A DNA stretch of 60,918 bases from a virus. Below, piece by piece: positions 1-60,918 of this stretch (position 1 is the stretch's first letter; each line of letters opens with the position of its first letter). The stretch spans positions 1 to 60,918 of the IMG/VR virus record IMGVR_UViG_3300009180_000046; one strand, written 5' to 3'. Position numbers and translations under genes: made by a program. The notes below the pieces were generated by a model, which searched no databases, was not told where the DNA came from, and saw only the letters and a list, made by a program, of their open reading frames with translations.

Positions 1-281
1 CCAAGCAATAAATAATTATACAAATCTGCAAATCTTGATGACAAAGGTTCTGCTTGTTTTAGATCAGGATTCTTAATGTGTGCCTGAATAGAGCTCAATT
101 GCTTGTCAAAAAAGATTGACCAGACTTGTAATGGGGTGACACCTGCACGCTTTGCGGACTCCTTAAAATTGTTGAGGACATCTGCACTTTCTAGTGTGTA
201 CTCAGGTTGCTTTGCCTTTCTAATAGACATCGCATGATTTAAAAGAGTATCGTACTCTTCATTGAATTGTTCTTGTGTCAT
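1..281 (-). CDS. Partial DUF1599 / Nmad1-like protein (3' end outside window)
   Basis: The ATG is at 279-281 on the minus strand. 93 codons stay open to the window edge, so the C-terminus is missing. The protein carries KAKQPEYT near residue 22, then ADVLNNFK, VWSIFFDKQ and SRFADLYNYL. From memory this pattern fits the small phage proteins called nucleotide modification associated domain 1 (DUF1599). The family's biochemical role is not established. The stop of the next gene (284-469) lies 2 bases upstream of this ATG, so the two are co-transcribed. The family call is moderate; the coding call is strong. Confidence 0.6.
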   Translation of the reverse strand, partial: MTQEQFNEEYDTLLNHAMSIRKAKQPEYTLESADVLNNFKESAKRAGVTPLQVWSIFFDKQLSSIQAHIKNPDLKQAEPLSSRFADLYNYLLL

Positions 282-283
282 GA

Positions 284-469
284 TTAAAATGTTATACCTA
301 ATATTTTTGTGCTACCTACTTTTATTGTTCCATTTTGCAATAGTCTTACTACCTCTAAAACCTTGTCCATTTCATCATTAGTAAGCATTGCTTGATGATA
401 ATCGCCATCTATTGTTTTTATTATTACGACCCCAGTTTCTAAAACCGCTTCATCTTTTTTTAGTTCCAT
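284..469 (-). CDS. Hypothetical protein, 61 aa
   Basis: Short soluble acidic/hydrophobic protein with no motif I recognise. A VVIIKTIDGDYHQ strand-like segment is followed by a predicted helix (TNDEMDKVLEVVRLLQNG). The start is preceded by an A-rich leader (ACTAAAATAAA) instead of a Shine-Dalgarno sequence, as for most genes of this operon. It sits 6 bases after the stop of the 43-aa membrane peptide gene. Confidence 0.6.
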   Translation of the reverse strand: MELKKDEAVLETGVVIIKTIDGDYHQAMLTNDEMDKVLEVVRLLQNGTIKVGSTKILGITF

Positions 470-475
470 TTTATT

Positions 476-607
476 TTAGTTTAAAAAGTCTTCACCCTTG
501 TAGTCAGGATGATTTTTGTTCATGTCATCTATGCCGTTTACCCACAGGTAAATAATTGGTGCAAGCACTAAAGCATGAATGATAAATAAAGCAATGTATG
601 TTATCAT
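476..607 (-). CDS. Small single-span membrane protein, 43 aa
   Basis: The frame opens at 605-607 with ATGATAACATAC. It encodes a hydrophobic stretch (about residues 2-23, IALFIIHALVLAPIIYLW) followed by a polar tail ending GEDFLN. Its ATG overlaps the TGA of the zinc-ribbon gene as ATGA (604-607), which strongly supports translation by coupling. Function unknown; the predicted topology is one transmembrane helix with a short charged C-terminus. Confidence 0.65.
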   Translation of the reverse strand: MITYIALFIIHALVLAPIIYLWVNGIDDMNKNHPDYKGEDFLN

Positions 608-891
608 AGTGCGTAATCTACTGGTGCGTAAAATTTTTGTTGAATCCAACCTGACGCAATCTTGCGTCGTTTCTTGTGGTCTACGTATTTGTAAAAGCTA
701 AAATGCCCTTGCGTATGTCGGTGCAGTAGCACCTTCTTATCACAATCATCACATGTAGTGTACATGGTAGTCTTGTTGCCTGAGCGTTCAAAGACCTTAC
801 GCAAAACATTTACATCATGCGTGTGCCCACACCATGGGCATAGGGTGTTTGACTCCTCAAATCCCTTTCTTGATCTAAGCATATTTTTCAT
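604..891 (-). CDS. Zinc-ribbon-like protein, 95 aa
   Basis: Two CxxC knuckles are visible: Cys18-Pro-Trp-Cys21 and Cys47-Asp-Asp-Cys50. The spacing is typical of a four-cysteine zinc ribbon. The C-terminal half is basic (HKKRRK), so nucleic-acid or protein binding is plausible but not proven. The start overlaps the end of the upstream 82-aa gene by 4 bases, and its stop overlaps the start of the 43-aa membrane gene, so it is the middle of a coupled trio. Confidence 0.6.
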   Translation of the reverse strand: MKNMLRSRKGFEESNTLCPWCGHTHDVNVLRKVFERSGNKTTMYTTCDDCDKKVLLHRHTQGHFSFYKYVDHKKRRKIASGWIQQKFYAPVDYAL

Positions 892-1136
892 TTATCTTCA
901 TGATTAAATCTATCTGACCTAGCCTCATGGTCTTGGTGTGGACTACCTAGTGCATACACCTCTATGCGTAATTTGTCTAGGTCATCAGTCGAAAGTTTAT
1001 TACTCAACCTATCCTCAATTAGTTCGTAAACTATTAGCCCAGCCATATCCTTTGCTGAGTCAAAATTAGGTACTACTTGATAGCATCTGCGTACCAAATC
1101 TTTTGCCTTATCATAAGGGCTTATTTTATTTTCCAT
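888..1136 (-). CDS. Hypothetical protein, 82 aa
   Basis: The N-terminal half (SPYDKAKDLVRRCYQ...SAKDMAGLIVYELIE) resembles a short helical pattern also seen in the 70-aa protein at 8046-8258 (KALELVNKF...AKQCALIAADEIIEF). The two may belong to one widespread small phage family. The ATG (1134-1136) overlaps the TAA of the 44-aa membrane peptide as TAATG. No enzymatic motif is visible. Confidence 0.6.
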   Translation of the reverse strand: MENKISPYDKAKDLVRRCYQVVPNFDSAKDMAGLIVYELIEDRLSNKLSTDDLDKLRIEVYALGSPHQDHEARSDRFNHEDK

Positions 1137-1270
1137 TAGTTATATTTGATTAAAAGGTAAATACTAATTACAGCACTAAGCGTGCCTGCTATGCCTACAA
1201 TAACACCGACAATAAATTGTCTAAAGGCGATCTCTGAGACCTCTTTGCAATTAAATTTCTCATTCTCCAT
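1136..1270 (-). CDS. Small membrane protein, 44 aa
   Basis: ATG at 1268-1270. The product starts with a polar region (MENEKFNCKEVSEIAF) and then a glycine-containing hydrophobic helix (about residues 19-41, FIVGVIVGIAGTLSAVISIYLL). It overlaps the end of the DnaA-like gene by 11 bases and the next gene by TAATG. Function unknown; one transmembrane helix is predicted by eye. Confidence 0.65.
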   Translation of the reverse strand: MENEKFNCKEVSEIAFRQFIVGVIVGIAGTLSAVISIYLLIKYN

Positions 1271-1616
1271 CTAATTCCATTTGTTTAATGGCCCTCTCTT
1301 CTTGTCTTTGTTCAACAAGCGATAGCCCAGTGACTAAATTCTTTTTGCCTTTACTAATTAATTCCTGTTCAAACTCCTTCATCTTTTTAATTCCATAGAT
1401 CACCGTGGCATGCTCAACTGGGTATCCGTACCTCTCACAATATCTTTGTGTCTCAGAAATTTTAAAGCCGGCCTCATTCAGTAGAAAATAAAAATGTTGT
1501 CTGGCCCTAACCACAGAATGAATTCTGGTATTAAGAAAAATATCTTTCTTCTTAATTCTGTGACGATAGCACACCTTGCGTGCTATTACGTCCATTGCAT
1601 CTACGTCTGTTATCAT
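1260..1616 (-). CDS. DnaA domain IV-like DNA-binding protein, 118 aa
   Basis: The central region (VVRARQHFYFLLNEAG, then ETQRYCERYGYP, then HATVIYGIKKM) follows the layout of the C-terminal DnaA helix-turn-helix domain. In DnaA an Arg-Gln helix is followed by the signature D/E-H-(S/A)-T-V-x-x-(A/G)-I-K-K. The ATPase domains of DnaA are absent, so it would be a stand-alone origin-box binder. I chose the start at 1616, not an upstream ATG, because it overlaps the TGA of the 30-aa gene as ATGA. Likely roles are binding host or phage DnaA boxes to start replication, or transcription control. The fold call is moderate; the role is inferred. Confidence 0.55.
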   Translation of the reverse strand: MITDVDAMDVIARKVCYRHRIKKKDIFLNTRIHSVVRARQHFYFLLNEAGFKISETQRYCERYGYPVEHATVIYGIKKMKEFEQELISKGKKNLVTGLSLVEQRQEERAIKQMELDGE

Positions 1617-1705
1617 GATAGAATTGTAATTAAAAAAACTACTAAGCAAACTAAAACTGATCCTAAAATTGACAGCACAATAGTGCCTTTTGTCTTGTAT
1701 GTCAT
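1613..1705 (-). CDS. Tiny membrane peptide, 30 aa
   Basis: ATG at 1703-1705. After a basic start (MTYKTKGT) almost the whole peptide is one hydrophobic helix (IVLSILGSVLVCLVVFLITIL). Both ends are coupled: its ATG overlaps the upstream TGA, and its TGA overlaps the start of the DnaA-like gene. This double ATGA arrangement is the main evidence that the frame is translated. Confidence 0.55.
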   Translation of the reverse strand: MTYKTKGTIVLSILGSVLVCLVVFLITILS

Positions 1706-1803
1706 ACGTGTAAAATAAAATGTGAGTAAATAATTAAACCAATTGCCCAGGTTAACCACAAGGTTATGGAACTATAAATGATTATTTTTTCTTTCTTGTT
1801 CAT
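1702..1803 (-). CDS. Tiny membrane peptide, 33 aa
   Basis: ATG at 1801-1803. The sequence begins MNKKEKIII and continues into one hydrophobic helix (LWLTWAIGLIIYSHFIL). It overlaps the 3' end of the 61-aa membrane gene by 32 bases in another frame and ends in an ATGA overlap with the 30-aa gene. Function unknown. Confidence 0.5.
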   Translation of the reverse strand: MNKKEKIIIYSSITLWLTWAIGLIIYSHFILHV

Positions 1804-1957
1804 TGTTTCTATTTTTTAAATCATCTACATAAACACCCATAGATAACACAACTACACCGGCAGCAAAAAATAAAAATGTAGCAGTCAAGTATATTAAACA
1901 ACCTGAAATAAATGCAGTGGCAAAAAGCCCGTAGGAAATTTTAAATAGTGAATTCAT
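1772..1957 (-). CDS. Two-span membrane protein, 61 aa
   Basis: I prefer the ATG at 1955-1957 (MNSLFKISYG) because it lies 4 bases after the TAA of the upstream gene. A longer frame starting 27 bases earlier would run into that gene. Two adjacent hydrophobic segments (about residues 10-26 and 27-45) are followed by a charged, Asn/Glu-rich tail. It is the fourth small membrane protein in 1.5 kb. No family recognised. Confidence 0.6.
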   Translation of the reverse strand: MNSLFKISYGLFATAFISGCLIYLTATFLFFAAGVVVLSMGVYVDDLKNRNNEQERKNNHL

Positions 1958-1961
1958 AGTT

Positions 1962-2300
1962 TTAAAATAATAAGTCATAATCAATTAAGTTAATTGGAAT
2001 TGAAGGACGCACTTGATGAACCCACCATTCGGATCCGTCGTATTCACCACGATCGGACCAGGTGCCATCTTTGTACCATATAAAACCATATAATAATTGC
2101 CCCCCGTATCCAGAATCGTACGTAAAATTTAGTTCATGTAAAAAATTTTCGTACTCCTGATCTGAATAACCGGCCCTTAATTGAATTATCTTTTGTGTTT
2201 CATCTTCATCAAGGTTTGACCAATCGTCGCCATATTGTACATCCACGCAAAGTATTTCTTTGCCTTGTATCTCTTTTAAAAATTCATCTTTTGCATTCAT
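1962..2300 (-). CDS. Conserved phage protein of unknown function, 112 aa
   Basis: It has a distinctive aromatic/glycine C-terminal half (TYDSGYGGQLLYGFIWYKDG followed by TWSDRGEYDGSEWW), which I recall from many phage genomes without a known function. The acidic N-terminal half contains KEILCVDVQYGDDW. The start overlaps the TGA of the preceding gene (2297-2300, ATGA). Likely cytoplasmic and soluble. Confidence 0.65.
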   Translation of the reverse strand: MNAKDEFLKEIQGKEILCVDVQYGDDWSNLDEDETQKIIQLRAGYSDQEYENFLHELNFTYDSGYGGQLLYGFIWYKDGTWSDRGEYDGSEWWVHQVRPSIPINLIDYDLLF

Positions 2301-2581
2301 AGTTCTGTGTATTGATATATTATTTCATTAAAATCATTTAGTAATTGGCTTGATATATTTTCGTAGCTTGTCCATAGCCATTGAGGCCCGTCGAAGCATT
2401 GAAGTATATACTTTTTTGTTATAGGATCTTTGGTGAAGTGAAACTGTACCATTCTCCCGTTCGCTGTTGGTAGGTAAAATCTCCCACCCTTGAGTCCTGA
2501 TCTGATCAGCTCTCTGAATTGCTCTGTTCTTTCGTTCATTGTCCATGTAAGTTTGAAATGTTGCGTTGTTATACTGCTCAA
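2297..2581 (-). CDS. Hypothetical protein, up to 94 aa (possible C-terminal half of a frameshifted gene)
   Basis: The second half (GRFYLP...MVQFHFTKD...QCFDGPQWLW...QLLNDFNEI) has normal protein composition and ends in an ATGA overlap with the next gene, so this frame is real at its 3' end. Its start is uncertain: the first ATG is at 2581, but an internal one at 2539 (MNERTEQF) is equally possible. It overlaps the 2334-2657 frame for over 200 bases. Fusing the two frames by a one-base shift near 2530-2545 would give one smooth protein of about 120 aa. Confidence 0.5.
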   Translation of the reverse strand: MSSITTQHFKLTWTMNERTEQFRELIRSGLKGGRFYLPTANGRMVQFHFTKDPITKKYILQCFDGPQWLWTSYENISSQLLNDFNEIIYQYTEL

Positions 2582-2657
2582 TAAATTGATTTGTTCTATC
2601 GTCGTAATCGCAGGTACTCCCTATCTTAGTGTACTGAGTCCATTCGTTAAAATCCAT
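2334..2657 (-). CDS. Hypothetical protein, up to 107 aa (possible N-terminal half of a frameshifted gene)
   Basis: The first 40 residues (MDFNEWTQYTKIG...RTNQFIEQYNNATFQTYMDNE) look like a genuine phage protein and the start overlaps the 50-aa gene upstream by 11 bases. Beyond about residue 45 the sequence becomes Arg/Ser-rich and less protein-like, while the other frame over the same bases looks better. This suggests either a true long overlap, programmed frameshifting, or a one-base assembly error. Confidence 0.45.
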   Translation of the reverse strand: MDFNEWTQYTKIGSTCDYDDRTNQFIEQYNNATFQTYMDNERKNRAIQRADQIRTQGWEILPTNSERENGTVSLHQRSYNKKVYTSMLRRASMAMDKLRKYIKPITK

Positions 2658-2799
2658 GTTTTAATTGGTTTATGTGCCGGCCTATAGATATAATTCTTAG
2701 GGCCTTAATTAAATCTATTTCGTAATAATCCGCAAAGGCTTCAGCACTCAAAAAATTATTTAACCAGTGCAAATACATTTCTTCTATCTTATTTTTCAT
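2647..2799 (-). CDS. Hypothetical helical protein, 50 aa
   Basis: ATG at 2797-2799. The peptide is helical and aromatic-rich (MYLHWLNNFLSAEAFADYY, then IISIGRHINQL). A similar pattern occurs in small phage proteins that I cannot assign to a function. It overlaps the start of the next gene by 11 bases, and follows the 69-aa gene after one base, consistent with one operon. Confidence 0.6.
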   Translation of the reverse strand: MKNKIEEMYLHWLNNFLSAEAFADYYEIDLIKALRIISIGRHINQLKHGF

Positions 2800-2800
2800 T

Positions 2801-3010
2801 TTAAATTGCGTTTAAATGTTCTCTAACTTTTACCACACTCACGCCTACAGACGTGATATAATCTTCAAGCTCGTCATCCAGCGACGTATAGTAATTTTCC
2901 TCTACCAGGTCCCTGGTAACCTTATCTACCAGTTGCGTTTTAATTACGCCACCGATCGACGTAGTAAGGTATAGCGTGTATCCCTTTGTTTTAAATGATT
3001 TGCGTCCCAT
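2801..3010 (-). CDS. Hypothetical protein, 69 aa
   Basis: Basic N-terminus (MGRKSFKTKG) followed by mixed beta/alpha sequence; no motif recognised. The gene lies in the CCWGG-rich part of the left operon and contains a short perfect inverted repeat, TACCAGG-TC-CCTGGTA, around 2906-2921. Its start overlaps the previous gene by 20 bases. Confidence 0.6.
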   Translation of the reverse strand: MGRKSFKTKGYTLYLTTSIGGVIKTQLVDKVTRDLVEENYYTSLDDELEDYITSVGVSVVKVREHLNAI

Positions 3011-3257
3011 GATATTTATTTAAAAATTGTTCTACGTTTAATTCTGAAACTATAGGCCGGTCTGTATTGGCGTAGCTGTACTCGTTTATGCCGCCGCCCA
3101 GGTCAGTTACTTCCAGGTTGTATACCTCGCTAAATGATCCGTCTAATTTAACCACGTGAGTATATAAACTCACATTTTTTTTGGTCCATTGCCTGTAAAC
3201 CAGGCCGTCGTAATATGGCCCTACTATTTGATCGCGATCTAAAATTTTATTTTGCAT
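2991..3257 (-). CDS. Hypothetical protein, 88 aa
   Basis: Soluble protein with beta-rich, Tyr-rich sequence (QIVGPYYDGLVYRQW...VVKLDGSFSEVYNLEVTDLGGG). No family recognised. The leader immediately before the ATG reads AAATAAAATAATC, a motif repeated before other starts in this operon, in place of a Shine-Dalgarno sequence. Confidence 0.6.
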   Translation of the reverse strand: MQNKILDRDQIVGPYYDGLVYRQWTKKNVSLYTHVVKLDGSFSEVYNLEVTDLGGGINEYSYANTDRPIVSELNVEQFLNKYHGTQII

Positions 3258-3276
3258 GATTATTTTATTTAAATTA

Positions 3277-3660
3277 TTATCCGTATACTACTTCACCCAT
3301 TACAGCCAGTTGGAACCATACGTCTGAATCGTCCGCGTCATAATTTTCTGACAAAATATTGCCCAGTGTTTCTGGGTAATCTTTCGACATAATGCTAAAA
3401 GCATTTGTAATACTTTCATAAGTCAATTTTCCCAAAAGTTCTGGATCCTCTTCGTCTTCACTCTCAACATCAAATACTTCCAGGGCAAAATTTTTGTCCG
3501 CCAAAATCGACCTTGTTATGTTATCCACTAACGGATCACCTTTTATAAAATGCTTCCTGTCCATAGGTCCAACCATGTACCAGTAATTCGATCCGCCCTC
3601 CATTGCTGTACAAATTTGATCGTTAATAATTGAGTCTTTAATTTTGAATAAAAATTCCAT
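3277..3660 (-). CDS. Hypothetical acidic protein, 127 aa
   Basis: Strongly acidic in the middle (DVESEDEEDPELL) and at the end (NYDADDSDVW). A high Asp/Glu content is common in phage proteins that mimic DNA or inhibit host enzymes, but nothing specific supports that here. It begins 2 bases after the stop of the 72-aa gene and belongs to the same operon. Confidence 0.6.
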   Translation of the reverse strand: MEFLFKIKDSIINDQICTAMEGGSNYWYMVGPMDRKHFIKGDPLVDNITRSILADKNFALEVFDVESEDEEDPELLGKLTYESITNAFSIMSKDYPETLGNILSENYDADDSDVWFQLAVMGEVVYG

Positions 3661-3662
3661 GA

Positions 3663-3881
3663 TTATATATTGTTTAAGATGAATGTTTCTATTTGACGGG
3701 CTCTAATATCCATTAGCCTAGTCGCTAAAAAATTATTTAAATATTCCTTTTCCGCGTTTACGTATCTAGGATTTCCCATAAAAAAATTTATTTCCTCGGT
3801 TCCCGTAGTTATATTAACTTTTTTGTTTTGGCTAATCAATACCTTGTATTTCATATTGCCCAGGTTAAATGTTTTTTGCAT
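3663..3881 (-). CDS. Hypothetical protein, 72 aa
   Basis: Mixed charged protein (MQKTFNLGNMKYKVLISQNKK at the start, ending in a helix RQIETFILNNI). No recognised domain. It is spaced by one or two bases from both neighbours, as expected for a coupled operon member. Confidence 0.55.
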   Translation of the reverse strand: MQKTFNLGNMKYKVLISQNKKVNITTGTEEINFFMGNPRYVNAEKEYLNNFLATRLMDIRARQIETFILNNI

Positions 3882-3882
3882 G

Positions 3883-4104
3883 TTATAATTTTATTAAAGT
3901 TTTATTTAAATGATCCTTTGAAAATATTTTTGAATAGTCCAAAACGTCCCTAGTTATTTCCCAAAATCTGTACGTTTGCCCCTGGATCTTGCGCTCTAAT
4001 TGGATCGAATGCTCATTCATTTTTACTATTACATTCCATTCATACCGGCCCGTCCTGGTCCTTAAATATCCTACCTTGCTTCCAATTGTTAAATACCCTC
4101 TCAT
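3883..4104 (-). CDS. Hypothetical basic protein, 73 aa
   Basis: Beta-strand pattern with many Arg and Lys residues (YLTIGSKVGYLRTRTGRYEWNVIVKM...IQLERKIQGQTYRFWEI), resembling a small SH3-like barrel by eye only. The same A/T leader AAAATAAAATAATC precedes the ATG. No family assigned. Confidence 0.55.
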   Translation of the reverse strand: MRGYLTIGSKVGYLRTRTGRYEWNVIVKMNEHSIQLERKIQGQTYRFWEITRDVLDYSKIFSKDHLNKTLIKL

Positions 4105-4106
4105 GA

Positions 4107-4298
4107 TTATTTTATTTTAACTATTTTAAATTCCGTTTCTGTATTGTCTTTTATTATCTGGTCGATCTTACCTAGGTTTTCGCCTGGTATCATGGTAGCA
4201 TAAATTAAATTTTCTACTTGAGATCCTTTAGATAGGTCCAGGGCTTTAAATTTATTTTGGCCCTCAAATTTTGCGTATAATCTGTAATATGTTTGCAT
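4107..4298 (-). CDS. Hypothetical protein, 63 aa
   Basis: Small soluble protein (MQTYYRLYAKFEGQNKFKALDL...) without recognised motifs. A perfect 8-bp hairpin (4315-4338) lies just upstream of its start in the leftward transcript, so its translation or the stability of the upstream message may be influenced by that structure. Confidence 0.55.
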   Translation of the reverse strand: MQTYYRLYAKFEGQNKFKALDLSKGSQVENLIYATMIPGENLGKIDQIIKDNTETEFKIVKIK

Positions 4299-4314
4299 TT
4301 TATTTTTTGTTTAT

Positions 4315-4338
4315 GGTCCAGGGTTTGACACCTGGACC
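4315..4338. repeat. Perfect 8-bp hairpin, GGTCCAGG/CCTGGACC
   Basis: GGTCCAGG (4315-4322) and CCTGGACC (4331-4338) pair perfectly around an 8-base loop. It lies in the 50-base gap between the GP88-like gene and the 63-aa gene. In the leftward transcript the downstream bases are A-rich, not U-rich, so it is not a standard terminator for that direction. It may be an RNA-processing or stability hairpin. Confidence 0.6.
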
Positions 4339-4348
4339 TGGTGAAATT

Positions 4349-5071
4349 TTATTTTACTACGAAGCCGCTGGTATCAAACCGGGCCTTTCCTTTGGCCTTT
4401 AGTCCTATTATTACGCCGGTATTAGTTAGCATTAGATCGTCGGCCTGGTCGCCGTCAATTACCGGCGTGCCTAGGTATTGCGCCGGCATTGGTTTTTTAT
4501 GATCGAATACTACAGAAACATTATAGCCTAATTTCAGGGCCTCTATGCATTCGGCTTCATTAGTTTCTGATCTAGAAAAAGTAAGCGTATAACGGCCGGC
4601 ACCGGCGTATTTTTTGGCCTTGTTTAGGCTTTTAGTATAATCGTAATATTCCAGGTTTGGGAATTGCTCTATAATATCTACGCCGGTCCTGTTTTTTAGG
4701 ATCGCTATAAAATCCAGGTCGCTGGTTCCGTTTAATCTAATAGCTACCTTTTTACCTAGTTTAACGGCGCGTTTATTTATGTTCGTTAATTCCCGGACCA
4801 GTTGCGCGCTGAAATTGTCCTTATCATATAGATAAAAATTTGTTTTGTTGATCCGGGCCGCCTGGACGTTTGAAAAAATACCCATTCCGGCAGTATCCAG
4901 GCACACAAAAACACAGCCAGGTGAAGCGTCCGGGCAAATATTTATTTTGCGATCGTTTTTAGTAAACGGGGATAAATAAAGAATATTTGTTTCCAGGAAA
5001 TTTTTAGCTGTTTTGGCGTTTGTGTCTCCTTTAGATAATAATTTAGCTACTTTTTTAAATTGCGTTTCCAT
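4349..5071 (-). CDS. GP88/DUF7227-like protein with Cys cluster, 240 aa
   Basis: Residues 30-110 follow the pattern I associate with phage GP88-type proteins (DUF7227). N-I-L-Y-L-S-P-F is followed by cysteines Cys46, Cys53 and Cys57 in a C-X6-C-X3-C arrangement, then NVQAARINKTNFY and later VAIRLNGTSDLDF. The cysteine cluster could bind a metal or iron-sulphur centre; that is inference. The function of the family is unknown to me. The gene is GC-richer than the rest of the phage, uses CTG/CAG codons freely and is full of CCWGG sites, so it may have a different recent history. Confidence 0.6.
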   Translation of the reverse strand: METQFKKVAKLLSKGDTNAKTAKNFLETNILYLSPFTKNDRKINICPDASPGCVFVCLDTAGMGIFSNVQAARINKTNFYLYDKDNFSAQLVRELTNINKRAVKLGKKVAIRLNGTSDLDFIAILKNRTGVDIIEQFPNLEYYDYTKSLNKAKKYAGAGRYTLTFSRSETNEAECIEALKLGYNVSVVFDHKKPMPAQYLGTPVIDGDQADDLMLTNTGVIIGLKAKGKARFDTSGFVVK

Positions 5072-5098
5072 GTTTTTGTTTTTTTTAAGGTGATTAAT

Positions 5099-5386
5099 TT
5101 ACCAGGTAAGTTTTTCTATTTCGTATCCCATGTATTTGGCGATCGCTGTTAACTGCAATATTTGACTATTGCATATTTTTTGGCTGGTGCAGTAAGATTC
5201 GCCTAAAAAATATTTTAGCTCTCCAGATTGACGGCCTAAACATTCATATTTTGAATGATAATAGGCCAGGGAATTTTTTAGCTCTCTTAAATTTTCGCTC
5301 TCTTTTACAGCGCGGTGATTTAAGATGCTAAAGCCTTGTAATGCTTTTAATTCATTGAATAATTGCGTTTTTGTCTTGTTCTTCAT
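5099..5386 (-). CDS. Hypothetical protein, 95 aa; first gene of leftward operon
   Basis: Helical protein (LFNELKALQGFSILNHRAVKESENLRELKN...), Lys-rich at the start, with two Cys near residues 67 and 72. No domain recognised. It is the most promoter-proximal gene of the left operon: a Bacteroidota-like promoter candidate lies about 57 bases upstream (5443-5473), and no gene precedes it on this strand for nearly 600 bases. Confidence 0.6.
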   Translation of the reverse strand: MKNKTKTQLFNELKALQGFSILNHRAVKESENLRELKNSLAYYHSKYECLGRQSGELKYFLGESYCTSQKICNSQILQLTAIAKYMGYEIEKLTW

Positions 5387-5974
5387 TAGTCTAGTATTTT
5401 AGTAGATTATTGCGTTTTTGTGGCTGTTTTTGTTCCACATTTCAAAGTAACAAAAAATAAATTTAATATACAATACAAATAGTAAAAAACTTTTTAATCT
5501 TTTTTACGATATATTTTAAATATAGGCTATTTGATCGAATAGGGCTATTAACAGGCAAAAATATTTTGGCGGCTGTTTCCAGGTAGCTAAAAATAAATAC
5601 AGGGATTTAATTTTTGTTCCTGGTTCAGGTAGTGGTAAGGCGTCCGGCCTGGTTCCCTGGTTCCCTGGTTACATTCGATCGCCAGGCAATCGCGGGCCGG
5701 CTGGTCCGGCGTCCTGTTTACCTGGTAGCACCTGGAACCAAATAGACTAATCACCTGGAGAGATCCGGACGAGCAATCGGGTAGCACAGCATAGCACAGC
5801 ACAGCTAGGGAAAAGCTAAAAATTCCAAAGCAAAAGTCTCAAACTCGACCCCCCACTACCAAAATGATCGCGTTTCCCCCGACGGGCCCGCAGTTTAAAA
5901 TGTGGTTGGTACCCCAAACCCATATTTATCTAATAAAATTTTTAACTTTGCGTAAACATAACCCCACAACACAA
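5387..5974. other. Gene-free spacer between divergent transcription units
   Basis: I see no convincing gene here. From 5404 to about 5540 the DNA is AT-rich and holds the left-operon promoter candidate. From about 5560 to 5800 it turns GC-rich, with at least ten CCWGG pentamers, including three tandem TTCCCTGG/GGCCTGG units near 5648-5668. A short AGCAC/AGCAT repeat lies at about 5783-5806, and a CGGGCCCG palindrome near 5884. It could hold an origin, a packaging site or an RNA. Confidence 0.5.
5443..5473 (-). promoter_or_regulatory. Candidate promoter of the left operon
   Basis: On the minus strand TTG (5471-5473) is followed after 20 bases by TTACTTTG (5443-5450), one mismatch from the Bacteroidota -7 box TAnnTTTG. 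The first downstream gene starts at 5386. The surrounding DNA is very AT-rich, so chance matches are likely. Confidence 0.35.
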
Positions 5975-6115
5975 ATGGCAAAAATGATGAAAGAGTATGG
6001 TGGCAAGGAGAAGTACGCTTCGAAGGCTGCTATGATGAAGCACGAGAAAAAGGAAGGCAAGAAGGTAGAGAAGATGGAAAAGAAAAATGTCTTTCCAAAG
6101 ATGAAAAAGAAGTAA
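5975..6115 (+). CDS. Lysine-rich small protein, 46 aa
   Basis: I start at the ATG at 5975 (MAKMMKEYGGKEKYASKAAM), because the upstream extension of the same frame is poor and this start resembles small Lys/Met-rich proteins I recall from Bacteroidota phages. Roughly half the residues are Lys, Glu or Met, ending in KMKKK. It may bind DNA or be packaged in the virion; that is inference. A good terminator follows 15 bases after the stop, so it is its own transcription unit. Confidence 0.65.
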   Translation: MAKMMKEYGGKEKYASKAAMMKHEKKEGKKVEKMEKKNVFPKMKKK

Positions 6116-6130
6116 TATTTTTCTTGAAAG

Positions 6131-6160
6131 CCCAGGTTCAAAAGACTTGGGTCTTTTTTT
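6131..6160 (+). terminator. Rho-independent terminator
   Basis: CCCAGGT (6131-6137) pairs with ACTTGGG (6145-6151, one G-U pair) around a 7-base loop and is followed by TCTTTTTTT. It ends the transcript of the Lys-rich gene and isolates it from the groEL promoter region. Confidence 0.8.
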
Positions 6161-6211
6161 GCCCAATTTTATCGTTGTACTTTTTCAAGATGAATTGTAC
6201 TATTTGTAAAG

Positions 6212-6242
6212 TTGTACACAAATGATGTTGAGTTGTGTACAA
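6212..6242. promoter_or_regulatory. Inverted-repeat operator TTGTACACAA-N11-TTGTGTACAA
   Basis: The two 10-bp arms (6212-6221 and 6233-6242) are perfect reverse complements separated by 11 bases. The same sequence recurs at 58799-58820 in front of the primase gene, and single arms lie at 6408-6417 and 58985-58994. This is typical of a dimeric regulator binding site. Confidence 0.65.
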
Positions 6243-6335
6243 AATATTTTAAAGTTTACATTTATAACTTATTGATATATAACTAGTTATAGTTTATATT
6301 ATTCTTTTATGTACAAAATGAACAAAATATATAAG
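6233..6335. repeat. 103-bp direct repeat, copy 1
   Basis: These 103 bases align without gaps to 58811-58913; I count about 12 mismatches. The copy starts at the right operator arm, is AT-rich, and contains AAAGTTTACATTTATAACTT and ATGTACAAAATGAACAAAA. It is noncoding at both places, so the conservation points to a regulatory or origin function. Confidence 0.75.
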
Positions 6336-6407
6336 GAAAATAGAAAAATTTTTTTTTCTTAAAAAATAAAAAATATTATTTACGCAATGGGGGGTAAAGT
6401 TCTACAT

Positions 6408-6417
6408 TTGTACACAA
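6408..6417. promoter_or_regulatory. Third operator half-site overlapping a -7 box
   Basis: TTGTACACAA recurs here and shares three bases with TACATTTG (6403-6410), a match to the Bacteroidota -7 box. A protein bound here would block that promoter. The second module has the equivalent half-site at 58985-58994. Confidence 0.5.
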
Positions 6418-6436
6418 ATATATTTGTGGCATCATA

Positions 6437-6468
6437 TTTGTTTGGTGTTACTATTGTATATAAATTTG
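6437..6468 (+). promoter_or_regulatory. groEL promoter, TTTG-N20-TAAATTTG
   Basis: TTTG (6437-6440) and TAAATTTG (6461-6468) match the Bacteroidota -33/-7 consensus with a 20-base spacer. The groEL ATG follows 18 bases later. It is the best full promoter match I found in the window. Confidence 0.65.
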
Positions 6469-6486
6469 TAACAAATAAAATCTAAC

Positions 6487-8043
6487 ATGATAGTAAAAGA
6501 CATCGTCTTCGGAAGTGAAGGCAGACAGAAATTAATCAAGGGTGTCAATACAATTGCTAATGCAGTTGGCTCAACCCTAGGAGCTCGTGGTCGCACGGTG
6601 CTTATTGAATCGGAGCAACACATTGGTGGCATCACAGTTACCAAGGATGGCGTGACGGTTGCTAAGTCAATTAACTTATTAGACCCGGCTGAGAACCTAG
6701 CGGTAATGATCATGCGAGAAGCGTCTGAGAAGACAGCTAACTCGGCAGGTGATGGGACTACCACATCTATGGTGCTGGCACAAGCCATCATCCATGCTGC
6801 GATGGGAACGCTGACAAAAGAGGACAATACCACACAGGTGCTACGTGACGTGCAGTCTGCTGCTCTAAAGGTGGCCGAGGAGCTGACGGCTATGTCGACA
6901 GAGATTACATCAGACAAGTTGGTGGATGTCGCAACTATATCCGCAAATGGCGACAGCGAGATTGGTAAGATTATAGCTGATGCGTATAATCAAGTTGGTC
7001 TAAGTGGCGTGGTGACAGTTGAGAGTTCGGCAACTGCCGAGACATATGCTGAGGTGATAAGTGGGATGAAGATAGACAGAGGCTTTGCAAGTAAGTACTT
7101 TGTGACAGACCACAAGAAGCAAGAGGCTGTCATGGACAAGCCATACATCTTAGTCACAGACCAACCTGTTACAAACATCAATGACATCTTGCCAATCCTA
7201 GAGTTTATACACCATGGCAGAGGCTCGCTAATTATTATTGGTGAGTTAGATGAGAATGCACTCAACACATTAAATGTGAACAAGATAAAGAGTGGTCTAA
7301 AAGTATGCACTATTATTCCTCCATCATTTGGCTATAAGCGTCATCAGATTATGCAGGACATAGCAATAGCTACTGGGGCTAAGTACTTCTCGGAGCAGAC
7401 TGGTGACAATTTGCTAATGGCAACAATTGACGACTGCGGGCGTGCAAGTAAGGTGGTGAGCTCTAGGTTCAATACTATTATATTCGACGCAGAGGGTGCA
7501 GGTGATGAGCGTGTGCAAGAGCTACACGAGCAGTTAGATGTGGAGACGCAGCCGACCGAGAAAGAATTCTTAAAAGAACGCATCGCTAATCTAGGTGGGG
7601 GCGTGGGTGTCATTAAGGTGGGTGCTAACTCTGACATTGAGCAGAAGGAGAAGAAGGACCGGGTGGATGATGCGGTGTGTGCAGTACGTGCAGCACTAGA
7701 AGAAGGCATCCTTCCAGGTGGAGGGGTGGCTCTAAAGGACATCGCAGCGAGCCTTGAGGTGGAGAACAAAGGCACCGAGATATTACAAATGGCTATGCTC
7801 TCACCTATGATCAAGATACTATCTAATGCAGGCATAGATGTGGATGGGTCAGACTTTGATGAGGGCAGACAATTATCTCAAGAAGGCATAGGGGTGAACG
7901 TGGCTACAGGGGCATACTGCCACATGATGAGCGTTGGCATCATTGACCCAACTAAGGTGACTAAAGAAGCTCTTAAGAATGCGGTGTCAGTAGCAACGAC
8001 ACTTCTATCAACTGAGACGGTCATTACCAACATTAGAGCATAG
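6487..8043 (+). CDS. groEL: Chaperonin GroEL (HSP60), 518 aa
   Basis: ATP-dependent protein-folding chaperonin. Full-length group I architecture is visible: the N-terminal equatorial domain with T-L-G-A-R-G-R-T (30-37), KDGVTVAKSI (53-62) and the nucleotide loop GDGTTTS (88-94, Asp89); a complete apical domain (about 185-370); and the C-terminal equatorial domain with EEGILPGGGVAL near residue 405. It is about 30 residues shorter than E. coli GroEL, mainly because the Gly-Gly-Met tail is missing (it ends TNIRA). A co-chaperonin gene lies 0.7 kb downstream on the same strand. Phage GroELs are uncommon and are thought to fold capsid proteins. It is under a Bacteroidota-type promoter beside a repeated operator. 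Family call certain. Confidence 0.95.
   Translation: MIVKDIVFGSEGRQKLIKGVNTIANAVGSTLGARGRTVLIESEQHIGGITVTKDGVTVAKSINLLDPAENLAVMIMREASEKTANSAGDGTTTSMVLAQAIIHAAMGTLTKEDNTTQVLRDVQSAALKVAEELTAMSTEITSDKLVDVATISANGDSEIGKIIADAYNQVGLSGVVTVESSATAETYAEVISGMKIDRGFASKYFVTDHKKQEAVMDKPYILVTDQPVTNINDILPILEFIHHGRGSLIIIGELDENALNTLNVNKIKSGLKVCTIIPPSFGYKRHQIMQDIAIATGAKYFSEQTGDNLLMATIDDCGRASKVVSSRFNTIIFDAEGAGDERVQELHEQLDVETQPTEKEFLKERIANLGGGVGVIKVGANSDIEQKEKKDRVDDAVCAVRAALEEGILPGGGVALKDIAASLEVENKGTEILQMAMLSPMIKILSNAGIDVDGSDFDEGRQLSQEGIGVNVATGAYCHMMSVGIIDPTKVTKEALKNAVSVATTLLSTETVITNIRA
8028..8042. repeat. 15-bp direct repeat, copy 1 (end of groEL)
   Basis: CAACATTAGAGCATA covers the last codons and the first bases of the groEL stop. 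The identical 15 bases recur at 8269-8283, just after the 70-aa gene. The pair brackets that gene and looks like an insertion or recombination scar. Confidence 0.7.
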
Positions 8044-8045
8044 AT

Positions 8046-8258
8046 ATGGAACCAATAGACAAAGCATTAGAGTTAGTTAACAAGTTTGCAATATATCTAA
8101 GAGCAAACTTAATGTATGATGAAGATGCTGACGAGGATGCTAAACAATGTGCACTAATTGCAGCGGATGAAATAATAGAATTTATGTCACCTATGGTTAA
8201 CAGTAAACAAGCTTATGATTATTGGGACGAAGTTAAAGAAGAAATAGAGAAGCTATGA
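8046..8258 (+). CDS. Small acidic helical protein, 70 aa
   Basis: The pattern KALELVNKF...AKQCALIAADEIIEF...YDYWDEVKEEIEKL matches a small protein family I recall from many Bacteroidota phages, with no known function. It starts 2 bases after the groEL stop, so it is co-transcribed. The gene is bounded by a 15-bp direct repeat that duplicates the end of groEL, suggesting it was inserted there as a cassette. A related pattern occurs at 888-1136. Confidence 0.65.
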   Translation: MEPIDKALELVNKFAIYLRANLMYDEDADEDAKQCALIAADEIIEFMSPMVNSKQAYDYWDEVKEEIEKL

Positions 8259-8268
8259 TGGGAAAGTT

Positions 8269-8283
8269 CAACATTAGAGCATA
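8269..8283. repeat. 15-bp direct repeat, copy 2
   Basis: Exact second copy of CAACATTAGAGCATA (first copy at 8028-8042). It is noncoding here and lies 10 bases after the stop of the 70-aa gene. Confidence 0.7.
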
Positions 8284-8327
8284 ATATTGCACTTAGTGGT
8301 AGAGAAAGCCGACAACTATATCATTAG

Positions 8328-8363
8328 GCATATAAAAGTATAATATATTGCACTTTTATATGC
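8328..8363. repeat. 12-bp perfect inverted repeat
   Basis: GCATATAAAAGT (8328-8339) and ACTTTTATATGC (8352-8363) are perfect reverse complements around 12 bases. No U-run follows, so it is not an obvious terminator. It is the first of several palindromes in the groEL-groES gap. Confidence 0.65.
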
Positions 8364-8385
8364 TATTTGGTATAAAATGTAAACT

Positions 8386-8409
8386 ATAATTTACAAATTT
8401 GTAAATTAT
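8386..8409. repeat. 24-bp perfect palindrome
   Basis: ATAATTTACAAA (8386-8397) is followed directly by its reverse complement TTTGTAAATTAT (8398-8409). A gapless palindrome of this size is unlikely by chance even in AT-rich DNA and suits a protein-binding site. Confidence 0.65.
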
Positions 8410-8410
8410 T

Positions 8411-8480
8411 TGCATGAATTTTTCCGAATTATCATGCAGAATTTGCCAAAATATGTAACAAAATGATGCCAAATTCGGAA
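8411..8480. repeat. Two interleaved inverted repeats
   Basis: TGCATGA (8411-8417) pairs with TCATGCA (8432-8438). TTCCGAATT (8422-8430), which lies in that loop, pairs with AATTCGGAA (8472-8480). The two helices interlock, so in RNA they could form a pseudoknot or alternative hairpins. Confidence 0.5.
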
Positions 8481-8506
8481 GTAATACTACTGATATTGCA
8501 GAAAAA

Positions 8507-8524
8507 GTTAACTTATAAGTTAAC
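8507..8524. repeat. 18-bp perfect palindrome
   Basis: GTTAACTTATAAGTTAAC equals its own reverse complement. It lies 55 bases upstream of the 53-aa gene and just before the tandem 15-bp repeats, so it is a candidate operator. Confidence 0.6.
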
Positions 8525-8529
8525 ATAAA

Positions 8530-8577
8530 CTAAAAATACAAACCAATATTGGGATCAAAATGCTAAAAATACAAACC
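8530..8577. repeat. Tandem 15-bp direct repeat before the 53-aa gene
   Basis: CTAAAAATACAAACC occurs at 8530-8544 and again at 8563-8577, directly upstream of the ATG at 8579. The position suggests a leader or operator function. With the palindromes at 8328-8524 it fills the otherwise gene-free 8284-8578 interval. Confidence 0.6.
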
Positions 8578-8578
8578 G

Positions 8579-8740
8579 ATGGAAGAGTTATTTGAGTTTT
8601 ATTATGAACATTCTCACGAGTTTAAGGGCTACTGGCCTGATACACTTGAAGAGTTTTGCTATAAGTACGAAAATGACGATAACTTCCGAGATACTTGGAA
8701 CAAAAAATATATTGAACACTTAAATAAAATAAAAAAATGA
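8579..8740 (+). CDS. Hypothetical protein upstream of groES, 53 aa
   Basis: ATG at 8579. The protein is acidic and aromatic (MEELFEFYYEHSHEFKGYWP...). No family recognised. Its TGA overlaps the groES ATG as ATGA (8737-8740), so translation of groES is probably coupled to it. That overlap is the main evidence that this frame is used. Confidence 0.7.
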   Translation: MEELFEFYYEHSHEFKGYWPDTLEEFCYKYENDDNFRDTWNKKYIEHLNKIKK

Positions 8741-8994
8741 AAGTCATTGGGAAAAATTTATTGATCGTTCCTCAAGAGGAGGAGACAAAGTCTAAAGGTG
8801 GGTTGATTATGACCGGTGTAGACGCAAATGAGCTACGTTACAAGAAAGCAACCGTGGTATCACAAGGCTCGTTAGTGGATGGCATCAAACCAGGCTCATT
8901 TATTTACTTCGACCGTGCAGCTGGCCACAGCATTCGCATCAATGAAGACCTATACACGGTCATCACTGAGAAAGATGTGGTGGTGGTGCTTTAA
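8737..8994 (+). CDS. groES: Co-chaperonin GroES (Cpn10), 85 aa
   Basis: Partner lid of GroEL. The whole sequence follows Cpn10: KNLLIVPQ strand, the mobile loop EETKSKGGLIMTG (15-27) with the hydrophobic GroEL-binding tripeptide L-I-M, VVSQGSLVDGIKPGS, then FDRAAGHSIRINEDLYTVI and DVVVVL at the end. The length (85 aa against about 95) is slightly short. It is coupled by ATGA to the 53-aa gene and lies in the same direction as groEL, so the phage can assemble a matching GroEL/GroES pair. High confidence. Confidence 0.93.
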   Translation: MKVIGKNLLIVPQEEETKSKGGLIMTGVDANELRYKKATVVSQGSLVDGIKPGSFIYFDRAAGHSIRINEDLYTVITEKDVVVVL

Positions 8995-9000
8995 AATATT

Positions 9001-9124
9001 AGTCAGGTGGCGGAACGATTGCTCTAAAAGTTTAAAAGCCGATGGAGTTGTTTTGGTTAGACGCAATAAATGTAATAAGTCTATAAAGCATTTATTCTTA
9101 CAGGTTCGAATCCTGTCCTGACTA
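9001..9124 (+). tRNA. Oversized tRNA-like sequence (possibly degenerate tRNA-Leu)
   Basis: AGTCAGG (9001-9007) pairs perfectly with CCTGACT (9117-9123). A canonical T-arm, ACAGG-TTCGAAT-CCTGT (9100-9116), leads directly into the acceptor stem. The 5' side has GTGGCGGAA and further on TTGGTTAGACGC, the two halves of a tRNA-Leu-type D-arm. They are separated by about 36 extra bases, so GCG (9010-9012) and CGC (9062-9064) enclose 49 bases. The anticodon arm would be AATAAATG/CATTTATT (9065-9072/9089-9096) with a 16-base loop. An alternative stem (9018-9027 with 9057-9067) competes with this fold. No CCA is encoded. The total of about 124 bases is far above normal. It may be a decayed tRNA, a tRNA with insertions, or a tRNA-mimicking RNA; I cannot name an anticodon. 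Confidence 0.5.
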
Positions 9125-9628
9125 AAAATCTTTATTAAGTCTATCAATGACCCTGTCATATTGTCGTTTGGCAAAGTGATGGGGTTTATTGTTAATAGGT
9201 TTGATGTCAGACAGATTAGGAATCTCTCTTTCTCCCTGCAACATCTCATAAACTTGCTTCATTAGCGACTTGGCCTTAAAGGATAGCTCAAAAATAGCCC
9301 GCTGACCAGGCTTAGGCTTTCTAAAGTGTATAATTAAGCCCTTATTCATCAAATCTCTCTTGCGATCCTGCGTAAATCCAAAGATTTGGGCATACTGGTC
9401 GAACTGATGGTTATCAAAAATGTGTTCAGAGTAGAGATAGCATAGCATCTCAAAGTCTTCTAGGCTCAGTCCATGCTTATGACGCACCCATGCACGCACT
9501 ACTTTAATGTATTTAAGAAAGTCTTTGTCAACCTCTGGTCGCACGGCAACTATTGGTTTTTTCTTGTATACACGCACTTTGATAGCCTTAGACTTTATAG
9601 CCCTTGGCTTCATATATGTTTTGATCAT
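9122..9628 (-). CDS. Winged-helix-like regulator, 168 aa
   Basis: A very basic N-terminus (KPRAIKSKAIKVRVYKKK) is followed by a MarR-like winged-helix pattern: LSLEDFEMLCYLYSEHIFD, FDQYAQIFGFTQDRKRDLMNKGLI and a wing-like strand region FRKPKPGQRAIFELSFKAK. It is the only gene on this strand between the left operon and the glycosyltransferase. It is convergent with the groES unit, with its stop touching the tRNA-like 3' end. It may be the phage regulator that binds the TTGTACACAA sites; that is a guess. An internal ATG at 9613 is an alternative start. Confidence 0.5.
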   Translation of the reverse strand: MIKTYMKPRAIKSKAIKVRVYKKKPIVAVRPEVDKDFLKYIKVVRAWVRHKHGLSLEDFEMLCYLYSEHIFDNHQFDQYAQIFGFTQDRKRDLMNKGLIIHFRKPKPGQRAIFELSFKAKSLMKQVYEMLQGEREIPNLSDIKPINNKPHHFAKRQYDRVIDRLNKDF

Positions 9629-9632
9629 TTGA

Positions 9633-9665
9633 TTTGATTTAATATTACAAAATTACTTATCTTTG
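9633..9665 (+). promoter_or_regulatory. Promoter for the small-protein cluster
   Basis: TTTG (9633-9636) and TATCTTTG (9658-9665) are spaced by 21 bases, a good match to the Bacteroidota consensus. The first gene of the rightward cluster starts at 9685. Confidence 0.6.
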
Positions 9666-9684
9666 TTGAATAATAAATAGTATT

Positions 9685-9882
9685 ATGGAAAAGCCAAAAA
9701 GCAAAAGAGTCAATATTTTAGTTGATAAATCTTTTAATGTACCATTAGACAGTCTTAGTAAAATTAATTCTGAAAAATTTTTTAATAATAATTTAGAAAA
9801 AACTAAAGATAGACTTAAAAAACAGTATTATGGAGTTCGTAATTCATCTATCCCATTAGCCCCAACACAATTCCCAGACTAA
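9685..9882 (+). CDS. Small basic protein with C-terminal IPLAPTQF motif, 65 aa
   Basis: Lys/Asn-rich protein starting MEKPKSKRVNILVDKSF. The C-terminus SSIPLAPTQFPD resembles the C-terminal segments of the next two products (RDTPLPSSEG and RDIPLPATEW), so the three genes may share a terminal peptide signal. First gene downstream of a promoter at 9633-9665. Function unknown. Confidence 0.6.
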   Translation: MEKPKSKRVNILVDKSFNVPLDSLSKINSEKFFNNNLEKTKDRLKKQYYGVRNSSIPLAPTQFPD

Positions 9883-9896
9883 TAATAAATAACAAT

Positions 9897-10208
9897 ATGG
9901 CAAAGCAAAAACCAAGTTCAATGACGACAGTTGGCGAACTAAAGAAGACAGTTCGTAATATGACTCGTGAAAATACAGAACGCGAAGATTATCGCACAAT
10001 GTTGCAAAAAAATATCAACAATGGAATGCCTGATCGAATGGCTATAGACGCTGTAAAAGATATGAAGCAGATGCGTAAAGAGAAAGCATATTACTATCCA
10101 ATCATTCAGAGATATCAAGGCTTAATTGATTCAAAAACAAAGGGTCGTGATACACCACTTCCTTCGTCTGAAGGATTGTTCGATAAAATTAAAGGATACT
10201 TTAAGTAA
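9897..10208 (+). CDS. Small basic protein with TPLPSSE motif, 103 aa
   Basis: Highly charged helical protein (ELKKTVRNMTRENTEREDYRTML). It contains GRDTPLPSSEG near residue 85 and an amphipathic C-terminal helix (LFDKIKGYFK). Its stop overlaps the start of the next gene as TAATG. It begins MAKQKPSSM, almost the same as the gene at 10743 (MAKQKPGKM), hinting at duplication. Likely virion or DNA-associated, but unproven. Confidence 0.6.
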   Translation: MAKQKPSSMTTVGELKKTVRNMTRENTEREDYRTMLQKNINNGMPDRMAIDAVKDMKQMRKEKAYYYPIIQRYQGLIDSKTKGRDTPLPSSEGLFDKIKGYFK

Positions 10209-10588
10209 TGAAAAATGTTATTAAGAAAGCTACTAAGTTTGAATCCGCTAAATCTTTAGAAGGATATATGAGCTTTTTAAAAGGTAACGTAGGTAAAATA
10301 GATAATATGGAAAAGAAATCAAAGGTTACTCAAACAATTAAAAGCACTAAGGTTAATGCAAAAAAACTTTGGGGTTATGCTAATAATTTAGAAAAAGAAT
10401 CTGAGGCTAATAAGTTCATGAGCAATGTGCTAGATAAAGCGGGCATGAAAAAATCTTCTGATGGATACTTTCGTTTATCTGAAGAGCAAGGATCAAATTC
10501 TACTCGATATAGAGATAAGGCAATTAATGCAATAAATAAAGCAACAGGCAGGGATATTCCTTTGCCTGCAACCGAATGGAATAGTTAA
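10208..10588 (+). CDS. Lys-rich helical protein with IPLPATEW C-terminus, 126 aa
   Basis: About 20 percent Lys by eye, predicted helical, ending NKATGRDIPLPATEWNS. The terminal motif matches the two preceding proteins. TAATG overlap with the upstream gene supports the start. No domain recognised. Confidence 0.6.
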   Translation: MKNVIKKATKFESAKSLEGYMSFLKGNVGKIDNMEKKSKVTQTIKSTKVNAKKLWGYANNLEKESEANKFMSNVLDKAGMKKSSDGYFRLSEEQGSNSTRYRDKAINAINKATGRDIPLPATEWNS

Positions 10589-10589
10589 T

Positions 10590-10733
10590 ATGAAAAATCA
10601 AGAAAAAACACCAATGACACGCCCAATGCCTAACACGTATATGGGCATCACTAAACTTTCAGCTGCTGGTAAAGCAATGAAAGTTGCTAAAGCAGTAAAA
10701 ACTGTGAAGGCAATTAAAAGAATGTCTAAATAA
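10590..10733 (+). CDS. Small Lys-rich protein, 47 aa
   Basis: ATG at 10590, one base after the upstream stop. Sequence MKNQEKTPMTRPMPNTYMG, then KAMKVAKAVKTVKAIKRMSK: a basic amphipathic helix of the type found in DNA-binding or membrane-active peptides. Function unknown. Confidence 0.6.
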   Translation: MKNQEKTPMTRPMPNTYMGITKLSAAGKAMKVAKAVKTVKAIKRMSK

Positions 10734-10742
10734 AAAAATAAC

Positions 10743-11210
10743 ATGGCAAAGCAAAAACCAGGTAAAATGTCAGGTACTCTAAGAAGAATAGAGAGTACTA
10801 TTTTAAGTAAACCCAAATATCCTCAATCTGAATTAAAGATGATTGGACAACCGTACGATTACGATGCAATCGGATTTAAAAACTCTCAGATTGACATGAT
10901 TAAAAGTAAGATGTCCGCTCAAATGAATGAGATGAGTGATATTATTGATCCAAAGTATGCTCCTAAATCACCAGAAAAAGCAGGCCGTGATGTATGGACT
11001 CAAGATTATCCAGGTTCTGGTCGTTCAGAAGGTTTTTTTGAGCCTAATAAACGTAATGCAATTATAGGAGAAGTATATAATGCAAAAGGACCATTAACAG
11101 GCAAGACTGGTTATAGTAAATCTGCTGCTAGTAAATATGGTACAGATTTGGGTAAGATGCAAGGAGACTTATCTTACGGAACAAGAGAGCGTTTTAAGAA
11201 GAAAAAGTAA
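10743..11210 (+). CDS. Basic hypothetical protein, 155 aa
   Basis: Begins MAKQKPGKMSGTLRRIEST and ends RERFKKKK. The middle is Ser/Tyr/Gly-rich (TQDYPGSGRSEGFFEP, GKTGYSKSAASKYG), suggesting an unstructured, possibly virion-associated protein. The stop overlaps the next ATG (TAATG). Confidence 0.6.
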   Translation: MAKQKPGKMSGTLRRIESTILSKPKYPQSELKMIGQPYDYDAIGFKNSQIDMIKSKMSAQMNEMSDIIDPKYAPKSPEKAGRDVWTQDYPGSGRSEGFFEPNKRNAIIGEVYNAKGPLTGKTGYSKSAASKYGTDLGKMQGDLSYGTRERFKKKK

Positions 11211-11392
11211 TGCAAGGCTTAGGAGACGTAGTCACCAAAGTTACGCAGGTAACAGGAATAGCAGCCGCTGTTAAAGCCATAGTGGGTGATGACTGCGGCT
11301 GTGAAGCTAGAAGAGAACGCATGAATGCAATGTTCCCATTCCAAACAAAAAAGATAAAAGATGGCAACAACACCCGCCTGGACAAGAAGTGA
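11210..11392 (+). CDS. Small protein with CGC motif, 60 aa
   Basis: Starts MQGLGDVVTKVTQVTGIAAAVKAI and contains D-D-C-G-C-E-A-R-R-E-R followed by MNAMFPF. I recall this short DCGC..R pattern from many phage small proteins encoded near structural genes; no function is known. It overlaps the next gene by 32 bases in a different frame. Confidence 0.6.
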   Translation: MQGLGDVVTKVTQVTGIAAAVKAIVGDDCGCEARRERMNAMFPFQTKKIKDGNNTRLDKK

Positions 11393-11654
11393 AGGCAAAT
11401 CAAAATCTGGCGGCTTAAATGCGAAGGGTCGTGCATCTTACAAAGAAGGCACACTTAAAGCTCCTGTTAAAGAAGGCACTAATCCACGTCGTGTGTCATT
11501 CGCTGCACGGTTTGCAGGAATGGCTGGGCCAATGAAGAAACCAAATGGCGAGCCGACTAGAAAAGCCTTGGCTTTAAAGGCTTGGGGATTTGGTAGTGTT
11601 GAATCAGCAAGAAAATTTGCTAATAATAATAAGAAAGATGGCAAAACTAAATAA
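11361..11654 (+). CDS. Conserved phage protein (GGLNAKGRASY type), 97 aa
   Basis: Contains the recognisable blocks SKSGGLNAKGRASY, GTNPRRVSFAARFAGMAGPM and KALKAWGF-like sequence, found in many marine and freshwater phages. The protein is basic and Gly-rich. The pattern is well known but the function is not. The start overlaps the 60-aa gene; the end overlaps the next gene by 17 bases. Confidence 0.7.
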   Translation: MATTPAWTRSEGKSKSGGLNAKGRASYKEGTLKAPVKEGTNPRRVSFAARFAGMAGPMKKPNGEPTRKALALKAWGFGSVESARKFANNNKKDGKTK

Positions 11655-11772
11655 ATTAGGTGTTGAGAATTCCTTATGGGATAACATTCGGGCTAACAAA
11701 GGGTCAGGCAAGAAGCCTACCAAAGAAATGTTAAAGCAAGAGAAGAAGATTATTGCTAAGAAAAAGAAGTAA
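11638..11772 (+). CDS. Small Lys-rich protein, 44 aa
   Basis: ATG at 11638 (MAKLNKLGVENSLWDNIRAN), chosen over an upstream ATG in the same frame because it gives a typical small basic phage protein and a short overlap. Ends KKIIAKKKK. Function unknown. Confidence 0.6.
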   Translation: MAKLNKLGVENSLWDNIRANKGSGKKPTKEMLKQEKKIIAKKKK

Positions 11773-12047
11773 TGAAAGCAACTGCAAAATTTTACGCAAC
11801 CCATCCTGAGGCTCGCAAGAAAAGGCTTGAATATCAAGCTGACTATAATAAACGTCCTGAGCAACTAAAGAAACGCATTGAGCTAAATAAGATCAATCGT
11901 GACCGTGGGCAGTATGCAGACAAAGATGGCAAAGACATGAGCCATAAAAAGAATGGACGTGTTGTTGAGGAATCAGCTAGTAAAAACCGTGGATCTAAAT
12001 CAAATGCTCCAGGTGACAGACGTGCCCGAGGGACTAAAAAAAAATAA
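11772..12047 (+). CDS. Conserved basic phage protein, 91 aa
   Basis: Recognisable conserved pattern: THPEARKKRLEYQADYNKRP, then KRIELNKINRDRG, DGKDMSHKKNGRVVEESASKNRGSK and GDRRARG. I have seen this combination in many phage genomes beside structural genes. Very basic, possibly nucleic-acid binding. TAATG overlap with the previous gene. Confidence 0.7.
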   Translation: MKATAKFYATHPEARKKRLEYQADYNKRPEQLKKRIELNKINRDRGQYADKDGKDMSHKKNGRVVEESASKNRGSKSNAPGDRRARGTKKK

Positions 12048-12048
12048 T

Positions 12049-12056
12049 TAACTTTG
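12049..12056 (+). promoter_or_regulatory. -7 box TAACTTTG before the 87-aa virion protein
   Basis: TAACTTTG matches TAnnTTTG and lies 20 bases before the ATG at 12077. I see no clear -33 partner. Confidence 0.4.
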
Positions 12057-12076
12057 TTACTTAAACAAGATAAGAA

Positions 12077-12340
12077 ATGGGAGTTTTAAATTATATGCAG
12101 TCTGGCCGTGCGGCAGCTGTCACACCATCCAATACCGATAATATTCCTAGTGTATCAGGAGGAACAAATGATGAAGGATGTATCCTTTACATTGGGGGAG
12201 CTGGTAACTTAAAGGTGTTAACAATTGGTGGCGATGAGGTTATCTTCTACGCAGTTCCAGCAGGTACAACTCTTCAAGTTCGTGTAGTAAGAGTTTTCTC
12301 TACAGGAACAGCAGCTACCAACATTGTTGCTCTTTGGTAA
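12077..12340 (+). CDS. Small beta-rich virion protein, 87 aa
   Basis: The pattern SGRAAAVTPSNTDNIPSV...GCILYIGGAGNLKVLTIGGD...YAVPAGTTLQVRVVRVFSTG matches a common small phage virion protein. These usually have A-V-T-P-S-D-T near the start and T-x-A-T-N-I-V-A-L at the end. The role is not certain; a head decoration or spike-base protein is likely. Has its own -7 box. Confidence 0.65.
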   Translation: MGVLNYMQSGRAAAVTPSNTDNIPSVSGGTNDEGCILYIGGAGNLKVLTIGGDEVIFYAVPAGTTLQVRVVRVFSTGTAATNIVALW

Positions 12341-12504
12341 TGACGGAAGACGATTTGAAAATAGGGATACTGAACATGACGAGCTTAATGCTGTCATTTA
12401 CAACTATCGAGACTACACTGCGTGTTCTCTTGTTAGGTATATCAATTGCGTACACAGGGTTTAAGCTATATAAAATTATAAAAGAAAGAAGTAAATGGCT
12501 TTAA
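12340..12504 (+). CDS. Small membrane protein, 54 aa (holin candidate)
   Basis: ATG at 12340 overlaps the preceding stop (TAATGA). The acidic N-terminus MTEDDLKIGILNM is followed by hydrophobic stretches (LMLSF, LRVLLLGISIAYTG) and a basic tail KLYKIIKERSKWL. It overlaps the next gene by 10 bases. Position before the endolysin fits a holin or antiholin. Confidence 0.55.
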   Translation: MTEDDLKIGILNMTSLMLSFTTIETTLRVLLLGISIAYTGFKLYKIIKERSKWL

Positions 12505-12740
12505 AAGATATTTTTAAAGACTCTAATGACATCAACGAGCAATCAGTTGCAGCATTTATTGCAATTGGCTTAGTTGTTATTATCACCATTGTGGATGTTG
12601 TAACAGGCGTACTTGGTCGTGAATTAGTTATTAAAGAGTTTATTTTTATTTCTCTTTTAACATTTGCTGCTGCAGCCTTAGGTATTGCAGGATATAAAGC
12701 ATTAAATAGTAAGTCAAATGGCGAAGGCGAAAGCGAGTAA
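12495..12740 (+). CDS. Two-span membrane protein, 81 aa (holin candidate)
   Basis: Two transmembrane helices (about residues 19-40, VAAFIAIGLVVIITIVDVVTG, and 50-70, FIFISLLTFAAAALGIAGYKA) with a short turn and a charged C-terminal tail. Size and topology fit class II holins. It lies 1.1 kb upstream of the M15 endolysin within the lysis cluster. Not proven without a homology search. Confidence 0.55.
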   Translation: MALKDIFKDSNDINEQSVAAFIAIGLVVIITIVDVVTGVLGRELVIKEFIFISLLTFAAAALGIAGYKALNSKSNGEGESE

Positions 12741-12843
12741 TGAATCCAAGAAGATCACCTTTGGTGTAAGACGCAAGGGTAAGCATTCAAAGACAAGTGG
12801 CCCAAAAGACAGACGTACAAAAAAAAGTAGAGGCCAAGGATGA
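12718..12843 (+). CDS. Small basic protein (KITFG...GQG), 41 aa
   Basis: ATG at 12718. Sequence MAKAKASNESKKITFGVRRK continuing into GPKDRRTKKSRGQG. The ITFG-x-R-x-x-G-K...G-Q-G pattern recurs in Bacteroidota phages as a tiny basic protein between lysis and structural genes. It overlaps the holin candidate by 23 bases and the next gene by ATGA. Confidence 0.65.
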   Translation: MAKAKASNESKKITFGVRRKGKHSKTSGPKDRRTKKSRGQG

Positions 12844-12998
12844 TGAAAGCTGCCATATATATTGTTTCGTTTATCGTTGCTATTGCTCTGCTTATTGATA
12901 TTTATTTTGTGTATTTACATTTCTTTGACAATCAAAAAGCTAGACAAATAACATGGCACTACCAGTATCATTCAAAGACTTTGCAAAAAACCCAGTAG
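12843..12998 (+). CDS. Single-span membrane protein, 51 aa
   Basis: ATG at 12843 (an ATG directly before it, 12840, is in the same frame). N-terminal helix MKAAIYIVSFIVAIALLIDI, then an aromatic and polar tail. It overlaps the next gene by 46 bases. Possibly part of the lysis machinery; the overlap makes the C-terminal part less certain. Confidence 0.5.
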   Translation: MKAAIYIVSFIVAIALLIDIYFVYLHFFDNQKARQITWHYQYHSKTLQKTQ

Positions 12999-13213
12999 TA
13001 GGCACATTATTTCTTGCTTTAGCTGGGATTTCTTATTTATACATTGATGTTAGAAATACTTTTACGCAACAAATAGAAAGACAAAATGGCAAAATCGACA
13101 AAATGGAAATCAAAGTGGATGCGTGTACTAATCAGCTACGTCGCTCAGATTCTCTCCTCTCAGCTAGTGCGAGCAAAATCATGGTTCTACAACAACTTGG
13201 TCAAATAAAATGA
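12953..13213 (+). CDS. Inner-membrane spanin-like protein, 86 aa
   Basis: One transmembrane helix (about residues 15-33, VVGTLFLALAGISYLYI) followed by a coiled-coil-like periplasmic part (TQQIERQNGKIDKMEIKVDACTNQLRRSDSLL). This N-in, helix, coiled-coil layout is that of an i-spanin (Rz-like). The next gene encodes a lipoprotein and starts 4 bases before this one ends, as in Rz/Rz1 pairs. Confidence 0.55.
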   Translation: MALPVSFKDFAKNPVVGTLFLALAGISYLYIDVRNTFTQQIERQNGKIDKMEIKVDACTNQLRRSDSLLSASASKIMVLQQLGQIK

Positions 13214-13578
13214 GAAGTTTAGTTTTTATTTTTTTGGGTATGTTTTTATATTCTTGCTCAACAGCAGTTGCTGAACAAGATAAAAATGAAACAGACTTAG
13301 ATAATAAAAATGTTGTAGCTAAAGATGATGACTTTGCAGCCATTATGCTGCGTTCTAAAAATACAAGCACTTTTGCTTTTAGTGCTGCTAACAAAGCAGA
13401 CAAAGCTGTTGTAAATAAAATTGAGGTAACAGTTAGCAAGATTGACGAACTAGAAACCAAGGTAGAGGATTTAATAAAAACTAATGAAGAACTTAAGACT
13501 AAAGCCAATAGCATTGTTATTGAGTCTTATATTATTGAGCCAATTATCGATAGCACAATATCCAAAGAGGATAATTAA
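13210..13578 (+). CDS. Outer-membrane lipoprotein, o-spanin candidate, 122 aa
   Basis: The signal peptide ends in the lipobox L-Y-S-Cys16, predicting a lipid-modified protein. The mature part has a helical region (VTVSKIDELETKVEDLIKTNEELKTK). Together with the upstream one-helix protein it would form a two-component spanin that joins inner and outer membranes in the last lysis step. It overlaps the next gene by 95 bases. Confidence 0.55.
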   Translation: MRSLVFIFLGMFLYSCSTAVAEQDKNETDLDNKNVVAKDDDFAAIMLRSKNTSTFAFSAANKADKAVVNKIEVTVSKIDELETKVEDLIKTNEELKTKANSIVIESYIIEPIIDSTISKEDN

Positions 13579-13891
13579 TGGTGATACGTTGGTGGTTATG
13601 ACTGAAGGTCAGGCAATTAATATAAATAAGACTTTTAATAATTTAAAATCAGATAGTAAGCGTAGTAAATTACGTTCTGATTCGCTTAGTATTATGTTAA
13701 ACAAAGAGAGGTATAACTTCTCTAAGTCATTAGAGAATGCAGAAAACGCATATATGTTAAGTGAGGAAGAAAACCAAATGTTAAGAGAAACTCAAGGTTC
13801 GCTTAAGATTGGACGATTCGCAAAAGACATAAGTATAATTACATTTATGTTCACAATAGTAATGTTAATTAAAATATCAACAGGTAGATGA
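13484..13891 (+). CDS. Secreted/membrane-anchored coiled-coil protein, 135 aa
   Basis: Signal-peptide-like N-terminus (residues 1-25, LLLSLILLSQLSIA) without a lipobox, then YPKRIINGDTLVVMTEGQAININKTF, a helical stretch and a C-terminal transmembrane segment (about 112-130). I recall this G-D-T-x-V-V-x-T-x-x-Q-A motif from Bacteroidota phages next to endolysins. It begins inside the lipoprotein gene in another frame. Likely a third spanin-type component. Confidence 0.6.
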   Translation: MKNLRLKPIALLLSLILLSQLSIAQYPKRIINGDTLVVMTEGQAININKTFNNLKSDSKRSKLRSDSLSIMLNKERYNFSKSLENAENAYMLSEEENQMLRETQGSLKIGRFAKDISIITFMFTIVMLIKISTGR

Positions 13892-14355
13892 AAATTTCAG
13901 AACACTTAGACCTTTCGGAGGTAACAAGATCAGAGACAGCAAAAAGAAAAGGAGTTAGCAATGAGCCAACACCTGAGCATTTGGAGAACTTTAAGAAGTT
14001 GGCAGAGCATGTGTTCGAGCCAATTAGAAAACACTTTGGTGTACCTATCCACATTAGTTCTGGTTACAGATCAAAAGCATTAAACGCTGCTATTGGTGGC
14101 TCGGCTACTTCTCAGCATTGCAAGGGAGAAGCTATTGACATTGACATGGATGGATCGTCTAACGGTGTGACTAACAAGATGGTCTTTGATTACATCAAGG
14201 CAAACATTAAGTTTGATCAGATGATCTGGGAGTTTGGTACAGACACGGCACCTGATTGGGTACACGTATCATATGATTCAGATGGTAAGCAAAGAGGTCA
14301 AATTTTAAAAGCAATCAAATCAAACGGAGCTACAAAGTACCTTCCATACAAATAA
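13888..14355 (+). CDS. Endolysin, M15-family D-Ala-D-Ala peptidase, 155 aa
   Basis: Zinc peptidase that cleaves peptidoglycan cross-bridges. Peptidase M15 motifs are complete: SSGYRSKALNAAIGG (58-71), SQHCKGEAIDID with ligands His77 and Asp84, and the final ligand in WVHVSY (His126). There is no signal peptide, so release needs a holin. It is flanked by spanin-like genes, overlapping the upstream gene by 4 bases and sharing one base with the downstream start. High confidence. Confidence 0.88.
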   Translation: MKISEHLDLSEVTRSETAKRKGVSNEPTPEHLENFKKLAEHVFEPIRKHFGVPIHISSGYRSKALNAAIGGSATSQHCKGEAIDIDMDGSSNGVTNKMVFDYIKANIKFDQMIWEFGTDTAPDWVHVSYDSDGKQRGQILKAIKSNGATKYLPYK

Positions 14356-14804
14356 TGAAAAAATTATTATTCTTATTATTGTTAATTATAACAATTTCTT
14401 GCCGTCCAACAAAAACGGTGACTGAGTACAAAGAAGTTATACGTGTAGATACGTTTAAAACTATACGTACAGAAAAGATATTTCAGGCTGTACACGACAC
14501 GATGACAATTGAGAATCCGTGCGACTCTTCTGGCATTTTAAGCACGTTCTATAGCAAGATCAAGATACCACAAGGGCAAGTAATAATTCGTACCGTACGT
14601 GGCAAGATTCAAGCCACAGTGGACATTGATTCAATCGCTCATGTGTACGAGGATAAGTACCGTAGCAAAAGCGAATTAAATACTCACAACAAGAGTGTAG
14701 AAGTTATTAAGTACAGAGTTCCAACATGGGCAATTATTGTTATACTAATAGAGACTGCTATTATTGTATTGTATGCTTATTTCAAGTTTCTAGTACTTAG
14801 ATAA
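14355..14804 (+). CDS. u-spanin-like lipoprotein, 149 aa
   Basis: The N-terminal signal has a lipobox ending at Cys16 (LLIITISC). The central region is beta-rich (IKIPQGQVIIRTVRGKIQATVDI), and a C-terminal transmembrane helix (about 125-145, WAIIVILIETAIIVLYAYF) follows. A lipoprotein that also carries a C-terminal membrane helix is the definition of a unimolecular spanin. It overlaps the endolysin stop by one base (TAATG). Confidence 0.65.
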   Translation: MKKLLFLLLLIITISCRPTKTVTEYKEVIRVDTFKTIRTEKIFQAVHDTMTIENPCDSSGILSTFYSKIKIPQGQVIIRTVRGKIQATVDIDSIAHVYEDKYRSKSELNTHNKSVEVIKYRVPTWAIIVILIETAIIVLYAYFKFLVLR

Positions 14805-14819
14805 ATTTGCGTATTTTTG
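14802..14819 (+). promoter_or_regulatory. Two adjacent -7 boxes before the fibre gene
   Basis: TAAATTTG (14802-14809) and TATTTTTG (14812-14819) both match TAnnTTTG. The fibre ATG is at 14844. No clear -33 element is seen for either. Confidence 0.4.
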
Positions 14820-14843
14820 CTAGATAATAAGCAAAGAATATAG

Positions 14844-17800
14844 ATGGCCCGGATATCAACTTATAGCATTGACACCTATGTAACAGGACTTGATCGTGTC
14901 ATAGGCTCAGACTGGAACACAGAATATAAGACAACTAAGAATTTCACTACCAATGATATTGCCGATTATTTTAATCGGGTAGGTATTATTGATACAGGTA
15001 GTTTCAACTGGACATACAGAATGTATGCCCCGACAGAATCTCAGCCTGCGAAGACGTTTGAATTAGTTGACCATCCATACGATACAGTAGATGTTATCGC
15101 TCTTGCGGGAACCATCAAGGTTTCTTTCTTAACCCTTGCTAATACAGAGCCGGGTGTATTCATTGAAGAAACGTGGTTAGATAAAATTATTCTTATTAAT
15201 CGTCCAGGATTCCCTAGCGAATACGGACTATATAAAGTAACTGCTGTCGTTCATTCAGGCGACTACTATTTCTTAGACTTAGACTTCATTGGCGGTAACT
15301 CAGGAATTATTTACGAAGATGAGTCTGTTTCATTTGGGTTATTCTCAGGCGTAAGTGGCACAAGTGGTACGACTGGTACATCAGGTACAAGTGGTACGAC
15401 GGGTACATCAGGCTCAAGCGGAGTAAACGGCACAAGTGGCTCATCAGGCACAACAGGAACTAGTGGAACCGCAGGTACATCTGGTACTACGGGTACATCT
15501 GGCACAACAGGCACATCAGGCTCTTCGGGCACAGGTGGAACCTCAGGAACTTCGGGAACGAATGGTTCAGGTGGTACATCAGGTACACGTGGTACGTCAG
15601 GCACATCAGGTATTGATGGAATTGATGGAACAGATGGAACTTCGGGAACAGATGGTACTGGTGGAACCTCAGGAACCAATGGTTCAGCTGGTACTTCAGG
15701 TACAGATGGTACAGGAGGTACATCAGGTATAGATGGAACAAGTGGTTCGTCAGGCACATCAGGTATTGATGGCACAAGCGGTGTTGACGGAACAAGCGGT
15801 ACTACAGGTACTTCAGGTACTGCAGGTACTGACGGAACAGGTGGCACTAGTGGAACTTCGGGTGTTAGTGGTACAAGTGGTATTGATGGTACATCAGGTA
15901 CAACAGGTACTAGCGGTTCATCAGGCACAGACGGTACAGGTGGAACTTCAGGTACTAATGGTACGGGTGGAACATCGGGAGTTTCAGGAACAGCAGGTAC
16001 ATCAGGAACAACAGGCACTAGTGGCTCAGGAGGTACTTCTGGAACAGGAGGTACATCGGGGCAAAATGGTGCATCTAATAACTTATTTCTATATAGAGCA
16101 CGCACAACAATTCAAACAGGTTATCCTAGTGATGGACATTTATTGTGGAACAATGCTACACAAATAAATTCAACTCAAATTAATATCAGTCATCTTACTG
16201 ATAATGGAATTGATATTGATATCTTTTTGGGATTGATTCAAGATTCACAACAGATTACAATACAGGATCAAAATCTTTCGGATAATTATCAAACTTGGAA
16301 TGTTAATGGTACGCCAACAGAAGTTTTAGGAGTTGATAATTATTGGATAGTACCTGTTACTTTAATATCATCAGCTGGTACAGGTACAACAAACTTTGCC
16401 AACAACCATCCATTATTCTTAGCTATTGTTTCCCAATCAGGAACCTCAGGCGTAAATGGTACTTCAGGAACCAGTGGTACTACAGGTACTTCAGGTACAG
16501 GTGGTACATCGGGTATTAATGGAACATCGGGTTCATCAGGAATTAATGGCACTAGTGGCATAAGTGGCACGTCAGGAGTTAGTGGAACCTCAGGTATAAA
16601 TGGAACTAGTGGTATTGATGGTACTAGTGGCGTAAGCGGTACAAGTGGCGTTAGTGGAACCGCAGGTACTTCAGGTGTAAATGGAACATCAGGAGTATCA
16701 GGTACCTCAGGAATTAACGGAACTAGTGGAATTAATGGTACGAGTGGCGTTAGCGGCACCTCAGGAACCGGAGGTACTAGTGGTACAGGTGGAACAAGTG
16801 GAACAACTCCTGACCCATCACTATATGTGTTGAAGTCAGGTAGTACAATGACAGGTGGTTTAGTTATTAATCCTGCAAACTCAGCAGTAATTGGACTTGA
16901 TGCTGCATCTGATACATTTAGATTGCGTTCAGATAGCACACAACCTTTTGCTCGTCAATTAACTACTACTATGGGTAGTGGTACAACTGTTAAGATTCAA
17001 GCGGCAGGATATACTGGAACGTATGTTACTGACATAGGATTGTACACATCTTCTAACTCGTCAGTAAATAGCACACCTAATATTTACTTAACAGGTGGCG
17101 ATAACCGTGTAGGCATTAATAACGTAACCCCTGCTTATACACTAGATGTAACAGGTACTGCAGGAGTATCAGGTCAGTTAACATTAGGCTCTACTATTAC
17201 TAATGGCACATATACTTATACATTGCCGGGTGCTACGGGTACACTTGCTTTAGTAGGTAGTTTAGGCTCTTATGTTCCTTATACAGGTGCAACTACAGAT
17301 GTAGTTTTAGGAACTAATAACTTGAAATCTAAGAGCGTTTATGTAGAAGGAGATGGAGCCTTTACAAGTGGTGCTTTATTTTTAAAGCAATACGCTTCAG
17401 GTGCTACAAACGTTACAGGTTACAATATAATTACAACGCAAACAAGTGGATTCTTATTTTCTGCTTCGGTAGCAGCTAGCTTTAAAAACTTTATTTTAGA
17501 TGCAAGCTCGCTTACAGATGTAACACAAAGAACATATACGCTTCCTAATGCTTCAGGCACTCTTGCCTTAACATCTAGTTTAGCTTCTTACGTTCCCTAC
17601 ACAGGTGCAACGGGAGCGGTAAACTTAGGTGCTTTTGATTTAACGGTAAATAGCATAAGAGTTGGTAGAGGAGCAGGAAGTATAGCGGATAACATAGCAG
17701 TAGGGGCTTCTGCTCTTAATTCTAATACAACAGGAACTTCAAATACGGCAGTAGGAAATCTTTCCTTATTTACTAATACAACGGGAGGAGGTAATTCTTC

Positions 17801-20294
17801 ATTTGGAGTTTTTTCTCTTTTATTTAATTTAACAGGAAGCAATAACACGGCAATTGGAGGGTCTACTCTTTATTCTAATACAACAGGAGGAGCTAATGTT
17901 GCAATAGGCTTAAATGCTCTTTATTCTAATACAACAGGAGGTGCTAACACAGCAAATGGTGTCCAAGCTCTTTATGCTAATACATCAGGTATTTATAATA
18001 CTGCAATAGGTAGTACTGCTCTTTATGCTAATACAACAGCAAACTATAATACTGCAGTAGGAAATAATGCCCTTTTAGCTAATACAACAGGAGAAAACAA
18101 TACCGCACTAGGAAATAATGCTGGGCAAAGTATAACAACAGGTAGTAACAATGTTATTATTGGTGGTTATGCTGGAACTGCAGCTATGGCTAATAACATA
18201 GTTTTATCAGATGGGGCGGGAAATATAAAATATCAATGGAACGGAACTACTAATACGCTTTTTGGAACTACCACACTTACGGGAGCTTTAAGCGGTACAA
18301 GTGCTACGTTTTCTAGTAATACTGGAGTAATAGTAGGGGCAAATAGTAGGGCATTTATTCGCCAAACGGTTGGAGGAGATGCTGAAATGGGAGCAGCAAC
18401 AGGAGGATTATTAAGTATATTTAGTAACAATTCTAGTGTTTTATCTTTTGCAGTAGGAGGAGCCGCCACGTTTTCGAGTAGTGTTACGGCAACTTATGCT
18501 AGTTTATCTCAAGCGGGTTCAGCAACGACAATAACACAGAATGCAAGATTTTCGAATACAACAACATCAACCGCTAATGGTTCAGGCGTAGGATTTGATT
18601 TTGCATTAACAGATGCGACAGGAGCAGGAAAACAAACAGGTCAAATAGCAAGTGTTTGGTCAGACAATAGTGCTAATGATGTTGCTGATTTAGCTTTTTA
18701 TACAAGACCGACAGGAGCAGGTATTTCTGAAAAATTAAGAATTACAGGAAATGGTAATGTAGGAATAAATATGACTTCGCCAAGTGCTAAAATGCAAATT
18801 TTAAGCACTTCAGCAGGATCTGCAACCGTAGGATTGTTTTTAAATAATTTCAGCACTACAATAAATACAGAAATTAGATTAGCTTTTGCAGCAAATACAA
18901 ATGATGATATAGCATCTAATAGATATTCCTACATTTCTGCTTTAAATACTAGTGGAAGCAATGGACAAGCTTTATTATTTGCAACTAATGAAGCGGGTGC
19001 TTCTGCGGTAGAACGTATGCGGATTGCTAGTGGAGGTACAGTAAGTATTGGAAATTCATCTCCACAAAATTTATTTAACGCAAACGTAAGAGGATTAGTA
19101 TTTGGTAATTATTCTTCTTTATCAAGTAATAGTTCTTCAGGATGGACAAGTTTAGCTAACAATGCAGCTCAAACAATAGGTTCATCTGAAACAAGTGGAT
19201 GGTCATATCAAAATACTGATGCAGCAGCAAAACTTTCATTAACAAACGGTGGATTTGCATTTCAAGTATCAGGTTCAGGAACAGCAGGAACCGCAATTTC
19301 GTGGACAACTGCTATGACAATTATGAATGCGGCTAATGCAGGAAAGGTAGGCATCGGAACAGCTACGCCAAGCTCATTATTAACAGTAGCAGGCACAACA
19401 GATTTAGCTTATACAAATGGTACTACTATTTTTAGAATTGATAGAAGTGGTTCAGTAGTTAGATTACAAAATTATAGTTCAGGTTCTGCGGCTAATATAT
19501 CTTTAGCTTACGATGGGGGCAACGTAGGCATCGGAACGACTTCGCCTGTATTTAAACTAGATGTTCGAGATACATCTACTAGTAATGTTGTCGTTTCAGG
19601 ATTTGTAAATACTTCTACTGCATCAAATACGACTAAATCAACAACCATTTCTTTATTGCTTACAGACACTGCTGGAACTGCTAAAGATGTAGCTTATTTA
19701 AGAGCATTTACTGATGGGGTCAACGTTTTGGCGGGCGGGCTAGCTTTTGATACTAGACGTACTGATACTACACCTGTTGAAGCGATGCGGATTACTAGCG
19801 GGGGTTCTTTATTAATTGGTCAATCAGCATCTAGTCTAACTGATAACGGTTGGAATTTGGCTAATAGTGGAGGAGGACATACTGCTTTTCAAATTACAAA
19901 TAATGAAGCATTTATATTTAATAATAGAACAGGTGGTACAACTTATCAAATTGATTTTAGAACTCTACAAGTAGAAAGAGGAAATATAACTGTTAGCGAT
20001 GTAGCGGTAGCTTATAACACTGTTTCGGATTACAGATTAAAAGAGGATTTAAAACCTATTAAAGGACTTGAAATTGTTAACAAAATTAATGTTTACGATT
20101 ATAAATGGAAATCCGAAAATACTCGAATGGATGGTGTTTTAGCTCACGAGCTACAAGAAATCCTTCCTTATGCGGTTCAAGGAATTAAAGATGGAGAAAA
20201 AATGCAAAGCGTAGACTATTCCAAAATCGTTCCCGTAATGGTGCAAGCAATTAAGGAGCTAACAGAAAAAGTAAAAACTTTAGAAAACAAATAA
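14844..20294 (+). CDS. Giant collagen-like tail fibre with C-terminal intramolecular chaperone, 1816 aa
   Basis: Receptor-binding fibre. In order: an N-terminal virion-anchor region (1-168); a Gly-X-Y stretch dominated by GTS/GTT/GSS triplets (about 170-408); a small globular domain (about 410-530); a second Gly-X-Y stretch (about 532-655); a long beta-rich shaft with repeated V-P-Y-T-G-A-T segments. Next come trimeric-adhesin-like head repeats (about 950-1115, N-T-A-x-G and L-x-x-N-T-T-G units), and finally an S74-type endosialidase chaperone domain (about 1728-1816) with SDYRLKEDLKPI, DGVLAHELQE and a helical end. The S74 domain trimerises the fibre and normally cleaves itself off. The Gly-X-Y parts lack proline but are rich in Thr/Ser, possible O-glycosylation sites, and a glycosyltransferase gene lies just downstream. 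Confidence 0.85.
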   Translation: MARISTYSIDTYVTGLDRVIGSDWNTEYKTTKNFTTNDIADYFNRVGIIDTGSFNWTYRMYAPTESQPAKTFELVDHPYDTVDVIALAGTIKVSFLTLANTEPGVFIEETWLDKIILINRPGFPSEYGLYKVTAVVHSGDYYFLDLDFIGGNSGIIYEDESVSFGLFSGVSGTSGTTGTSGTSGTTGTSGSSGVNGTSGSSGTTGTSGTAGTSGTTGTSGTTGTSGSSGTGGTSGTSGTNGSGGTSGTRGTSGTSGIDGIDGTDGTSGTDGTGGTSGTNGSAGTSGTDGTGGTSGIDGTSGSSGTSGIDGTSGVDGTSGTTGTSGTAGTDGTGGTSGTSGVSGTSGIDGTSGTTGTSGSSGTDGTGGTSGTNGTGGTSGVSGTAGTSGTTGTSGSGGTSGTGGTSGQNGASNNLFLYRARTTIQTGYPSDGHLLWNNATQINSTQINISHLTDNGIDIDIFLGLIQDSQQITIQDQNLSDNYQTWNVNGTPTEVLGVDNYWIVPVTLISSAGTGTTNFANNHPLFLAIVSQSGTSGVNGTSGTSGTTGTSGTGGTSGINGTSGSSGINGTSGISGTSGVSGTSGINGTSGIDGTSGVSGTSGVSGTAGTSGVNGTSGVSGTSGINGTSGINGTSGVSGTSGTGGTSGTGGTSGTTPDPSLYVLKSGSTMTGGLVINPANSAVIGLDAASDTFRLRSDSTQPFARQLTTTMGSGTTVKIQAAGYTGTYVTDIGLYTSSNSSVNSTPNIYLTGGDNRVGINNVTPAYTLDVTGTAGVSGQLTLGSTITNGTYTYTLPGATGTLALVGSLGSYVPYTGATTDVVLGTNNLKSKSVYVEGDGAFTSGALFLKQYASGATNVTGYNIITTQTSGFLFSASVAASFKNFILDASSLTDVTQRTYTLPNASGTLALTSSLASYVPYTGATGAVNLGAFDLTVNSIRVGRGAGSIADNIAVGASALNSNTTGTSNTAVGNLSLFTNTTGGGNSSFGVFSLLFNLTGSNNTAIGGSTLYSNTTGGANVAIGLNALYSNTTGGANTANGVQALYANTSGIYNTAIGSTALYANTTANYNTAVGNNALLANTTGENNTALGNNAGQSITTGSNNVIIGGYAGTAAMANNIVLSDGAGNIKYQWNGTTNTLFGTTTLTGALSGTSATFSSNTGVIVGANSRAFIRQTVGGDAEMGAATGGLLSIFSNNSSVLSFAVGGAATFSSSVTATYASLSQAGSATTITQNARFSNTTTSTANGSGVGFDFALTDATGAGKQTGQIASVWSDNSANDVADLAFYTRPTGAGISEKLRITGNGNVGINMTSPSAKMQILSTSAGSATVGLFLNNFSTTINTEIRLAFAANTNDDIASNRYSYISALNTSGSNGQALLFATNEAGASAVERMRIASGGTVSIGNSSPQNLFNANVRGLVFGNYSSLSSNSSSGWTSLANNAAQTIGSSETSGWSYQNTDAAAKLSLTNGGFAFQVSGSGTAGTAISWTTAMTIMNAANAGKVGIGTATPSSLLTVAGTTDLAYTNGTTIFRIDRSGSVVRLQNYSSGSAANISLAYDGGNVGIGTTSPVFKLDVRDTSTSNVVVSGFVNTSTASNTTKSTTISLLLTDTAGTAKDVAYLRAFTDGVNVLAGGLAFDTRRTDTTPVEAMRITSGGSLLIGQSASSLTDNGWNLANSGGGHTAFQITNNEAFIFNNRTGGTTYQIDFRTLQVERGNITVSDVAVAYNTVSDYRLKEDLKPIKGLEIVNKINVYDYKWKSENTRMDGVLAHELQEILPYAVQGIKDGEKMQSVDYSKIVPVMVQAIKELTEKVKTLENK
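15350..16068 (+). repeat. Coding repeat 1: collagen-like Gly-X-Y (GTS-rich)
   Basis: About 240 residues of uninterrupted Gly-X-Y triplets, X mostly Thr/Ser/Ile/Val/Asp/Asn and Y mostly Ser/Thr/Gly. At DNA level 9-bp and 18-bp units (variants of GGTACATCA, GGCACAAGT) repeat imperfectly, so length variation by recombination or slippage is expected. Confidence 0.9.
16437..16808 (+). repeat. Coding repeat 2: collagen-like Gly-X-Y
   Basis: A second run of about 124 residues with units such as GTSGIN, GTSGVS and GTGG. It is separated from the first run by a globular insert of about 120 residues, so the fibre has two collagen-like rods. Confidence 0.9.
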
Positions 20295-20295
20295 T

Positions 20296-20673
20296 ATGAC
20301 AACAACATATCAATGGGTCGTATCTTCAATGGATACCGCACCTTCTTTAGACGGATTAACAGATGTAGTGGTAACAGTACATTGGAGAAGAAATGCAGTT
20401 GCGACAGATGCAGACAAAACTTACTATGCTGACACGTATGGTGCAATGGGTTGCACAACTCCATCGGAGACTGACTTTACTGCTTATCCTGACTTGACAT
20501 TTGAGCAAGTATGTGGATGGTTAGATGCAGGTAATGATGTAGAGGCATTGAATGCAAATCTTGATGCTCAAATTGAGAATCAGATTAATCCGCCAATTAT
20601 TGTGCTACCAAATCCGTGGGCTACTCCTACAATTGCACAAGAAATTGTTGCAGGTGATCAACCTATTGCTTAA
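20296..20673 (+). CDS. Conserved tail-fibre-associated protein, 125 aa
   Basis: Contains the pattern TYQWVVSSMDTAPSLDGLTDVVVTVHW, then YADTYGAMGC..., DLTFEQVCGWLDAG and a C-terminal NPPIIVLPNPW. I recall this from myo- and podophages of aquatic bacteria near fibre genes. Probably structural. It begins 1 base after the fibre stop, so it is co-translated. Confidence 0.6.
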   Translation: MTTTYQWVVSSMDTAPSLDGLTDVVVTVHWRRNAVATDADKTYYADTYGAMGCTTPSETDFTAYPDLTFEQVCGWLDAGNDVEALNANLDAQIENQINPPIIVLPNPWATPTIAQEIVAGDQPIA

Positions 20674-20678
20674 CTTTG
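20648..20678 (+). promoter_or_regulatory. Promoter, TTG-N20-TAACTTTG
   Basis: TTG (20648-20650), a 20-base spacer and TAACTTTG (20671-20678) precede the ATG at 20696. It overlaps the end of the upstream gene. Confidence 0.55.
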
Positions 20679-20695
20679 TTAAAAATAACATAAAT

Positions 20696-20965
20696 ATGAA
20701 ACTAAACTTTAATTTTAATCTAGTCGATTTAGACGGCAAGGAAATTGACAATGCTAATGCAGGTAAGTTAGTAGCTAACTCATTAGTGCAACAATCTAAG
20801 GGCGATGCTCTTAAGTTTTGGGAATGGGCTTTAGCTCTTAATAAAGGAGAGGTTCTTGACCTTGACTCATCAGACCAAGAGACTTTGAAAAACTTTGTTA
20901 AGGACAGTGAGAACTTTGCTATCATTGCTAAGGCTCAGTTATTACAATTGTTCAAGAAGGACTAG
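20696..20965 (+). CDS. Hypothetical protein, 89 aa
   Basis: ATG at 20696, just after the promoter. Sequence MKLNFNFNLVDLDGKEIDNA, then KLVANSLVQQSKGDALKFWEWALAL and a helical tail ending LLQLFKKD. The pattern L-x-D-L-D-G-K-x-I-x-x-A...L-A-x-x-L is common in small phage proteins of unknown role. It ends overlapping the convergent glycosyltransferase gene by 24 bases. Confidence 0.65.
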   Translation: MKLNFNFNLVDLDGKEIDNANAGKLVANSLVQQSKGDALKFWEWALALNKGEVLDLDSSDQETLKNFVKDSENFAIIAKAQLLQLFKKD

Positions 20966-22969
20966 TCTATCTATTACATCTTCAGCAACTATACTCCTCT
21001 GACACTCAAAATGTCGGGGAGTATTCTTAAAAATGGGGCACCAGTCAAAGTCCCCGGCATCGAATTTAAAGTTGGAGTTATTCCAACATCCATTGCAAAC
21101 ATTCTTATTTGTGATGCGTATGCAATCAAACTCGTGATCCTCTTCGGCAAAGTTATTAATCATCACTACTTGTTTACCTAGAGCCCAAGCCAACCAGCTC
21201 ACTCCACTGCCTAATCCAATGAAGAATTCACTATGGTGGATAATAGCCATCGTCTTTTGGATGTCAGTATTAATAATCTGCTCACAGTTATCGAAAGGAT
21301 TATGCTCAAGTGATACGTTAATTACTTTGTAGCCTTTCTCGTGCAAATAGTTTATCACCCCTTGCCATCCTTCTTTTGTCCAGAACTTACACCCAGCTGT
21401 AGAGTTAGTAGCTATCGTAACATATTTACCATAGTTATTGATGCCAGCATCATACTTTAACTTAGGCTTAATCTCCTCAAAGTCAAGTCCAAGAATATTA
21501 GTTGCTGCTTCTTGCAATTTAATTGTATTTGGCAACACCGGCTCTTTGTTAGTATCATAGAACCAACCTATGTTATACTGAGCATAAATATTAGGAACAA
21601 CTGTGCCAGGTTCCACTAACTCTATCTCAGGAATGTCCAGTATTTTATTTAAAAAAGTGGACAGAATTACTTTGCACTTATGCTTCTTTTGAAACTCTAA
21701 AGCATATGGTGCCCAGGCAATTGTGTCACCTAGTGACTTACTAGCAAGAGCAATGTACACACGCTTGCCTTCTAGGTCAAGTATATTGTGGTGTATGAGC
21801 TCATCGTTCATAAAAACTTTACTCTCCCACTTAGTGTAGTATTGCCTGTTTAGTTTAATCCAACTGTTTGATCCGATAGTATTCTCATATACCAAGTTGT
21901 CGCCATCAAAGTATTGCACTTTAAAGTCTGCTTTTAGCCCTGACTTAATTTCTAGGTATGGCTGACCAACAAAGTGTTGGATGATGGTTACATCTTGTTC
22001 TTGTTTGTCGAGTGTCATTACTTTGTTGTAGAAGTTAATTTGTTTCTCAGTGAATACCTCTGTGGTGTTATCTGTAGGTACATTGTAATTACATTGCACC
22101 GAGTTTAGGTCGGTGTCAATAGGTTGAATATACTTATCAAACATCGATCCATATTGTGGCAGGTTGCGAGCAATAATTGGCTTGCCAAAAGATATCGCCT
22201 CACGTAATACCAATGGATTGCACTCCCATGTAGAGTTAAACATAAATATGTCTGCCCATCTCATATACATTTCTACATTACCTTTCTCTCCCCATATCGT
22301 CACGTTGGAAGGAATGTCTTTCATTAAAGGTTCCCAGTAGTGTTTAAAGTTTATAGCTTGGTTGCCAATAAAGTGAAAGTTCATCTCAGGATACTTTTTT
22401 GCTATCTCAAGACCTTCGGCTTGATTCTTCCCTGGAGTCCATAATCCTACATTGACTACGTTTATTTTACTTGTGTCAAAAGGATTTAGATATAGGTCAT
22501 TTCTTTTATCATCAATTGGGAACTCAATCACCTCTTTGTAAGATGGCGATGAAGCAAATGTTTCTAAGTGATATGGAGTGCAGAAATAGTAGGCATCAGG
22601 GTGAAATATCTTTTCTTTGTCGTGGTTAAATGACACGTCATGGCACGTCTCTACAATCCGGTAGCTTCTGTCCTCACGATATAATTCAGATATCATATCA
22701 CGATTAAACCTTTCAGCAGGCTCGTGGATATGCACAATGTCAGGATTAAACTTAGTTATTATATTAAATAGCTCCATCTTGTCCTCATGTAGAGTATGGA
22801 ATGGAACAAGACTCTTAATGACATTACGTTGTACGACATAGTCTAAGCTATGGCATTGATACTCTACTACCTCAATGTCAAATGTCTTGTAAAGAGTTTG
22901 AATACTCTTCAAAACAAATGCCGGCATCCCGCCAGTCGAACAGTGAGCAATTAAGTATAGTATCTTCAT
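20942..22969 (-). CDS. Two-domain glycosyltransferase: GT4 plus TibC/Aah-like O-heptosyltransferase, 675 aa
   Basis: The N-terminal half (1 to about 300) is a GT4-type retaining glycosyltransferase: MKILYLIAHCSTGGMP, DIVHIHEP near 80, NVVNVGLWTPGKNQ (about 170) and NPLVLREAISFGKPII (about 255). A beta-rich linker (about 325-390, YLEIKSGLKADFKVQYFDGD) resembles the strand-loop-strand of autotransporter heptosyltransferases. The C-terminal part (about 395-675) is GT9-like: SLGDTIAWAPYALEFQKKHK, then GLGSGVSWLAWALGKQVVMI and a cysteine finger Cys625-x2-Cys628-x15-Cys644-x11-Cys656. From memory this matches the iron-binding finger of TibC. TibC-type enzymes transfer heptose to Ser of repeat adhesins. 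It is encoded against the structural genes, convergent with the fibre unit, so it is probably an accessory gene that modifies the phage fibre or the host surface. Confidence 0.8.
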   Translation of the reverse strand: MKILYLIAHCSTGGMPAFVLKSIQTLYKTFDIEVVEYQCHSLDYVVQRNVIKSLVPFHTLHEDKMELFNIITKFNPDIVHIHEPAERFNRDMISELYREDRSYRIVETCHDVSFNHDKEKIFHPDAYYFCTPYHLETFASSPSYKEVIEFPIDDKRNDLYLNPFDTSKINVVNVGLWTPGKNQAEGLEIAKKYPEMNFHFIGNQAINFKHYWEPLMKDIPSNVTIWGEKGNVEMYMRWADIFMFNSTWECNPLVLREAISFGKPIIARNLPQYGSMFDKYIQPIDTDLNSVQCNYNVPTDNTTEVFTEKQINFYNKVMTLDKQEQDVTIIQHFVGQPYLEIKSGLKADFKVQYFDGDNLVYENTIGSNSWIKLNRQYYTKWESKVFMNDELIHHNILDLEGKRVYIALASKSLGDTIAWAPYALEFQKKHKCKVILSTFLNKILDIPEIELVEPGTVVPNIYAQYNIGWFYDTNKEPVLPNTIKLQEAATNILGLDFEEIKPKLKYDAGINNYGKYVTIATNSTAGCKFWTKEGWQGVINYLHEKGYKVINVSLEHNPFDNCEQIINTDIQKTMAIIHHSEFFIGLGSGVSWLAWALGKQVVMINNFAEEDHEFDCIRITNKNVCNGCWNNSNFKFDAGDFDWCPIFKNTPRHFECQRSIVAEDVIDRLVLLEQL

Positions 22970-23018
22970 ATGCTAAAATTAAAATATAATTAGTACTTTT
23001 ACAAAAAAATATAATACA

Positions 23019-23273
23019 ATGGATAAATTAACACAAGATGAGTTGGATCGTTTCAGAAACGCTCACACAGAAATCAGAAATCTTCGCAATGCTTTAGCAG
23101 ATGCTGAGATATCAATTCACAATTCCAAGCTAGAGAAACATTCTGTTTTAGCTCAACTAGATACAGCAGGGGCTACACACGTTAGCATTCAGCAAGAACT
23201 GCACGCTAAGTATGGAGATATAACGATTGACTTTGCTACTGGAGAAATCAAGAACAAAGATGGTAATTCGTAA
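23019..23273 (+). CDS. Coiled-coil protein, 84 aa
   Basis: Helical heptad pattern (LDRFRNAHTEIRNLRNALADAEISIHNSKLEKHSVLAQL), then a short acidic beta end (GDITIDFATGEIKNKDG). This arrangement is common in small phage proteins near the terminase. It starts about 50 bases from the divergent glycosyltransferase start and a weak -7 box TACTTTTA (22994-23001). It overlaps the next gene by 14 bases. Confidence 0.6.
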   Translation: MDKLTQDELDRFRNAHTEIRNLRNALADAEISIHNSKLEKHSVLAQLDTAGATHVSIQQELHAKYGDITIDFATGEIKNKDGNS

Positions 23274-23478
23274 AATATCAGTAGGTGCAGACTATAAGAA
23301 TGCAATGAACTACATGCATAATCAAGCTGTACTCCAAGGGAACTATAATATACATTTGATTCGTCAGACTGAAGCTGGAGATGTTGAAATCTACATCGAG
23401 GCTAATGATGAGGTGGTATTATGGAAAAAAATTAATGGCAACATGCCATTCTTAATTGAATATAATATAGATTTTTAA
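23260..23478 (+). CDS. Hypothetical protein, 72 aa
   Basis: I start at ATG 23260 (MVIRKISVGADYKNAMNYM), which gives a short overlap with the upstream gene. Contains VLQGNYNIHLIRQ, then GDVEIYIEANDEVVLWKKI. I recall similar small proteins upstream of terminase genes in Bacteroidota phages. Function unknown. Confidence 0.6.
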   Translation: MVIRKISVGADYKNAMNYMHNQAVLQGNYNIHLIRQTEAGDVEIYIEANDEVVLWKKINGNMPFLIEYNIDF

Positions 23479-23481
23479 ATC

Positions 23482-24036
23482 ATGAAGTCGCCCTATTATT
23501 TTTTGGTAACACCAAAGGGGGGCAAACGGTATGATAATCAAAGAGGAGAACTTTATATTTCTACCTCCAAAGAAGATCATCGTGTAACGACAAGAGAAGC
23601 TGTTGTTATCTCAACCCCTATTAATTACACTGGCCCTATCGAGCCTGGAGACACAATTGTGTGCCATCATAATACTTTCAGGATATACTATGACATGCGA
23701 GGTAGAGAGAAGTCTGCTTGGAATTACTTCCGGGATGATTTGTTCTTTATTGATGACCCATATGCATACAAGAAACCAGGTGGTGAGTGGAAGGGGATAG
23801 GTAGATATCTGTTCATCAAGCCAATCGACAATGACTTTGAAGGCATTACATCTGCGGATGCAAAGAAGCCTCTTACAGGCACGATAAGATACACGAACGA
23901 TGAGATACTAGACTTGGGTGTAAAAGAGGGCGACACGGTCACGTTCGAGCCTGAGAGCGAGTATGAGTTCGACCTAGATGGTGAGATTTTATATCGCATG
24001 TACACCAAGAATGTAACAATAAAATTGAATGAATAA
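23482..24036 (+). CDS. Tandem GroES-like barrel protein, 184 aa
   Basis: Each half shows the layout of the Cpn10 barrel. The first half has YYFLVTPKGG, INYTGPIEPGDTIVCHHNTF and FFIDDPYAY. The second has GRYLFIKPID, then GTIRYTNDEILDLGVKEGD, VTFEPESEYEFDLDGEILYR and NVTIKL. The G-x-x-x-G-D-x-V-x-F...G-E-x-L-Y strand pattern in the second half is close to GroES. It sits directly before the terminase genes, not near groEL. It may be a co-chaperonin-like assembly factor; the fold is suggested by eye only. Confidence 0.4.
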   Translation: MKSPYYFLVTPKGGKRYDNQRGELYISTSKEDHRVTTREAVVISTPINYTGPIEPGDTIVCHHNTFRIYYDMRGREKSAWNYFRDDLFFIDDPYAYKKPGGEWKGIGRYLFIKPIDNDFEGITSADAKKPLTGTIRYTNDEILDLGVKEGDTVTFEPESEYEFDLDGEILYRMYTKNVTIKLNE

Positions 24037-24310
24037 AATAACCGAGTTAAAGAAGCGTATTATTGAGTCGGGCTACAAAGCAGTTGAGGAGTTAATCAAG
24101 GTTGCTGAGGAGAAGATTGTCACCCACATGGAGGATGACTTGTCTGCAGACAAACTAAAGAATGCAGCCGCAGCAAAGAAGTTAGCTATCATGGATGCTT
24201 TTGAGATTCTTAAAAGAGTCGAGGAGGAGAATAATATTATTGAGGGAGTAGTTGGAAACTCTGCACCTACTAACCGTGGGTTTGCAGAACAAAGAGCAAA
24301 AGGAAAATGA
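24029..24310 (+). CDS. Putative terminase small subunit, 93 aa
   Basis: Short helical, charged protein (MNKITELKKRIIESGYKAVEEL...LAIMDAFEILKRVEEEN) ending in a flexible tail APTNRGFAEQRAKGK. It overlaps the TerL gene by 4 bases and the upstream gene by 8. Position and helical character fit a TerS, but there is no family signature I can point to. Confidence 0.5.
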   Translation: MNKITELKKRIIESGYKAVEELIKVAEEKIVTHMEDDLSADKLKNAAAAKKLAIMDAFEILKRVEEENNIIEGVVGNSAPTNRGFAEQRAKGK

Positions 24311-26520
24311 GTTTATTCTACATTGATGAGTCTAATGTTCCTGAGAAGATTCTTGCAAAAAGAAATGCAAAGAAGGATTGGGAGTATGGCTGGGATCCTG
24401 AGTACGACTTTGTGGTTATCTCTAAAGATGGCACAATTGGAGAGGTGTACAATATCAGCGGTTTAAGAATTGCTCTACCATTAGCTCCTGACAAGGTTGA
24501 CTATGATGGTAAAAGATGGCAAGCTACAGAACTACCCAAAGAACTATCTCGCATCAAGACCATCTTTGATTGGAACCGTCGTGACAATTCATTTAAGTCT
24601 CAATGGGTAGACTATATCGAAAAAGAGTTTGACAGACGTGAGTTAGGTTTTTGGTTCATAAATAGAGCCGAGAAGACTTATATCACAGGTGCACACTATA
24701 TGTACTTGCAATGGTCAAAGACCGACGTAGGTCATCCTGACTTCCGTGAATCAAACAGAGTATTCTTTTTATTTTGGGAAGCGTGTAAGGCTGACAGCAG
24801 ATGTTTTGGTATGTGCTATCTTAAGAACCGTCGTTCAGGTTTCTCTTTTATGGCCTCTTCTGAAGCTGTCAACATTGCAACTCTAGCCAAGGATGCTCGT
24901 ATAGGTTTAACATCTAAGACAGGTCTAGATGCTAAAAAGATGTTTACTGATAAAGTGGTTCCGATTGTAAATAATTACCCATTCTTTTTCCAACCGGTAC
25001 GTGATGGTATGACAACTCCAAAGACGGAGATTGCCTTCCGTGTACCAGCTTCTAAGATTACTCGTAAGAATATGGACGAGGAGAATGAGGAAGATATAGA
25101 TGGATTGGATACAACAATTGACTGGCGTAACACAGCAGATAACTCCTATGATTCAGAAAAATTATTATATTTGGTTGAAGATGAGGCTGCTAAGTTAGAG
25201 CGTCCCATGAACATACAGAACGGTTGGCGTGTCAGAAAAACTTGTCTTCGTTTAGGTGCTAGGATTATCGGCAAGTGTATGATGGGATCAACATCTAATG
25301 CACTCGATAAAGGTGGAGAAAACTATAAACGTATTTACTATGACTCGAACGTCAAGAAAAGAAACAAAAATGGTCAGACTATATCGGGTCTATATTCGCT
25401 CTTTATTCCAATGGAGTATAACTTTGAGGGATATATTGACGAGTACGGTCACGCAGTCCTAGAGACACCTGAGAAACCTGTGCGTTCAGCAGAGGGTACT
25501 TGGATAACACAAGGCGTAATTGAGTATTGGAATAATGAGGTAGCTTCATTGAAAGCTAACCCTGATGCACTAAACGAACACTATCGCCAGTTCCCTCGTA
25601 CAGAGTCGCATGCCTTCCGTGATGAGACTAAGTCATCTCTATTTAACCTGACTAAAATATATCAGCAGATAGATTACAATGACGGCATGATCCAAGACCA
25701 CGTGCTAACACGTGGATACTTTCACTGGGCTAATGGAGAGAAAGACACCAAAGTTATTTGGACACCTGATAAAAATGGTAGGTTCTTAGTATCTTGGATA
25801 CCTGGGCCACACATCAACAATAATTATATTACTAAAAATGGGAATAGGTATCCGGGTAATGAGCATATTGGTGCGTTTGGGTGTGACCCATATGACATCT
25901 CAGGTGCGACGTTTGGTGGCTCTAATGGATCACTTCACGGACTAACTAAGTTTAATATGACAGGTGCCCCGTCTAATACATTCTTTTTAGAATACATTGC
26001 TCGTCCACAGACGGCAGAGATATTCTTTGAAGAAGTGCTGATGGCTTGTGTGTTCTATGGAATGCCTATTCTTTGTGAGAATAATAAAGCACGACTGCTA
26101 TATCACTTTAAGAATAGAGGCTATCGTGGTTTCTCAATGAACCGTCCCGATAAGCATGCACATAAACTTTCTTTCACAGAAAGAGAGATTGGTGGTATAC
26201 CATCATCAAGTGAAGACATTAAGCAAGCACACGCCACAGGCATCGAGACATACATTGAACGAAATGTCGGATTAGACATGGAAGGCAACTACCGTCAGCC
26301 TGATGAGATAGGCGATATGCCGTTTAATAGAACACTTCAAGACTGGGCTAAATTCGATGTAAACGATAGAACTAAATTTGATGCATCAATTAGTTCGGGA
26401 TATGCTATTATGGCAAATCAAAAGCACGTATATTTGCCTGAGAAAAAAGAGTCAAAAATAAGCATTAAATTTGCAACTTACGATAACACTGGTTCCTTCA
26501 GTAGAATTAACAAGATATGA
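24307..26520 (+). CDS. terL: Terminase large subunit (TerL), 737 aa
   Basis: DNA-packaging motor ATPase and headful/end nuclease. The Walker A region is the atypical YLKNRRSGFSFMASSEA (171-187), as in TerLs with R-x-S-G-F-S in place of GKT. Walker B is LLYLVEDEA (286-294). A C-terminal RNase H-like nuclease is indicated by GAFGCDPYDISG near residue 525 and ILCENNKARLL. It is longer than average (737 aa), in line with large podophage TerLs of Bacteroidota phages. It is coupled to the putative TerS gene upstream and the portal gene downstream by 4-base overlaps. Confidence 0.85.
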   Translation: MSLFYIDESNVPEKILAKRNAKKDWEYGWDPEYDFVVISKDGTIGEVYNISGLRIALPLAPDKVDYDGKRWQATELPKELSRIKTIFDWNRRDNSFKSQWVDYIEKEFDRRELGFWFINRAEKTYITGAHYMYLQWSKTDVGHPDFRESNRVFFLFWEACKADSRCFGMCYLKNRRSGFSFMASSEAVNIATLAKDARIGLTSKTGLDAKKMFTDKVVPIVNNYPFFFQPVRDGMTTPKTEIAFRVPASKITRKNMDEENEEDIDGLDTTIDWRNTADNSYDSEKLLYLVEDEAAKLERPMNIQNGWRVRKTCLRLGARIIGKCMMGSTSNALDKGGENYKRIYYDSNVKKRNKNGQTISGLYSLFIPMEYNFEGYIDEYGHAVLETPEKPVRSAEGTWITQGVIEYWNNEVASLKANPDALNEHYRQFPRTESHAFRDETKSSLFNLTKIYQQIDYNDGMIQDHVLTRGYFHWANGEKDTKVIWTPDKNGRFLVSWIPGPHINNNYITKNGNRYPGNEHIGAFGCDPYDISGATFGGSNGSLHGLTKFNMTGAPSNTFFLEYIARPQTAEIFFEEVLMACVFYGMPILCENNKARLLYHFKNRGYRGFSMNRPDKHAHKLSFTEREIGGIPSSSEDIKQAHATGIETYIERNVGLDMEGNYRQPDEIGDMPFNRTLQDWAKFDVNDRTKFDASISSGYAIMANQKHVYLPEKKESKISIKFATYDNTGSFSRINKI

Positions 26521-28949
26521 ACAAACCTCCTGGAATATTAATGCCAGATACCCAATTCCCTTCGCAGTTAGCTACTGATCAAGAAAAGGCATCATGGGAA
26601 TACGGCTTAAGAATTGGTCAAAGCATCTCATACGAATGGTTTGCTAAAACAGGCACTGGATGCCGATACTATTCACAATGGATTGATTTTCACCGTACTA
26701 GACTTTATGCTCGTGGTGAGCAGCCAATCGCAAAATATAAAAACCAATTTGAAGTTAATGGCGATATGTCGCATATTAACCTAGATTGGACACCTGTCCC
26801 AATCATCCCTAAGTTTGTTGACATTGTTGTTAATGGTATGCATGACCGATTATTTGAGGTTAAGGCGTATGCTCAAGATGCCATGTCAATGGACAACAGG
26901 TTTGAATTTCAACAAATGGTTGAAAGAGATATGCTTGCAAAAGACATATTGGTTATGGGTAAGAAGGAATTGGGTGTTGATGCTTTTAATATTCCAGAAG
27001 AAGAAGTTCCTGATAACGATCAGGAATTGTCTTTATACATGCAGCTTAAATATAAGCCTGCTATTGAGATTGCGGAAGAAGAAGCAATTAATACTATATT
27101 AGATTTAAACCATTATCAAGACGTTCGTAAAAGGGTCGACTACGATATCACAACAATTGGCATAGGAGTAGTAAAGCACTCATTTGTACCAGGAACCGGA
27201 GTTCGTGTGGAGTATGTTGACCCCGCTAACATTGTTTATAGTTACACTGAATCCCCATCATTTGAAGATTGCTTCTATTGGGGTGAAGTAAAACAAGTAC
27301 CAATCACTGAACTAATTAAGATTAAGCCAGACATTACAAAAGAAGAACTAGCTGAGATTCAACAATTAGGTACAGCGTGGTACAATTATTATGGGATTAT
27401 GCGTCCCTACCGTAGCGACATCTTTAATAGAGATGTTGTTACATTATTGTATTTTAATTATAAAACAGACAAGACATTTGTTTACAAGAAGAAATATCTT
27501 GACAACAATGGTGTTCGTGTAATCCAAAAAGATGAAAGCTTTAATCCTCCTGAGGGAACTGAAGAAAGGTTTGAGAGAATTGAGAAGAGAATTGACGTAT
27601 GGTACGAAGGTGTTATGGTACCTGGATCTCCTTATTTACTTAAGTGGGAGCTTGCTCGCAATATGGTTCGCCCTAAATCTGCTTCTCAGTATGCATTACC
27701 AAACTACATCGCTGTAGCACCAAGAATGTATAAGGGTATCGTTGAGTCATTGACTCGTCGTATGATTCCTTTTGCTGACTTAATTCAAATGACTCACCTT
27801 AAGTTACAACAAGTATTACAACGTGTTGTGCCAGATGGTGTGTTTATTGATGCCGATGGTATTAATGAGGTTGACTTAGGTACTGGTGGTTCTTATAATC
27901 CAGAAGATGCTCTTCGTTTGTATTTCCAAACGGGTAGTGTTATTGGACGAAGTATGACTACTGATGGTGAATTAAACCATGGGCGTATTCCAATCCAAGA
28001 ACTTAATACAAATAGTGGACAAGGTAAGATTGCTGCATTAATTGGAGCTTATAATCAATACCTAAGCATGATCCGTGATGTAACAGGATTGAATGAAGCA
28101 CGTGATGGATCAAGTCCTCATCCTGATGCATTGGTTGGTGTTCAAAAATTAGCTGCATTGAATTCAAATACAGCAACTCGTCATATATTAGAAGGAAGTT
28201 TATTTATTACTCGCAAGTTATCTGAGGCGTTATCGCTTCGTGTTGCTGATATATTAGAATACTCTGATTTCAAAGAAGAGTTTACAATGCAGATTGGTAA
28301 ATACAATGTTGCTATTTTAGAAGAGATTAAAGATTTGTATTTACATGATTTTGGTATATTTATTGAAGTAGCTCCAGATGAAGAGGAGAAGGGGCAATTA
28401 GAAGCTAATATTCAAATGGCATTACAGAGGGATCAAATATCTCTTGAAGATGCTATTGATATTCGTCAAATGAAGAATATTAAAATAGCCAATGAATTAT
28501 TGAAATTAAAGCGGAAGAACAAAGAGAAGAAAGATATGGAGAATGAGCAAGCAAAAGTTCAAATGCAAACTCAGGGTAATATACAATCTTCTCAAGCAGC
28601 TGCTCAATTCAAACTACAAGCAATTCAAGCAGAAGCTCAAGCAAAAGCACAAATTGCTCAGTCACAAATGCAGTTTGATATTCAACGTATGCAAGCAGAA
28701 GCCCAGATTAAGGAACAACTTATGTCTGTTGAATTTAACTACAACATGCAATTAAAAGGCATGGAAGTAGAGAAGATTAAGCAGTTAGATATGGATAAAG
28801 AGAAAGCAAAGGATGATCGCACAAAAATCCAAGCTACTCAGCAATCTAAATTGATTGAACAGCGTCAAAAAGACTTACCGGCAATGAACTTTGAATCAGA
28901 AGAAGATTCATTGGACGGCTTCAGTTTGGAGCAGTTTAATCCAAGATAA
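26517..28949 (+). CDS. Portal protein, 810 aa
   Basis: Dodecameric portal vertex protein by position (directly after TerL) and sequence. The core contains PIIPKFVDIVVNGMHDRLFE, VRVEYVDPANIVYSYTESP, EDCFYWGEV and the long crown region with RMIPFADLIQMTHLKLQQV and MIRDVTGLNEARDGS. The last 150 residues are a Gln/Ala-rich coiled coil (QAEAQAKAQIAQSQMQF), a feature of large Bacteroidota phage portals. Length is well above the 500-600 aa of many portals. Confidence 0.85.
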   Translation: MNKPPGILMPDTQFPSQLATDQEKASWEYGLRIGQSISYEWFAKTGTGCRYYSQWIDFHRTRLYARGEQPIAKYKNQFEVNGDMSHINLDWTPVPIIPKFVDIVVNGMHDRLFEVKAYAQDAMSMDNRFEFQQMVERDMLAKDILVMGKKELGVDAFNIPEEEVPDNDQELSLYMQLKYKPAIEIAEEEAINTILDLNHYQDVRKRVDYDITTIGIGVVKHSFVPGTGVRVEYVDPANIVYSYTESPSFEDCFYWGEVKQVPITELIKIKPDITKEELAEIQQLGTAWYNYYGIMRPYRSDIFNRDVVTLLYFNYKTDKTFVYKKKYLDNNGVRVIQKDESFNPPEGTEERFERIEKRIDVWYEGVMVPGSPYLLKWELARNMVRPKSASQYALPNYIAVAPRMYKGIVESLTRRMIPFADLIQMTHLKLQQVLQRVVPDGVFIDADGINEVDLGTGGSYNPEDALRLYFQTGSVIGRSMTTDGELNHGRIPIQELNTNSGQGKIAALIGAYNQYLSMIRDVTGLNEARDGSSPHPDALVGVQKLAALNSNTATRHILEGSLFITRKLSEALSLRVADILEYSDFKEEFTMQIGKYNVAILEEIKDLYLHDFGIFIEVAPDEEEKGQLEANIQMALQRDQISLEDAIDIRQMKNIKIANELLKLKRKNKEKKDMENEQAKVQMQTQGNIQSSQAAAQFKLQAIQAEAQAKAQIAQSQMQFDIQRMQAEAQIKEQLMSVEFNYNMQLKGMEVEKIKQLDMDKEKAKDDRTKIQATQQSKLIEQRQKDLPAMNFESEEDSLDGFSLEQFNPR

Positions 28950-28959
28950 AATTTATTAC

Positions 28960-28967
28960 TACTTTTG
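28960..28967 (+). promoter_or_regulatory. -7 box TACTTTTG before the scaffold gene
   Basis: Matches TAnnTTTG and lies 19 bases before the ATG at 28987. No good -33 element in place. Confidence 0.4.
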
Positions 28968-28986
28968 TGCAACTAAATTAAATTAA

Positions 28987-30093
28987 ATGGATAATATTCA
29001 AGTAAAACTTGTGGACTTTCAAGAAAAGTCCGTAGCGGAAGTTGAGCAACAATTGCTTAACGACCATGCTGAAAAGACCGCTCCAATTGAGGAGATGGCT
29101 GCAGAATTAAAAGCAACTACCGAGGAAACTCCGGCAGTTATTGAAAGTCAACCACAGTTTGGTGACAACGACGTTCTTTCATATTTGAAAACAAAATTCA
29201 ACAAGGAGGTAAACTCTTTGGATGAATTATTTACAGAAAAACCACAGCCTCAACAGGAGTTACTTCCTGAAGATGTTAATGCTTTCTTAAATTTCAAGAA
29301 AGAGACAGGGCGTGGTTTAGAAGATTTCTATCGTGTTAATCAAGATTTTTCTAAGATTACACCGGAAAGACTTCTAGCTGATTATATGCGTGAGAGTAAT
29401 CCTGATTTTGATGATGAGGATATCGCATTCGAATATGAATCAAAGTTTAGCTATGATGAAGATGAGGATGACGAGAAAGAAATCAAACGCAAAAAGTTAG
29501 CACTTAAAAAAGAACTTGGCAAGGCGTCAAAGTACTTTGAAGAACAAAAGGAAAAATATAAAACCCCCCTTGCGTCAAGGATGGAGTCTACTATTCCTGC
29601 TGAGGACAAAGAAGCTTTGGAATCTTACAAGCAATATATCAGCCAATCTTCTGCTATGCAGCAAGATCAGGCTAAAAAGTCGGAGTACTTTATTAATAAG
29701 ACTAACGATTTATTCTCTGATGAATTCAAAGGTTTTGATTTCAAAGTTGGAGATAAAGATGTTTCTTATAAACCTGGAACTCCAGAGCAGCTGAAAGCTC
29801 AACAAACAGATATTTCTAAATTCTTTAACAATTTTGTTAATGAAGATGGATACATTAAGGATGCTAAACAGTATCACAAAACAATTGCTGCGGCAATGAA
29901 CCCCGATGCAATGGCCAAATTCTTTTATGATATGGGCAAAGCAGATGCTATTGATGACAGCGTTCGTCAAAGCAAGAACATAGATATGAGTGTGAGGAAT
30001 TCTCCACAGAATATTGAGAAAGGTGGGTTTAAAGTTACAGCATTGGATAATGATCATGGTAGTAGACTTAAGATTAAATCATTTAAAAACTAA
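28987..30093 (+). CDS. Putative scaffold/head assembly protein, 368 aa
   Basis: Acidic, low-complexity N-terminal half (EKTAPIEEMAAELKATTEETP, then DFDDEDIAFEYESKFSYDEDEDDEKE) and a helical, Lys/Gln-rich remainder ending in a basic tail (GSRLKIKSFKN). The position between portal and major capsid protein and the acidic helical composition fit a scaffolding protein. No protease domain seen. Confidence 0.55.
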   Translation: MDNIQVKLVDFQEKSVAEVEQQLLNDHAEKTAPIEEMAAELKATTEETPAVIESQPQFGDNDVLSYLKTKFNKEVNSLDELFTEKPQPQQELLPEDVNAFLNFKKETGRGLEDFYRVNQDFSKITPERLLADYMRESNPDFDDEDIAFEYESKFSYDEDEDDEKEIKRKKLALKKELGKASKYFEEQKEKYKTPLASRMESTIPAEDKEALESYKQYISQSSAMQQDQAKKSEYFINKTNDLFSDEFKGFDFKVGDKDVSYKPGTPEQLKAQQTDISKFFNNFVNEDGYIKDAKQYHKTIAAAMNPDAMAKFFYDMGKADAIDDSVRQSKNIDMSVRNSPQNIEKGGFKVTALDNDHGSRLKIKSFKN

Positions 30094-30109
30094 AAACTAA
30101 AAAAAACAA

Positions 30110-31525
30110 ATGGCTGGATCAGTTCAAAGTACCCCTGGTTTTCAATTAGAACCATCAGCGGTAAAGGCAACATTGCCTACAAATTACATTACCAACTTCG
30201 ATTTCTTAAACCAGTATCTTCCTGATACTTACGAGGCAGAATTCGAGCGTTATGGTAATCGCTCTATTGCATCTTTCTTACGTATGGTAGGTGCAGAATT
30301 ACCTTCTAACTCTGACTTAATTAAGTGGGCAGAGCAAGGTCGTTTACACACTAAGTATGTAAACTGTACTTCAGCTGCTGCTGCAGGACAAGATACTGCT
30401 ACTTGGACAGTTGAAGACGTAGATGTTACTGTTAACTTCCGTGTTAACCAAACTGTATTCTTATCAGCTAACGCTGGTTCTGCTTCAGATCGTGCGGTTA
30501 TTACTGCTGTAGATACAACTGCTAACACGTTCACTGTTGCTTACTATGCTGCAGCTGGACAAGTAATTGCTGTAGATACTGCTTCTACTGCATTCGTTTA
30601 CGGTTCTGAATTCACTAAGGGTTCATTAGGAATGGAAGGTTCACTTGAGTCTCAAGATATTTTCTTAGAGAACAAGCCAATCATCATCAAAGACAAGTAT
30701 GCTGTATCAGGTTCTGACATGGCTCAAATCGGATGGGTTGAAGTAACTTCTGAGAATGGTGCTACTGGTTACTTATGGTACATCAAGTCTGAGCACGAGA
30801 CTCGTTTACGTTTCGAAGATTACTTAGAGATGTCAATGGTTGAAGGTGTTCCTGCAGAAGCTGGTTCAGCTGCTCAAACTTATTTGACAGTTGCTGCTTC
30901 TAACGTACAACCTGGTGCTGCTGGTACTCAAGGTTTATTTGATGCTGTTGCTACTCGTGGTAACGTATGGGCTGGTGGTAATCCAACTACTTTGTCAGAC
31001 TTCGATTCAATCATCCAACGTCTTGACAAGCAAGGAGCTATCCAAGAGAACGTGTTATTCGTTAACCGTAAGTTCTCTTTCGATATTAACGATATGTTAG
31101 CTGCACAAAACTCTTACGGAGCAGATGGTACTTCTTATGGTCTATTTGACAATAACGAGACTATGGCGTTAAACTTAGGTTTCTCAGGATTTAAGCGTGG
31201 ATATGATTTCTACAAGACTGACTGGAAATACTTAAATGATGCTACTACTCGTGGTGGAATCGTAGGTGGAGCAATCAATGGTATCTTGGTACCTGCAGGT
31301 TCTACTAACGTATACGATCAAATCTTAGGAAAGAATGCAAAGCGTCCGTTCTTACACGTTCGTTACCGTGCTTCTGAAACTGAAGATCGTCGTTACAAAA
31401 CTTGGATCACTGGTTCTGCTGGTGGTGCTCAAACTAGCGACCTTGATGCAATGGAGGTTAACTTCTTATCTGAGCGTGCTTTATGTACACTTGGTGCGAA
31501 TAACTTCTTCTTGTTCGAGAACTAG
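30110..31525 (+). CDS. Major capsid protein, 471 aa
   Basis: HK97-fold capsid protein by position and composition. An N-arm (STPGFQLEPSAVKATLPTNY) is followed by helical spine-like sequence (FLRMVGAELPSNSDLIKW), a beta-rich insertion (about 88-165) and a long P/A-domain-like region including YDFYKTDWKYLNDATTRGG and SERALCTLGANNFFLFEN at the end. Codon choice is the most uniform of the window, typical of a highly expressed gene. A strong terminator follows at once. Confidence 0.8.
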   Translation: MAGSVQSTPGFQLEPSAVKATLPTNYITNFDFLNQYLPDTYEAEFERYGNRSIASFLRMVGAELPSNSDLIKWAEQGRLHTKYVNCTSAAAAGQDTATWTVEDVDVTVNFRVNQTVFLSANAGSASDRAVITAVDTTANTFTVAYYAAAGQVIAVDTASTAFVYGSEFTKGSLGMEGSLESQDIFLENKPIIIKDKYAVSGSDMAQIGWVEVTSENGATGYLWYIKSEHETRLRFEDYLEMSMVEGVPAEAGSAAQTYLTVAASNVQPGAAGTQGLFDAVATRGNVWAGGNPTTLSDFDSIIQRLDKQGAIQENVLFVNRKFSFDINDMLAAQNSYGADGTSYGLFDNNETMALNLGFSGFKRGYDFYKTDWKYLNDATTRGGIVGGAINGILVPAGSTNVYDQILGKNAKRPFLHVRYRASETEDRRYKTWITGSAGGAQTSDLDAMEVNFLSERALCTLGANNFFLFEN

Positions 31526-31534
31526 TAAAGTTGG

Positions 31535-31562
31535 GGGGAGGCTTTATGTCTCCCCTTTTTTT
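31535..31562 (+). terminator. Rho-independent terminator after the capsid gene
   Basis: GGGGAG (31535-31540) pairs with CTCCCC (31550-31555) around a 9-base loop and is followed by seven T. Confidence 0.85.
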
Positions 31563-31582
31563 AAAATTTAAAATCAAATAAA

Positions 31583-32329
31583 ATGTCAAATCCAAAAGAA
31601 TTCAAGGACAAGGTCTATGTCCTTAAAAGAAAAACATTCCCTATCTCATTTATGATTTCAGGTAGAAATACCAATCGTAAGCCTTTACTTCACTTTGATG
31701 AGACCAAAGGTATTAACCGTGCATTGCGTTATGCAGTTAATCAAAAATCTCCATTTGAAGATGAGCAAGATGGAAACTTTATTTTAGAACCAATCATCTT
31801 TGAAGATGGTTTATTAGCAGTTCCAAGAAACAACCAAGTGTTACAGTTGTTTTTACAATATCACCCAGAGAACAATGTTTTGTTTGAAGAGGTTGATACT
31901 CAGAGAGATGCAACTAATCAAATTGATGTATTAAATGCTCAATTAGATGCTCAGATTGCTGCACGTGAATTAGATATTAATACAGCAGATGCATTAGGTC
32001 GTGTGCTATTAGGTACCCGTGTGGATAGATTGACTAGCGAAGAACTTAAGCGTGACTTAATTCTTTATGCTCGTAATCATCCTGTTGGCTTCTTGAACAT
32101 GTTAAATGATCCGGAGCTTAAGTTAAATGATATTGCAGCTAAGTCATTGCAAGATGGTACGTTTGTATTGAAAAACAAGAAACGTGATATCTTCTTTAAC
32201 TTACCTGACAATAAGAATAAACTAATGGGTGTACCATTTGGTGAAGACCCAGTGAGGTTATTAGCATCGTTCCTACAAAGCAACGATGGTCTCGATATTT
32301 ATGAGACGCTAGTTAAGAAATACCGTTAA
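31583..32329 (+). CDS. Conserved head-cluster protein, 248 aa
   Basis: Contains FPISFMISGRNTNRKPLLHFDE, YHPENNVLFEEVD and a helical middle (IDVLNAQLDAQIAARELDINTA). I recall proteins of this kind directly after the capsid gene in Bacteroidota and cyanobacterial phages; the exact role is not known. Flanked by terminators on both sides. Confidence 0.6.
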   Translation: MSNPKEFKDKVYVLKRKTFPISFMISGRNTNRKPLLHFDETKGINRALRYAVNQKSPFEDEQDGNFILEPIIFEDGLLAVPRNNQVLQLFLQYHPENNVLFEEVDTQRDATNQIDVLNAQLDAQIAARELDINTADALGRVLLGTRVDRLTSEELKRDLILYARNHPVGFLNMLNDPELKLNDIAAKSLQDGTFVLKNKKRDIFFNLPDNKNKLMGVPFGEDPVRLLASFLQSNDGLDIYETLVKKYR

Positions 32330-32335
32330 TTAAGA

Positions 32336-32359
32336 GGGCACATCTAGTGCCCTTTTTTT
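32336..32359 (+). terminator. Rho-independent terminator
   Basis: GGGCAC (32336-32341) and GTGCCC (32347-32352) form a perfect stem with a 5-base loop, followed by seven T. Confidence 0.85.
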
Positions 32360-32361
32360 AT

Positions 32362-32369
32362 TATCTTTG
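32362..32369 (+). promoter_or_regulatory. -7 box TATCTTTG, near-leaderless start
   Basis: Perfect TAnnTTTG box directly after the terminator; the ATG at 32375 follows only 5 bases later. If it is a promoter the mRNA would be almost leaderless. Confidence 0.45.
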
Positions 32370-32374
32370 TCATT

Positions 32375-33067
32375 ATGATAAATTCCGTACGAAATACTGT
32401 CCTAAATATTATCAATAAGGATAATAATGGGTTTATTACACCAGAAGAATTCAACAGCTTTGCAAAGCAGGCTCAGTTAGAATTGTTCATGCAATACTTC
32501 TTTGACTTTCAGCAGTCCAAAGTAAAGGACATGAAGGGCATGGAGACTAGCGGGTACTCAGATATCACCAAGCAAATAGACCAAACAATTGACTATTTTT
32601 CTAAAAATGAAGATTTGGTTTATAATGCAGGAACTGGTCAATTTGATTTACCGGTAAATTTCTTTTTATTAAATGTATTGTACTATAATGGTAAAGAGGT
32701 TACTCACGTTAATCAAGAGAAATTATATTATTTGCTTAATTCGAATTTGACAGCACCAACATTAACATACCCTACGTATGTTATGCAAGGTAATCAAGTA
32801 GCTGTGTATCCTGATACTATTGTAGATGATATTAATATTTATTACGTCAGATATCCGCAAGACCCTAAATGGACTTATACGGTAGTTGACGGCAGTCCAT
32901 TGTTTAATCAATCGGCTAATGACTATCAAGATTTTGAATTAGCAATATCCGACTTCCCTAAATTGGTAGTTAAGATTTGCCAGTATGCTGGAGTTAGTAT
33001 TAGAGAGATGGATGTAACATCAGCGGCACGTGCCGAAGAAGCGTACACTGATCAAACACAACAATAA
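32375..33067 (+). CDS. Head-tail connector / adaptor-like protein, 230 aa
   Basis: N-terminal helix-rich part (INKDNNGFITPEEFNSFAKQAQLELFMQYFFDFQQ) followed by beta sequence (QFDLPVNFFLLNVLYYNGKEVTHV and VAVYPDTIVDDINIYYVRYP). This order recurs in the first neck protein after the capsid in crAss-like and related podophages. The stop overlaps the next ATG. Confidence 0.6.
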   Translation: MINSVRNTVLNIINKDNNGFITPEEFNSFAKQAQLELFMQYFFDFQQSKVKDMKGMETSGYSDITKQIDQTIDYFSKNEDLVYNAGTGQFDLPVNFFLLNVLYYNGKEVTHVNQEKLYYLLNSNLTAPTLTYPTYVMQGNQVAVYPDTIVDDINIYYVRYPQDPKWTYTVVDGSPLFNQSANDYQDFELAISDFPKLVVKICQYAGVSIREMDVTSAARAEEAYTDQTQQ

Positions 33068-33963
33068 TGAATCAGGAAAAATATTACACCAATGATGGGG
33101 TTTCGCCCACCGATGCCAATTGGGGCACGTATCAAAATGTAACATTAGGTGATGTTGTTAATAACTTCATCTTAATGTATACAGACGATGGTGATTTATT
33201 GAATAACATCAATAGATACAAGATATTGTTTCACGCTAAAAGAGCTGTGCAAGAACTGAATTACGATGGAAATCGTCAGACAAATGCATTACAACTAGAA
33301 GTTGGGCATGATTTAAAATTCGTGCTACCTCCTGATTACGTGAACTATGTTCGTGTATCTTTATTTCATGGAGGTATTTTGTACCCTATGTCTGAAGATC
33401 CTCAAGCTAATACAGCTATTGAATTCTTGCAAGATGACCAGTATCAAATTTTATTTGATGACCAAGGTAATGCTTTGCAAGGAACGTCTAAGTTAGACTT
33501 ATCTCGTATAGATGGTATTAACTATCAGATATGCCCATTCAATAATCAGTGGGGATGGTATGTAGACGGACTATGGTATTTTGCTTATGGCTACGGAGCC
33601 GTGTACGGGCTTAATACAGAGACGGCTAATACTAACCCTACCTTTAGGGTAGATAAGGCTACAGGTGTCATTAATTTTAGTTCGGGCATGTTTAACCGGT
33701 CAGTGGTGTTGGAGTATATCTCTGATGGACTGTATCCAGGTGACGACGCTCAGATTACTATTGCAAAGTTAGCAGAGGAGTATATTTACTCATATATCAA
33801 GTGGGCTATTTTAAATACTAAGGCAAACCAGCCCGAGTATGTTATTAACAGAGCTCGTAAAGAAAAAGTTTCCAATTGGAGAAACACAAAGATTAGATTA
33901 AGTAATTTACACCCGGGTCGCTTGTTGATGAACATGAGAGGCCAATCTAAGTGGATTAAGTAA
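33067..33963 (+). CDS. Neck/tail-tube-like protein, 298 aa
   Basis: Contains NNFILMYTDDGDLLNNINRYKILFHAKRAVQELNYDG, then FVLPPDYVNYVRVSLFHGG and a C-terminal INRARKEKVSNWRNTKIRLSNLHPGRLL. I recall this pattern from ring or tail-tube proteins of large Bacteroidota podophages. It abuts the 1372-aa gene without gap. Confidence 0.6.
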   Translation: MNQEKYYTNDGVSPTDANWGTYQNVTLGDVVNNFILMYTDDGDLLNNINRYKILFHAKRAVQELNYDGNRQTNALQLEVGHDLKFVLPPDYVNYVRVSLFHGGILYPMSEDPQANTAIEFLQDDQYQILFDDQGNALQGTSKLDLSRIDGINYQICPFNNQWGWYVDGLWYFAYGYGAVYGLNTETANTNPTFRVDKATGVINFSSGMFNRSVVLEYISDGLYPGDDAQITIAKLAEEYIYSYIKWAILNTKANQPEYVINRARKEKVSNWRNTKIRLSNLHPGRLLMNMRGQSKWIK

Positions 33964-36900
33964 ATGATAGAACTTCAAAGAAACTTCCTTTCAGGGGTCA
34001 TGAATAAAGACCTTGACCCTCATTTTTTACCAGATGGTGCATATAGAGATGCGCTTAATATTATTGTGGGTGATTCTGATGGGGCATTTGTCGAGGAAGA
34101 TGGCTCACGTAATGGCGTAGCTCAAAACTACTTAGGTAATATTTTAAAGGGAAGTGATTTAGAGTTAGTCAATGCAATGTGTATTGGGTCTCTTGCGTAC
34201 GAAACAAATAATTCAATTTATTGGTTAGTAGCATCCGATACCCTAGATGCTATATATGAGTATAATGAAACATTAGATACATTAACTCCAGTTATTCAAG
34301 CTACTAAACTAACATCTACCACGCCTTCATTGCTTGGCTTTAACAAGGAGTATTTTGTTACAGGCATAAATTATATCAATGGACTTCTTTTCTGGACTGA
34401 CAACTTAAATCCTCCCCGCAGGATTAATATTGATCGTGCAAAGAATTATGCGGTAGATGGGTTTACCGATGCGGACATTAATGTCATCTTGGCCCCACCA
34501 TTATCTGCACCAACAATTAACTTATATTCAGAAGGTGAGGCCAATAACTTAGAGAATAAGTTTCTTTACTTTTCTTATAGATATAAGTATTTAGATAACG
34601 AATATAGTGCCCTGTCTCCATTTTCTCCTGTAGCTTTCTTCCCAAAAGAATACGCATATGACTATGGTGTATCAGAGAATATATCTATGGTTAATAATTT
34701 TAACACAGCAGATATAACTTTTAATTCAGGTGATAAGAATGTAAAAGAAATACAATTAATATTTAGGGATACATTAAGTACAAATACCTATGTGATTGAT
34801 AATTTAGTTAAATTATTAAATGATTACACGGACAATACAGAATATTCTTTTCAATTTAAAAATAATAAAGTATTTACATTATTGCCAATTGAGCAAGTAA
34901 ATAGACTTTTTGACAATGTACCAATTAGAGCAAAGTCTCAAGAATTAATTGGAAGCAGATTGGTGTATGGTAATTATACCCAATTCTTTGATTTATTAAA
35001 GGAGAACAAGGAGCCCATCAATCCAGCCTTCTCTGTATCATTTATACCTAATTCGGTGGTTAGCGGTACTCCTACTCCTACATTTAAGAGTAATAGAGAT
35101 TACGAAATTGGTATTGTATATTTAGATGATTATGGCAGAACAACTACTGTAATTACGCCTACAGAAAATACTAATACAGTATTTATACCAGCATCGAGTG
35201 CCATTAAGGCAAATAATATTCGAATTACTATTGATGGGACATACCAACCTCCTGCTTTTGCTACGTATTATCGTTTTATGATTAAACAAGATAAGCAAGA
35301 GTACTATAATTTATTCCCATTGACTTATTTTGAAGATGGTCAATTTAAATGGTTCTTGATTAATCAAGCGGATCAAGACAAGATATCTGTAGGTTCTTAT
35401 TTGTATTTAAAGGGCTTGTCAAATAATACCAATATACAATATAAGGTATTAGACATTCAGTCTAAAAATGCAAACTTTTTAAATACGTCTAACGTAAATC
35501 AACCCGCAGGTGTATATTTTAGAATAAAAATTGATGATGCAGTCTTACCTCCAATTACATCTTATTCAGATGCTCAAGTAAGTGATAGCTCATCTACAGA
35601 CACACCTGTTTTTGATAGATTTAGTGTTGCTGAGAATGCAATATTTTATGGTATAGGGTTAAATGATATGACCACTGGTGCATCAAATGCATATAGTGGG
35701 GTAGATGATATTAGATTCTATGTTCAAATAGATAGCGCAAGTACATTTAAATATTACGCTACATATAAGGGAACGTATAAGAATTTAGTTGCATCAAATG
35801 TAGCCATAACGGCAGGCGTTGATCAAGTTTTGACATATTCGGGCCTTAGTTGTTCGATTAATTTTGTATCAGCAACAGGTCATACAATAGATGATTATTG
35901 GGTTGTAAACTGTGTTAGTACAGGAGGTTATAGTATTTTCGGTGGATCTACTAACGAAAGTACATTGCTTTATCCTACTGCATTTTTTACGTTTACAGAT
36001 TGGTCAATAAGCCCATCAGATGATGAGGACAGACCAATTAAAGCGGGTGCTATAGTTACCTTTAAATATAAGGAAACTGACAACACTGACCAGTGGATTA
36101 CTCAAACATTTATCTCAACAAAGGACTATGTTAACATAGAGGAATGGTTTGTTGAAGATTATGTATATAAAAAATGGATTCAATATGATGGTCAATCTAA
36201 AAATTTAGGTGCAAGAAATATTGTATTTAGAAGAGGTGTAGCATCTGCTATAAATCCATCTAGAATATCTCAAGGTGGATCTATAAGTACTGCTTCATTA
36301 GCTTATCCTGTCTATATGTATTTCTATACATATCAATCTACAACAAGTGGAGCTAACGTAGATACTAATTTTAATCTACAGCAATCTGATTATCCATCTT
36401 TGTTTGAGACAGTTCCAGTAGACACCAATCAAGATATATATTATGAGCTTTCACAAACGTATCCTATTATCAATGGCAATCACTATGGAAATGTTGATAA
36501 TCAAGATGTTGCGTTGGGGGCTCCGGCAATAATAGATTTAAACACCTTAAATTTTAATTCAGATTTTAATGCATTTACATTTGGTAACGGAGTAGAAAGT
36601 TTTAGAATTCGTGACGACTTTAATTCCGCAACAATGCAGTTTAGCCCACGAGCTAACTCAACTATTGAAGGATATAAGCAGGAAACGGTTGTTCAGGCAT
36701 TAACATATAGCGGTGTTTATACTCAAACAACCGGAATTAATAGATTAAATGAGTTTAATTTATCACTTGGTAACTTTAAATATTTAGATAGATTCTTTGG
36801 TTCTATTCAAAAATTGTATTCAAGAGATACGGATTTAGTTGTATTGCAAGAAAACAAAGTATCTAAAGTTCTTTATGGTAAAAATTTATTAAGTGATTCT

Positions 36901-38082
36901 ACTGGAGGTGGCGTGGTAACATCCGTTCCCGAAGTGTTAGGAACTCAAATTGCTTACATAGGGGAATATGGAATTAGTTTAAACCCTGAAAGTTTTACTA
37001 TATGGGGTAATGACTTATTCTTTACAGATGCAAGACGTGGTGCTGTTTTGGCATTACAACCTAATGGGCTATTTGAGATATCTTCTCAAGGAATGAAGAA
37101 CTGGTTTAAGGCTAACCTAGATACTAATACAGTAAAACTAGGAATGTTTGATCCGTATTTTGAAAATTATGTATTAGCTGCAGATAATGATAGAAAAATT
37201 AAAACTTGTTCTATATCTGTTACTCCTACAACATTAACATTTGACGGCACTGTTCAAAAGAAATCATTCTATATTGAGTCTAATACTGATTGGATAATAA
37301 CAGTCCCTGTTAATGATTGGTTAACAGTTAGCGATATATTTGGTTCAAATAATCAATTGATTTATGTAGAAGTTTTAGAAAATTTAGGAGCTCCAAGAGA
37401 TTTAGATATTACAATATCTGGTTGTACTGAAGATATTATATTAACTGTTGAACAAGATACGAGACCACCATTAGACGAATACTATGTAATGCATAAGTGT
37501 TCTGACGGTGCTGAAGCTAATTCTATTGCATACCCAGCTGACACATTTGAAATTGATGATAGAGTTACATCAGGTGGTAATACTTATGTTATAGATGGTA
37601 TTATTAATTATAATCCGGGAGGTTCATTGCTTGCAATTACTGCAACAGGATTAACAGGATGCCCTAGTGCTCCTAGTTATGAGTGGTATGTTTTATATAA
37701 ATGCTCTGATGGATCATCAGCAAACTCAGAAGTTTACGCAGGTAATACATTTGAGTTAGATGATAGAGTCACATCGGGTGGTAATACATATATTGTAGAT
37801 GGTATTATTAATTACAATCCGGGTGGTACTTTGCTTGCAATTACTGCGACGGGATTAACAGGATGTCCTAGCCCAACTACTTATTATGAGTTAGCTGAGT
37901 GTTCACCTGGTACAGGATACGCATATACCACAATTGTTCCAGGAGCAGTTGGAAGAAGATATGTATTACCTAGTGGAAGCCCTATTTTCTATACGTTTAC
38001 AGGAGCTACATTATCGCAATACTCGCCTCCTGTTGGGTATAATGGCTCAATTCAAATAACATCGTTCTATAGTTGTCCGTAA
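33964..38082 (+). CDS. Large tail/stabilisation protein with BACON domain and C-terminal tandem repeats, 1372 aa
   Basis: The N-terminus (LQRNFLSGVMNKDLDPHFLP, DGAYRDALNIIVGDSDG) matches the tail-stabilisation protein type found in crAss-like phages and relatives. The middle is a long beta-propeller-like region (for example NGLLFWTDNLNPPRRINIDR). About residues 1080-1165 form a BACON-type beta-sandwich (SVTPTTLTF, SNTDWIITVP, NDWLTVS, ITISGCTEDIILTVEQ). Two repeats of about 66 residues follow (CSDG...RVTSGGNTY...ITATGLTGCPS), and then a short Cys-containing end. BACON domains are thought to bind mucin or glycans, so the C-terminus may contact the host or its environment. Confidence 0.7.
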   Translation: MIELQRNFLSGVMNKDLDPHFLPDGAYRDALNIIVGDSDGAFVEEDGSRNGVAQNYLGNILKGSDLELVNAMCIGSLAYETNNSIYWLVASDTLDAIYEYNETLDTLTPVIQATKLTSTTPSLLGFNKEYFVTGINYINGLLFWTDNLNPPRRINIDRAKNYAVDGFTDADINVILAPPLSAPTINLYSEGEANNLENKFLYFSYRYKYLDNEYSALSPFSPVAFFPKEYAYDYGVSENISMVNNFNTADITFNSGDKNVKEIQLIFRDTLSTNTYVIDNLVKLLNDYTDNTEYSFQFKNNKVFTLLPIEQVNRLFDNVPIRAKSQELIGSRLVYGNYTQFFDLLKENKEPINPAFSVSFIPNSVVSGTPTPTFKSNRDYEIGIVYLDDYGRTTTVITPTENTNTVFIPASSAIKANNIRITIDGTYQPPAFATYYRFMIKQDKQEYYNLFPLTYFEDGQFKWFLINQADQDKISVGSYLYLKGLSNNTNIQYKVLDIQSKNANFLNTSNVNQPAGVYFRIKIDDAVLPPITSYSDAQVSDSSSTDTPVFDRFSVAENAIFYGIGLNDMTTGASNAYSGVDDIRFYVQIDSASTFKYYATYKGTYKNLVASNVAITAGVDQVLTYSGLSCSINFVSATGHTIDDYWVVNCVSTGGYSIFGGSTNESTLLYPTAFFTFTDWSISPSDDEDRPIKAGAIVTFKYKETDNTDQWITQTFISTKDYVNIEEWFVEDYVYKKWIQYDGQSKNLGARNIVFRRGVASAINPSRISQGGSISTASLAYPVYMYFYTYQSTTSGANVDTNFNLQQSDYPSLFETVPVDTNQDIYYELSQTYPIINGNHYGNVDNQDVALGAPAIIDLNTLNFNSDFNAFTFGNGVESFRIRDDFNSATMQFSPRANSTIEGYKQETVVQALTYSGVYTQTTGINRLNEFNLSLGNFKYLDRFFGSIQKLYSRDTDLVVLQENKVSKVLYGKNLLSDSTGGGVVTSVPEVLGTQIAYIGEYGISLNPESFTIWGNDLFFTDARRGAVLALQPNGLFEISSQGMKNWFKANLDTNTVKLGMFDPYFENYVLAADNDRKIKTCSISVTPTTLTFDGTVQKKSFYIESNTDWIITVPVNDWLTVSDIFGSNNQLIYVEVLENLGAPRDLDITISGCTEDIILTVEQDTRPPLDEYYVMHKCSDGAEANSIAYPADTFEIDDRVTSGGNTYVIDGIINYNPGGSLLAITATGLTGCPSAPSYEWYVLYKCSDGSSANSEVYAGNTFELDDRVTSGGNTYIVDGIINYNPGGTLLAITATGLTGCPSPTTYYELAECSPGTGYAYTTIVPGAVGRRYVLPSGSPIFYTFTGATLSQYSPPVGYNGSIQITSFYSCP
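37477..37875 (+). repeat. Two in-frame tandem repeats in the tail protein
   Basis: Units of about 200 bp (37477-37677 and 37681-37875) encode nearly the same 60-odd residues, sharing DDRVTSGGNTY, DGIINYNPGG and LLAITATGLTGCPS. Synonymous differences show the duplication is not very recent. Confidence 0.8.
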
Positions 38083-38102
38083 CATTAAAATAAGTAAATT
38101 TG
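38073..38102 (+). promoter_or_regulatory. Promoter, TTG-N19-TAAATTTG
   Basis: TTG (38073-38075), 19-base spacer, TAAATTTG (38095-38102). The ATG at 38110 follows 7 bases after the box. Confidence 0.5.
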
Positions 38103-38109
38103 TAAGCAT

Positions 38110-38838
38110 ATGGCTAACTATACAATAACATATTCTCCAAGATTATCAGGATGGACATCATACCACTCATATTTACCTGAGTGGATGGTGTCTATGAATA
38201 ATTATTTGTACACATTTAAGAACGGTAATTTATATAAGCACAATTCTAATACAACTAGAAATAGTTATTATGGCGTATTATACCCATCTAAAATAACTAC
38301 TATTTTTAATAATGAGCCATCGCAAACCAAATCTTTCAAAACCATAGCCACTAATTCAACTACTGCTTGGGAAACAGATATTTTATCTGACCAAGGGAGT
38401 GGTTATATTGATGCAGGATGGTATGATTTAAAGGAAGGCACATGGTATGGCTATATTAGAAGAACTGAATTATCTGCTAATAATATATCTATGACATCTG
38501 TCCAAGGTATAGGCAATGTGACTACTTATGTAGCAGGTGTACTTACATTTGCTTTTGACATTGGTCACATAATTAGTACAGGAGATACTCTTTATTGGGT
38601 GAATTCAGGCGTACTTACGCTTATTGGTACAATAACAGCGCATGCTGCAAATACGGTGACAGTAACTGTAACAGGAACTCCACCAACAAATGGTAGCTTT
38701 ATTCTTTATGAAAAAAGTCCAGTAGCTGAATCTAGTCCAACAAGAGGAACTTATCTAAGCGTAGAGTTTACTAATAGCGATACTACTTATACAGAAATGT
38801 TTATGGTAACTTCTGACGTATTCAAGAGTTATCCTTGA
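38110..38838 (+). CDS. Hypothetical tail-associated protein, 242 aa
   Basis: Beta-rich and aromatic (TITYSPRLSGWTSYHSYLPEWM, YLYTFKNGNLYKHNS, FKTIATNSTTAWETDI). The first half resembles a propeller or fibre-base fold seen next to tail-stabilisation genes. The second half contains a Val/Thr-rich beta segment (LIGTITAHAANTVTVTVTG). It has its own promoter. Probably virion-associated. Confidence 0.55.
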   Translation: MANYTITYSPRLSGWTSYHSYLPEWMVSMNNYLYTFKNGNLYKHNSNTTRNSYYGVLYPSKITTIFNNEPSQTKSFKTIATNSTTAWETDILSDQGSGYIDAGWYDLKEGTWYGYIRRTELSANNISMTSVQGIGNVTTYVAGVLTFAFDIGHIISTGDTLYWVNSGVLTLIGTITAHAANTVTVTVTGTPPTNGSFILYEKSPVAESSPTRGTYLSVEFTNSDTTYTEMFMVTSDVFKSYP

Positions 38839-38847
38839 TAATTTAAT

Positions 38848-38855
38848 TATATTTG
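38848..38855 (+). promoter_or_regulatory. -7 box TATATTTG before the GNAT gene
   Basis: Matches TAnnTTTG and ends 4 bases before the ATG at 38860, so transcription from it would give a nearly leaderless message. No -33 partner is clear. Confidence 0.4.
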
Positions 38856-38859
38856 TAGA

Positions 38860-39267
38860 ATGGAATTTAATATTAGGTTGCTAAACGAAAGTGACTATGA
38901 TGACATTCTAGCTAAATGGTGGAAAGATTGGGGGGGAGAAATACCTCCAAGAGATTCATTAGCTAATAATGGCACTGGTGGTTTTATGGTTTCAAAAGGA
39001 GATGTAGACATTTGTGCTGGATTTGCTTATTATACCAACTCATCAATTGCATTTTGTGAATTTGTTGTTTCTAATTATAATTATAGAGAAAAAGATAGAA
39101 ACAAAGCTATTGAATTTTTAATTGAAAGTTTATGCTTAGCATGCAAAGAAGCCGGATATAAGGTTATGTGGGCTTCCGTTCAAAATAAAAACTTAATAAA
39201 TAAATATAAAAATACAGGGTATATTCAAACACAATCAAATTGTGTAGAATTAATAAAACATTTATAA
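38860..39267 (+). CDS. GNAT-type N-acetyltransferase-like protein, 135 aa
   Basis: Typical GNAT layout: IRLLNESDYDDILAKWWKDWG, a central strand with GGFMVSKGDVDICAGFAYY, FCEFVVSNYNYREKDRNKAI (acetyl-CoA loop region) and a C-terminal MWASVQNKNLINKYKNTGY. The acetyl-CoA loop R/Q-x-x-G-x-G/A is degenerate, so the activity is uncertain. It is encoded between tail and ejection genes, where several phages carry a similar small acetyltransferase of unknown target. Confidence 0.6.
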   Translation: MEFNIRLLNESDYDDILAKWWKDWGGEIPPRDSLANNGTGGFMVSKGDVDICAGFAYYTNSSIAFCEFVVSNYNYREKDRNKAIEFLIESLCLACKEAGYKVMWASVQNKNLINKYKNTGYIQTQSNCVELIKHL

Positions 39268-39268
39268 T

Positions 39269-39985
39269 ATGGGTCTTGAAACCGCAGCAGCAATAGGTTT
39301 AGGAATATCAGCACTAGGTTCTGGTTATCAAATATTTCAAGGTGCTAGAGCTAAGTCAGATGCAAGTAGTGCAGCTGCACAAGCTGCGCAACAATATGCT
39401 TCCATTCAAGAAGGCAATAAGTTTAATGAATTACAAGTACCTACATTGGGGCTTGAATTGGCGCAACAAAACCTGCAAGCAAGACAAGCTAGTAATATTC
39501 AAGCATTACAAGAAGGTGGTGCTGCAACGGTTTTAGGCGGGTTAACTGCTGCAAACCAACAAGCTCAAGCTCAAGATTTACAATTAGCAGCACAAGCTCA
39601 AGAAGCGCAATATGCTCGTGATATGGCTCAAGCTCAGAACGCACAACAACTAGAAGCAAATCGTGTAAATCGGGGAGCTGGTTTAGCTCAAAGTAGACTA
39701 CAAGGTGCTCAAGTTGCTGCTGCTGAAGGAGCGGGTGCTATAGCTGCGGGTATTGGTGGGTTAGCTGAAGCTGGAGTTAGTGCTGCTACTTTATCAGCAT
39801 ATAAAGATATCTATGGAAACAAAAAGGGGACTTTAGGTGATACAGATTTTGGTCAATCAGTAAAAACTTATTCAAACCAATTAAAAACTGATCCTATCTT
39901 AGGAGCAGGTTATTTAGGAGTACCTATTGGATTGGGTGGATATTATATGAATCCAGCAATCACTCAATTACCCCAACCAAAATAA
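39269..39985 (+). CDS. Ala/Gln-rich internal virion (ejection) protein, 238 aa
   Basis: N-terminal Gly/Ala hydrophobic segment (AAAIGLGISALGSGYQIFQG) followed by a very Ala/Gln-rich helical body (QQAQAQDLQLAAQAQEAQYA) and a second Gly/Ala hydrophobic stretch. This matches small internal proteins of podophages that form part of the ejected channel. It precedes two further large virion proteins, as in T7-like and crAss-like orders. Confidence 0.6.
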   Translation: MGLETAAAIGLGISALGSGYQIFQGARAKSDASSAAAQAAQQYASIQEGNKFNELQVPTLGLELAQQNLQARQASNIQALQEGGAATVLGGLTAANQQAQAQDLQLAAQAQEAQYARDMAQAQNAQQLEANRVNRGAGLAQSRLQGAQVAAAEGAGAIAAGIGGLAEAGVSAATLSAYKDIYGNKKGTLGDTDFGQSVKTYSNQLKTDPILGAGYLGVPIGLGGYYMNPAITQLPQPK

Positions 39986-39987
39986 TT

Positions 39988-41490
39988 ATGGCAGAATACG
40001 CAGGATATGTAGCATCGCAGCCGGTAGATTATGGCAAAATAGGAACAGGACTTGTTTCTAACCTTATTTCTATACAGGAAAAAAAGGCTGAGTATGATGA
40101 AAAAAAACAATTAACTCTTGAAAAGCAACAAGAAAAAGAAGATGTATTATTAGATAGAGATAGCCAAAAAATACAAGATCAAATTAATAAAGATATTTCT
40201 AGTACAGGTTCTCAGAACTTGCAAAGAATAAGTAGTCAATCTGTATACGAAGCTGCTAATGCTGCAGCTCAATTAGGAAGATTAGCCAAGGCTGACAGAA
40301 AAAATGCATATGCATACACTCAAAAGGCCCAAGCATTAGCTAAAAATGTTGGCAGCTTAAGACAAACATTTAATGCCTACGCAAAAGGTTATGATGAAAT
40401 TTTAAAATTAAGTGCAGGACAAGAATTAGATGCATTAGGAGAGGCTATGGCTAAAGATTATGCGCAAGCTGGCGATTTAAATGATGTAAATGCTGGTGTT
40501 GCAAATGATCAAAAAATTGTTTTTTATAAAAAAGATCCAAAAACTGGAGAAGTTATTACTATGGATCCAGAAGTTTATACGGATTACAATAGATTTGTTT
40601 CTAAAAAAGTAGATTACAATAAACTTTTTAATGATTTTACGACCAATAGAATAGGCGAATTTGAGTCTACCTCAAGAGGAGGTGCTTTAACCAAGATTGA
40701 TAGCACTTCAATAATGAATAACCCTAATTTTGAGCCTGAAAAGAAAAAATTCGTTAGTAATTTAACTGCAACTCCATTCAGTACTGCTAAATTTTTAACC
40801 ACGGAAGATCCTAGTTATCAAATTTATCGCGATGAAACTGAGAAAAAACAGTTAATTGAAGATGGTTTTGATGAAAACAAATTAATTAAATTAGGTAAAG
40901 ATGCGGGTGGATACCCTAAGCCTATTATAACAGATGAGATGAAAACTGTTGCTGAGAAATTAGCATCAGATAAAATACAGGCATCTGTTTCATTTAAAAC
41001 AACAGAAAGAAAGAACCCTAATATTATTATTACAACACCTAAGGAGCCTAAGGATATACCAAGGATGGATGTAGTAGAAGCTAAGAAAAAAATACGTCAA
41101 ATTGAATCAAAAGATGATTCTGATGCTATATTTAGAAAAGCTCCAGGATCTGTAGTTAAGTTGGAAAATTTGGCTAAAAAAGCTGGATATAAAAATGTAA
41201 CAATAGTTGATTTACCTGGGGGAGGTCTGGGTATTAGAGCAACAGTGGGAGCTGAAAAAAGACCTTCTAAAGCTAAGGTAATTCAAGAATTCACTAATGG
41301 AGAATCCATTTATTCTTGGAGAAATGGTTTAGACCCTATTGTTGGATCAAATGAATATGCAGAATTAGCTCAAGAAAGAAAAGAAGATTATTTAGACATT
41401 GTTAATGCTGGTAAGGGGCAGATGTTAAAGAGAGCAGCAAAGAGTACAGGTGCAACAAGCACCCAAAAAAAACCAGGTAAATACGACTAG
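39988..41490 (+). CDS. Internal virion protein, 500 aa
   Basis: Lys/Gln-rich helical protein (IQEKKAEYDEKKQLTLEKQQ, AANAAAQLGRLAKADRKNAY). Begins 2 bases after the Ala/Gln-rich protein. Composition, size and position suggest the second ejection protein; no catalytic motif is evident. Confidence 0.55.
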   Translation: MAEYAGYVASQPVDYGKIGTGLVSNLISIQEKKAEYDEKKQLTLEKQQEKEDVLLDRDSQKIQDQINKDISSTGSQNLQRISSQSVYEAANAAAQLGRLAKADRKNAYAYTQKAQALAKNVGSLRQTFNAYAKGYDEILKLSAGQELDALGEAMAKDYAQAGDLNDVNAGVANDQKIVFYKKDPKTGEVITMDPEVYTDYNRFVSKKVDYNKLFNDFTTNRIGEFESTSRGGALTKIDSTSIMNNPNFEPEKKKFVSNLTATPFSTAKFLTTEDPSYQIYRDETEKKQLIEDGFDENKLIKLGKDAGGYPKPIITDEMKTVAEKLASDKIQASVSFKTTERKNPNIIITTPKEPKDIPRMDVVEAKKKIRQIESKDDSDAIFRKAPGSVVKLENLAKKAGYKNVTIVDLPGGGLGIRATVGAEKRPSKAKVIQEFTNGESIYSWRNGLDPIVGSNEYAELAQERKEDYLDIVNAGKGQMLKRAAKSTGATSTQKKPGKYD

Positions 41491-41505
41491 TTATAATTAA
41501 TATTC

Positions 41506-44500
41506 ATGGATAACGGAAAAAGTTTATATAAACAATTGAGTTCGGATAAATTATATACAAAGTCATATGATGATTTTGTTAAACAATATGGTAACCCAGA
41601 AGGGCAAAAAGAACTGTTTAACAAATTAAGTTCAGATGATTTATATACTAAATCTGAAGAAGAATTTGTTAGTCAATACTGGTCTCCTTTAAAAAAAAAA
41701 GAACCTACGGTATCGAATTCCACTTTGCCGGCTGCTCCATCTACATTGGGATCAAAAGACTTGGGGAAGAAACTTATTTTGGAGTCTGCTTCAAAAGGTA
41801 CTAAAGAAAAGAAACCAAAGCCTGGTGAGAGTGAAGGGTTGCTATTAAAGGATCCTAGTAAATTCAACATAAACTACTTTGACCCATCTAAAAAAGATTG
41901 GCAAGGTCAGTTATATGAGGATGTTAAGATTGAGGATTTGTCTAAAAGTGTTACCACATCTGCTAATGATTTAGCTAAGATGAGTAAGGATTATAAGGCA
42001 AAACAAGATGCATTAAACAAAGAGATAGAAAGCCTAAATGGTCTTATTCAAACTGGATCTATTTCTCCACAAGAAGCTGCTCAAGCACAATCTGAATTAA
42101 AAAAACAGCAAGACTTAACAACTTTTGAGTCTGTTAAAATCTCTGAACTCGCAAGAAGAACAGAGGCTGATCAAGCACGTTTAAATAAAAATGTAGGAGT
42201 ATTAGCATACGAGAAAGCCCACGAAGGATCATTTGGTGGTGCTGCTTGGAATAGTATTGTTGATTCAATAAAAGGAATCGTTAGTGCATATGATACAATA
42301 GGCAATGAAATTTTCACTGAAAACCTAGCTTTATTTCAAGGTATAGGTGCTCTTGCATCTTCTAAATCTGCAAAAGATTGGGAAAAAGAAGCTTTAAAAA
42401 AGAATTTAAGTAAAGCACAAAAAGATAGGAGAGAACGTGTTTTTGAAGAAATAAAATCCTCAACAACGAAAGAGTATGCTGCTCGCATATCAAAAGAAAG
42501 CGATTGGGCCGCTGCTGCACTTGGTGTAACTGGATCTGTTGTACCAATGTTTACAGGTAGTATGTTTACTTCCACGTTTGGTTCCGCAAAAGAGGCTCTA
42601 GACGATATGGAAGGGTCTGAAAATATGACCGAAGGAGAGAAAGTAATCTATGCTACATCAGTGGGTTTGGTTGCAAGAAAACTTGAGAACCTTGGTTTGA
42701 AAGGAATTCAGGCCGCAGTAAAGGGGACAGCTGGTCCAGTAGCTAAATTTGCATCTTGGGTATTTAGATCAGTCCCTAAAAATGCACCAATAAGTATTAT
42801 AGAGAAAAAAGTAGCCGAGTTAGCTGCAACTACAGCTGGACAAAAAATATTACAATTAGCTGATACAAAGGTGGGTAAAGCTGCAGTTGGATTAGGTGAA
42901 TCTATAGTCAGTGAAGGGTATACAGGTGGTTCACAGAAAGCTGCTGAAATGGGAATACAAGAACTAGTTGATTCAGCTAATGGTCTTGATGTATTTAAAA
43001 ACCCAGAATTAACTTCGGCTGCAGCTGCAGAAGCTATTGTACAAGATGCTAAGTTAGAAGCCATGGGTTCTGTACTTATGTTTGGGGTTGGATATGGAGC
43101 AAAGACTTTATTACAAGCTTCCACATCTGGTAAACTATCAGACAAACAATATGCAGATTACAAAGCAATGTTATCTAGCCCAGAATTGTACCAGGCAAAA
43201 ATATCTGAAATTAGTAAGCGCATTTCTAATGAACAAATAACCGTAGAAGAAGGTCAGGTAGAAGTTGATGAGATTAATAAAGCAAGAGATATCATCAAAC
43301 AAATACCAGAAAATCTATCTGAGAACAGTCAAAAGAAAGCGTTCTTATTAATATCTGAGAATAATAAAGTACAAGAAGAAATTGATCAGTTATCAAAAGA
43401 AATAGCTGACAAAAACCCTCAACTTGTTACAGGTGTAACCGAGCAGATAAATAAGAAACAAGAAGTAATAAATAATAATAATCAAAAACTTTTAGCCCTA
43501 CCACAAAATGCCGTTCAAGAGCAAACAACAAGTGAAGTACCTGTACAGCCAGAAACCGGAGTTAGCGGAGAAGTGGCGAAAGGAGAACCCCAATCAGAAA
43601 ATCAAGTCCCTATCGAAGAAGGTAAAGGGCAAGAAGTAGAAATTAAAAATGAAGGTAAAGCGGAATCACCTACAACAGAAAATGTTGAAGTAAGATTGCG
43701 TATAAATAATCCTTTTTATCAAAAAGTTTCAGATGCCTTAGATAAACTTGGTATAATTAAAAAATTTAATCCAGAAACACGAGAGGGTGATATTATTGGT
43801 GGTGTTCAACAGCCGATGAAAAACGGAGGTATAGCTTCTGGAGATATGTATTTTAAACCTGACGGATCAATATCATATATAAAAGATGGATATATTGTTG
43901 AGTTTGATAAAAATGGAAACGTTATTAGTCACAATAAAACAGAGGTAGAAGAAAATAATAAAAAACTAAAAACTCAAGCAGTTAAAGAAACCATAGAAAG
44001 TCTTAAGAAACAACGAGATTCAGAAGATTTTAAATACAAAGAAGTATCTGAAACTTCGGATGTTTTTGGAAATAGAAAAAAAACAAAAAGATTAAAAACA
44101 GCAGAAGAATTAAAAGAAAGTACTGATAAAATCAATGCAGCAATATCTAAAGCTGAAGAAGAATTATATCAATTAGAACCTCAAGCATCCATAGAAGAAG
44201 TATCTCCTACTGAAGAAGTTAATAAAGAAAAAGAGTTAAGAGATACTACTATAAACAAAGTTGTTGACGAAGTAAAAGAACAACAAAGAATTTACCCTAA
44301 GAGGTCTTTACTTAAGCACTTAGAATCAGGAATTAATAGTCTGCAGAAAAGTGATGCTTACGTTAATGCTGACGACATTACTAGAGAGCAAATGGTTCGT
44401 GATGTACGTAAAGCTTTAGGTGTAAAAGAAACCCGTGTTAAATCAAAGGTGTTGGCTGCAAAACCTGCCTCTAAAACTACTGTTGTAAATGATGCGGAAG

Positions 44501-47500
44501 CATTGAAGTCTAAATTAAAAGACTTAGAGAAGACAGATAAAGAAGCTAAGAGTTTTGCTGAGTCTGCTAAGAAAATTGTAACTGATTATGTTACTAAAAA
44601 TCTTAAAGGTGCAGTTGATGCTAAAGGATTAAAGAAGATTCTTGATGGGTTAAGTGGTTCATTATTGACTGCTGCGGACAGAGCTAAAGCTATTAGCAAA
44701 GTGATGGAAGTGGTTAATCAGTCTGAGAACGTAATAGCTATTGATAAACTCAAGTTGCTTAATGCTCAGATTAAATCTGAAGCAAGGGCTGCCAAGGCTG
44801 CAAAAAAGGAAGGTGTAAAAGAGACTAAGCAGCAACTTAATGAGAAGGCTGCTAAGAAAAAGCAAGTATTTGAAAGTGTTGTTGCTGAGGTTAAGGCTAT
44901 GCTTGGAAAAGCCAAAGTCTCTGCTAAAAATATTAAGACATTACTTACTGGATTAACAGCTAATTTAGAAAACGATACCATTCGTGAAAGAGTTTTAGAT
45001 AAAATTCGCAAAGTTCTTGCTAAAGCGGATTACTTGGAGACTTTAGCTAAAGCACAAGAAACTAGAAAGTCTGTTGCCAAACTTAAGAAGGCAGATAACA
45101 TTATTATATCATTAAAGAATGCGGCTAATGCTTTCTTGAAACTTAACCCTGAGTTAGTAGAAGATATTGATGAATACCAAAAGGTAGCTGATCAATTAAA
45201 GGCTGCCTTAGTTGCTCCAGTAATTACAGAAAAACAATTACAAGAATTTGATAAACTTGAGCAACAAACAGGTGAACAACCCAAGTTAACTAGATCAAAT
45301 AAAAAGACCACAGAAAAATACGAAGTCCTTAAATCTAAGATACCGGCTACACTAAGTTATGTGAAAGCATATGCTCAAGAGCAACAAAAACTTCAAGATG
45401 AAATCTTAAAGGAAATGAAGCTTGCGGAATACCAAGACTTAGTTGACGAGGGTAAGATTAATAAAGATATGTCTTTGAAAGAAATTCAAAAGTATATCAA
45501 TGATATTGTTACAGATGAGCAGAAAGCTGAGAAGGCTGATGATAGAAAACAATTTGCAATAGAATATGTTCAAAAATCTTTTGACAATTTTAGAAACCAT
45601 GCAAGATTTATCTTAGATGGCTTTGCTCCTTTTGCTGGTCAAATTATTAAAACTTCTGACACTATTACTGGATTAGATAAGTTAGCTACAAATACAAAAA
45701 AAGTAGTAGATGAATTCTTAACTATTGATATATCTAAAGTTAAAGACATAAAGACTATGTTTGAAATGCAAGATGCATTAGCAAACTTTATTGTCAATGG
45801 TACTACAGATAGAATGGAAGCATTGTATGCCAGATATGAGGCAAATAAGGACGCTAAAGAGTTGTATGATTCAGGCAAAAGACTTCAGAATTTTAGGGCA
45901 ATATTTGGAGGCACAAATGCAGGTTCTTTAATGTGGGCTAAAAACATTACTCAAATAGATCAGCTATTTAGATGGGTAGGACGTGGTGCTGCTTTAGGTG
46001 ATTTAGTTAAGAAGTTATCAGGAATTACTGATTTTGAAAATCAGCAATCTCAAGCACAAGATAAGGTTAACGAAGTTAAAAAAGCATACTCTGATAAGTT
46101 TTTAAAAACTAAACCTAATGGCAAAAAGTTTTTAACTAAGGAGAATGTAAACGAAAGAGGTGTTTATGCAAGGCTTCTTCGTACTGTAGTTGGAGATTCA
46201 GATCAACAACAAAAAGAATTTGATAGAATGAAAAAACAAATTGATCAAACAATCAAGTTTCTTCTTCAGTCAAATGAAAAAGACTTTGTTAAAGAAGGCA
46301 AGGCTTATCAAAAGGTTTATGATAAAGTAAAGAATGCAAAAAACATACAGGAAGTACAGGCTATAATTGACCCAATAAATCAGCAAGCAGTCGAATTTAT
46401 TGCAGATGAATTTTCTTCACTATATCCTGAAATTAAAAATGTTGCTAGAAATGTTTACAATCTTGAATTAGAAGACGATTTATTCTACACACCTATATCA
46501 TATGCCGCAGTATCTGACAAAGGACGTCCGGGTACAGCAGGCAGAGGTACTTTTGGTTTTGGTCAAAACATATTAAGTACAGAAGCTAGTGGATCATTAC
46601 AAAAAGCTACAAGACCAGATGATTTACCAGGATATATTCCTGCAAAGAATGGTAAAGTAGAAGACTTTAGTGAAGTAGAAAGAGTTTTGGATTTGAATTT
46701 TGACACGACTGTATTTAATACAATGGAAAAGACATTGGCTGACACTTATACAGCCAAATCAGTGTCGAAGTGGGATGCATTTTCTAGTTCTAATGACTTC
46801 AAGAAAATGTTTCAATCGAATGCCGACTACGATGCCTTTGTTTCTGCTGTAGATTTTTATGTTAATAATTCGAGAGGGCGTGTCTTCAATAAGAGTACAC
46901 TTAAATTTGCTGTTGATGTATCAAATGCTCTGAAAACATATGCGGCAACTAGAGCCTTGGGATCTATTTGGGCATTTCCTAAGCAAGCTATTACTGCGTT
47001 ATTTAATACAGGTGTACAGTTAATTAATAATCCATCTGCATTTATGTCTGGTTTAGCAACGATGCGTAATGAAAAGGCAAACGAATTATTAGAAAAATCT
47101 GGACGCTCCATTAAATTACGTGGGTTAGAATCTACATCTGATTTAAAAGGAGAAGATGATTTAAAGATGAACTCCTTATTTGAAACAGCTACAAAACCAT
47201 CTCAGTTTATGGGTAAGTTTTGGATGAAAACATTCATGGGAGCTGGTGATAAGTACCCAGCAAGGGCGTCTTGGTGGGCATATTACTTCAATAAAATGGG
47301 TAATTTGGATAAAGATTTTAATGCAGGAGATATTGATTGGAATACTTATAAACTAAATGATGAGGCTGCTGATTATGCGAATACTCAAGTAAATATTGCC
47401 CAAAATGCTAGTGCACCTAATCAATTAGGCCAATTATTTACAAGTAAGGATCCGGTTAAGACTATAATTAGATCAATGGTTATACCATATGCTAGTTTTA

Positions 47501-48183
47501 TTTTCAATGCTAAAGATCGTATGAGACAAGACTTAACAGTTCTTACCTCTAAGAACTCTACTACTGAAGATAAATATGCTGCATCTAGATCATTTGCTGC
47601 AACTATGGGTGAAATGGTTATGTATCAGGGATTAGCATCTATGGGTAATTATGCATTAACCGAGTTAGCGGGCAAAGCAGCAGGCTTATTAAAAGACGAT
47701 GAAGAGGAAGCACAAAAGAAAATAGATATGTATCTTAAGTCTGCTTTAACACAGACAATTACTGATGTTGCTTCGCCTATACCCAACTTAGGTGATGTGG
47801 TTACTATTGCTACGGTAAACTGGCTTGCAGATATAGCTTCAGATGATGAAGAAGAAGATGCAGAAGGTAAGAAAAGTAATTACGGTTTATTATTTGAACA
47901 ACGTCCAGAGTCAATGATTGGTGCAATGACTAAGTTATTAGCATCTCCAATATCATCTATTGGAACAAGTGTTTATAGTATATATGATACATACGATAGA
48001 GCATACTCAGATGAATATAAAAATGCTAGAGGGCAGGTAATAGAGTTTACTCCTGAGCAAAGGGAGACCATGAAAGCTGTGTTAGCATTACAGGTTGCGA
48101 CAGCCTTGAATCTATTGCCGTCTGACGTTGATTCGTTCAACAGAAAAGTAATAAAGGCTATAGAAAAACAAGCTAAAGAGTAA
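41506..48183 (+). CDS. Giant internal virion/ejection protein, 2225 aa
   Basis: The largest gene of the window. The N-terminus has a tandem motif of about 30 residues (LYKQLSSDKLYTKSYDDFVK, then LFNKLSSDDLYTKSEEEFVS), which is typical of giant internal virion proteins. Then come a Lys/Glu-rich coiled-coil part (to about 900), hydrophobic stretches near 340-540 (for example AALGVTGSVVPMFTG and GSVLMFGVGYGAK), and a C-terminal part with ALNLLPSDVDSFNRK. I see no clear transglycosylase or polymerase motif, and it is not the multi-subunit-like RNA polymerase of crAss-like phages. Most likely ejected with the DNA. A terminator follows. Confidence 0.6.
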   Translation: MDNGKSLYKQLSSDKLYTKSYDDFVKQYGNPEGQKELFNKLSSDDLYTKSEEEFVSQYWSPLKKKEPTVSNSTLPAAPSTLGSKDLGKKLILESASKGTKEKKPKPGESEGLLLKDPSKFNINYFDPSKKDWQGQLYEDVKIEDLSKSVTTSANDLAKMSKDYKAKQDALNKEIESLNGLIQTGSISPQEAAQAQSELKKQQDLTTFESVKISELARRTEADQARLNKNVGVLAYEKAHEGSFGGAAWNSIVDSIKGIVSAYDTIGNEIFTENLALFQGIGALASSKSAKDWEKEALKKNLSKAQKDRRERVFEEIKSSTTKEYAARISKESDWAAAALGVTGSVVPMFTGSMFTSTFGSAKEALDDMEGSENMTEGEKVIYATSVGLVARKLENLGLKGIQAAVKGTAGPVAKFASWVFRSVPKNAPISIIEKKVAELAATTAGQKILQLADTKVGKAAVGLGESIVSEGYTGGSQKAAEMGIQELVDSANGLDVFKNPELTSAAAAEAIVQDAKLEAMGSVLMFGVGYGAKTLLQASTSGKLSDKQYADYKAMLSSPELYQAKISEISKRISNEQITVEEGQVEVDEINKARDIIKQIPENLSENSQKKAFLLISENNKVQEEIDQLSKEIADKNPQLVTGVTEQINKKQEVINNNNQKLLALPQNAVQEQTTSEVPVQPETGVSGEVAKGEPQSENQVPIEEGKGQEVEIKNEGKAESPTTENVEVRLRINNPFYQKVSDALDKLGIIKKFNPETREGDIIGGVQQPMKNGGIASGDMYFKPDGSISYIKDGYIVEFDKNGNVISHNKTEVEENNKKLKTQAVKETIESLKKQRDSEDFKYKEVSETSDVFGNRKKTKRLKTAEELKESTDKINAAISKAEEELYQLEPQASIEEVSPTEEVNKEKELRDTTINKVVDEVKEQQRIYPKRSLLKHLESGINSLQKSDAYVNADDITREQMVRDVRKALGVKETRVKSKVLAAKPASKTTVVNDAEALKSKLKDLEKTDKEAKSFAESAKKIVTDYVTKNLKGAVDAKGLKKILDGLSGSLLTAADRAKAISKVMEVVNQSENVIAIDKLKLLNAQIKSEARAAKAAKKEGVKETKQQLNEKAAKKKQVFESVVAEVKAMLGKAKVSAKNIKTLLTGLTANLENDTIRERVLDKIRKVLAKADYLETLAKAQETRKSVAKLKKADNIIISLKNAANAFLKLNPELVEDIDEYQKVADQLKAALVAPVITEKQLQEFDKLEQQTGEQPKLTRSNKKTTEKYEVLKSKIPATLSYVKAYAQEQQKLQDEILKEMKLAEYQDLVDEGKINKDMSLKEIQKYINDIVTDEQKAEKADDRKQFAIEYVQKSFDNFRNHARFILDGFAPFAGQIIKTSDTITGLDKLATNTKKVVDEFLTIDISKVKDIKTMFEMQDALANFIVNGTTDRMEALYARYEANKDAKELYDSGKRLQNFRAIFGGTNAGSLMWAKNITQIDQLFRWVGRGAALGDLVKKLSGITDFENQQSQAQDKVNEVKKAYSDKFLKTKPNGKKFLTKENVNERGVYARLLRTVVGDSDQQQKEFDRMKKQIDQTIKFLLQSNEKDFVKEGKAYQKVYDKVKNAKNIQEVQAIIDPINQQAVEFIADEFSSLYPEIKNVARNVYNLELEDDLFYTPISYAAVSDKGRPGTAGRGTFGFGQNILSTEASGSLQKATRPDDLPGYIPAKNGKVEDFSEVERVLDLNFDTTVFNTMEKTLADTYTAKSVSKWDAFSSSNDFKKMFQSNADYDAFVSAVDFYVNNSRGRVFNKSTLKFAVDVSNALKTYAATRALGSIWAFPKQAITALFNTGVQLINNPSAFMSGLATMRNEKANELLEKSGRSIKLRGLESTSDLKGEDDLKMNSLFETATKPSQFMGKFWMKTFMGAGDKYPARASWWAYYFNKMGNLDKDFNAGDIDWNTYKLNDEAADYANTQVNIAQNASAPNQLGQLFTSKDPVKTIIRSMVIPYASFIFNAKDRMRQDLTVLTSKNSTTEDKYAASRSFAATMGEMVMYQGLASMGNYALTELAGKAAGLLKDDEEEAQKKIDMYLKSALTQTITDVASPIPNLGDVVTIATVNWLADIASDDEEEDAEGKKSNYGLLFEQRPESMIGAMTKLLASPISSIGTSVYSIYDTYDRAYSDEYKNARGQVIEFTPEQRETMKAVLALQVATALNLLPSDVDSFNRKVIKAIEKQAKE
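41515..41690 (+). repeat. Tandem peptide repeat at the N-terminus of the 2225-aa protein
   Basis: Two units share the pattern L-(Y/F)-(K/N)-(Q/K)-L-S-S-D-(K/D)-L-Y-T-K-S-x-(D/E)-(D/E)-F-V. Similar paired units occur at the start of other giant phage virion proteins. Confidence 0.7.
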
Positions 48184-48190
48184 TAAAAAT

Positions 48191-48212
48191 GGGGACCATG
48201 AGTCCCCTTTTT
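48191..48212 (+). terminator. Terminator at the end of the virion block
   Basis: GGGGAC (48191-48196) and GTCCCC (48202-48207) form a perfect stem with loop CATGA, followed by five T. It separates the rightward virion genes from the convergent replication block. Confidence 0.8.
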
Positions 48213-48235
48213 AATTAATCACCTTATACGCAATT

Positions 48236-48607
48236 TTAATTTAAAAATCTTAGTTTGTAAAGTGTAGAGCTTATTAACTCCTGAGTATTGTCAACCATTT
48301 GTTGTAAGTAGCCGTCAGTTAGTGTAGAACGGTATCCGTCAAAAGCTGTCATTTTTTCTTTTAGATAAGATGCCATATCAACTCCTTCTTCTAATTTAAA
48401 AGACTTGTATCCTTTAATGATACCATACTTACCTTGGTAAGCCTCTACAAAAGCGTCAAACTGGTCAGCAATACCATCATATAATTCATTTAAAGCCTTA
48501 TGCTCCGAAAATGATGATGTCTGAAGGTGTGCAATGTGAGATATATTCTCAATCTCCATCAATGCACTAACGTATTCTTGAACTGTCATAACTTTATATT
48601 TTTGCAA
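48236..48607 (-). CDS. Hypothetical protein, 123 aa
   Basis: Helical protein (MTVQEYVSALMEIENISHIAHLQTSSFSEHKAL, LKEKMTAFDGYRS). The pattern is reminiscent of small phage proteins that resemble ferritin-like or Dps-like helix bundles (DUF5856-type), but without clear metal ligands; I leave it unassigned. Last gene of the right-hand leftward operon. Confidence 0.6.
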   Translation of the reverse strand: MQKYKVMTVQEYVSALMEIENISHIAHLQTSSFSEHKALNELYDGIADQFDAFVEAYQGKYGIIKGYKSFKLEEGVDMASYLKEKMTAFDGYRSTLTDGYLQQMVDNTQELISSTLYKLRFLN

Positions 48608-48612
48608 AATTA

Positions 48613-49746
48613 CTAAAATATATTTACTAGTCTTGCAACCTGTCCATTCTCTTTGTGGTGGATAAATCCTTCAACCGCTTTAGGGCTATGGGCATAGCCA
48701 TTTCTATGGTGCCATGAATCGGTACCACTGGGAGATCGGAGAGACTCGACGCAAACGCCCATGTAATCTTTAGAAGACTTGTGGTGCACGTGGTGAGTAT
48801 ATACATAACGGTGTTTAGAGTCTGCCCACTCTTTGCTTGCTTCATGAGCCATTAATAAAGGTAAATCTTGAGTCTTCGCACCATCGCCATGCGTAGTCCC
48901 AATTAAATTGTTTCCGTATTTTGTATACTTTCTGTGTGCGATTGAACAGTCGAATGTAATGTTTGAGTTATTATGAAACCAAGACTCGATAGCATCTGCT
49001 AAAAAGAATCCGTTGGTGTAGTCGTGGTTAGATGGGTTGAACACAAAGTGAACGTCAGCAATACCAATCAACATCTCGATGACCTCGATATATAGCTTCT
49101 TAGCGATTCTAAAGTTATCGTACCACATTCCATCTGTATCTTGTGGAGTACCTGCCGTAGTCGTACGCTTTGGCGTGTCTATGTGAAGGATGTCATTGCC
49201 ACCTACAAAAAGAATCTTGTCGATATTAAAACCTGATGCTTTCTGAATAATTCCACGTACGCCATCAAGTACACGCTGAACAGCAATCTGATTATTATAA
49301 TCATCTCCTGTCTCAAAAGAGGAGGCTAACTTACCAATGTGAATGTCAGCTGGGTCAACCACAAGAAGGTGGCCATCAATGATATTACTGCGATCTAATT
49401 TTGGATATACGGGTGCATGATTTTGCATCTCAGCCACGATATCTGCTCGCATGTCATGGTAGGTCTCGACTGGGTCTTTCTTGTCAACCTTGACAAAGAT
49501 AGAGTGCTTGTCGGTCTTCAACCAGTAATGGGACACTTCCCCGGTTGGGGCTCCCTGCTCTTCACACTCACTATTTAAACTGCGGTGCTCAAACTTTAAA
49601 ATGTGGGCTGATATTCTTTTACGTAATGTCTCGACATTTCTGTCTTCCATTCCATAATGTTCTTGAACCTTTTTAGCAATGTCTGCTTTATTAAGGTCTC
49701 CTTGCTGGTGTAATTCTAGTGCGTATTCTAGGTAAGGTTTCATCAC
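48613..49746 (-). CDS. Calcineurin-like metallophosphoesterase with N-terminal HTH, 377 aa
   Basis: Binuclear-metal phosphoesterase. Motifs in order: DIHIG (134-138), GGND (182-185), SNHD, GTTHGDGAKT and THHVHH. An N-terminal helix-turn-helix-like region (HQQGDLNKADIAKKVQEHYG, about 13-32) could bind DNA. The layout resembles SbcD-type nucleases without the rest of that complex. It is found in replication blocks of several Bacteroidota phages; the substrate is not known. The gene overlaps the upstream 66-aa gene by 56 bases. Confidence 0.75.
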   Translation of the reverse strand: MMKPYLEYALELHQQGDLNKADIAKKVQEHYGMEDRNVETLRKRISAHILKFEHRSLNSECEEQGAPTGEVSHYWLKTDKHSIFVKVDKKDPVETYHDMRADIVAEMQNHAPVYPKLDRSNIIDGHLLVVDPADIHIGKLASSFETGDDYNNQIAVQRVLDGVRGIIQKASGFNIDKILFVGGNDILHIDTPKRTTTAGTPQDTDGMWYDNFRIAKKLYIEVIEMLIGIADVHFVFNPSNHDYTNGFFLADAIESWFHNNSNITFDCSIAHRKYTKYGNNLIGTTHGDGAKTQDLPLLMAHEASKEWADSKHRYVYTHHVHHKSSKDYMGVCVESLRSPSGTDSWHHRNGYAHSPKAVEGFIHHKENGQVARLVNIF

Positions 49747-49891
49747 GTAGTTGATTTAATTTTTCGATTAGAATGTAAATAGAATCCTGAAGGTCTTCGT
49801 ACTCCTTGTCTATAAGAGCCTCGTATATCTCGTCTGTCATCTTATTGATGAAGCGAATAGTAGTATTTGTATAGTCAATATGTTCTTTCAT
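49691..49891 (-). CDS. Hypothetical protein, 66 aa
   Basis: I start at ATG 49889-49891 (MKEHIDYTNTTIRFINKM). A longer frame upstream would translate the terminator hairpin and its T-run, so it is unlikely. Acidic helical body with a basic C-terminus (RIRTRITPARRP). It overlaps the phosphoesterase gene. Confidence 0.5.
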   Translation of the reverse strand: MKEHIDYTNTTIRFINKMTDEIYEALIDKEYEDLQDSIYILIEKLNQLRDETLPRIRTRITPARRP

Positions 49892-49894
49892 AAA

Positions 49895-49931
49895 CAAAAA
49901 AAAGAGGAAGTGTAAAACGATAAACACCTCC
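49895..49931 (-). terminator. Terminator after nrdA (leftward)
   Basis: Read on the minus strand, GGAGGTGT (49931-49924) pairs with ACACTTCC (49913-49906, one G-U) and is followed by TCTTTTTTTTG. It should end or reduce transcription coming from the reductase genes. Confidence 0.7.
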
Positions 49932-50009
49932 CCTTTCAAAAAATTATCACTTTAACCTTTGTAAATTTAGTTAAATATCTAATTACTTGTATATTTTATA
50001 GAAAAAACT

Positions 50010-51773
50010 TTATCCATCACATGAAACGCAGTCTGGATCGGTTGCACGTGTAGCAATGTCAGCACGCAAAACAGACTCAGTACGCATGTAGTATAATGTC
50101 TTAATGCGTTGTCTCCATGCCTCCATGTGCACCTGGTTTATCCACTTAGGTGTAGCCTGAGATGGGAATGCTAGGTTCAAAGAAACAGATTGGTCGATGT
50201 ACTGCTGACGAATACCTGCCTGCTTAATTAATTCTAATTGGTTTATCTCCTTAAATGTTTTAAATACATCTTTAACCGGAATGTGGTCATCTCCCTCAGG
50301 ATTCTCTGCCAATTTACCGTTCACATAGAACCAAGTATCTAGCTCAGGAATATCTTGAATTGATCCACCATCAGCAAGAATCTTATCCCATATCTCCTTA
50401 GTATTAATACCAATCTTCTTTAACACCTTCTCAAGTTCTTTGTTCTTGCGGATGAATGTACCCTTAGCTGATTGGTCTGTGAATACATTGGCCGCCCATG
50501 GCTCAACCCCAGCTGACACATTACCACTCAACTTAGAGTTAGACACCGTTGGTGCAATGGCACGAAGGTGGGTGTTACGCATACCTGTCTCCACGCACCA
50601 TAATGGCTCACCATATTCCTCAGCCATGTCACGTGATGCACGCTCAGACTCAATCTTAATCTGAGAGAATATCTTACGTGTCTCAAACTGAGCAAGAAGT
50701 CCTTCGAATGGAATACCTTTCTGTTGTAAGTATGTATGCCACCCTAGTACACCTAGTCCAATAGCACGACCTTTCTCAGCAAAGCGAACAACATTCTCAA
50801 AGCCCTTCATATTCTTGGCCTTCTGAATAAACTCTTCAAGCACGCCATCTAAGAACCAAGTAGCGATATAGATTAAGTCTGTGTCCTTCCACTCATCATA
50901 CCTAGCAAGGTTGACAGATGACAGGCAACAAACAAAACTATGGTTTTCATCTGTATGCAATACAATCTCAGAGCAGATATTGGTCATATAAACCTTTAAA
51001 CTATTCTTCTTGTATGCCTCAGGGTTCTGCTTATTAACATTACCTTTAAATAAAATGTATGGCTCGCCAGTAGCCTTACGCTTCTGTAGTAACTTACCCC
51101 ACTTACGTCGAGCATCTACATCACCATCCTCTAGCTTACGCATAAACTTATCACCCACCACAGCACATTGGTGTAGGTTCATACATTGGCGATTCACATC
51201 ACCCTTAGGCTCACGAATCTCCAACCAATCCTCAAAGTCTTTGTGCTCAATGTTAATGTTACTAGATGCCGCACCACGACGAACATTGCCTTGTGATGTA
51301 GCAAGAATAGTGGAGTCAAAGATTTTAGTGAATGGGATGACACCATCTGATGTTCCGTTCTTAGCTATCTTTGATCCTGCAGGACGTATGCGATTAAAGC
51401 CTACGCCTACACCACCCCCATGCTTGGCAAGTAGCATCATCTCTAAGTTCTTAGTACCAATATCAAACACTGAGTCAGCTATGTCAATGCCATAGCAAGA
51501 GATGGGTAGACCACGATCGGTGCCTGTATTAGATAACACAGGTGTGGCTAAGTTTAACCATCCATTCCAAATATATTGGAAGAACTTGTCTGCCATCTCA
51601 GGCTTACCAAGTCTGTCGGCCACAGAGTTTGCTACCCTATGGTATGCGTTGATAGGCTTTTCGCCTTTTAATAAGTATCCTCCGGATATTGTCTTTACGT
51701 ATTCGGGTGAGTTACCCCAAGCTGGGAAGTCTACATCTAGTTCCCATCCTAGGTTCTCTGCGTGATTAATCAT
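50010..51773 (-). CDS. nrdA: Ribonucleotide reductase class I, large subunit, 587 aa
   Basis: Reduces ribonucleoside diphosphates to deoxy forms for phage DNA synthesis. Active-site set complete: Cys93 (LPISCYG) pairs with Cys282/283 (FVCCLSSVNL); the radical site is N265-I-C267-S-E269; the radical-transfer tyrosines are Tyr561-Tyr562 (LYYMRT); the C-terminal redox pair is C582-V-S-C585. The protein lacks the ATP-cone and most of the N-terminal domain of cellular NrdA (about 750 aa), so allosteric overall-activity control is probably absent, as in many phage enzymes. nrdB lies upstream in the same operon. Confidence 0.93.
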   Translation of the reverse strand: MINHAENLGWELDVDFPAWGNSPEYVKTISGGYLLKGEKPINAYHRVANSVADRLGKPEMADKFFQYIWNGWLNLATPVLSNTGTDRGLPISCYGIDIADSVFDIGTKNLEMMLLAKHGGGVGVGFNRIRPAGSKIAKNGTSDGVIPFTKIFDSTILATSQGNVRRGAASSNINIEHKDFEDWLEIREPKGDVNRQCMNLHQCAVVGDKFMRKLEDGDVDARRKWGKLLQKRKATGEPYILFKGNVNKQNPEAYKKNSLKVYMTNICSEIVLHTDENHSFVCCLSSVNLARYDEWKDTDLIYIATWFLDGVLEEFIQKAKNMKGFENVVRFAEKGRAIGLGVLGWHTYLQQKGIPFEGLLAQFETRKIFSQIKIESERASRDMAEEYGEPLWCVETGMRNTHLRAIAPTVSNSKLSGNVSAGVEPWAANVFTDQSAKGTFIRKNKELEKVLKKIGINTKEIWDKILADGGSIQDIPELDTWFYVNGKLAENPEGDDHIPVKDVFKTFKEINQLELIKQAGIRQQYIDQSVSLNLAFPSQATPKWINQVHMEAWRQRIKTLYYMRTESVLRADIATRATDPDCVSCDG

Positions 51774-51903
51774 TTTCTAAAGATTTAATTAGTTCAAGTA
51801 AAAATTCTATCATTTGCACAGCACTATCTGAGCTACTGGCATCTATTGAAGCGGTTGACTTATCAGGCAACACTATCTCAATCTTTATTGGGGAATTTGG
51901 CAT
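51766..51903 (-). CDS. Hypothetical protein, 45 aa
   Basis: ATG at 51901-51903. Sequence MPNSPIKIEIVLPDKSTASI, then an SSSDSAVQMIEFLLELIKSL helix. It overlaps the nrdA start by 8 bases and the upstream 92-aa gene by 26. Similar tiny proteins lie between phage nrdB and nrdA, but I cannot assign a role. Confidence 0.5.
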   Translation of the reverse strand: MPNSPIKIEIVLPDKSTASIDASSSDSAVQMIEFLLELIKSLEND

Positions 51904-52156
51904 AGCTAAATGATGTTAAAAAGGTTGTTAAAGGTTCTAATTCATCAAAGTAGAAATCATCATCAAATAGATACACCTGCCATCTACTAATTTTTGCTTC
52001 ATCATCAGCGTTAGTTATTAGCGTTGTGTGTTTGGATACTACATACACGTAGTAATAGAAATCGTGCTCATGTCCCGACTCATGTTTAGAGATAAGGACT
52101 TTCTCAAAACCCAAGTCTATTAGGTCTTGTTCATGGATTGGATGGTGTTTGATCAT
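51878..52156 (-). CDS. Hypothetical protein, 92 aa
   Basis: Aromatic and acidic (HEHDFYYYVYVVSKHTTLI, WQVYLFDDDFYFDELEPL), like a small conserved phage protein with a beta-hairpin fold. No known function. Between nrdB and nrdA in the same operon. Confidence 0.6.
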   Translation of the reverse strand: MIKHHPIHEQDLIDLGFEKVLISKHESGHEHDFYYYVYVVSKHTTLITNADDEAKISRWQVYLFDDDFYFDELEPLTTFLTSFSYAKFPNKD

Positions 52157-52179
52157 CGTTTTATTTAATTTAGTTAAAG

Positions 52180-53172
52180 TTAAAATACATCACTCCAGTC
52201 TTCGCCTTCATTGGCTTTACTGTATGCTGTTGGTCTTGTTGCAAAGAAATCAGAATGCTCAACGCCTGCTGTTAATTGGTAGAACCAATCTAATTGTTCG
52301 GCAGCCCCAGGGTCGTAAGCAAATACGGCATCATAGCCTAGCTCCACTAACTTATCATTGATGCGTTTGTGCATAAAATGTTTAAGGTCGTAAGCCTTTA
52401 GATTATCTAAGTCTCCTCTCTCAAAAATCTTGTCGATGAATTTCATCTCCATATCAAGAGTTAACTTAGCCGCCTCTAAAATAGCATCCTTTGCATCCGT
52501 CTTTAGTTCAGGGAACTCCTCACACATGTGTCGGAACAATTGACATCCCATCTTAGAATGTAGAGCCTCATCTCTTACAGACCACTTCATCTGTTGCCCA
52601 ACACCTTTTAGCTTGTTGTTCAATTGGAAAGAGTATAGCACAGCAAATGAGCTGTACAAGGCTACACCTTCAGTAAACGCTGAGAAGATTGCAAGTGATC
52701 GAGCCACATCTCTACGAGCCGGTGCACTAGTGCAAAGTATCTTATAGTTATAATGGTGTGGTACAGATGTCAACGCATCAATACGCCCAGCAATAGCAGG
52801 CTCATGCATGAACCCCTCGTAGTCATCAAGACCAAGAGTATCGTTCAAGTAAGAGTAAGCCGTTGCGTGAACAGTCTCTTGAGCCCCAAACAACATAGCC
52901 ATCTGAATGATTTCATACTTAGGAAACCAATCAGTGACCATGCCTGTCCAATAGTCGGACACAGCACATTCTGTCTGAGCAAAGCCAAGTAGGATATTAC
53001 CTACCACGTGCTTCTCATCATCTGTTAGATTCTCATTCCAATCCTTTACATCGGATGACATGGGAATCTCTGTATGTAACCAAAACGCCTGAGCTTGTTT
53101 AAGCCAACCTTCTGTGTAGTATTCAGGGTATTCAAAAGGTTTGTATGCAATTCTTTTTTCAAATAAGCTCAT
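52180..53172 (-). CDS. nrdB: Ribonucleotide reductase class I, small subunit, 330 aa
   Basis: Ferritin-like radical-generating subunit. Ligand spacing fits class I R2: Glu68, then Glu99-x2-His102 with the radical Tyr106 at the canonical position, Glu168 (FTEG), Glu202-x2-His205 (DEALH). The first-to-second ligand distance of 31 residues equals that of E. coli R2. So it is a tyrosyl-radical type, not a phenylalanine (class Ic) type. The C-terminal tail (NEGEDWSDVF) would dock to NrdA. Confidence 0.93.
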   Translation of the reverse strand: MSLFEKRIAYKPFEYPEYYTEGWLKQAQAFWLHTEIPMSSDVKDWNENLTDDEKHVVGNILLGFAQTECAVSDYWTGMVTDWFPKYEIIQMAMLFGAQETVHATAYSYLNDTLGLDDYEGFMHEPAIAGRIDALTSVPHHYNYKILCTSAPARRDVARSLAIFSAFTEGVALYSSFAVLYSFQLNNKLKGVGQQMKWSVRDEALHSKMGCQLFRHMCEEFPELKTDAKDAILEAAKLTLDMEMKFIDKIFERGDLDNLKAYDLKHFMHKRINDKLVELGYDAVFAYDPGAAEQLDWFYQLTAGVEHSDFFATRPTAYSKANEGEDWSDVF

Positions 53173-53458
53173 AAGATGCGATAAATCGTTTTATTGTTTT
53201 GTCTTTAATAATTTGATTGCCAGCTAGTACCTCGTCTAAAAATTCGTCGATGTCTATCTGCTCTAGTAACTCAACAGCTACCATATCTTCAGGAGGTTTA
53301 TCATCAAATGTTATTTCTCCTTTAGAAGCTAAGAACCTAAAATACTTTGGCTCATTACCTACCACGTTAAAGACGATACTTCTATCATCATTTTCGTTTA
53401 TTTCGTTTGAGAAGTACACCAATGCATCAGTTACCTGATCAAAAGTATCTTCCTTCAT
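53159..53458 (-). CDS. Hypothetical acidic protein, 99 aa
   Basis: I start at 53458 (MKEDTFDQVTDALVYFSNEI) because earlier in-frame ATGs would overlap the nuclease gene by more than 100 bases. Acidic (DKPPEDMVAVELLEQIDIDEFLDEVL). It overlaps nrdB by 14 bases. No family recognised. Confidence 0.5.
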   Translation of the reverse strand: MKEDTFDQVTDALVYFSNEINENDDRSIVFNVVGNEPKYFRFLASKGEITFDDKPPEDMVAVELLEQIDIDEFLDEVLAGNQIIKDKTIKRFIASYELI

Positions 53459-53744
53459 CGAGTTTATCCACCCAAAAAGACTCTTCGGTACTGCTACCAT
53501 CTGTCTCTCCTCGAAATACTTCGACTCTAAAGCCATGTTTTCTAAGTTCATCTAGTCTAAATTTTTGTAAGTCTGATACTTTTCCTGTTGGTGTTTTAAC
53601 CTCACTAAACAATACTCCTTTCTTCGGATGCAAAGCTATTAAATCTGGGATACCGTTCTTGTTAGTTTTAATTAACTTCAAGACATAGTACCCTTCTTTC
53701 TCTAGTTGCTTAATTCGTTTGGATTGTATTTGTTGTTCTGACAT
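53439..53744 (-). CDS. VRR-NUC-type nuclease, 101 aa
   Basis: PD-(D/E)xK nuclease core in a minimal VRR-NUC layout: N-K-N-G-I-P-D-L-I (about 28-36), strand with SEVKT (E-x-K, about 47-51) and the following KVSDLQKFRLDEL helix. Phage VRR-NUC proteins of about 100 aa are common next to helicases and may resolve branched DNA. It overlaps the next gene by 20 bases. Confidence 0.8.
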   Translation of the reverse strand: MSEQQIQSKRIKQLEKEGYYVLKLIKTNKNGIPDLIALHPKKGVLFSEVKTPTGKVSDLQKFRLDELRKHGFRVEVFRGETDGSSTEESFWVDKLDEGRYF

Positions 53745-53748
53745 GGGG

Positions 53749-54984
53749 TTACGAATTTAAGAAATCTTTCTTGAAAAAATTTAGAGTGTAGTCCTTTTTT
53801 TGCTGAACCACTTCATAAATCTTTTCCTCGATTCCTCCAATCGTAAACACCCAAAACACCTTGTTAAACTTTCTGTCAATGGTGGTCATTCTATCCTTGC
53901 TTTGCCAATAAGATGTTGCACTAAAGTCTATGTTATAGTACACCAAGAAGTCAGCATTGCGGAGGCTAATGCCCTCACGGCCTGAGACAATCTGAAGAGC
54001 AATGTTCTTACTGGTTGCATTAAACTCCTCAAGGTCATCAGTCAACTCATCGCCAAACACAAACTTCAATGCATCCCACTCAGCCTTAAACTTATAAAAG
54101 ATTCCTATCTTCTTGTTTATGAACTGATCCTTAATGTAGGTAGCCTTGGTATAGTCAAATACTAACCTTCTGCCTGACTCAAGTATGATGGTGCCTGAAT
54201 ACATCTGATGAAGTTTGTTCATCATCTTGCCACCAGTGTCAGCAAGTATGGTGTCATCATCACCCTGCACAACTGAATCTTTCTTCAGTTTGTTAGCTAA
54301 CTTATAAGTCAAAGGACTCATCGCAACCCTAAGTACTGCCTCCTCTACCGAGGTGGTGAAGCCTGCCTTCTCTTGGGTGAATGATATCATTAGATGCCTG
54401 ATGGCATCCATAATCTTATCCTTCATAGCACCTGAGTAGTCATTAACTTTCATTGCACCGATGTATTTAATTTTAACCTTTACATAGTCATTAGCCCACC
54501 GGTAAAAGTTGACATGCGATTTAAATGGGTTGTTAGGATGCACATAGAATTGGTGGTATATCTGTGAGTAACTCTCAGGCGTCGGTGTACCCGACAGAAA
54601 TATAACCTTTGATTTACACTTATTCACCAAATCTTTTACCTGCTTCGCTCTTTTGCTAGGCTTTGGAAATGCCCCCATCGTGTGTGCTTCATCACAAATT
54701 ATGAGGTTCCAATTTGTCCCCTCAAGTTTATGAATTGACTCGTAGTTTATGCACGTAAGGTTAAAGGTACAACCTAAATCTTTATAATCTTTTTTGATCC
54801 CGGGGACTACCTTTAATTTAGTGATAAACAATACTTCTTTCACACTCAACTCTTCGCAGATTGCCAAAGATGTCATGGTCTTACCTGTTCTTACTTCCAT
54901 AGAAAGATACAGCAGTCCGTGCTCTTTAACGATGCCAAGCCCGTCGCTTACTATCTTCTTTTGGTAATTCCGTAGTTGTATCAT
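53749..54984 (-). CDS. SNF2/DEAH-like DNA helicase, 411 aa
   Basis: Superfamily 2 helicase: Walker A EVRTGKT (30-36), DEAH box C-D98-E-A-H101, motif III LSGTPTP (130-136), and in the second lobe VSGREGISLRNAD followed by QSKDRMTTIDR (motif VI). It is like the phage SNF2-family translocases encoded with a VRR-NUC nuclease. It overlaps the upstream 91-aa gene by 59 bases. Likely acts in replication or recombination. Confidence 0.85.
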   Translation of the reverse strand: MIQLRNYQKKIVSDGLGIVKEHGLLYLSMEVRTGKTMTSLAICEELSVKEVLFITKLKVVPGIKKDYKDLGCTFNLTCINYESIHKLEGTNWNLIICDEAHTMGAFPKPSKRAKQVKDLVNKCKSKVIFLSGTPTPESYSQIYHQFYVHPNNPFKSHVNFYRWANDYVKVKIKYIGAMKVNDYSGAMKDKIMDAIRHLMISFTQEKAGFTTSVEEAVLRVAMSPLTYKLANKLKKDSVVQGDDDTILADTGGKMMNKLHQMYSGTIILESGRRLVFDYTKATYIKDQFINKKIGIFYKFKAEWDALKFVFGDELTDDLEEFNATSKNIALQIVSGREGISLRNADFLVYYNIDFSATSYWQSKDRMTTIDRKFNKVFWVFTIGGIEEKIYEVVQQKKDYTLNFFKKDFLNS

Positions 54985-55201
54985 AATTATTTGCGTAGTA
55001 TTCTGATCCTGTCAGAGTGGTGTTTAATTCAAAAATCTCAACTATTTCTCCTGACATATAGGCTCTAATAATCTGTTCTTTTTCTTTTTCTAATAAGGAT
55101 TCAATCTTAGCTTCAATCATCTGTGGTGTGTCCAAGTCCATTGGTAATGTCCTTCTTGTCCACTCCAATAGTTCTTGCATTGCTGTGTTATTGCTCATCA
55201 T
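54926..55201 (-). CDS. Conserved hypothetical protein, 91 aa
   Basis: Sequence MQELLEWTRRTLPMDLDTPQM, then IESLLEKEKEQIIRAYMSGE, then TGSEYYANNY: a pattern often seen in Bacteroidota prophages and phages, where it precedes DNA-processing genes. Function unknown. A second ATG, one codon later, is an equally good start. Confidence 0.6.
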   Translation of the reverse strand: MMSNNTAMQELLEWTRRTLPMDLDTPQMIEAKIESLLEKEKEQIIRAYMSGEIVEIFELNTTLTGSEYYANNYDTTTELPKEDSKRRAWHR

Positions 55202-55319
55202 CTTGCTGTTTAATTATTGACATAATCTCTCTTGTTAATGAACCTGCTGTTCTTGTGCCATCAAGTGTCCAACGTATAATAGCAAGCTCTATAGCACTAT
55301 ATAGTTTATTCTCGTCCAT
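55188..55319 (-). CDS. Hypothetical protein, 43 aa
   Basis: ATG at 55317-55319. MDENKLYSAIELAIIRWTLD, then TRTAGSLTREIMSIIKQ. Predicted helical. It overlaps the 91-aa gene start by 14 bases and the upstream gene end by 14, fitting the compact operon. Confidence 0.55.
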   Translation of the reverse strand: MDENKLYSAIELAIIRWTLDGTRTAGSLTREIMSIIKQQDDEQ

Positions 55320-55944
55320 CTTGTTGTTTAAATTCTGTCATGTATTTATAGTCCGTAGTATAGTTAGTCTTATTCTCAATAGAATAAACCGTCATATCAA
55401 TCTTGTACCCAGGATTTCCTGCTATACGATTGTATGTCCAAGCATTATCCATCCAAATGATTCTATTGTTAGGATAGATAAAATAGTTGCCGTTGTCCAT
55501 CTTAAACACGTGACCACACTTGTGCTCAGGTGTCTCAGAGAAGTTGGTGTCTAGCATCCCCTTATTCTCAAATGCCCAGTCTAAAGTAAACAAGTAAACT
55601 CCTTGTCTTTTTACTCCTGTAATTGAGATTAGATCAGCCCTAAGCCCCGACATCCTAGATCTAACTTGCACATCCACATACGAACTAAAGCAGTCCCAAT
55701 ACATGTACTCTGTCAGTGGTAAGTCATCGGCATCTTTTCTCCAACAGAATGCGTGGATAGGTCTTCTTGTCCAGTTCACTCCATTCTCCAAGAACGCCTC
55801 AAACAATGGCACTCTCTTCTCGATTGATGCCACCGAGTGCACATCACATAGTGTGTGTTCTCCGTGCCCCGATTCGTTGTTAAATAAAAACTCGTTACGT
55901 ATAAAACAAGTTAGTGTTGGTATGTTATGATTCAGGTATGGCAT
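55306..55944 (-). CDS. Hypothetical protein, 212 aa
   Basis: Soluble protein with several aromatic and Cys residues (GHGEHTLCDVHSVASIEKRV, HAFCWRKDADDLPLTEYMYW, PEHKCGHVFKMDNGNYFIYP, NRIIWMDNAW). I do not recognise the family. It overlaps the 70-aa gene upstream by 20 bases. Confidence 0.6.
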   Translation of the reverse strand: MPYLNHNIPTLTCFIRNEFLFNNESGHGEHTLCDVHSVASIEKRVPLFEAFLENGVNWTRRPIHAFCWRKDADDLPLTEYMYWDCFSSYVDVQVRSRMSGLRADLISITGVKRQGVYLFTLDWAFENKGMLDTNFSETPEHKCGHVFKMDNGNYFIYPNNRIIWMDNAWTYNRIAGNPGYKIDMTVYSIENKTNYTTDYKYMTEFKQQDGRE

Positions 55945-56137
55945 CGTCTTCTAATTTAATATGAAACACTCCCTCAGCAGGGTATCCATCGTTTAACCAA
56001 AAATAGTCACATACGCCATCCTCTTTCATAGGTGGGGTCATAAACATTAATTGATATTCACTAGCTTTTGCTGTGAACCTGTAGCAGTTCTGCTTGTCTA
56101 AGCATCCCTCGCCTGAGCATTTTGATATATCTGGCAT
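55925..56137 (-). CDS. Small cysteine-rich protein, 70 aa
   Basis: Four Cys in MPDISKCSGEGCLDKQNCYRF and D-G-V-C-D-Y-F. The C-x4-C-x5-C-Y-R-(F/Y) pattern is common in small phage proteins and suggests a metal or disulphide knuckle. Function unknown. Confidence 0.65.
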   Translation of the reverse strand: MPDISKCSGEGCLDKQNCYRFTAKASEYQLMFMTPPMKEDGVCDYFWLNDGYPAEGVFHIKLEDDAIPES

Positions 56138-56138
56138 G

Positions 56139-56399
56139 TTAAAAAAAGTCTGTGTAAATTAAAATAGGTGAGTTCGGCATGTATGGAACAGCTCTTGCAG
56201 TATTATATTCATAATAGTCAATAGCCTCTTCATCACTCATGCCTTCTTTCATTAAGCAGTCAACAATATCGTTGATAGAGTAAACTAATCTAATTGGTTC
56301 TGAGTAAGCGTCTACTCCAATAATTGCATCATCAAATCCATCAATGATGGTAAATGTTTCATCTGGGAAGTTGTTAAGTATCTCCTCTAATTTGCTCAT
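56139..56399 (-). CDS. Hypothetical protein, 86 aa
   Basis: Contains FTIIDGFDDAIIGVDAYSEPIRLVYSI, EEAIDYYEYNTARAVPYM and a terminal PILIYTDFF. I recall this layout from many phage genomes; no function is known to me. Its start overlaps the primase stop by 4 bases. Confidence 0.65.
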   Translation of the reverse strand: MSKLEEILNNFPDETFTIIDGFDDAIIGVDAYSEPIRLVYSINDIVDCLMKEGMSDEEAIDYYEYNTARAVPYMPNSPILIYTDFF

Positions 56400-58774
56400 A
56401 ATAGTTCTAATTGTTTATCTTCTTTAAATGGGAACACCATCCACTTGCCTGCACCATCACGCCCCTCTACTGGGTTGCTACCGGTCATGTGCAATGAATA
56501 GGTACGTAGCCACGAATTAAATCGTTGCTTAGATAACATACGGAACATGCCGTTATTATCCGCTATAAACTTATCAAACACATCATCAGGTCTGAATCGC
56601 TGATTCATTGGTATGAATGCCGGTCCGAACTCTTGTGCCCACTCAGCAAACTCAGCGTTAGTCTCTGCCCTGAACTTACGTTCTTTAAGGTTCACAAAGT
56701 TACATTTGACTAGACCGGTGTTAAGATAAGATTGTAGCACCTTGATCATATAATTGTCGAACGCACACCAATCATCTTGACTCCAATCGTTGAACAATAG
56801 TCTACCAAACTCATCCTGAGGTGTGAAGTCTTTAGAATAAAACTGCTTGAACTCCATCTCCCACTTACGCCTCTCAAATGAATTACCCTTACCTTGTATG
56901 GCGTAATTGGTTGTGATGACCACCTTGGGTGACTTGTGGAATGGAATCTTAATAGCATCTTTATTCTTGCGTTCAACCGTGATACCCTCGGTAACCACCG
57001 AGAATAATCGCTCGAAGTCAAAGTTTTTCTTCACGTCATCGAACACCAACACCTGCGTGTCTGTGCTCACTAACTGATAAGCAAATGACTTGTCAAATGA
57101 GAATGACTTACCATCAATGGTGACTGCCTTCTTCATTCGGCTGATGCCGTTCATGAACAAACCCTTACCAGTACCACCCTCAGGGTTCTCTGATATCACC
57201 TCATCATTAATGATTACCGCAGGGCAATAGCCACCATTCTTAAATGCATGAAGAATGAAGCCAATGGTCGACTCAATTGATGCCACACGTTTGTCATCAG
57301 CACCGCCAATGTTACGTATGAAAGTCTTGTAGTCGCATTCATCCGCAGGACAGAATACAAAGTCACGTTGGATAACTTGGTCTGACCACACGTAGCCACC
57401 CAAGTCCTCGTAGTTTAGTAGCACCGCCTGATCCTTGGTCACCTTGACTACGCCATTCTTAAAGTATAGGTACGCCTCATCCTTTGTGTCCTCTACAAAG
57501 TATATACTAACCGAGTCAAGCATAGACAAGAAGTCTTCTCTAAAGAATCTAGTCTTGTCAGCAAAGTAATTGTACACACTGAGGTCTTGGAAGTTATCAA
57601 GGATGTGGTTTAACACAAAGTCCTTGATGTCATCCTCTGTACACATCTCAATTAGATTCTGATTGATGCGTACAAATATGAAACCCTTGTTACCCTCAGG
57701 CACGTACTTACGATACCCATGGTTCTCTAAGAATGTCTTGAGTTCGTAGTGAATTAATGTCACCACACCCTTGTCACTCTTAGTCCAGAATGTATTCTTA
57801 CTTTGTTCCTCCTCGATTCGAGTTAGTACTGAATCAATAGTTCCGTCCTCTACACCGGAGGCTTTAAGTTGAGAACGGATGTCCTTTTTTGGCACACCAC
57901 GACTAAGTTGATTCTTTGCAAAGTCAACACGAGATGTATCCTCAAAGTACTTAGTAGCATACTTGTCAGTATGGCGATACGCTGAGTCAATAATGGACTG
58001 AATTTCTTTGGTCGTAAAGTCCTCAGATGCAAATGCCATCATGCGATACATCGCCTCAGACTTAGACACGCCATACTCATTGAACGCCATAACTAACACG
58101 AACAGATTATTGTTGCGTGCTCCTGACACAAAGCCAAACTTATTGTCCCACCATTTAGCCAAACGATTAATGATTTCGTTCTCATCATCGATAGGTATGG
58201 TTGGTCGCATGTCCTTGGTCACGTGATCAATCTCCGCATCATCTATCTTAGTCCACTCAATAGAGTTGACATTGACAAAGATGGTCGGATCGTATGACTC
58301 ATAGCACACACGTGACACATTCTTGGATGTCTTATCAAACTGCTCGCAGTTATAGTGAGCCTCTAGTGCATTAAAGAATGCCTTGTGTTTGTTAGTGTCC
58401 TTTGGTATCTTAACCAACACCTTCAAGCCGTTACCTGATGGTGAGATGAACACCGAGAACGTATAGGGGTCATTAGCCAATTCATCTTTCTTTGCTAGTA
58501 TCTCATCATTGGATGGGAAGTTATCAAAGTCTAAACATATCAGACCGCTATGCTCCATAAGAGCCGAGTCTTCACGTTTAGAGAACGTGCCTGAGAAACA
58601 TATCGCAGGCAACTCTTGCTTGAGCTTGTTACGAAGCTCCTTGTCTTTCTCCAATCTAATCTTGCGGACTATGTCTTTGGACTTACCCTCCTTAACTCTG
58701 GATAGTATAGCCAAGACATCCCGATAGAATGGGACAGACGTCTCTTTTATATTTGAGAATATAGTTACTTGCAC
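56396..58774 (-). CDS. Primase-helicase with VirE/BT4734-like N-terminus, 792 aa
   Basis: N-terminal part (1 to about 190) has BT4734/VirE-N primase-polymerase features: CFSGTF, the metal-binding LDFDN, SPSGNGLKVLV and a later RVCYESYDP. A linker with primase-C-terminal-like helices leads to a superfamily 3 helicase: Walker A NPEGGTGKGLF (about 530-540), VLVFDDVKK (Walker B) and VVITTNYAIQGKGNSFERR (sensor and arginine finger). The start codon is GTG at 58772-58774. It follows the 103-bp repeat copy 2, so its expression may be set by that element. It unwinds and primes phage DNA. Strong family call. Confidence 0.87.
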   Translation of the reverse strand: MQVTIFSNIKETSVPFYRDVLAILSRVKEGKSKDIVRKIRLEKDKELRNKLKQELPAICFSGTFSKREDSALMEHSGLICLDFDNFPSNDEILAKKDELANDPYTFSVFISPSGNGLKVLVKIPKDTNKHKAFFNALEAHYNCEQFDKTSKNVSRVCYESYDPTIFVNVNSIEWTKIDDAEIDHVTKDMRPTIPIDDENEIINRLAKWWDNKFGFVSGARNNNLFVLVMAFNEYGVSKSEAMYRMMAFASEDFTTKEIQSIIDSAYRHTDKYATKYFEDTSRVDFAKNQLSRGVPKKDIRSQLKASGVEDGTIDSVLTRIEEEQSKNTFWTKSDKGVVTLIHYELKTFLENHGYRKYVPEGNKGFIFVRINQNLIEMCTEDDIKDFVLNHILDNFQDLSVYNYFADKTRFFREDFLSMLDSVSIYFVEDTKDEAYLYFKNGVVKVTKDQAVLLNYEDLGGYVWSDQVIQRDFVFCPADECDYKTFIRNIGGADDKRVASIESTIGFILHAFKNGGYCPAVIINDEVISENPEGGTGKGLFMNGISRMKKAVTIDGKSFSFDKSFAYQLVSTDTQVLVFDDVKKNFDFERLFSVVTEGITVERKNKDAIKIPFHKSPKVVITTNYAIQGKGNSFERRKWEMEFKQFYSKDFTPQDEFGRLLFNDWSQDDWCAFDNYMIKVLQSYLNTGLVKCNFVNLKERKFRAETNAEFAEWAQEFGPAFIPMNQRFRPDDVFDKFIADNNGMFRMLSKQRFNSWLRTYSLHMTGSNPVEGRDGAGKWMVFPFKEDKQLELL

Positions 58775-58798
58775 GTCGTTTTAAGTTAAAGTTTACAT

Positions 58799-58820
58799 TT
58801 GTACACGATTTTGTGTACAA
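58799..58820. promoter_or_regulatory. Operator copy 2, TTGTACAC-N6-GTGTACAA
   Basis: Perfect 8-bp arms (58799-58806 and 58813-58820) with a shorter spacer than copy 1. It lies 25 bases upstream of the primase GTG on the leftward template. Confidence 0.6.
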
Positions 58821-58913
58821 AATGTTTTAAAGTTTACATTTATAACTTACTAGTATATAGTTAGTTATATATTATATTCTTTATTTATGTACAAAGTGAA
58901 CAAAATATATAAG
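58811..58913. repeat. 103-bp direct repeat, copy 2
   Basis: Aligns without gaps to 6233-6335. It is noncoding here too, filling most of the 222-base gap between ssb and the primase gene. A half operator TTGTACACAA follows at 58985-58994, repeating the order seen in copy 1. Confidence 0.75.
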
Positions 58914-58984
58914 AAAAGTGAAAAAAATAATTTACCTGTAAAAGAAAAATATATATTCACGCAAGTCCCACATATTTTGTTCAT

Positions 58985-58994
58985 TTGTACACAA
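58985..58994. promoter_or_regulatory. Half-site TTGTACACAA (module 2)
   Basis: Exact copy of the arm at 6408-6417, in the same orientation and at about the same distance from the main operator. It is 2 bases upstream of the ssb stop. Confidence 0.55.
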
Positions 58995-58996
58995 GA

Positions 58997-59296
58997 TTAG
59001 AATGGAAGATCAGTCTCTTCCACTGTTAGACTAATAGCAGGAGCCGGTGCTTTCTTAGCAGTTGACCCGCCTTCAGATGTCCAAGCAATCTTGCCATTGC
59101 CCAAGTAGTTCTTCTTGGTCTTAGCCTCACGCTCTTCCTTCGACTGAGACTCGTAGATACCTGCTTGGTTTCCGTACTGGTCTATCTCATCATTTATAGA
59201 GATTGTAATGTTAAGGTAATTACCCTTCTCTCCTTTAACTAATTTGTCCTTAGAGATTTTTGATACATCAATAGATGCTGAAATTAATTGTGCCAT
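58997..59296 (-). CDS. ssb: Single-stranded DNA-binding protein, 99 aa
   Basis: Short SSB-like protein: MAQLISASIDVSKISKDKLV, GNYLNITISINDEIDQYGNQ, YLGNGKIAWT, then a flexible Ala/Pro stretch and the diagnostic acidic tip EETDLPF. The tip resembles the D-D-D-L-P-F end used by bacterial SSBs to recruit partner proteins. OB-fold details cannot be checked by eye, but tail and context (exonuclease and annealing protein in the same operon) agree. Confidence 0.75.
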   Translation of the reverse strand: MAQLISASIDVSKISKDKLVKGEKGNYLNITISINDEIDQYGNQAGIYESQSKEEREAKTKKNYLGNGKIAWTSEGGSTAKKAPAPAISLTVEETDLPF

Positions 59297-59309
59297 AATT
59301 GTTTTTTGT

Positions 59310-59540
59310 TTAATTGTTTAACTTTTCTAATTCTTCTTTAACTGATTCGTACCAAATTATTTTCCATTTAAGTTCTAAATGATCAATCTTTTCATTCAAT
59401 TCATTTAATGCTTCTAAAGTATTATTTACATCTATCAAAGCTGAATCTTTTGACCATTTATCGTTAAAGACACCATCCCAATCATAGTTTAGACGCCAAT
59501 ATTTGTTGTCTATTTCTTCTGCTTTTTCTTTCGGTGTCAT
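59310..59540 (-). CDS. Hypothetical protein, 76 aa
   Basis: Starts MTPKEKAEEIDNKYWRLNYD, then a helical, Trp/Glu-rich body (NEKIDHLELKWKIIWYESVK). The opening T-P-K-E-K-A-x-E-(I/L) is common in small Bacteroidota phage proteins of unknown role. It overlaps the exonuclease gene by 4 bases. Confidence 0.6.
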   Translation of the reverse strand: MTPKEKAEEIDNKYWRLNYDWDGVFNDKWSKDSALIDVNNTLEALNELNEKIDHLELKWKIIWYESVKEELEKLNN

Positions 59541-60268
59541 AACGTTTCTAATTTAAAATACTGAGTAATGTCATCGGTCGCATTTGGCCCGAAGAACTTT
59601 TGCCACACCTCGATAGCCTTGTAGACCTTCTCTCTGCCACGATCAAGGAACTCATCTGAGCACTCAAACAAGCCCGTACGGCAACTATCTTTCTCTACTG
59701 CGATAAATACCATAGGCTTGCCAAATAACTGGTTGTAGATGTAAGCCTGTGAGTCGTAGTTATACTTGCGTGCCGAGAACTTAAAGTCATCTAAGTTTGC
59801 CGTGGTCTTGAGGTCAATAAGAATCTCATCACCGACAATATCCGACTTACCTTTCCACTGGATACCACCAATCTCTCCGATGGCAGGCACTTCGTACGCA
59901 TTAGCTGAGTCACGGATCATGTCGTAAAACGTGAGGTTGCCCATCAACGCCTTAGCCATTCTTTCACTATCATCAATTTCTTTCTGAAGCAAAAGCATAT
60001 CCGTTCCGTGTGCAAGTAATGCATCCTTGTAAATGTTAGTCGTGCGTGTCGAGCAGTCTATTGCCACAAAGTTTTTTAACTTCTCAGGCTCAAGAATGAA
60101 CGTGTGAAAGTAAGACCCTAAAAGCATAGCAGGAGTCTTCTCTTTTGGTACGCCATATTGCGATGGGTTGTACAATAACGCTCCGATGTCGGAGTTTGAT
60201 AGGTAGTTCTTACCGATACCTGAGTAATACTCAGTATCATTTTTTAATGTTTCTAAGATGGTAGTCAT
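59537..60268 (-). CDS. RecB/Cas4-like PD-(D/E)xK exonuclease, 243 aa
   Basis: I start at 60268 (MTTILETLKNDTEYYSGIGK), because the longer frame would overlap the upstream gene by 86 bases. Features: LSNSDIGALLYNPSQYG, LLGSYFHTFILEP, catalytic Asp in WKGKSDIVGDEILIDLKTT with D-x-K, and SQAYIYNQLF (Q-x3-Y). This is the DUF3799-type phage exonuclease that makes 3' single strands for recombination with the neighbouring annealing protein. Confidence 0.82.
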   Translation of the reverse strand: MTTILETLKNDTEYYSGIGKNYLSNSDIGALLYNPSQYGVPKEKTPAMLLGSYFHTFILEPEKLKNFVAIDCSTRTTNIYKDALLAHGTDMLLLQKEIDDSERMAKALMGNLTFYDMIRDSANAYEVPAIGEIGGIQWKGKSDIVGDEILIDLKTTANLDDFKFSARKYNYDSQAYIYNQLFGKPMVFIAVEKDSCRTGLFECSDEFLDRGREKVYKAIEVWQKFFGPNATDDITQYFKLETL

Positions 60269-60452
60269 TGAATATAAGTTTTGCTTTGTGAATTTTATCC
60301 TCCCTTTGTGAGACGATAGCATTAATAATGTAAATGTGTTCCCAGTATGTACACTCGTAGATGACCTTGTTGAATTCTTTTACCTTCACCCCAAGTTCAT
60401 CAGCCATGAGTATATCAATAAAGATGTCCACATTAGGATTCTTTATTTTCAT
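60237..60452 (-). CDS. Hypothetical protein, 71 aa
   Basis: Starts MKIKNPNVDIFIDILMADEL, then EFNKVIYECTYWEHIYIINA. No recognised domain. It overlaps the exonuclease start by 32 bases and the annealing-protein stop by 4, so it belongs to the recombination operon. Confidence 0.6.
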   Translation of the reverse strand: MKIKNPNVDIFIDILMADELGVKVKEFNKVIYECTYWEHIYIINAIVSQREDKIHKAKLIFNDYHLRNIKK

Positions 60453-60918
60453 TTCTTCAGCTTGTTAATCGCTGCCTTGACCTGATCCGATAACTCATAC
60501 TTCTTGGATAGGTTCTTGAACACATCCTCAGATTTGAGGCCAATGTTATCAACCACATAGTTGACCACCTTCTCCCAGTTAGCATCACCAACGGCTAATG
60601 TAATCTTACCCGCAGGTTTAGCCACCACCTTTGCAGGTGTGCCATCAGATGCCTCAGGGAAGTCCTCCTTGTTGTACACGTTAAGAGCCAAGCCATGTAA
60701 GGCTAATGCCTTCACCATTGAACGCTGAATCGTTTTGTTCACATCGAATGATGTAAGACTTGCTAATGGGATCGACTTGTTCATGTGATTCATCACCGGT
60801 AAGTAGTCAATACACTCCAAGCCATTGATGGTTACACCCACCTTGACCCAAGCCGTAGCACCATCTGAGAAATAGTTCATACCGGTCTCAGATTCATAAA
60901 CCGTACGGTTCATGTCAG
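60449..60918 (-). CDS. Partial DUF1071-type single-strand annealing protein (5' end outside window)
   Basis: The visible part carries the core of the DUF1071 annealing family: YFSDGATAWVKVGVTINGLE, YLPVMNHMNKSIPL, DVNKTIQRSMVKALALHGLA and LNVYNKEDFPEA. After an Ala/Pro linker there is a helical C-terminus. The frame is open to the edge; the ATG at 60913 is likely internal, because family members have another 40 or so residues before this block. Works with the exonuclease and SSB in phage recombination. Confidence 0.75.
   Translation of the reverse strand, partial: DMNRTVYESETGMNYFSDGATAWVKVGVTINGLECIDYLPVMNHMNKSIPLASLTSFDVNKTIQRSMVKALALHGLALNVYNKEDFPEASDGTPAKVVAKPAGKITLAVGDANWEKVVNYVVDNIGLKSEDVFKNLSKKYELSDQVKAAINKLKK

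Follow-up and report, generated by a model that had tools for sequence, protein, structure and literature searches.

Paired AT-Rich Elements Beside groEL and a Primase-Helicase Gene Are Most Likely Landing Sites for a Phage Replication Initiator

Introduction

Few replication origins of environmental tailed phages have been located from sequence. A viral genome of 60,918 nucleotides (IMG/VR record IMGVR_UViG_3300009180_000046, referred to at its full length as the window) raises this question in a specific form, as the same noncoding module stands before groEL and, at a distant place, before a primase gene. Two readings of this module had been put forward in the original prediction, namely a regulon that ties chaperonin production to replication, and a pair of origins. 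Our analysis indicates that the two copies are most likely paired landing sites for a replication initiator, probably origins, rather than a chaperonin switch; with an origin pair, no groEL regulon is needed to explain the shared module. The result is a specific candidate origin pair, together with a candidate initiator, for a large and mostly uncultivated phage family, and it provides about two dozen natural iteron variants usable to decode how D5-type helicases read DNA. Nearly all of the sequences compared are metagenomic contigs, and family contigs L251-L262 have been binned into MAGs labelled Aliivibrio, Pseudomonadales, Gammaproteobacteria and even Pacearchaeota, labels that probably reflect binning contamination.

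One Noncoding Element Present Twice

The window carries one AT-rich noncoding element in two copies (Table 1). Their best gapless block (6233-6333 against 58811-58911) is 101 bp long and 88% identical, in good agreement with the 103-bp gapless element of about 88% identity that had been predicted at 6212-6417 and 58799-58994, where both copies were found. Longer alignments give 82% identity, either over 144 bp ungapped or over 155 bp with blastn (E ~1e-38), and a self-search of the window's own record revealed no third copy. The half-sites expected further on are also present, as outer sites at 6408-6417 and 58985-58994. Both stretches are intergenic, as had been claimed: no open reading frame of at least 45 amino acids overlaps copy 1, and copy 2 occupies the gap between a leftward gene ending at 58997 and the start of the likewise leftward primase gene at 58774. 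The placement before a rightward groEL and a leftward primase gene thus stands, but the orientations differ, copy 1 pointing along groEL and copy 2 pointing rightward, antisense to primase.

Table 1. Coordinates of the two copies, their putative sites and the neighbouring genes in the window
Feature	Position	Strand	Remarks
Copy 1, groEL side, probable replication origin	6201..6430	+	Sequence comparison; holds AT-richest 100 bp
Inverted TTGTACACAA pair, putative 5' initiator-binding sites	6212..6242	.	
TAACTTATTGATA, exact match to E. coli IHF consensus YAANNNNTTGATW	6265..6277	+	
AT-richest 100 bp of the window, candidate unwinding region	6281..6380	.	88% AT
Tandem iteron-like TGTACAAAA TGAACAAAA	6310..6329	+	
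Outer TTGTACACAA site of copy 1	6408..6417	+	
TAAATTTG, Bacteroidetes-type -7 box (TAnnTTTG) of groEL	6461..6468	+	Beyond the element
groEL (Cpn60)	6487..8043	+	Neighbour of copy 1
MarR-like winged-helix protein, rival trans-acting factor	9122..9628	-	
Primase-helicase, probable initiator (predicted)	56396..58774	-	BT4734-like_N, PriCT_1, DUF5906/SF3
Copy 2, primase side, antisense to primase	58775..58999	+	AT rank just below copy 1
Inverted pair of TTGTACAC(A/G)A sites	58799..58820	.	
TAACTTACTAGTA, degenerate IHF-like core	58843..58855	+	3 mismatches
Tandem iteron-like TGTACAAAG TGAACAAAATA	58888..58907	+	
Outer TTGTACACAA site of copy 2	58985..58994	+	Adjoins stop codon of 58997-59296

By itself TTGTACACAA is not a rare word, with 14 matches in the window at one mismatch or fewer against 7.8 expected. 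The TGTACA words are nevertheless clustered, 8 of the 27 genome occurrences falling inside the 462 bp of the two copies (binomial p ~2e-11). When all 100-bp windows of the genome (n=6082) are ranked by AT content, copy 1 holds the richest and copy 2 the seventh. The exact IHF consensus was found in 15 of 15 groEL-side copies of the close group and in many distant ones, this consensus being that of E. coli, carried over to the present hosts by assumption; on the primase side the core is exact in many relatives, yet degenerate in the window's own copy 2. In the window lineage the TGTACA words, although clustered, mix inverted and tandem arrangements and are less regular than clean 11-bp direct iterons.

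As a rule, the iterons of plasmids are spaced in phase with the helix, and the corresponding origins carry AT-rich DNA and a site for a nucleoid-associated protein (PMC5043065). By analogy, the features of the element match the iteron origins of plasmids and lambda (PMC5043065). Judging by how the genes are arranged in relatives, the phage genome is circularly permuted, and the two copies would then lie ~8.3 kb apart across the window ends. The GC-skew minimum lies near copy 1, where the direction of transcription also switches; as it is confounded by gene strand, we left it unused as origin evidence. Searching named phages with the short element by blastn returned just weak AT-rich matches.

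Elsewhere in the window, an Rfam tRNA match of 35.8 bits (9001-9124, plus strand), with ~50 extra nucleotides and absent from the ARAGORN output, may correspond to a tRNA with an insertion or to a decayed tRNA. Collagen-like repeats of 9-nt units (15348-16700) lie within an open reading frame of 1816 amino acids (14844-20294), and midway through the rightward gene block a gene with a glycosyltransferase domain (20942-22969, minus strand) runs the other way.

Maintenance of Both Copies in Close Relatives

A primase search of IMG/VR provided at least 80 loci, of which ~20 are close (82-98% identity over the primase). Both copies, with the same sites and the same relative orientation, are present in 13 of 13 close contigs spanning both loci (G003, G005, G006 and G008-G017; G004 repeats G003), whereas the contigs of G018, G002 and G007 are cut and leave one copy visible. 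One copy always lies upstream of groEL and the other between the primase gene and an ssb-like gene, for which no Pfam family match was obtained. Copies at the same site are up to 89% alike between genomes, as compared with 82% between the two copies of the window. Orthologous copies are therefore closer than paralogous ones, which indicates that the duplication is old and that both copies have been maintained. The pair proposed from a single genome thus recurs in its close relatives; the absence of a copy, named beforehand as evidence against it, was seen in none of these 13 contigs, but only in some deeper lineages, where the primase-side copy is missing.

groEL and the Element

Does the element control groEL? 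In 37 of 41 genomes a promoter-like TAnnTTTG box of its own precedes the chaperonin gene, and in about nine relatives other open reading frames part the element from groEL by 0.4-1.1 kb. The intervening reading frames and the separate promoter box make a direct groEL regulon unlikely. An operator of groEL was rejected on the same grounds, as the distinct box lies downstream of the element and the reading frames between them in several relatives are unrelated; an operator shared by groEL and primase also fits poorly, since the element does not adjoin both promoters in relatives. The element and groEL seem to be associated by position, as the rightward arm begins with groEL. The regulon half of the original prediction consequently finds little support, the opposite orientations of the copies relative to their genes also speaking against it. 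Beyond the gene that follows groEL, an AT-rich gap contains two abutting inverted arms of 29 nt (76%; 8317-8374).

Iteron Words in Distant Relatives

More distant phages, whose primases are 52-59% identical, carry an analogous pair with a different repeated word. The complete genome MW202828.1 (primase 57% and groEL 47% identical) has no TGTACA element, and a blind repeat search of it detected a two-copy 90-nt repeat (76%) exactly before groEL and primase, 10.9 kb apart. Its iteron is TATGTCGAT in place of TGTACAAA, with the core TAACTTATTGATTATTA unchanged. In other lineages whose groEL and primase genes lie on a single record, the iteron words include ATGTTGACTTT, GTGCTTACTTT, ATGTCGATTTT, GTGTCGACTT and others. 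On the groEL side, distant genomes typically show three iterons 11 bp apart, an IHF-consensus-like dyad and one or two more iterons. AT-rich DNA and outer inverted iterons follow, and between these and groEL itself stands a promoter box of the Bacteroidetes TAnnTTTG type. Where the core of a distant genome can be recognised, autocorrelation of these groEL-side iterons mostly gives an 11-bp peak, corresponding to helical spacing. A similar, full set is found on the primase side in clade A, whereas in clade B that side has a shorter, inverted and partial iteron set immediately ahead of the primase start. G051, G053, G054 and G058 keep the groEL-side copy but lack the one at primase, which is also absent in a few others. 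In G037/G038, G031 and G048 the element at groEL is out of place or difficult to identify, so that it may not be universal.

A separate observation on MW202828.1 (positions 40000-60850, L001) concerns ~14-16 copies of the palindrome GTGTCGTTAACGACAC between early genes (at 3739, 4258, 4535, 4802, 5138, 5590, 5880, 6516, 7647, 8923, 9868, 10734, 11762, 15148 and others in L001), several of them just before start codons. From its distribution this palindrome looks like a distributed operator or processing site.

When the groEL-side element was used as query against its own genome, the primase-upstream region was the best match outside the query in G032, G046, G029, G013, G009, G012 and MW20. In G011 the element's inverted match to itself ranked higher, as did, in G050, segments from the ends of the record and from around position 1270; G051 and G054 have no second copy. 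Each primase side was also compared with the groEL side of its own genome and with those of other genomes. In 7 of 27 distant genomes, or 5 once near-duplicates are left out, the own pair scored above all non-near cross-pairs, about one such case being expected by chance. Adding G029 brings the count to 8 of 27 genomes in 6 lineages (MW20, G027/G057, G040, G042/G044, G032 and G029), and in several further distant genomes the own pair comes near the top. An automatic 8-mer shared-word test was noisy, the word picker often taking the wrong core, and was set aside. The iteron word thus differs between lineages and tends to change together in both copies of one genome. A word common to both copies suggests one trans-acting DNA-binding protein, with drifting specificity, for both sites; shared ancestry of neighbouring sequence adds to the likeness of the copies within a genome.

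These patterns bear on the idea that the element encodes, in both copies, a conserved noncoding RNA or represents the promoter of one. Its length of ~100-200 bp and its conservation would suit such an RNA, but the conservation sits in short repeated DNA words that are swapped wholesale between lineages, the second copy is inverted in some of them, and Rfam gives no match at the element, for want of which a structured RNA was rejected. We regard this explanation as highly improbable.

Candidate Initiator

The gene beside copy 2 encodes a primase-helicase with the Walker A motif GGTGKG. Its sequence gave no match when searched against the PDB; the best solved-structure matches of its predicted model are D5-type primase-helicases, including SaPI5 Rep (7ola) and AsfvPrimPol. 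A C-terminal winged helix is predicted at approximately residues 696-781, the model ending in helices and a beta hairpin, with a full-length pTM of only 0.51. The staphylococcal proteins SaPI Rep and SCCmec Cch2 are known to bind iterons via their C-terminal domains (PMC7581432). Three primase columns separate the iteron classes, all of them within the C-terminal domain. One separating column in primase is uniform and convergent, as opposed to none in the controls, among which groEL has two non-uniform separating columns and the MarR-like protein has none.

Across the initial set of 24 lineages, the identity of primase residue 753 (Tyr or Asn) tracks an iteron base (C or T), 24 of 24 by majority (site counts 41:1 versus 8:92, with a p value that ignores phylogeny and a column picked on the same lineages). 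Among held-out lineages, L033-L035, the L061 group and L251 agree with this rule, but L059, L252, L257 and L262 disagree. These four contradict the idea that residue 753 reads one base of the iteron, which is kept as a lead only. L086, L088 and L089 have Gly at this position and a new iteron, TATGTTGGTTTT, directly before primase. The split among held-out lineages leaves the primase a likely, not a demonstrated, initiator. Judged from its domains and its predicted fold, the D5/SF3 primase-helicase is likely to be the initiator.

Could a transcription regulator, for instance the MarR-like protein, read the sites instead, as operators that co-regulate the groEL and primase operons? The palindrome-like character of TTGTACACAA, the MarR-like prediction and the occurrence of homologues in nearly all groEL loci examined are in its favor. 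However, the MarR fold match is weak, with nothing below E 1e-3, the iterons of distant relatives are 11-bp direct repeats and no palindromes, and none of this protein's columns separates the two iteron classes, for which primase has three. The separate groEL box, the intervening reading frames and the opposite orientation of the element relative to the two genes also count against such operators, which we consider unlikely.

Paired Initiator Sites and Their Division of Labour

Taken together, we hold it probable that the phage's own initiator, most likely the primase-helicase, binds both copies as paired sites, of which the groEL-side one is most likely an origin and the other, at primase, a second origin or a control site. 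The pair of origins is the better supported of the two readings first proposed, given the iteron-like repeats, the IHF-consensus core, the AT-richest DNA, the primase-helicase neighbour and the co-changing words; the irregular sites of the window lineage, the degenerate IHF core of copy 2 and the lineages devoid of the primase-side copy count against it. At both copies the initiator would bind iterons that flank an IHF-type bend site and an AT-rich unwinding region. The primase-helicase would do so through its C-terminal winged helix, and would then open the AT-rich DNA and load itself. The groEL-side copy would serve as replication origin, while the primase-side copy, beside the initiator gene, would be a second origin or an initiator-bound control site. 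We take the groEL-side copy as the origin proper since some lineages keep it and lose the primase-side one.

RepE of plasmid F binds at the repE operator and at incC, and acts there as a repressor (PMC13028717), and by analogy a control site operated by the initiator is an equally possible role for the primase-side copy. A more restricted version of the paired-site explanation, rather than an alternative opposed to it, has a single origin on the groEL side and, on the primase side, an autoregulatory or copy-control site at which the initiator represses its own gene; we see this version as a serious possibility, short of probable. It agrees with the layout of the F plasmid, which has iterons at the origin and at incC and inverted repeats at the operator of the initiator (PMC13028717), with the short, inverted and partial clade B copy directly before the primase start, and with the retention of the groEL-side copy only in G051/G053/G054/G058. 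On the other hand, the primase-side copy of the window group and clade A is full (5' iterons, dyad, 3' iterons and AT-rich DNA), it lies ~300-460 bp from primase in G003, G006 and G017, and inspection by eye revealed no TAnnTTTG promoter in the gap that precedes primase in the window. A wider proposal extends the paired origins, ~8-13 kb apart, to the whole family of groEL-carrying Bacteroidetes-type podoviruses, the origins evolving with the DNA-binding domain of the D5-type primase-helicase and the chaperonin standing at the origin because GroEL helps activate the initiator; as a whole, we think it quite unlikely to hold.

Comparison with Known Systems

Phage P4 has two cis elements kilobases apart, ori and crr, that are used by its fused alpha primase-helicase, an arrangement like the one proposed here. 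In Bacillus phage SPP1 one initiator, G38P, acts at two origins, oriL and oriR, 12 kb apart (PMC3485210). The present phages resemble SPP1 in having two distant sites (~8-13 kb apart), one inferred phage initiator and one site at a replication gene. They differ from it in that SPP1 has a separate origin-binding protein, helicase loader and helicase, whereas here the candidate is a fused primase-helicase and the putative origins are known from sequence; the leftward genes examined encode this fused protein rather than an initiator, loader and helicase of the G38P/G39P/G40P type.

Iteron plasmids such as F (oriS, repE operator and incC; PMC13028717; PMC5043065) share with the paired element phased iterons, AT-rich DNA and a distant second cluster, and their IHF/HU site has a candidate counterpart in the IHF-like core. 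Unlike plasmid F, the element resides in a phage genome with structural genes, and no RepE-like protein was found among the proteins scanned. In SaPI Rep and SCCmec Cch2, which are D5/SF3 self-loading helicases, the single origin lies just downstream of the helicase gene (PMC7581432), whereas here the elements stand upstream of the primase start and, ~8-13 kb off, upstream of groEL. The likeness to these proteins (PMC7581432) lies in the same helicase class, as judged by fold, in the short iterons beside the initiator gene and in a C-terminal domain for binding double-stranded DNA, which in the present primase-helicase is predicted to be a winged helix.
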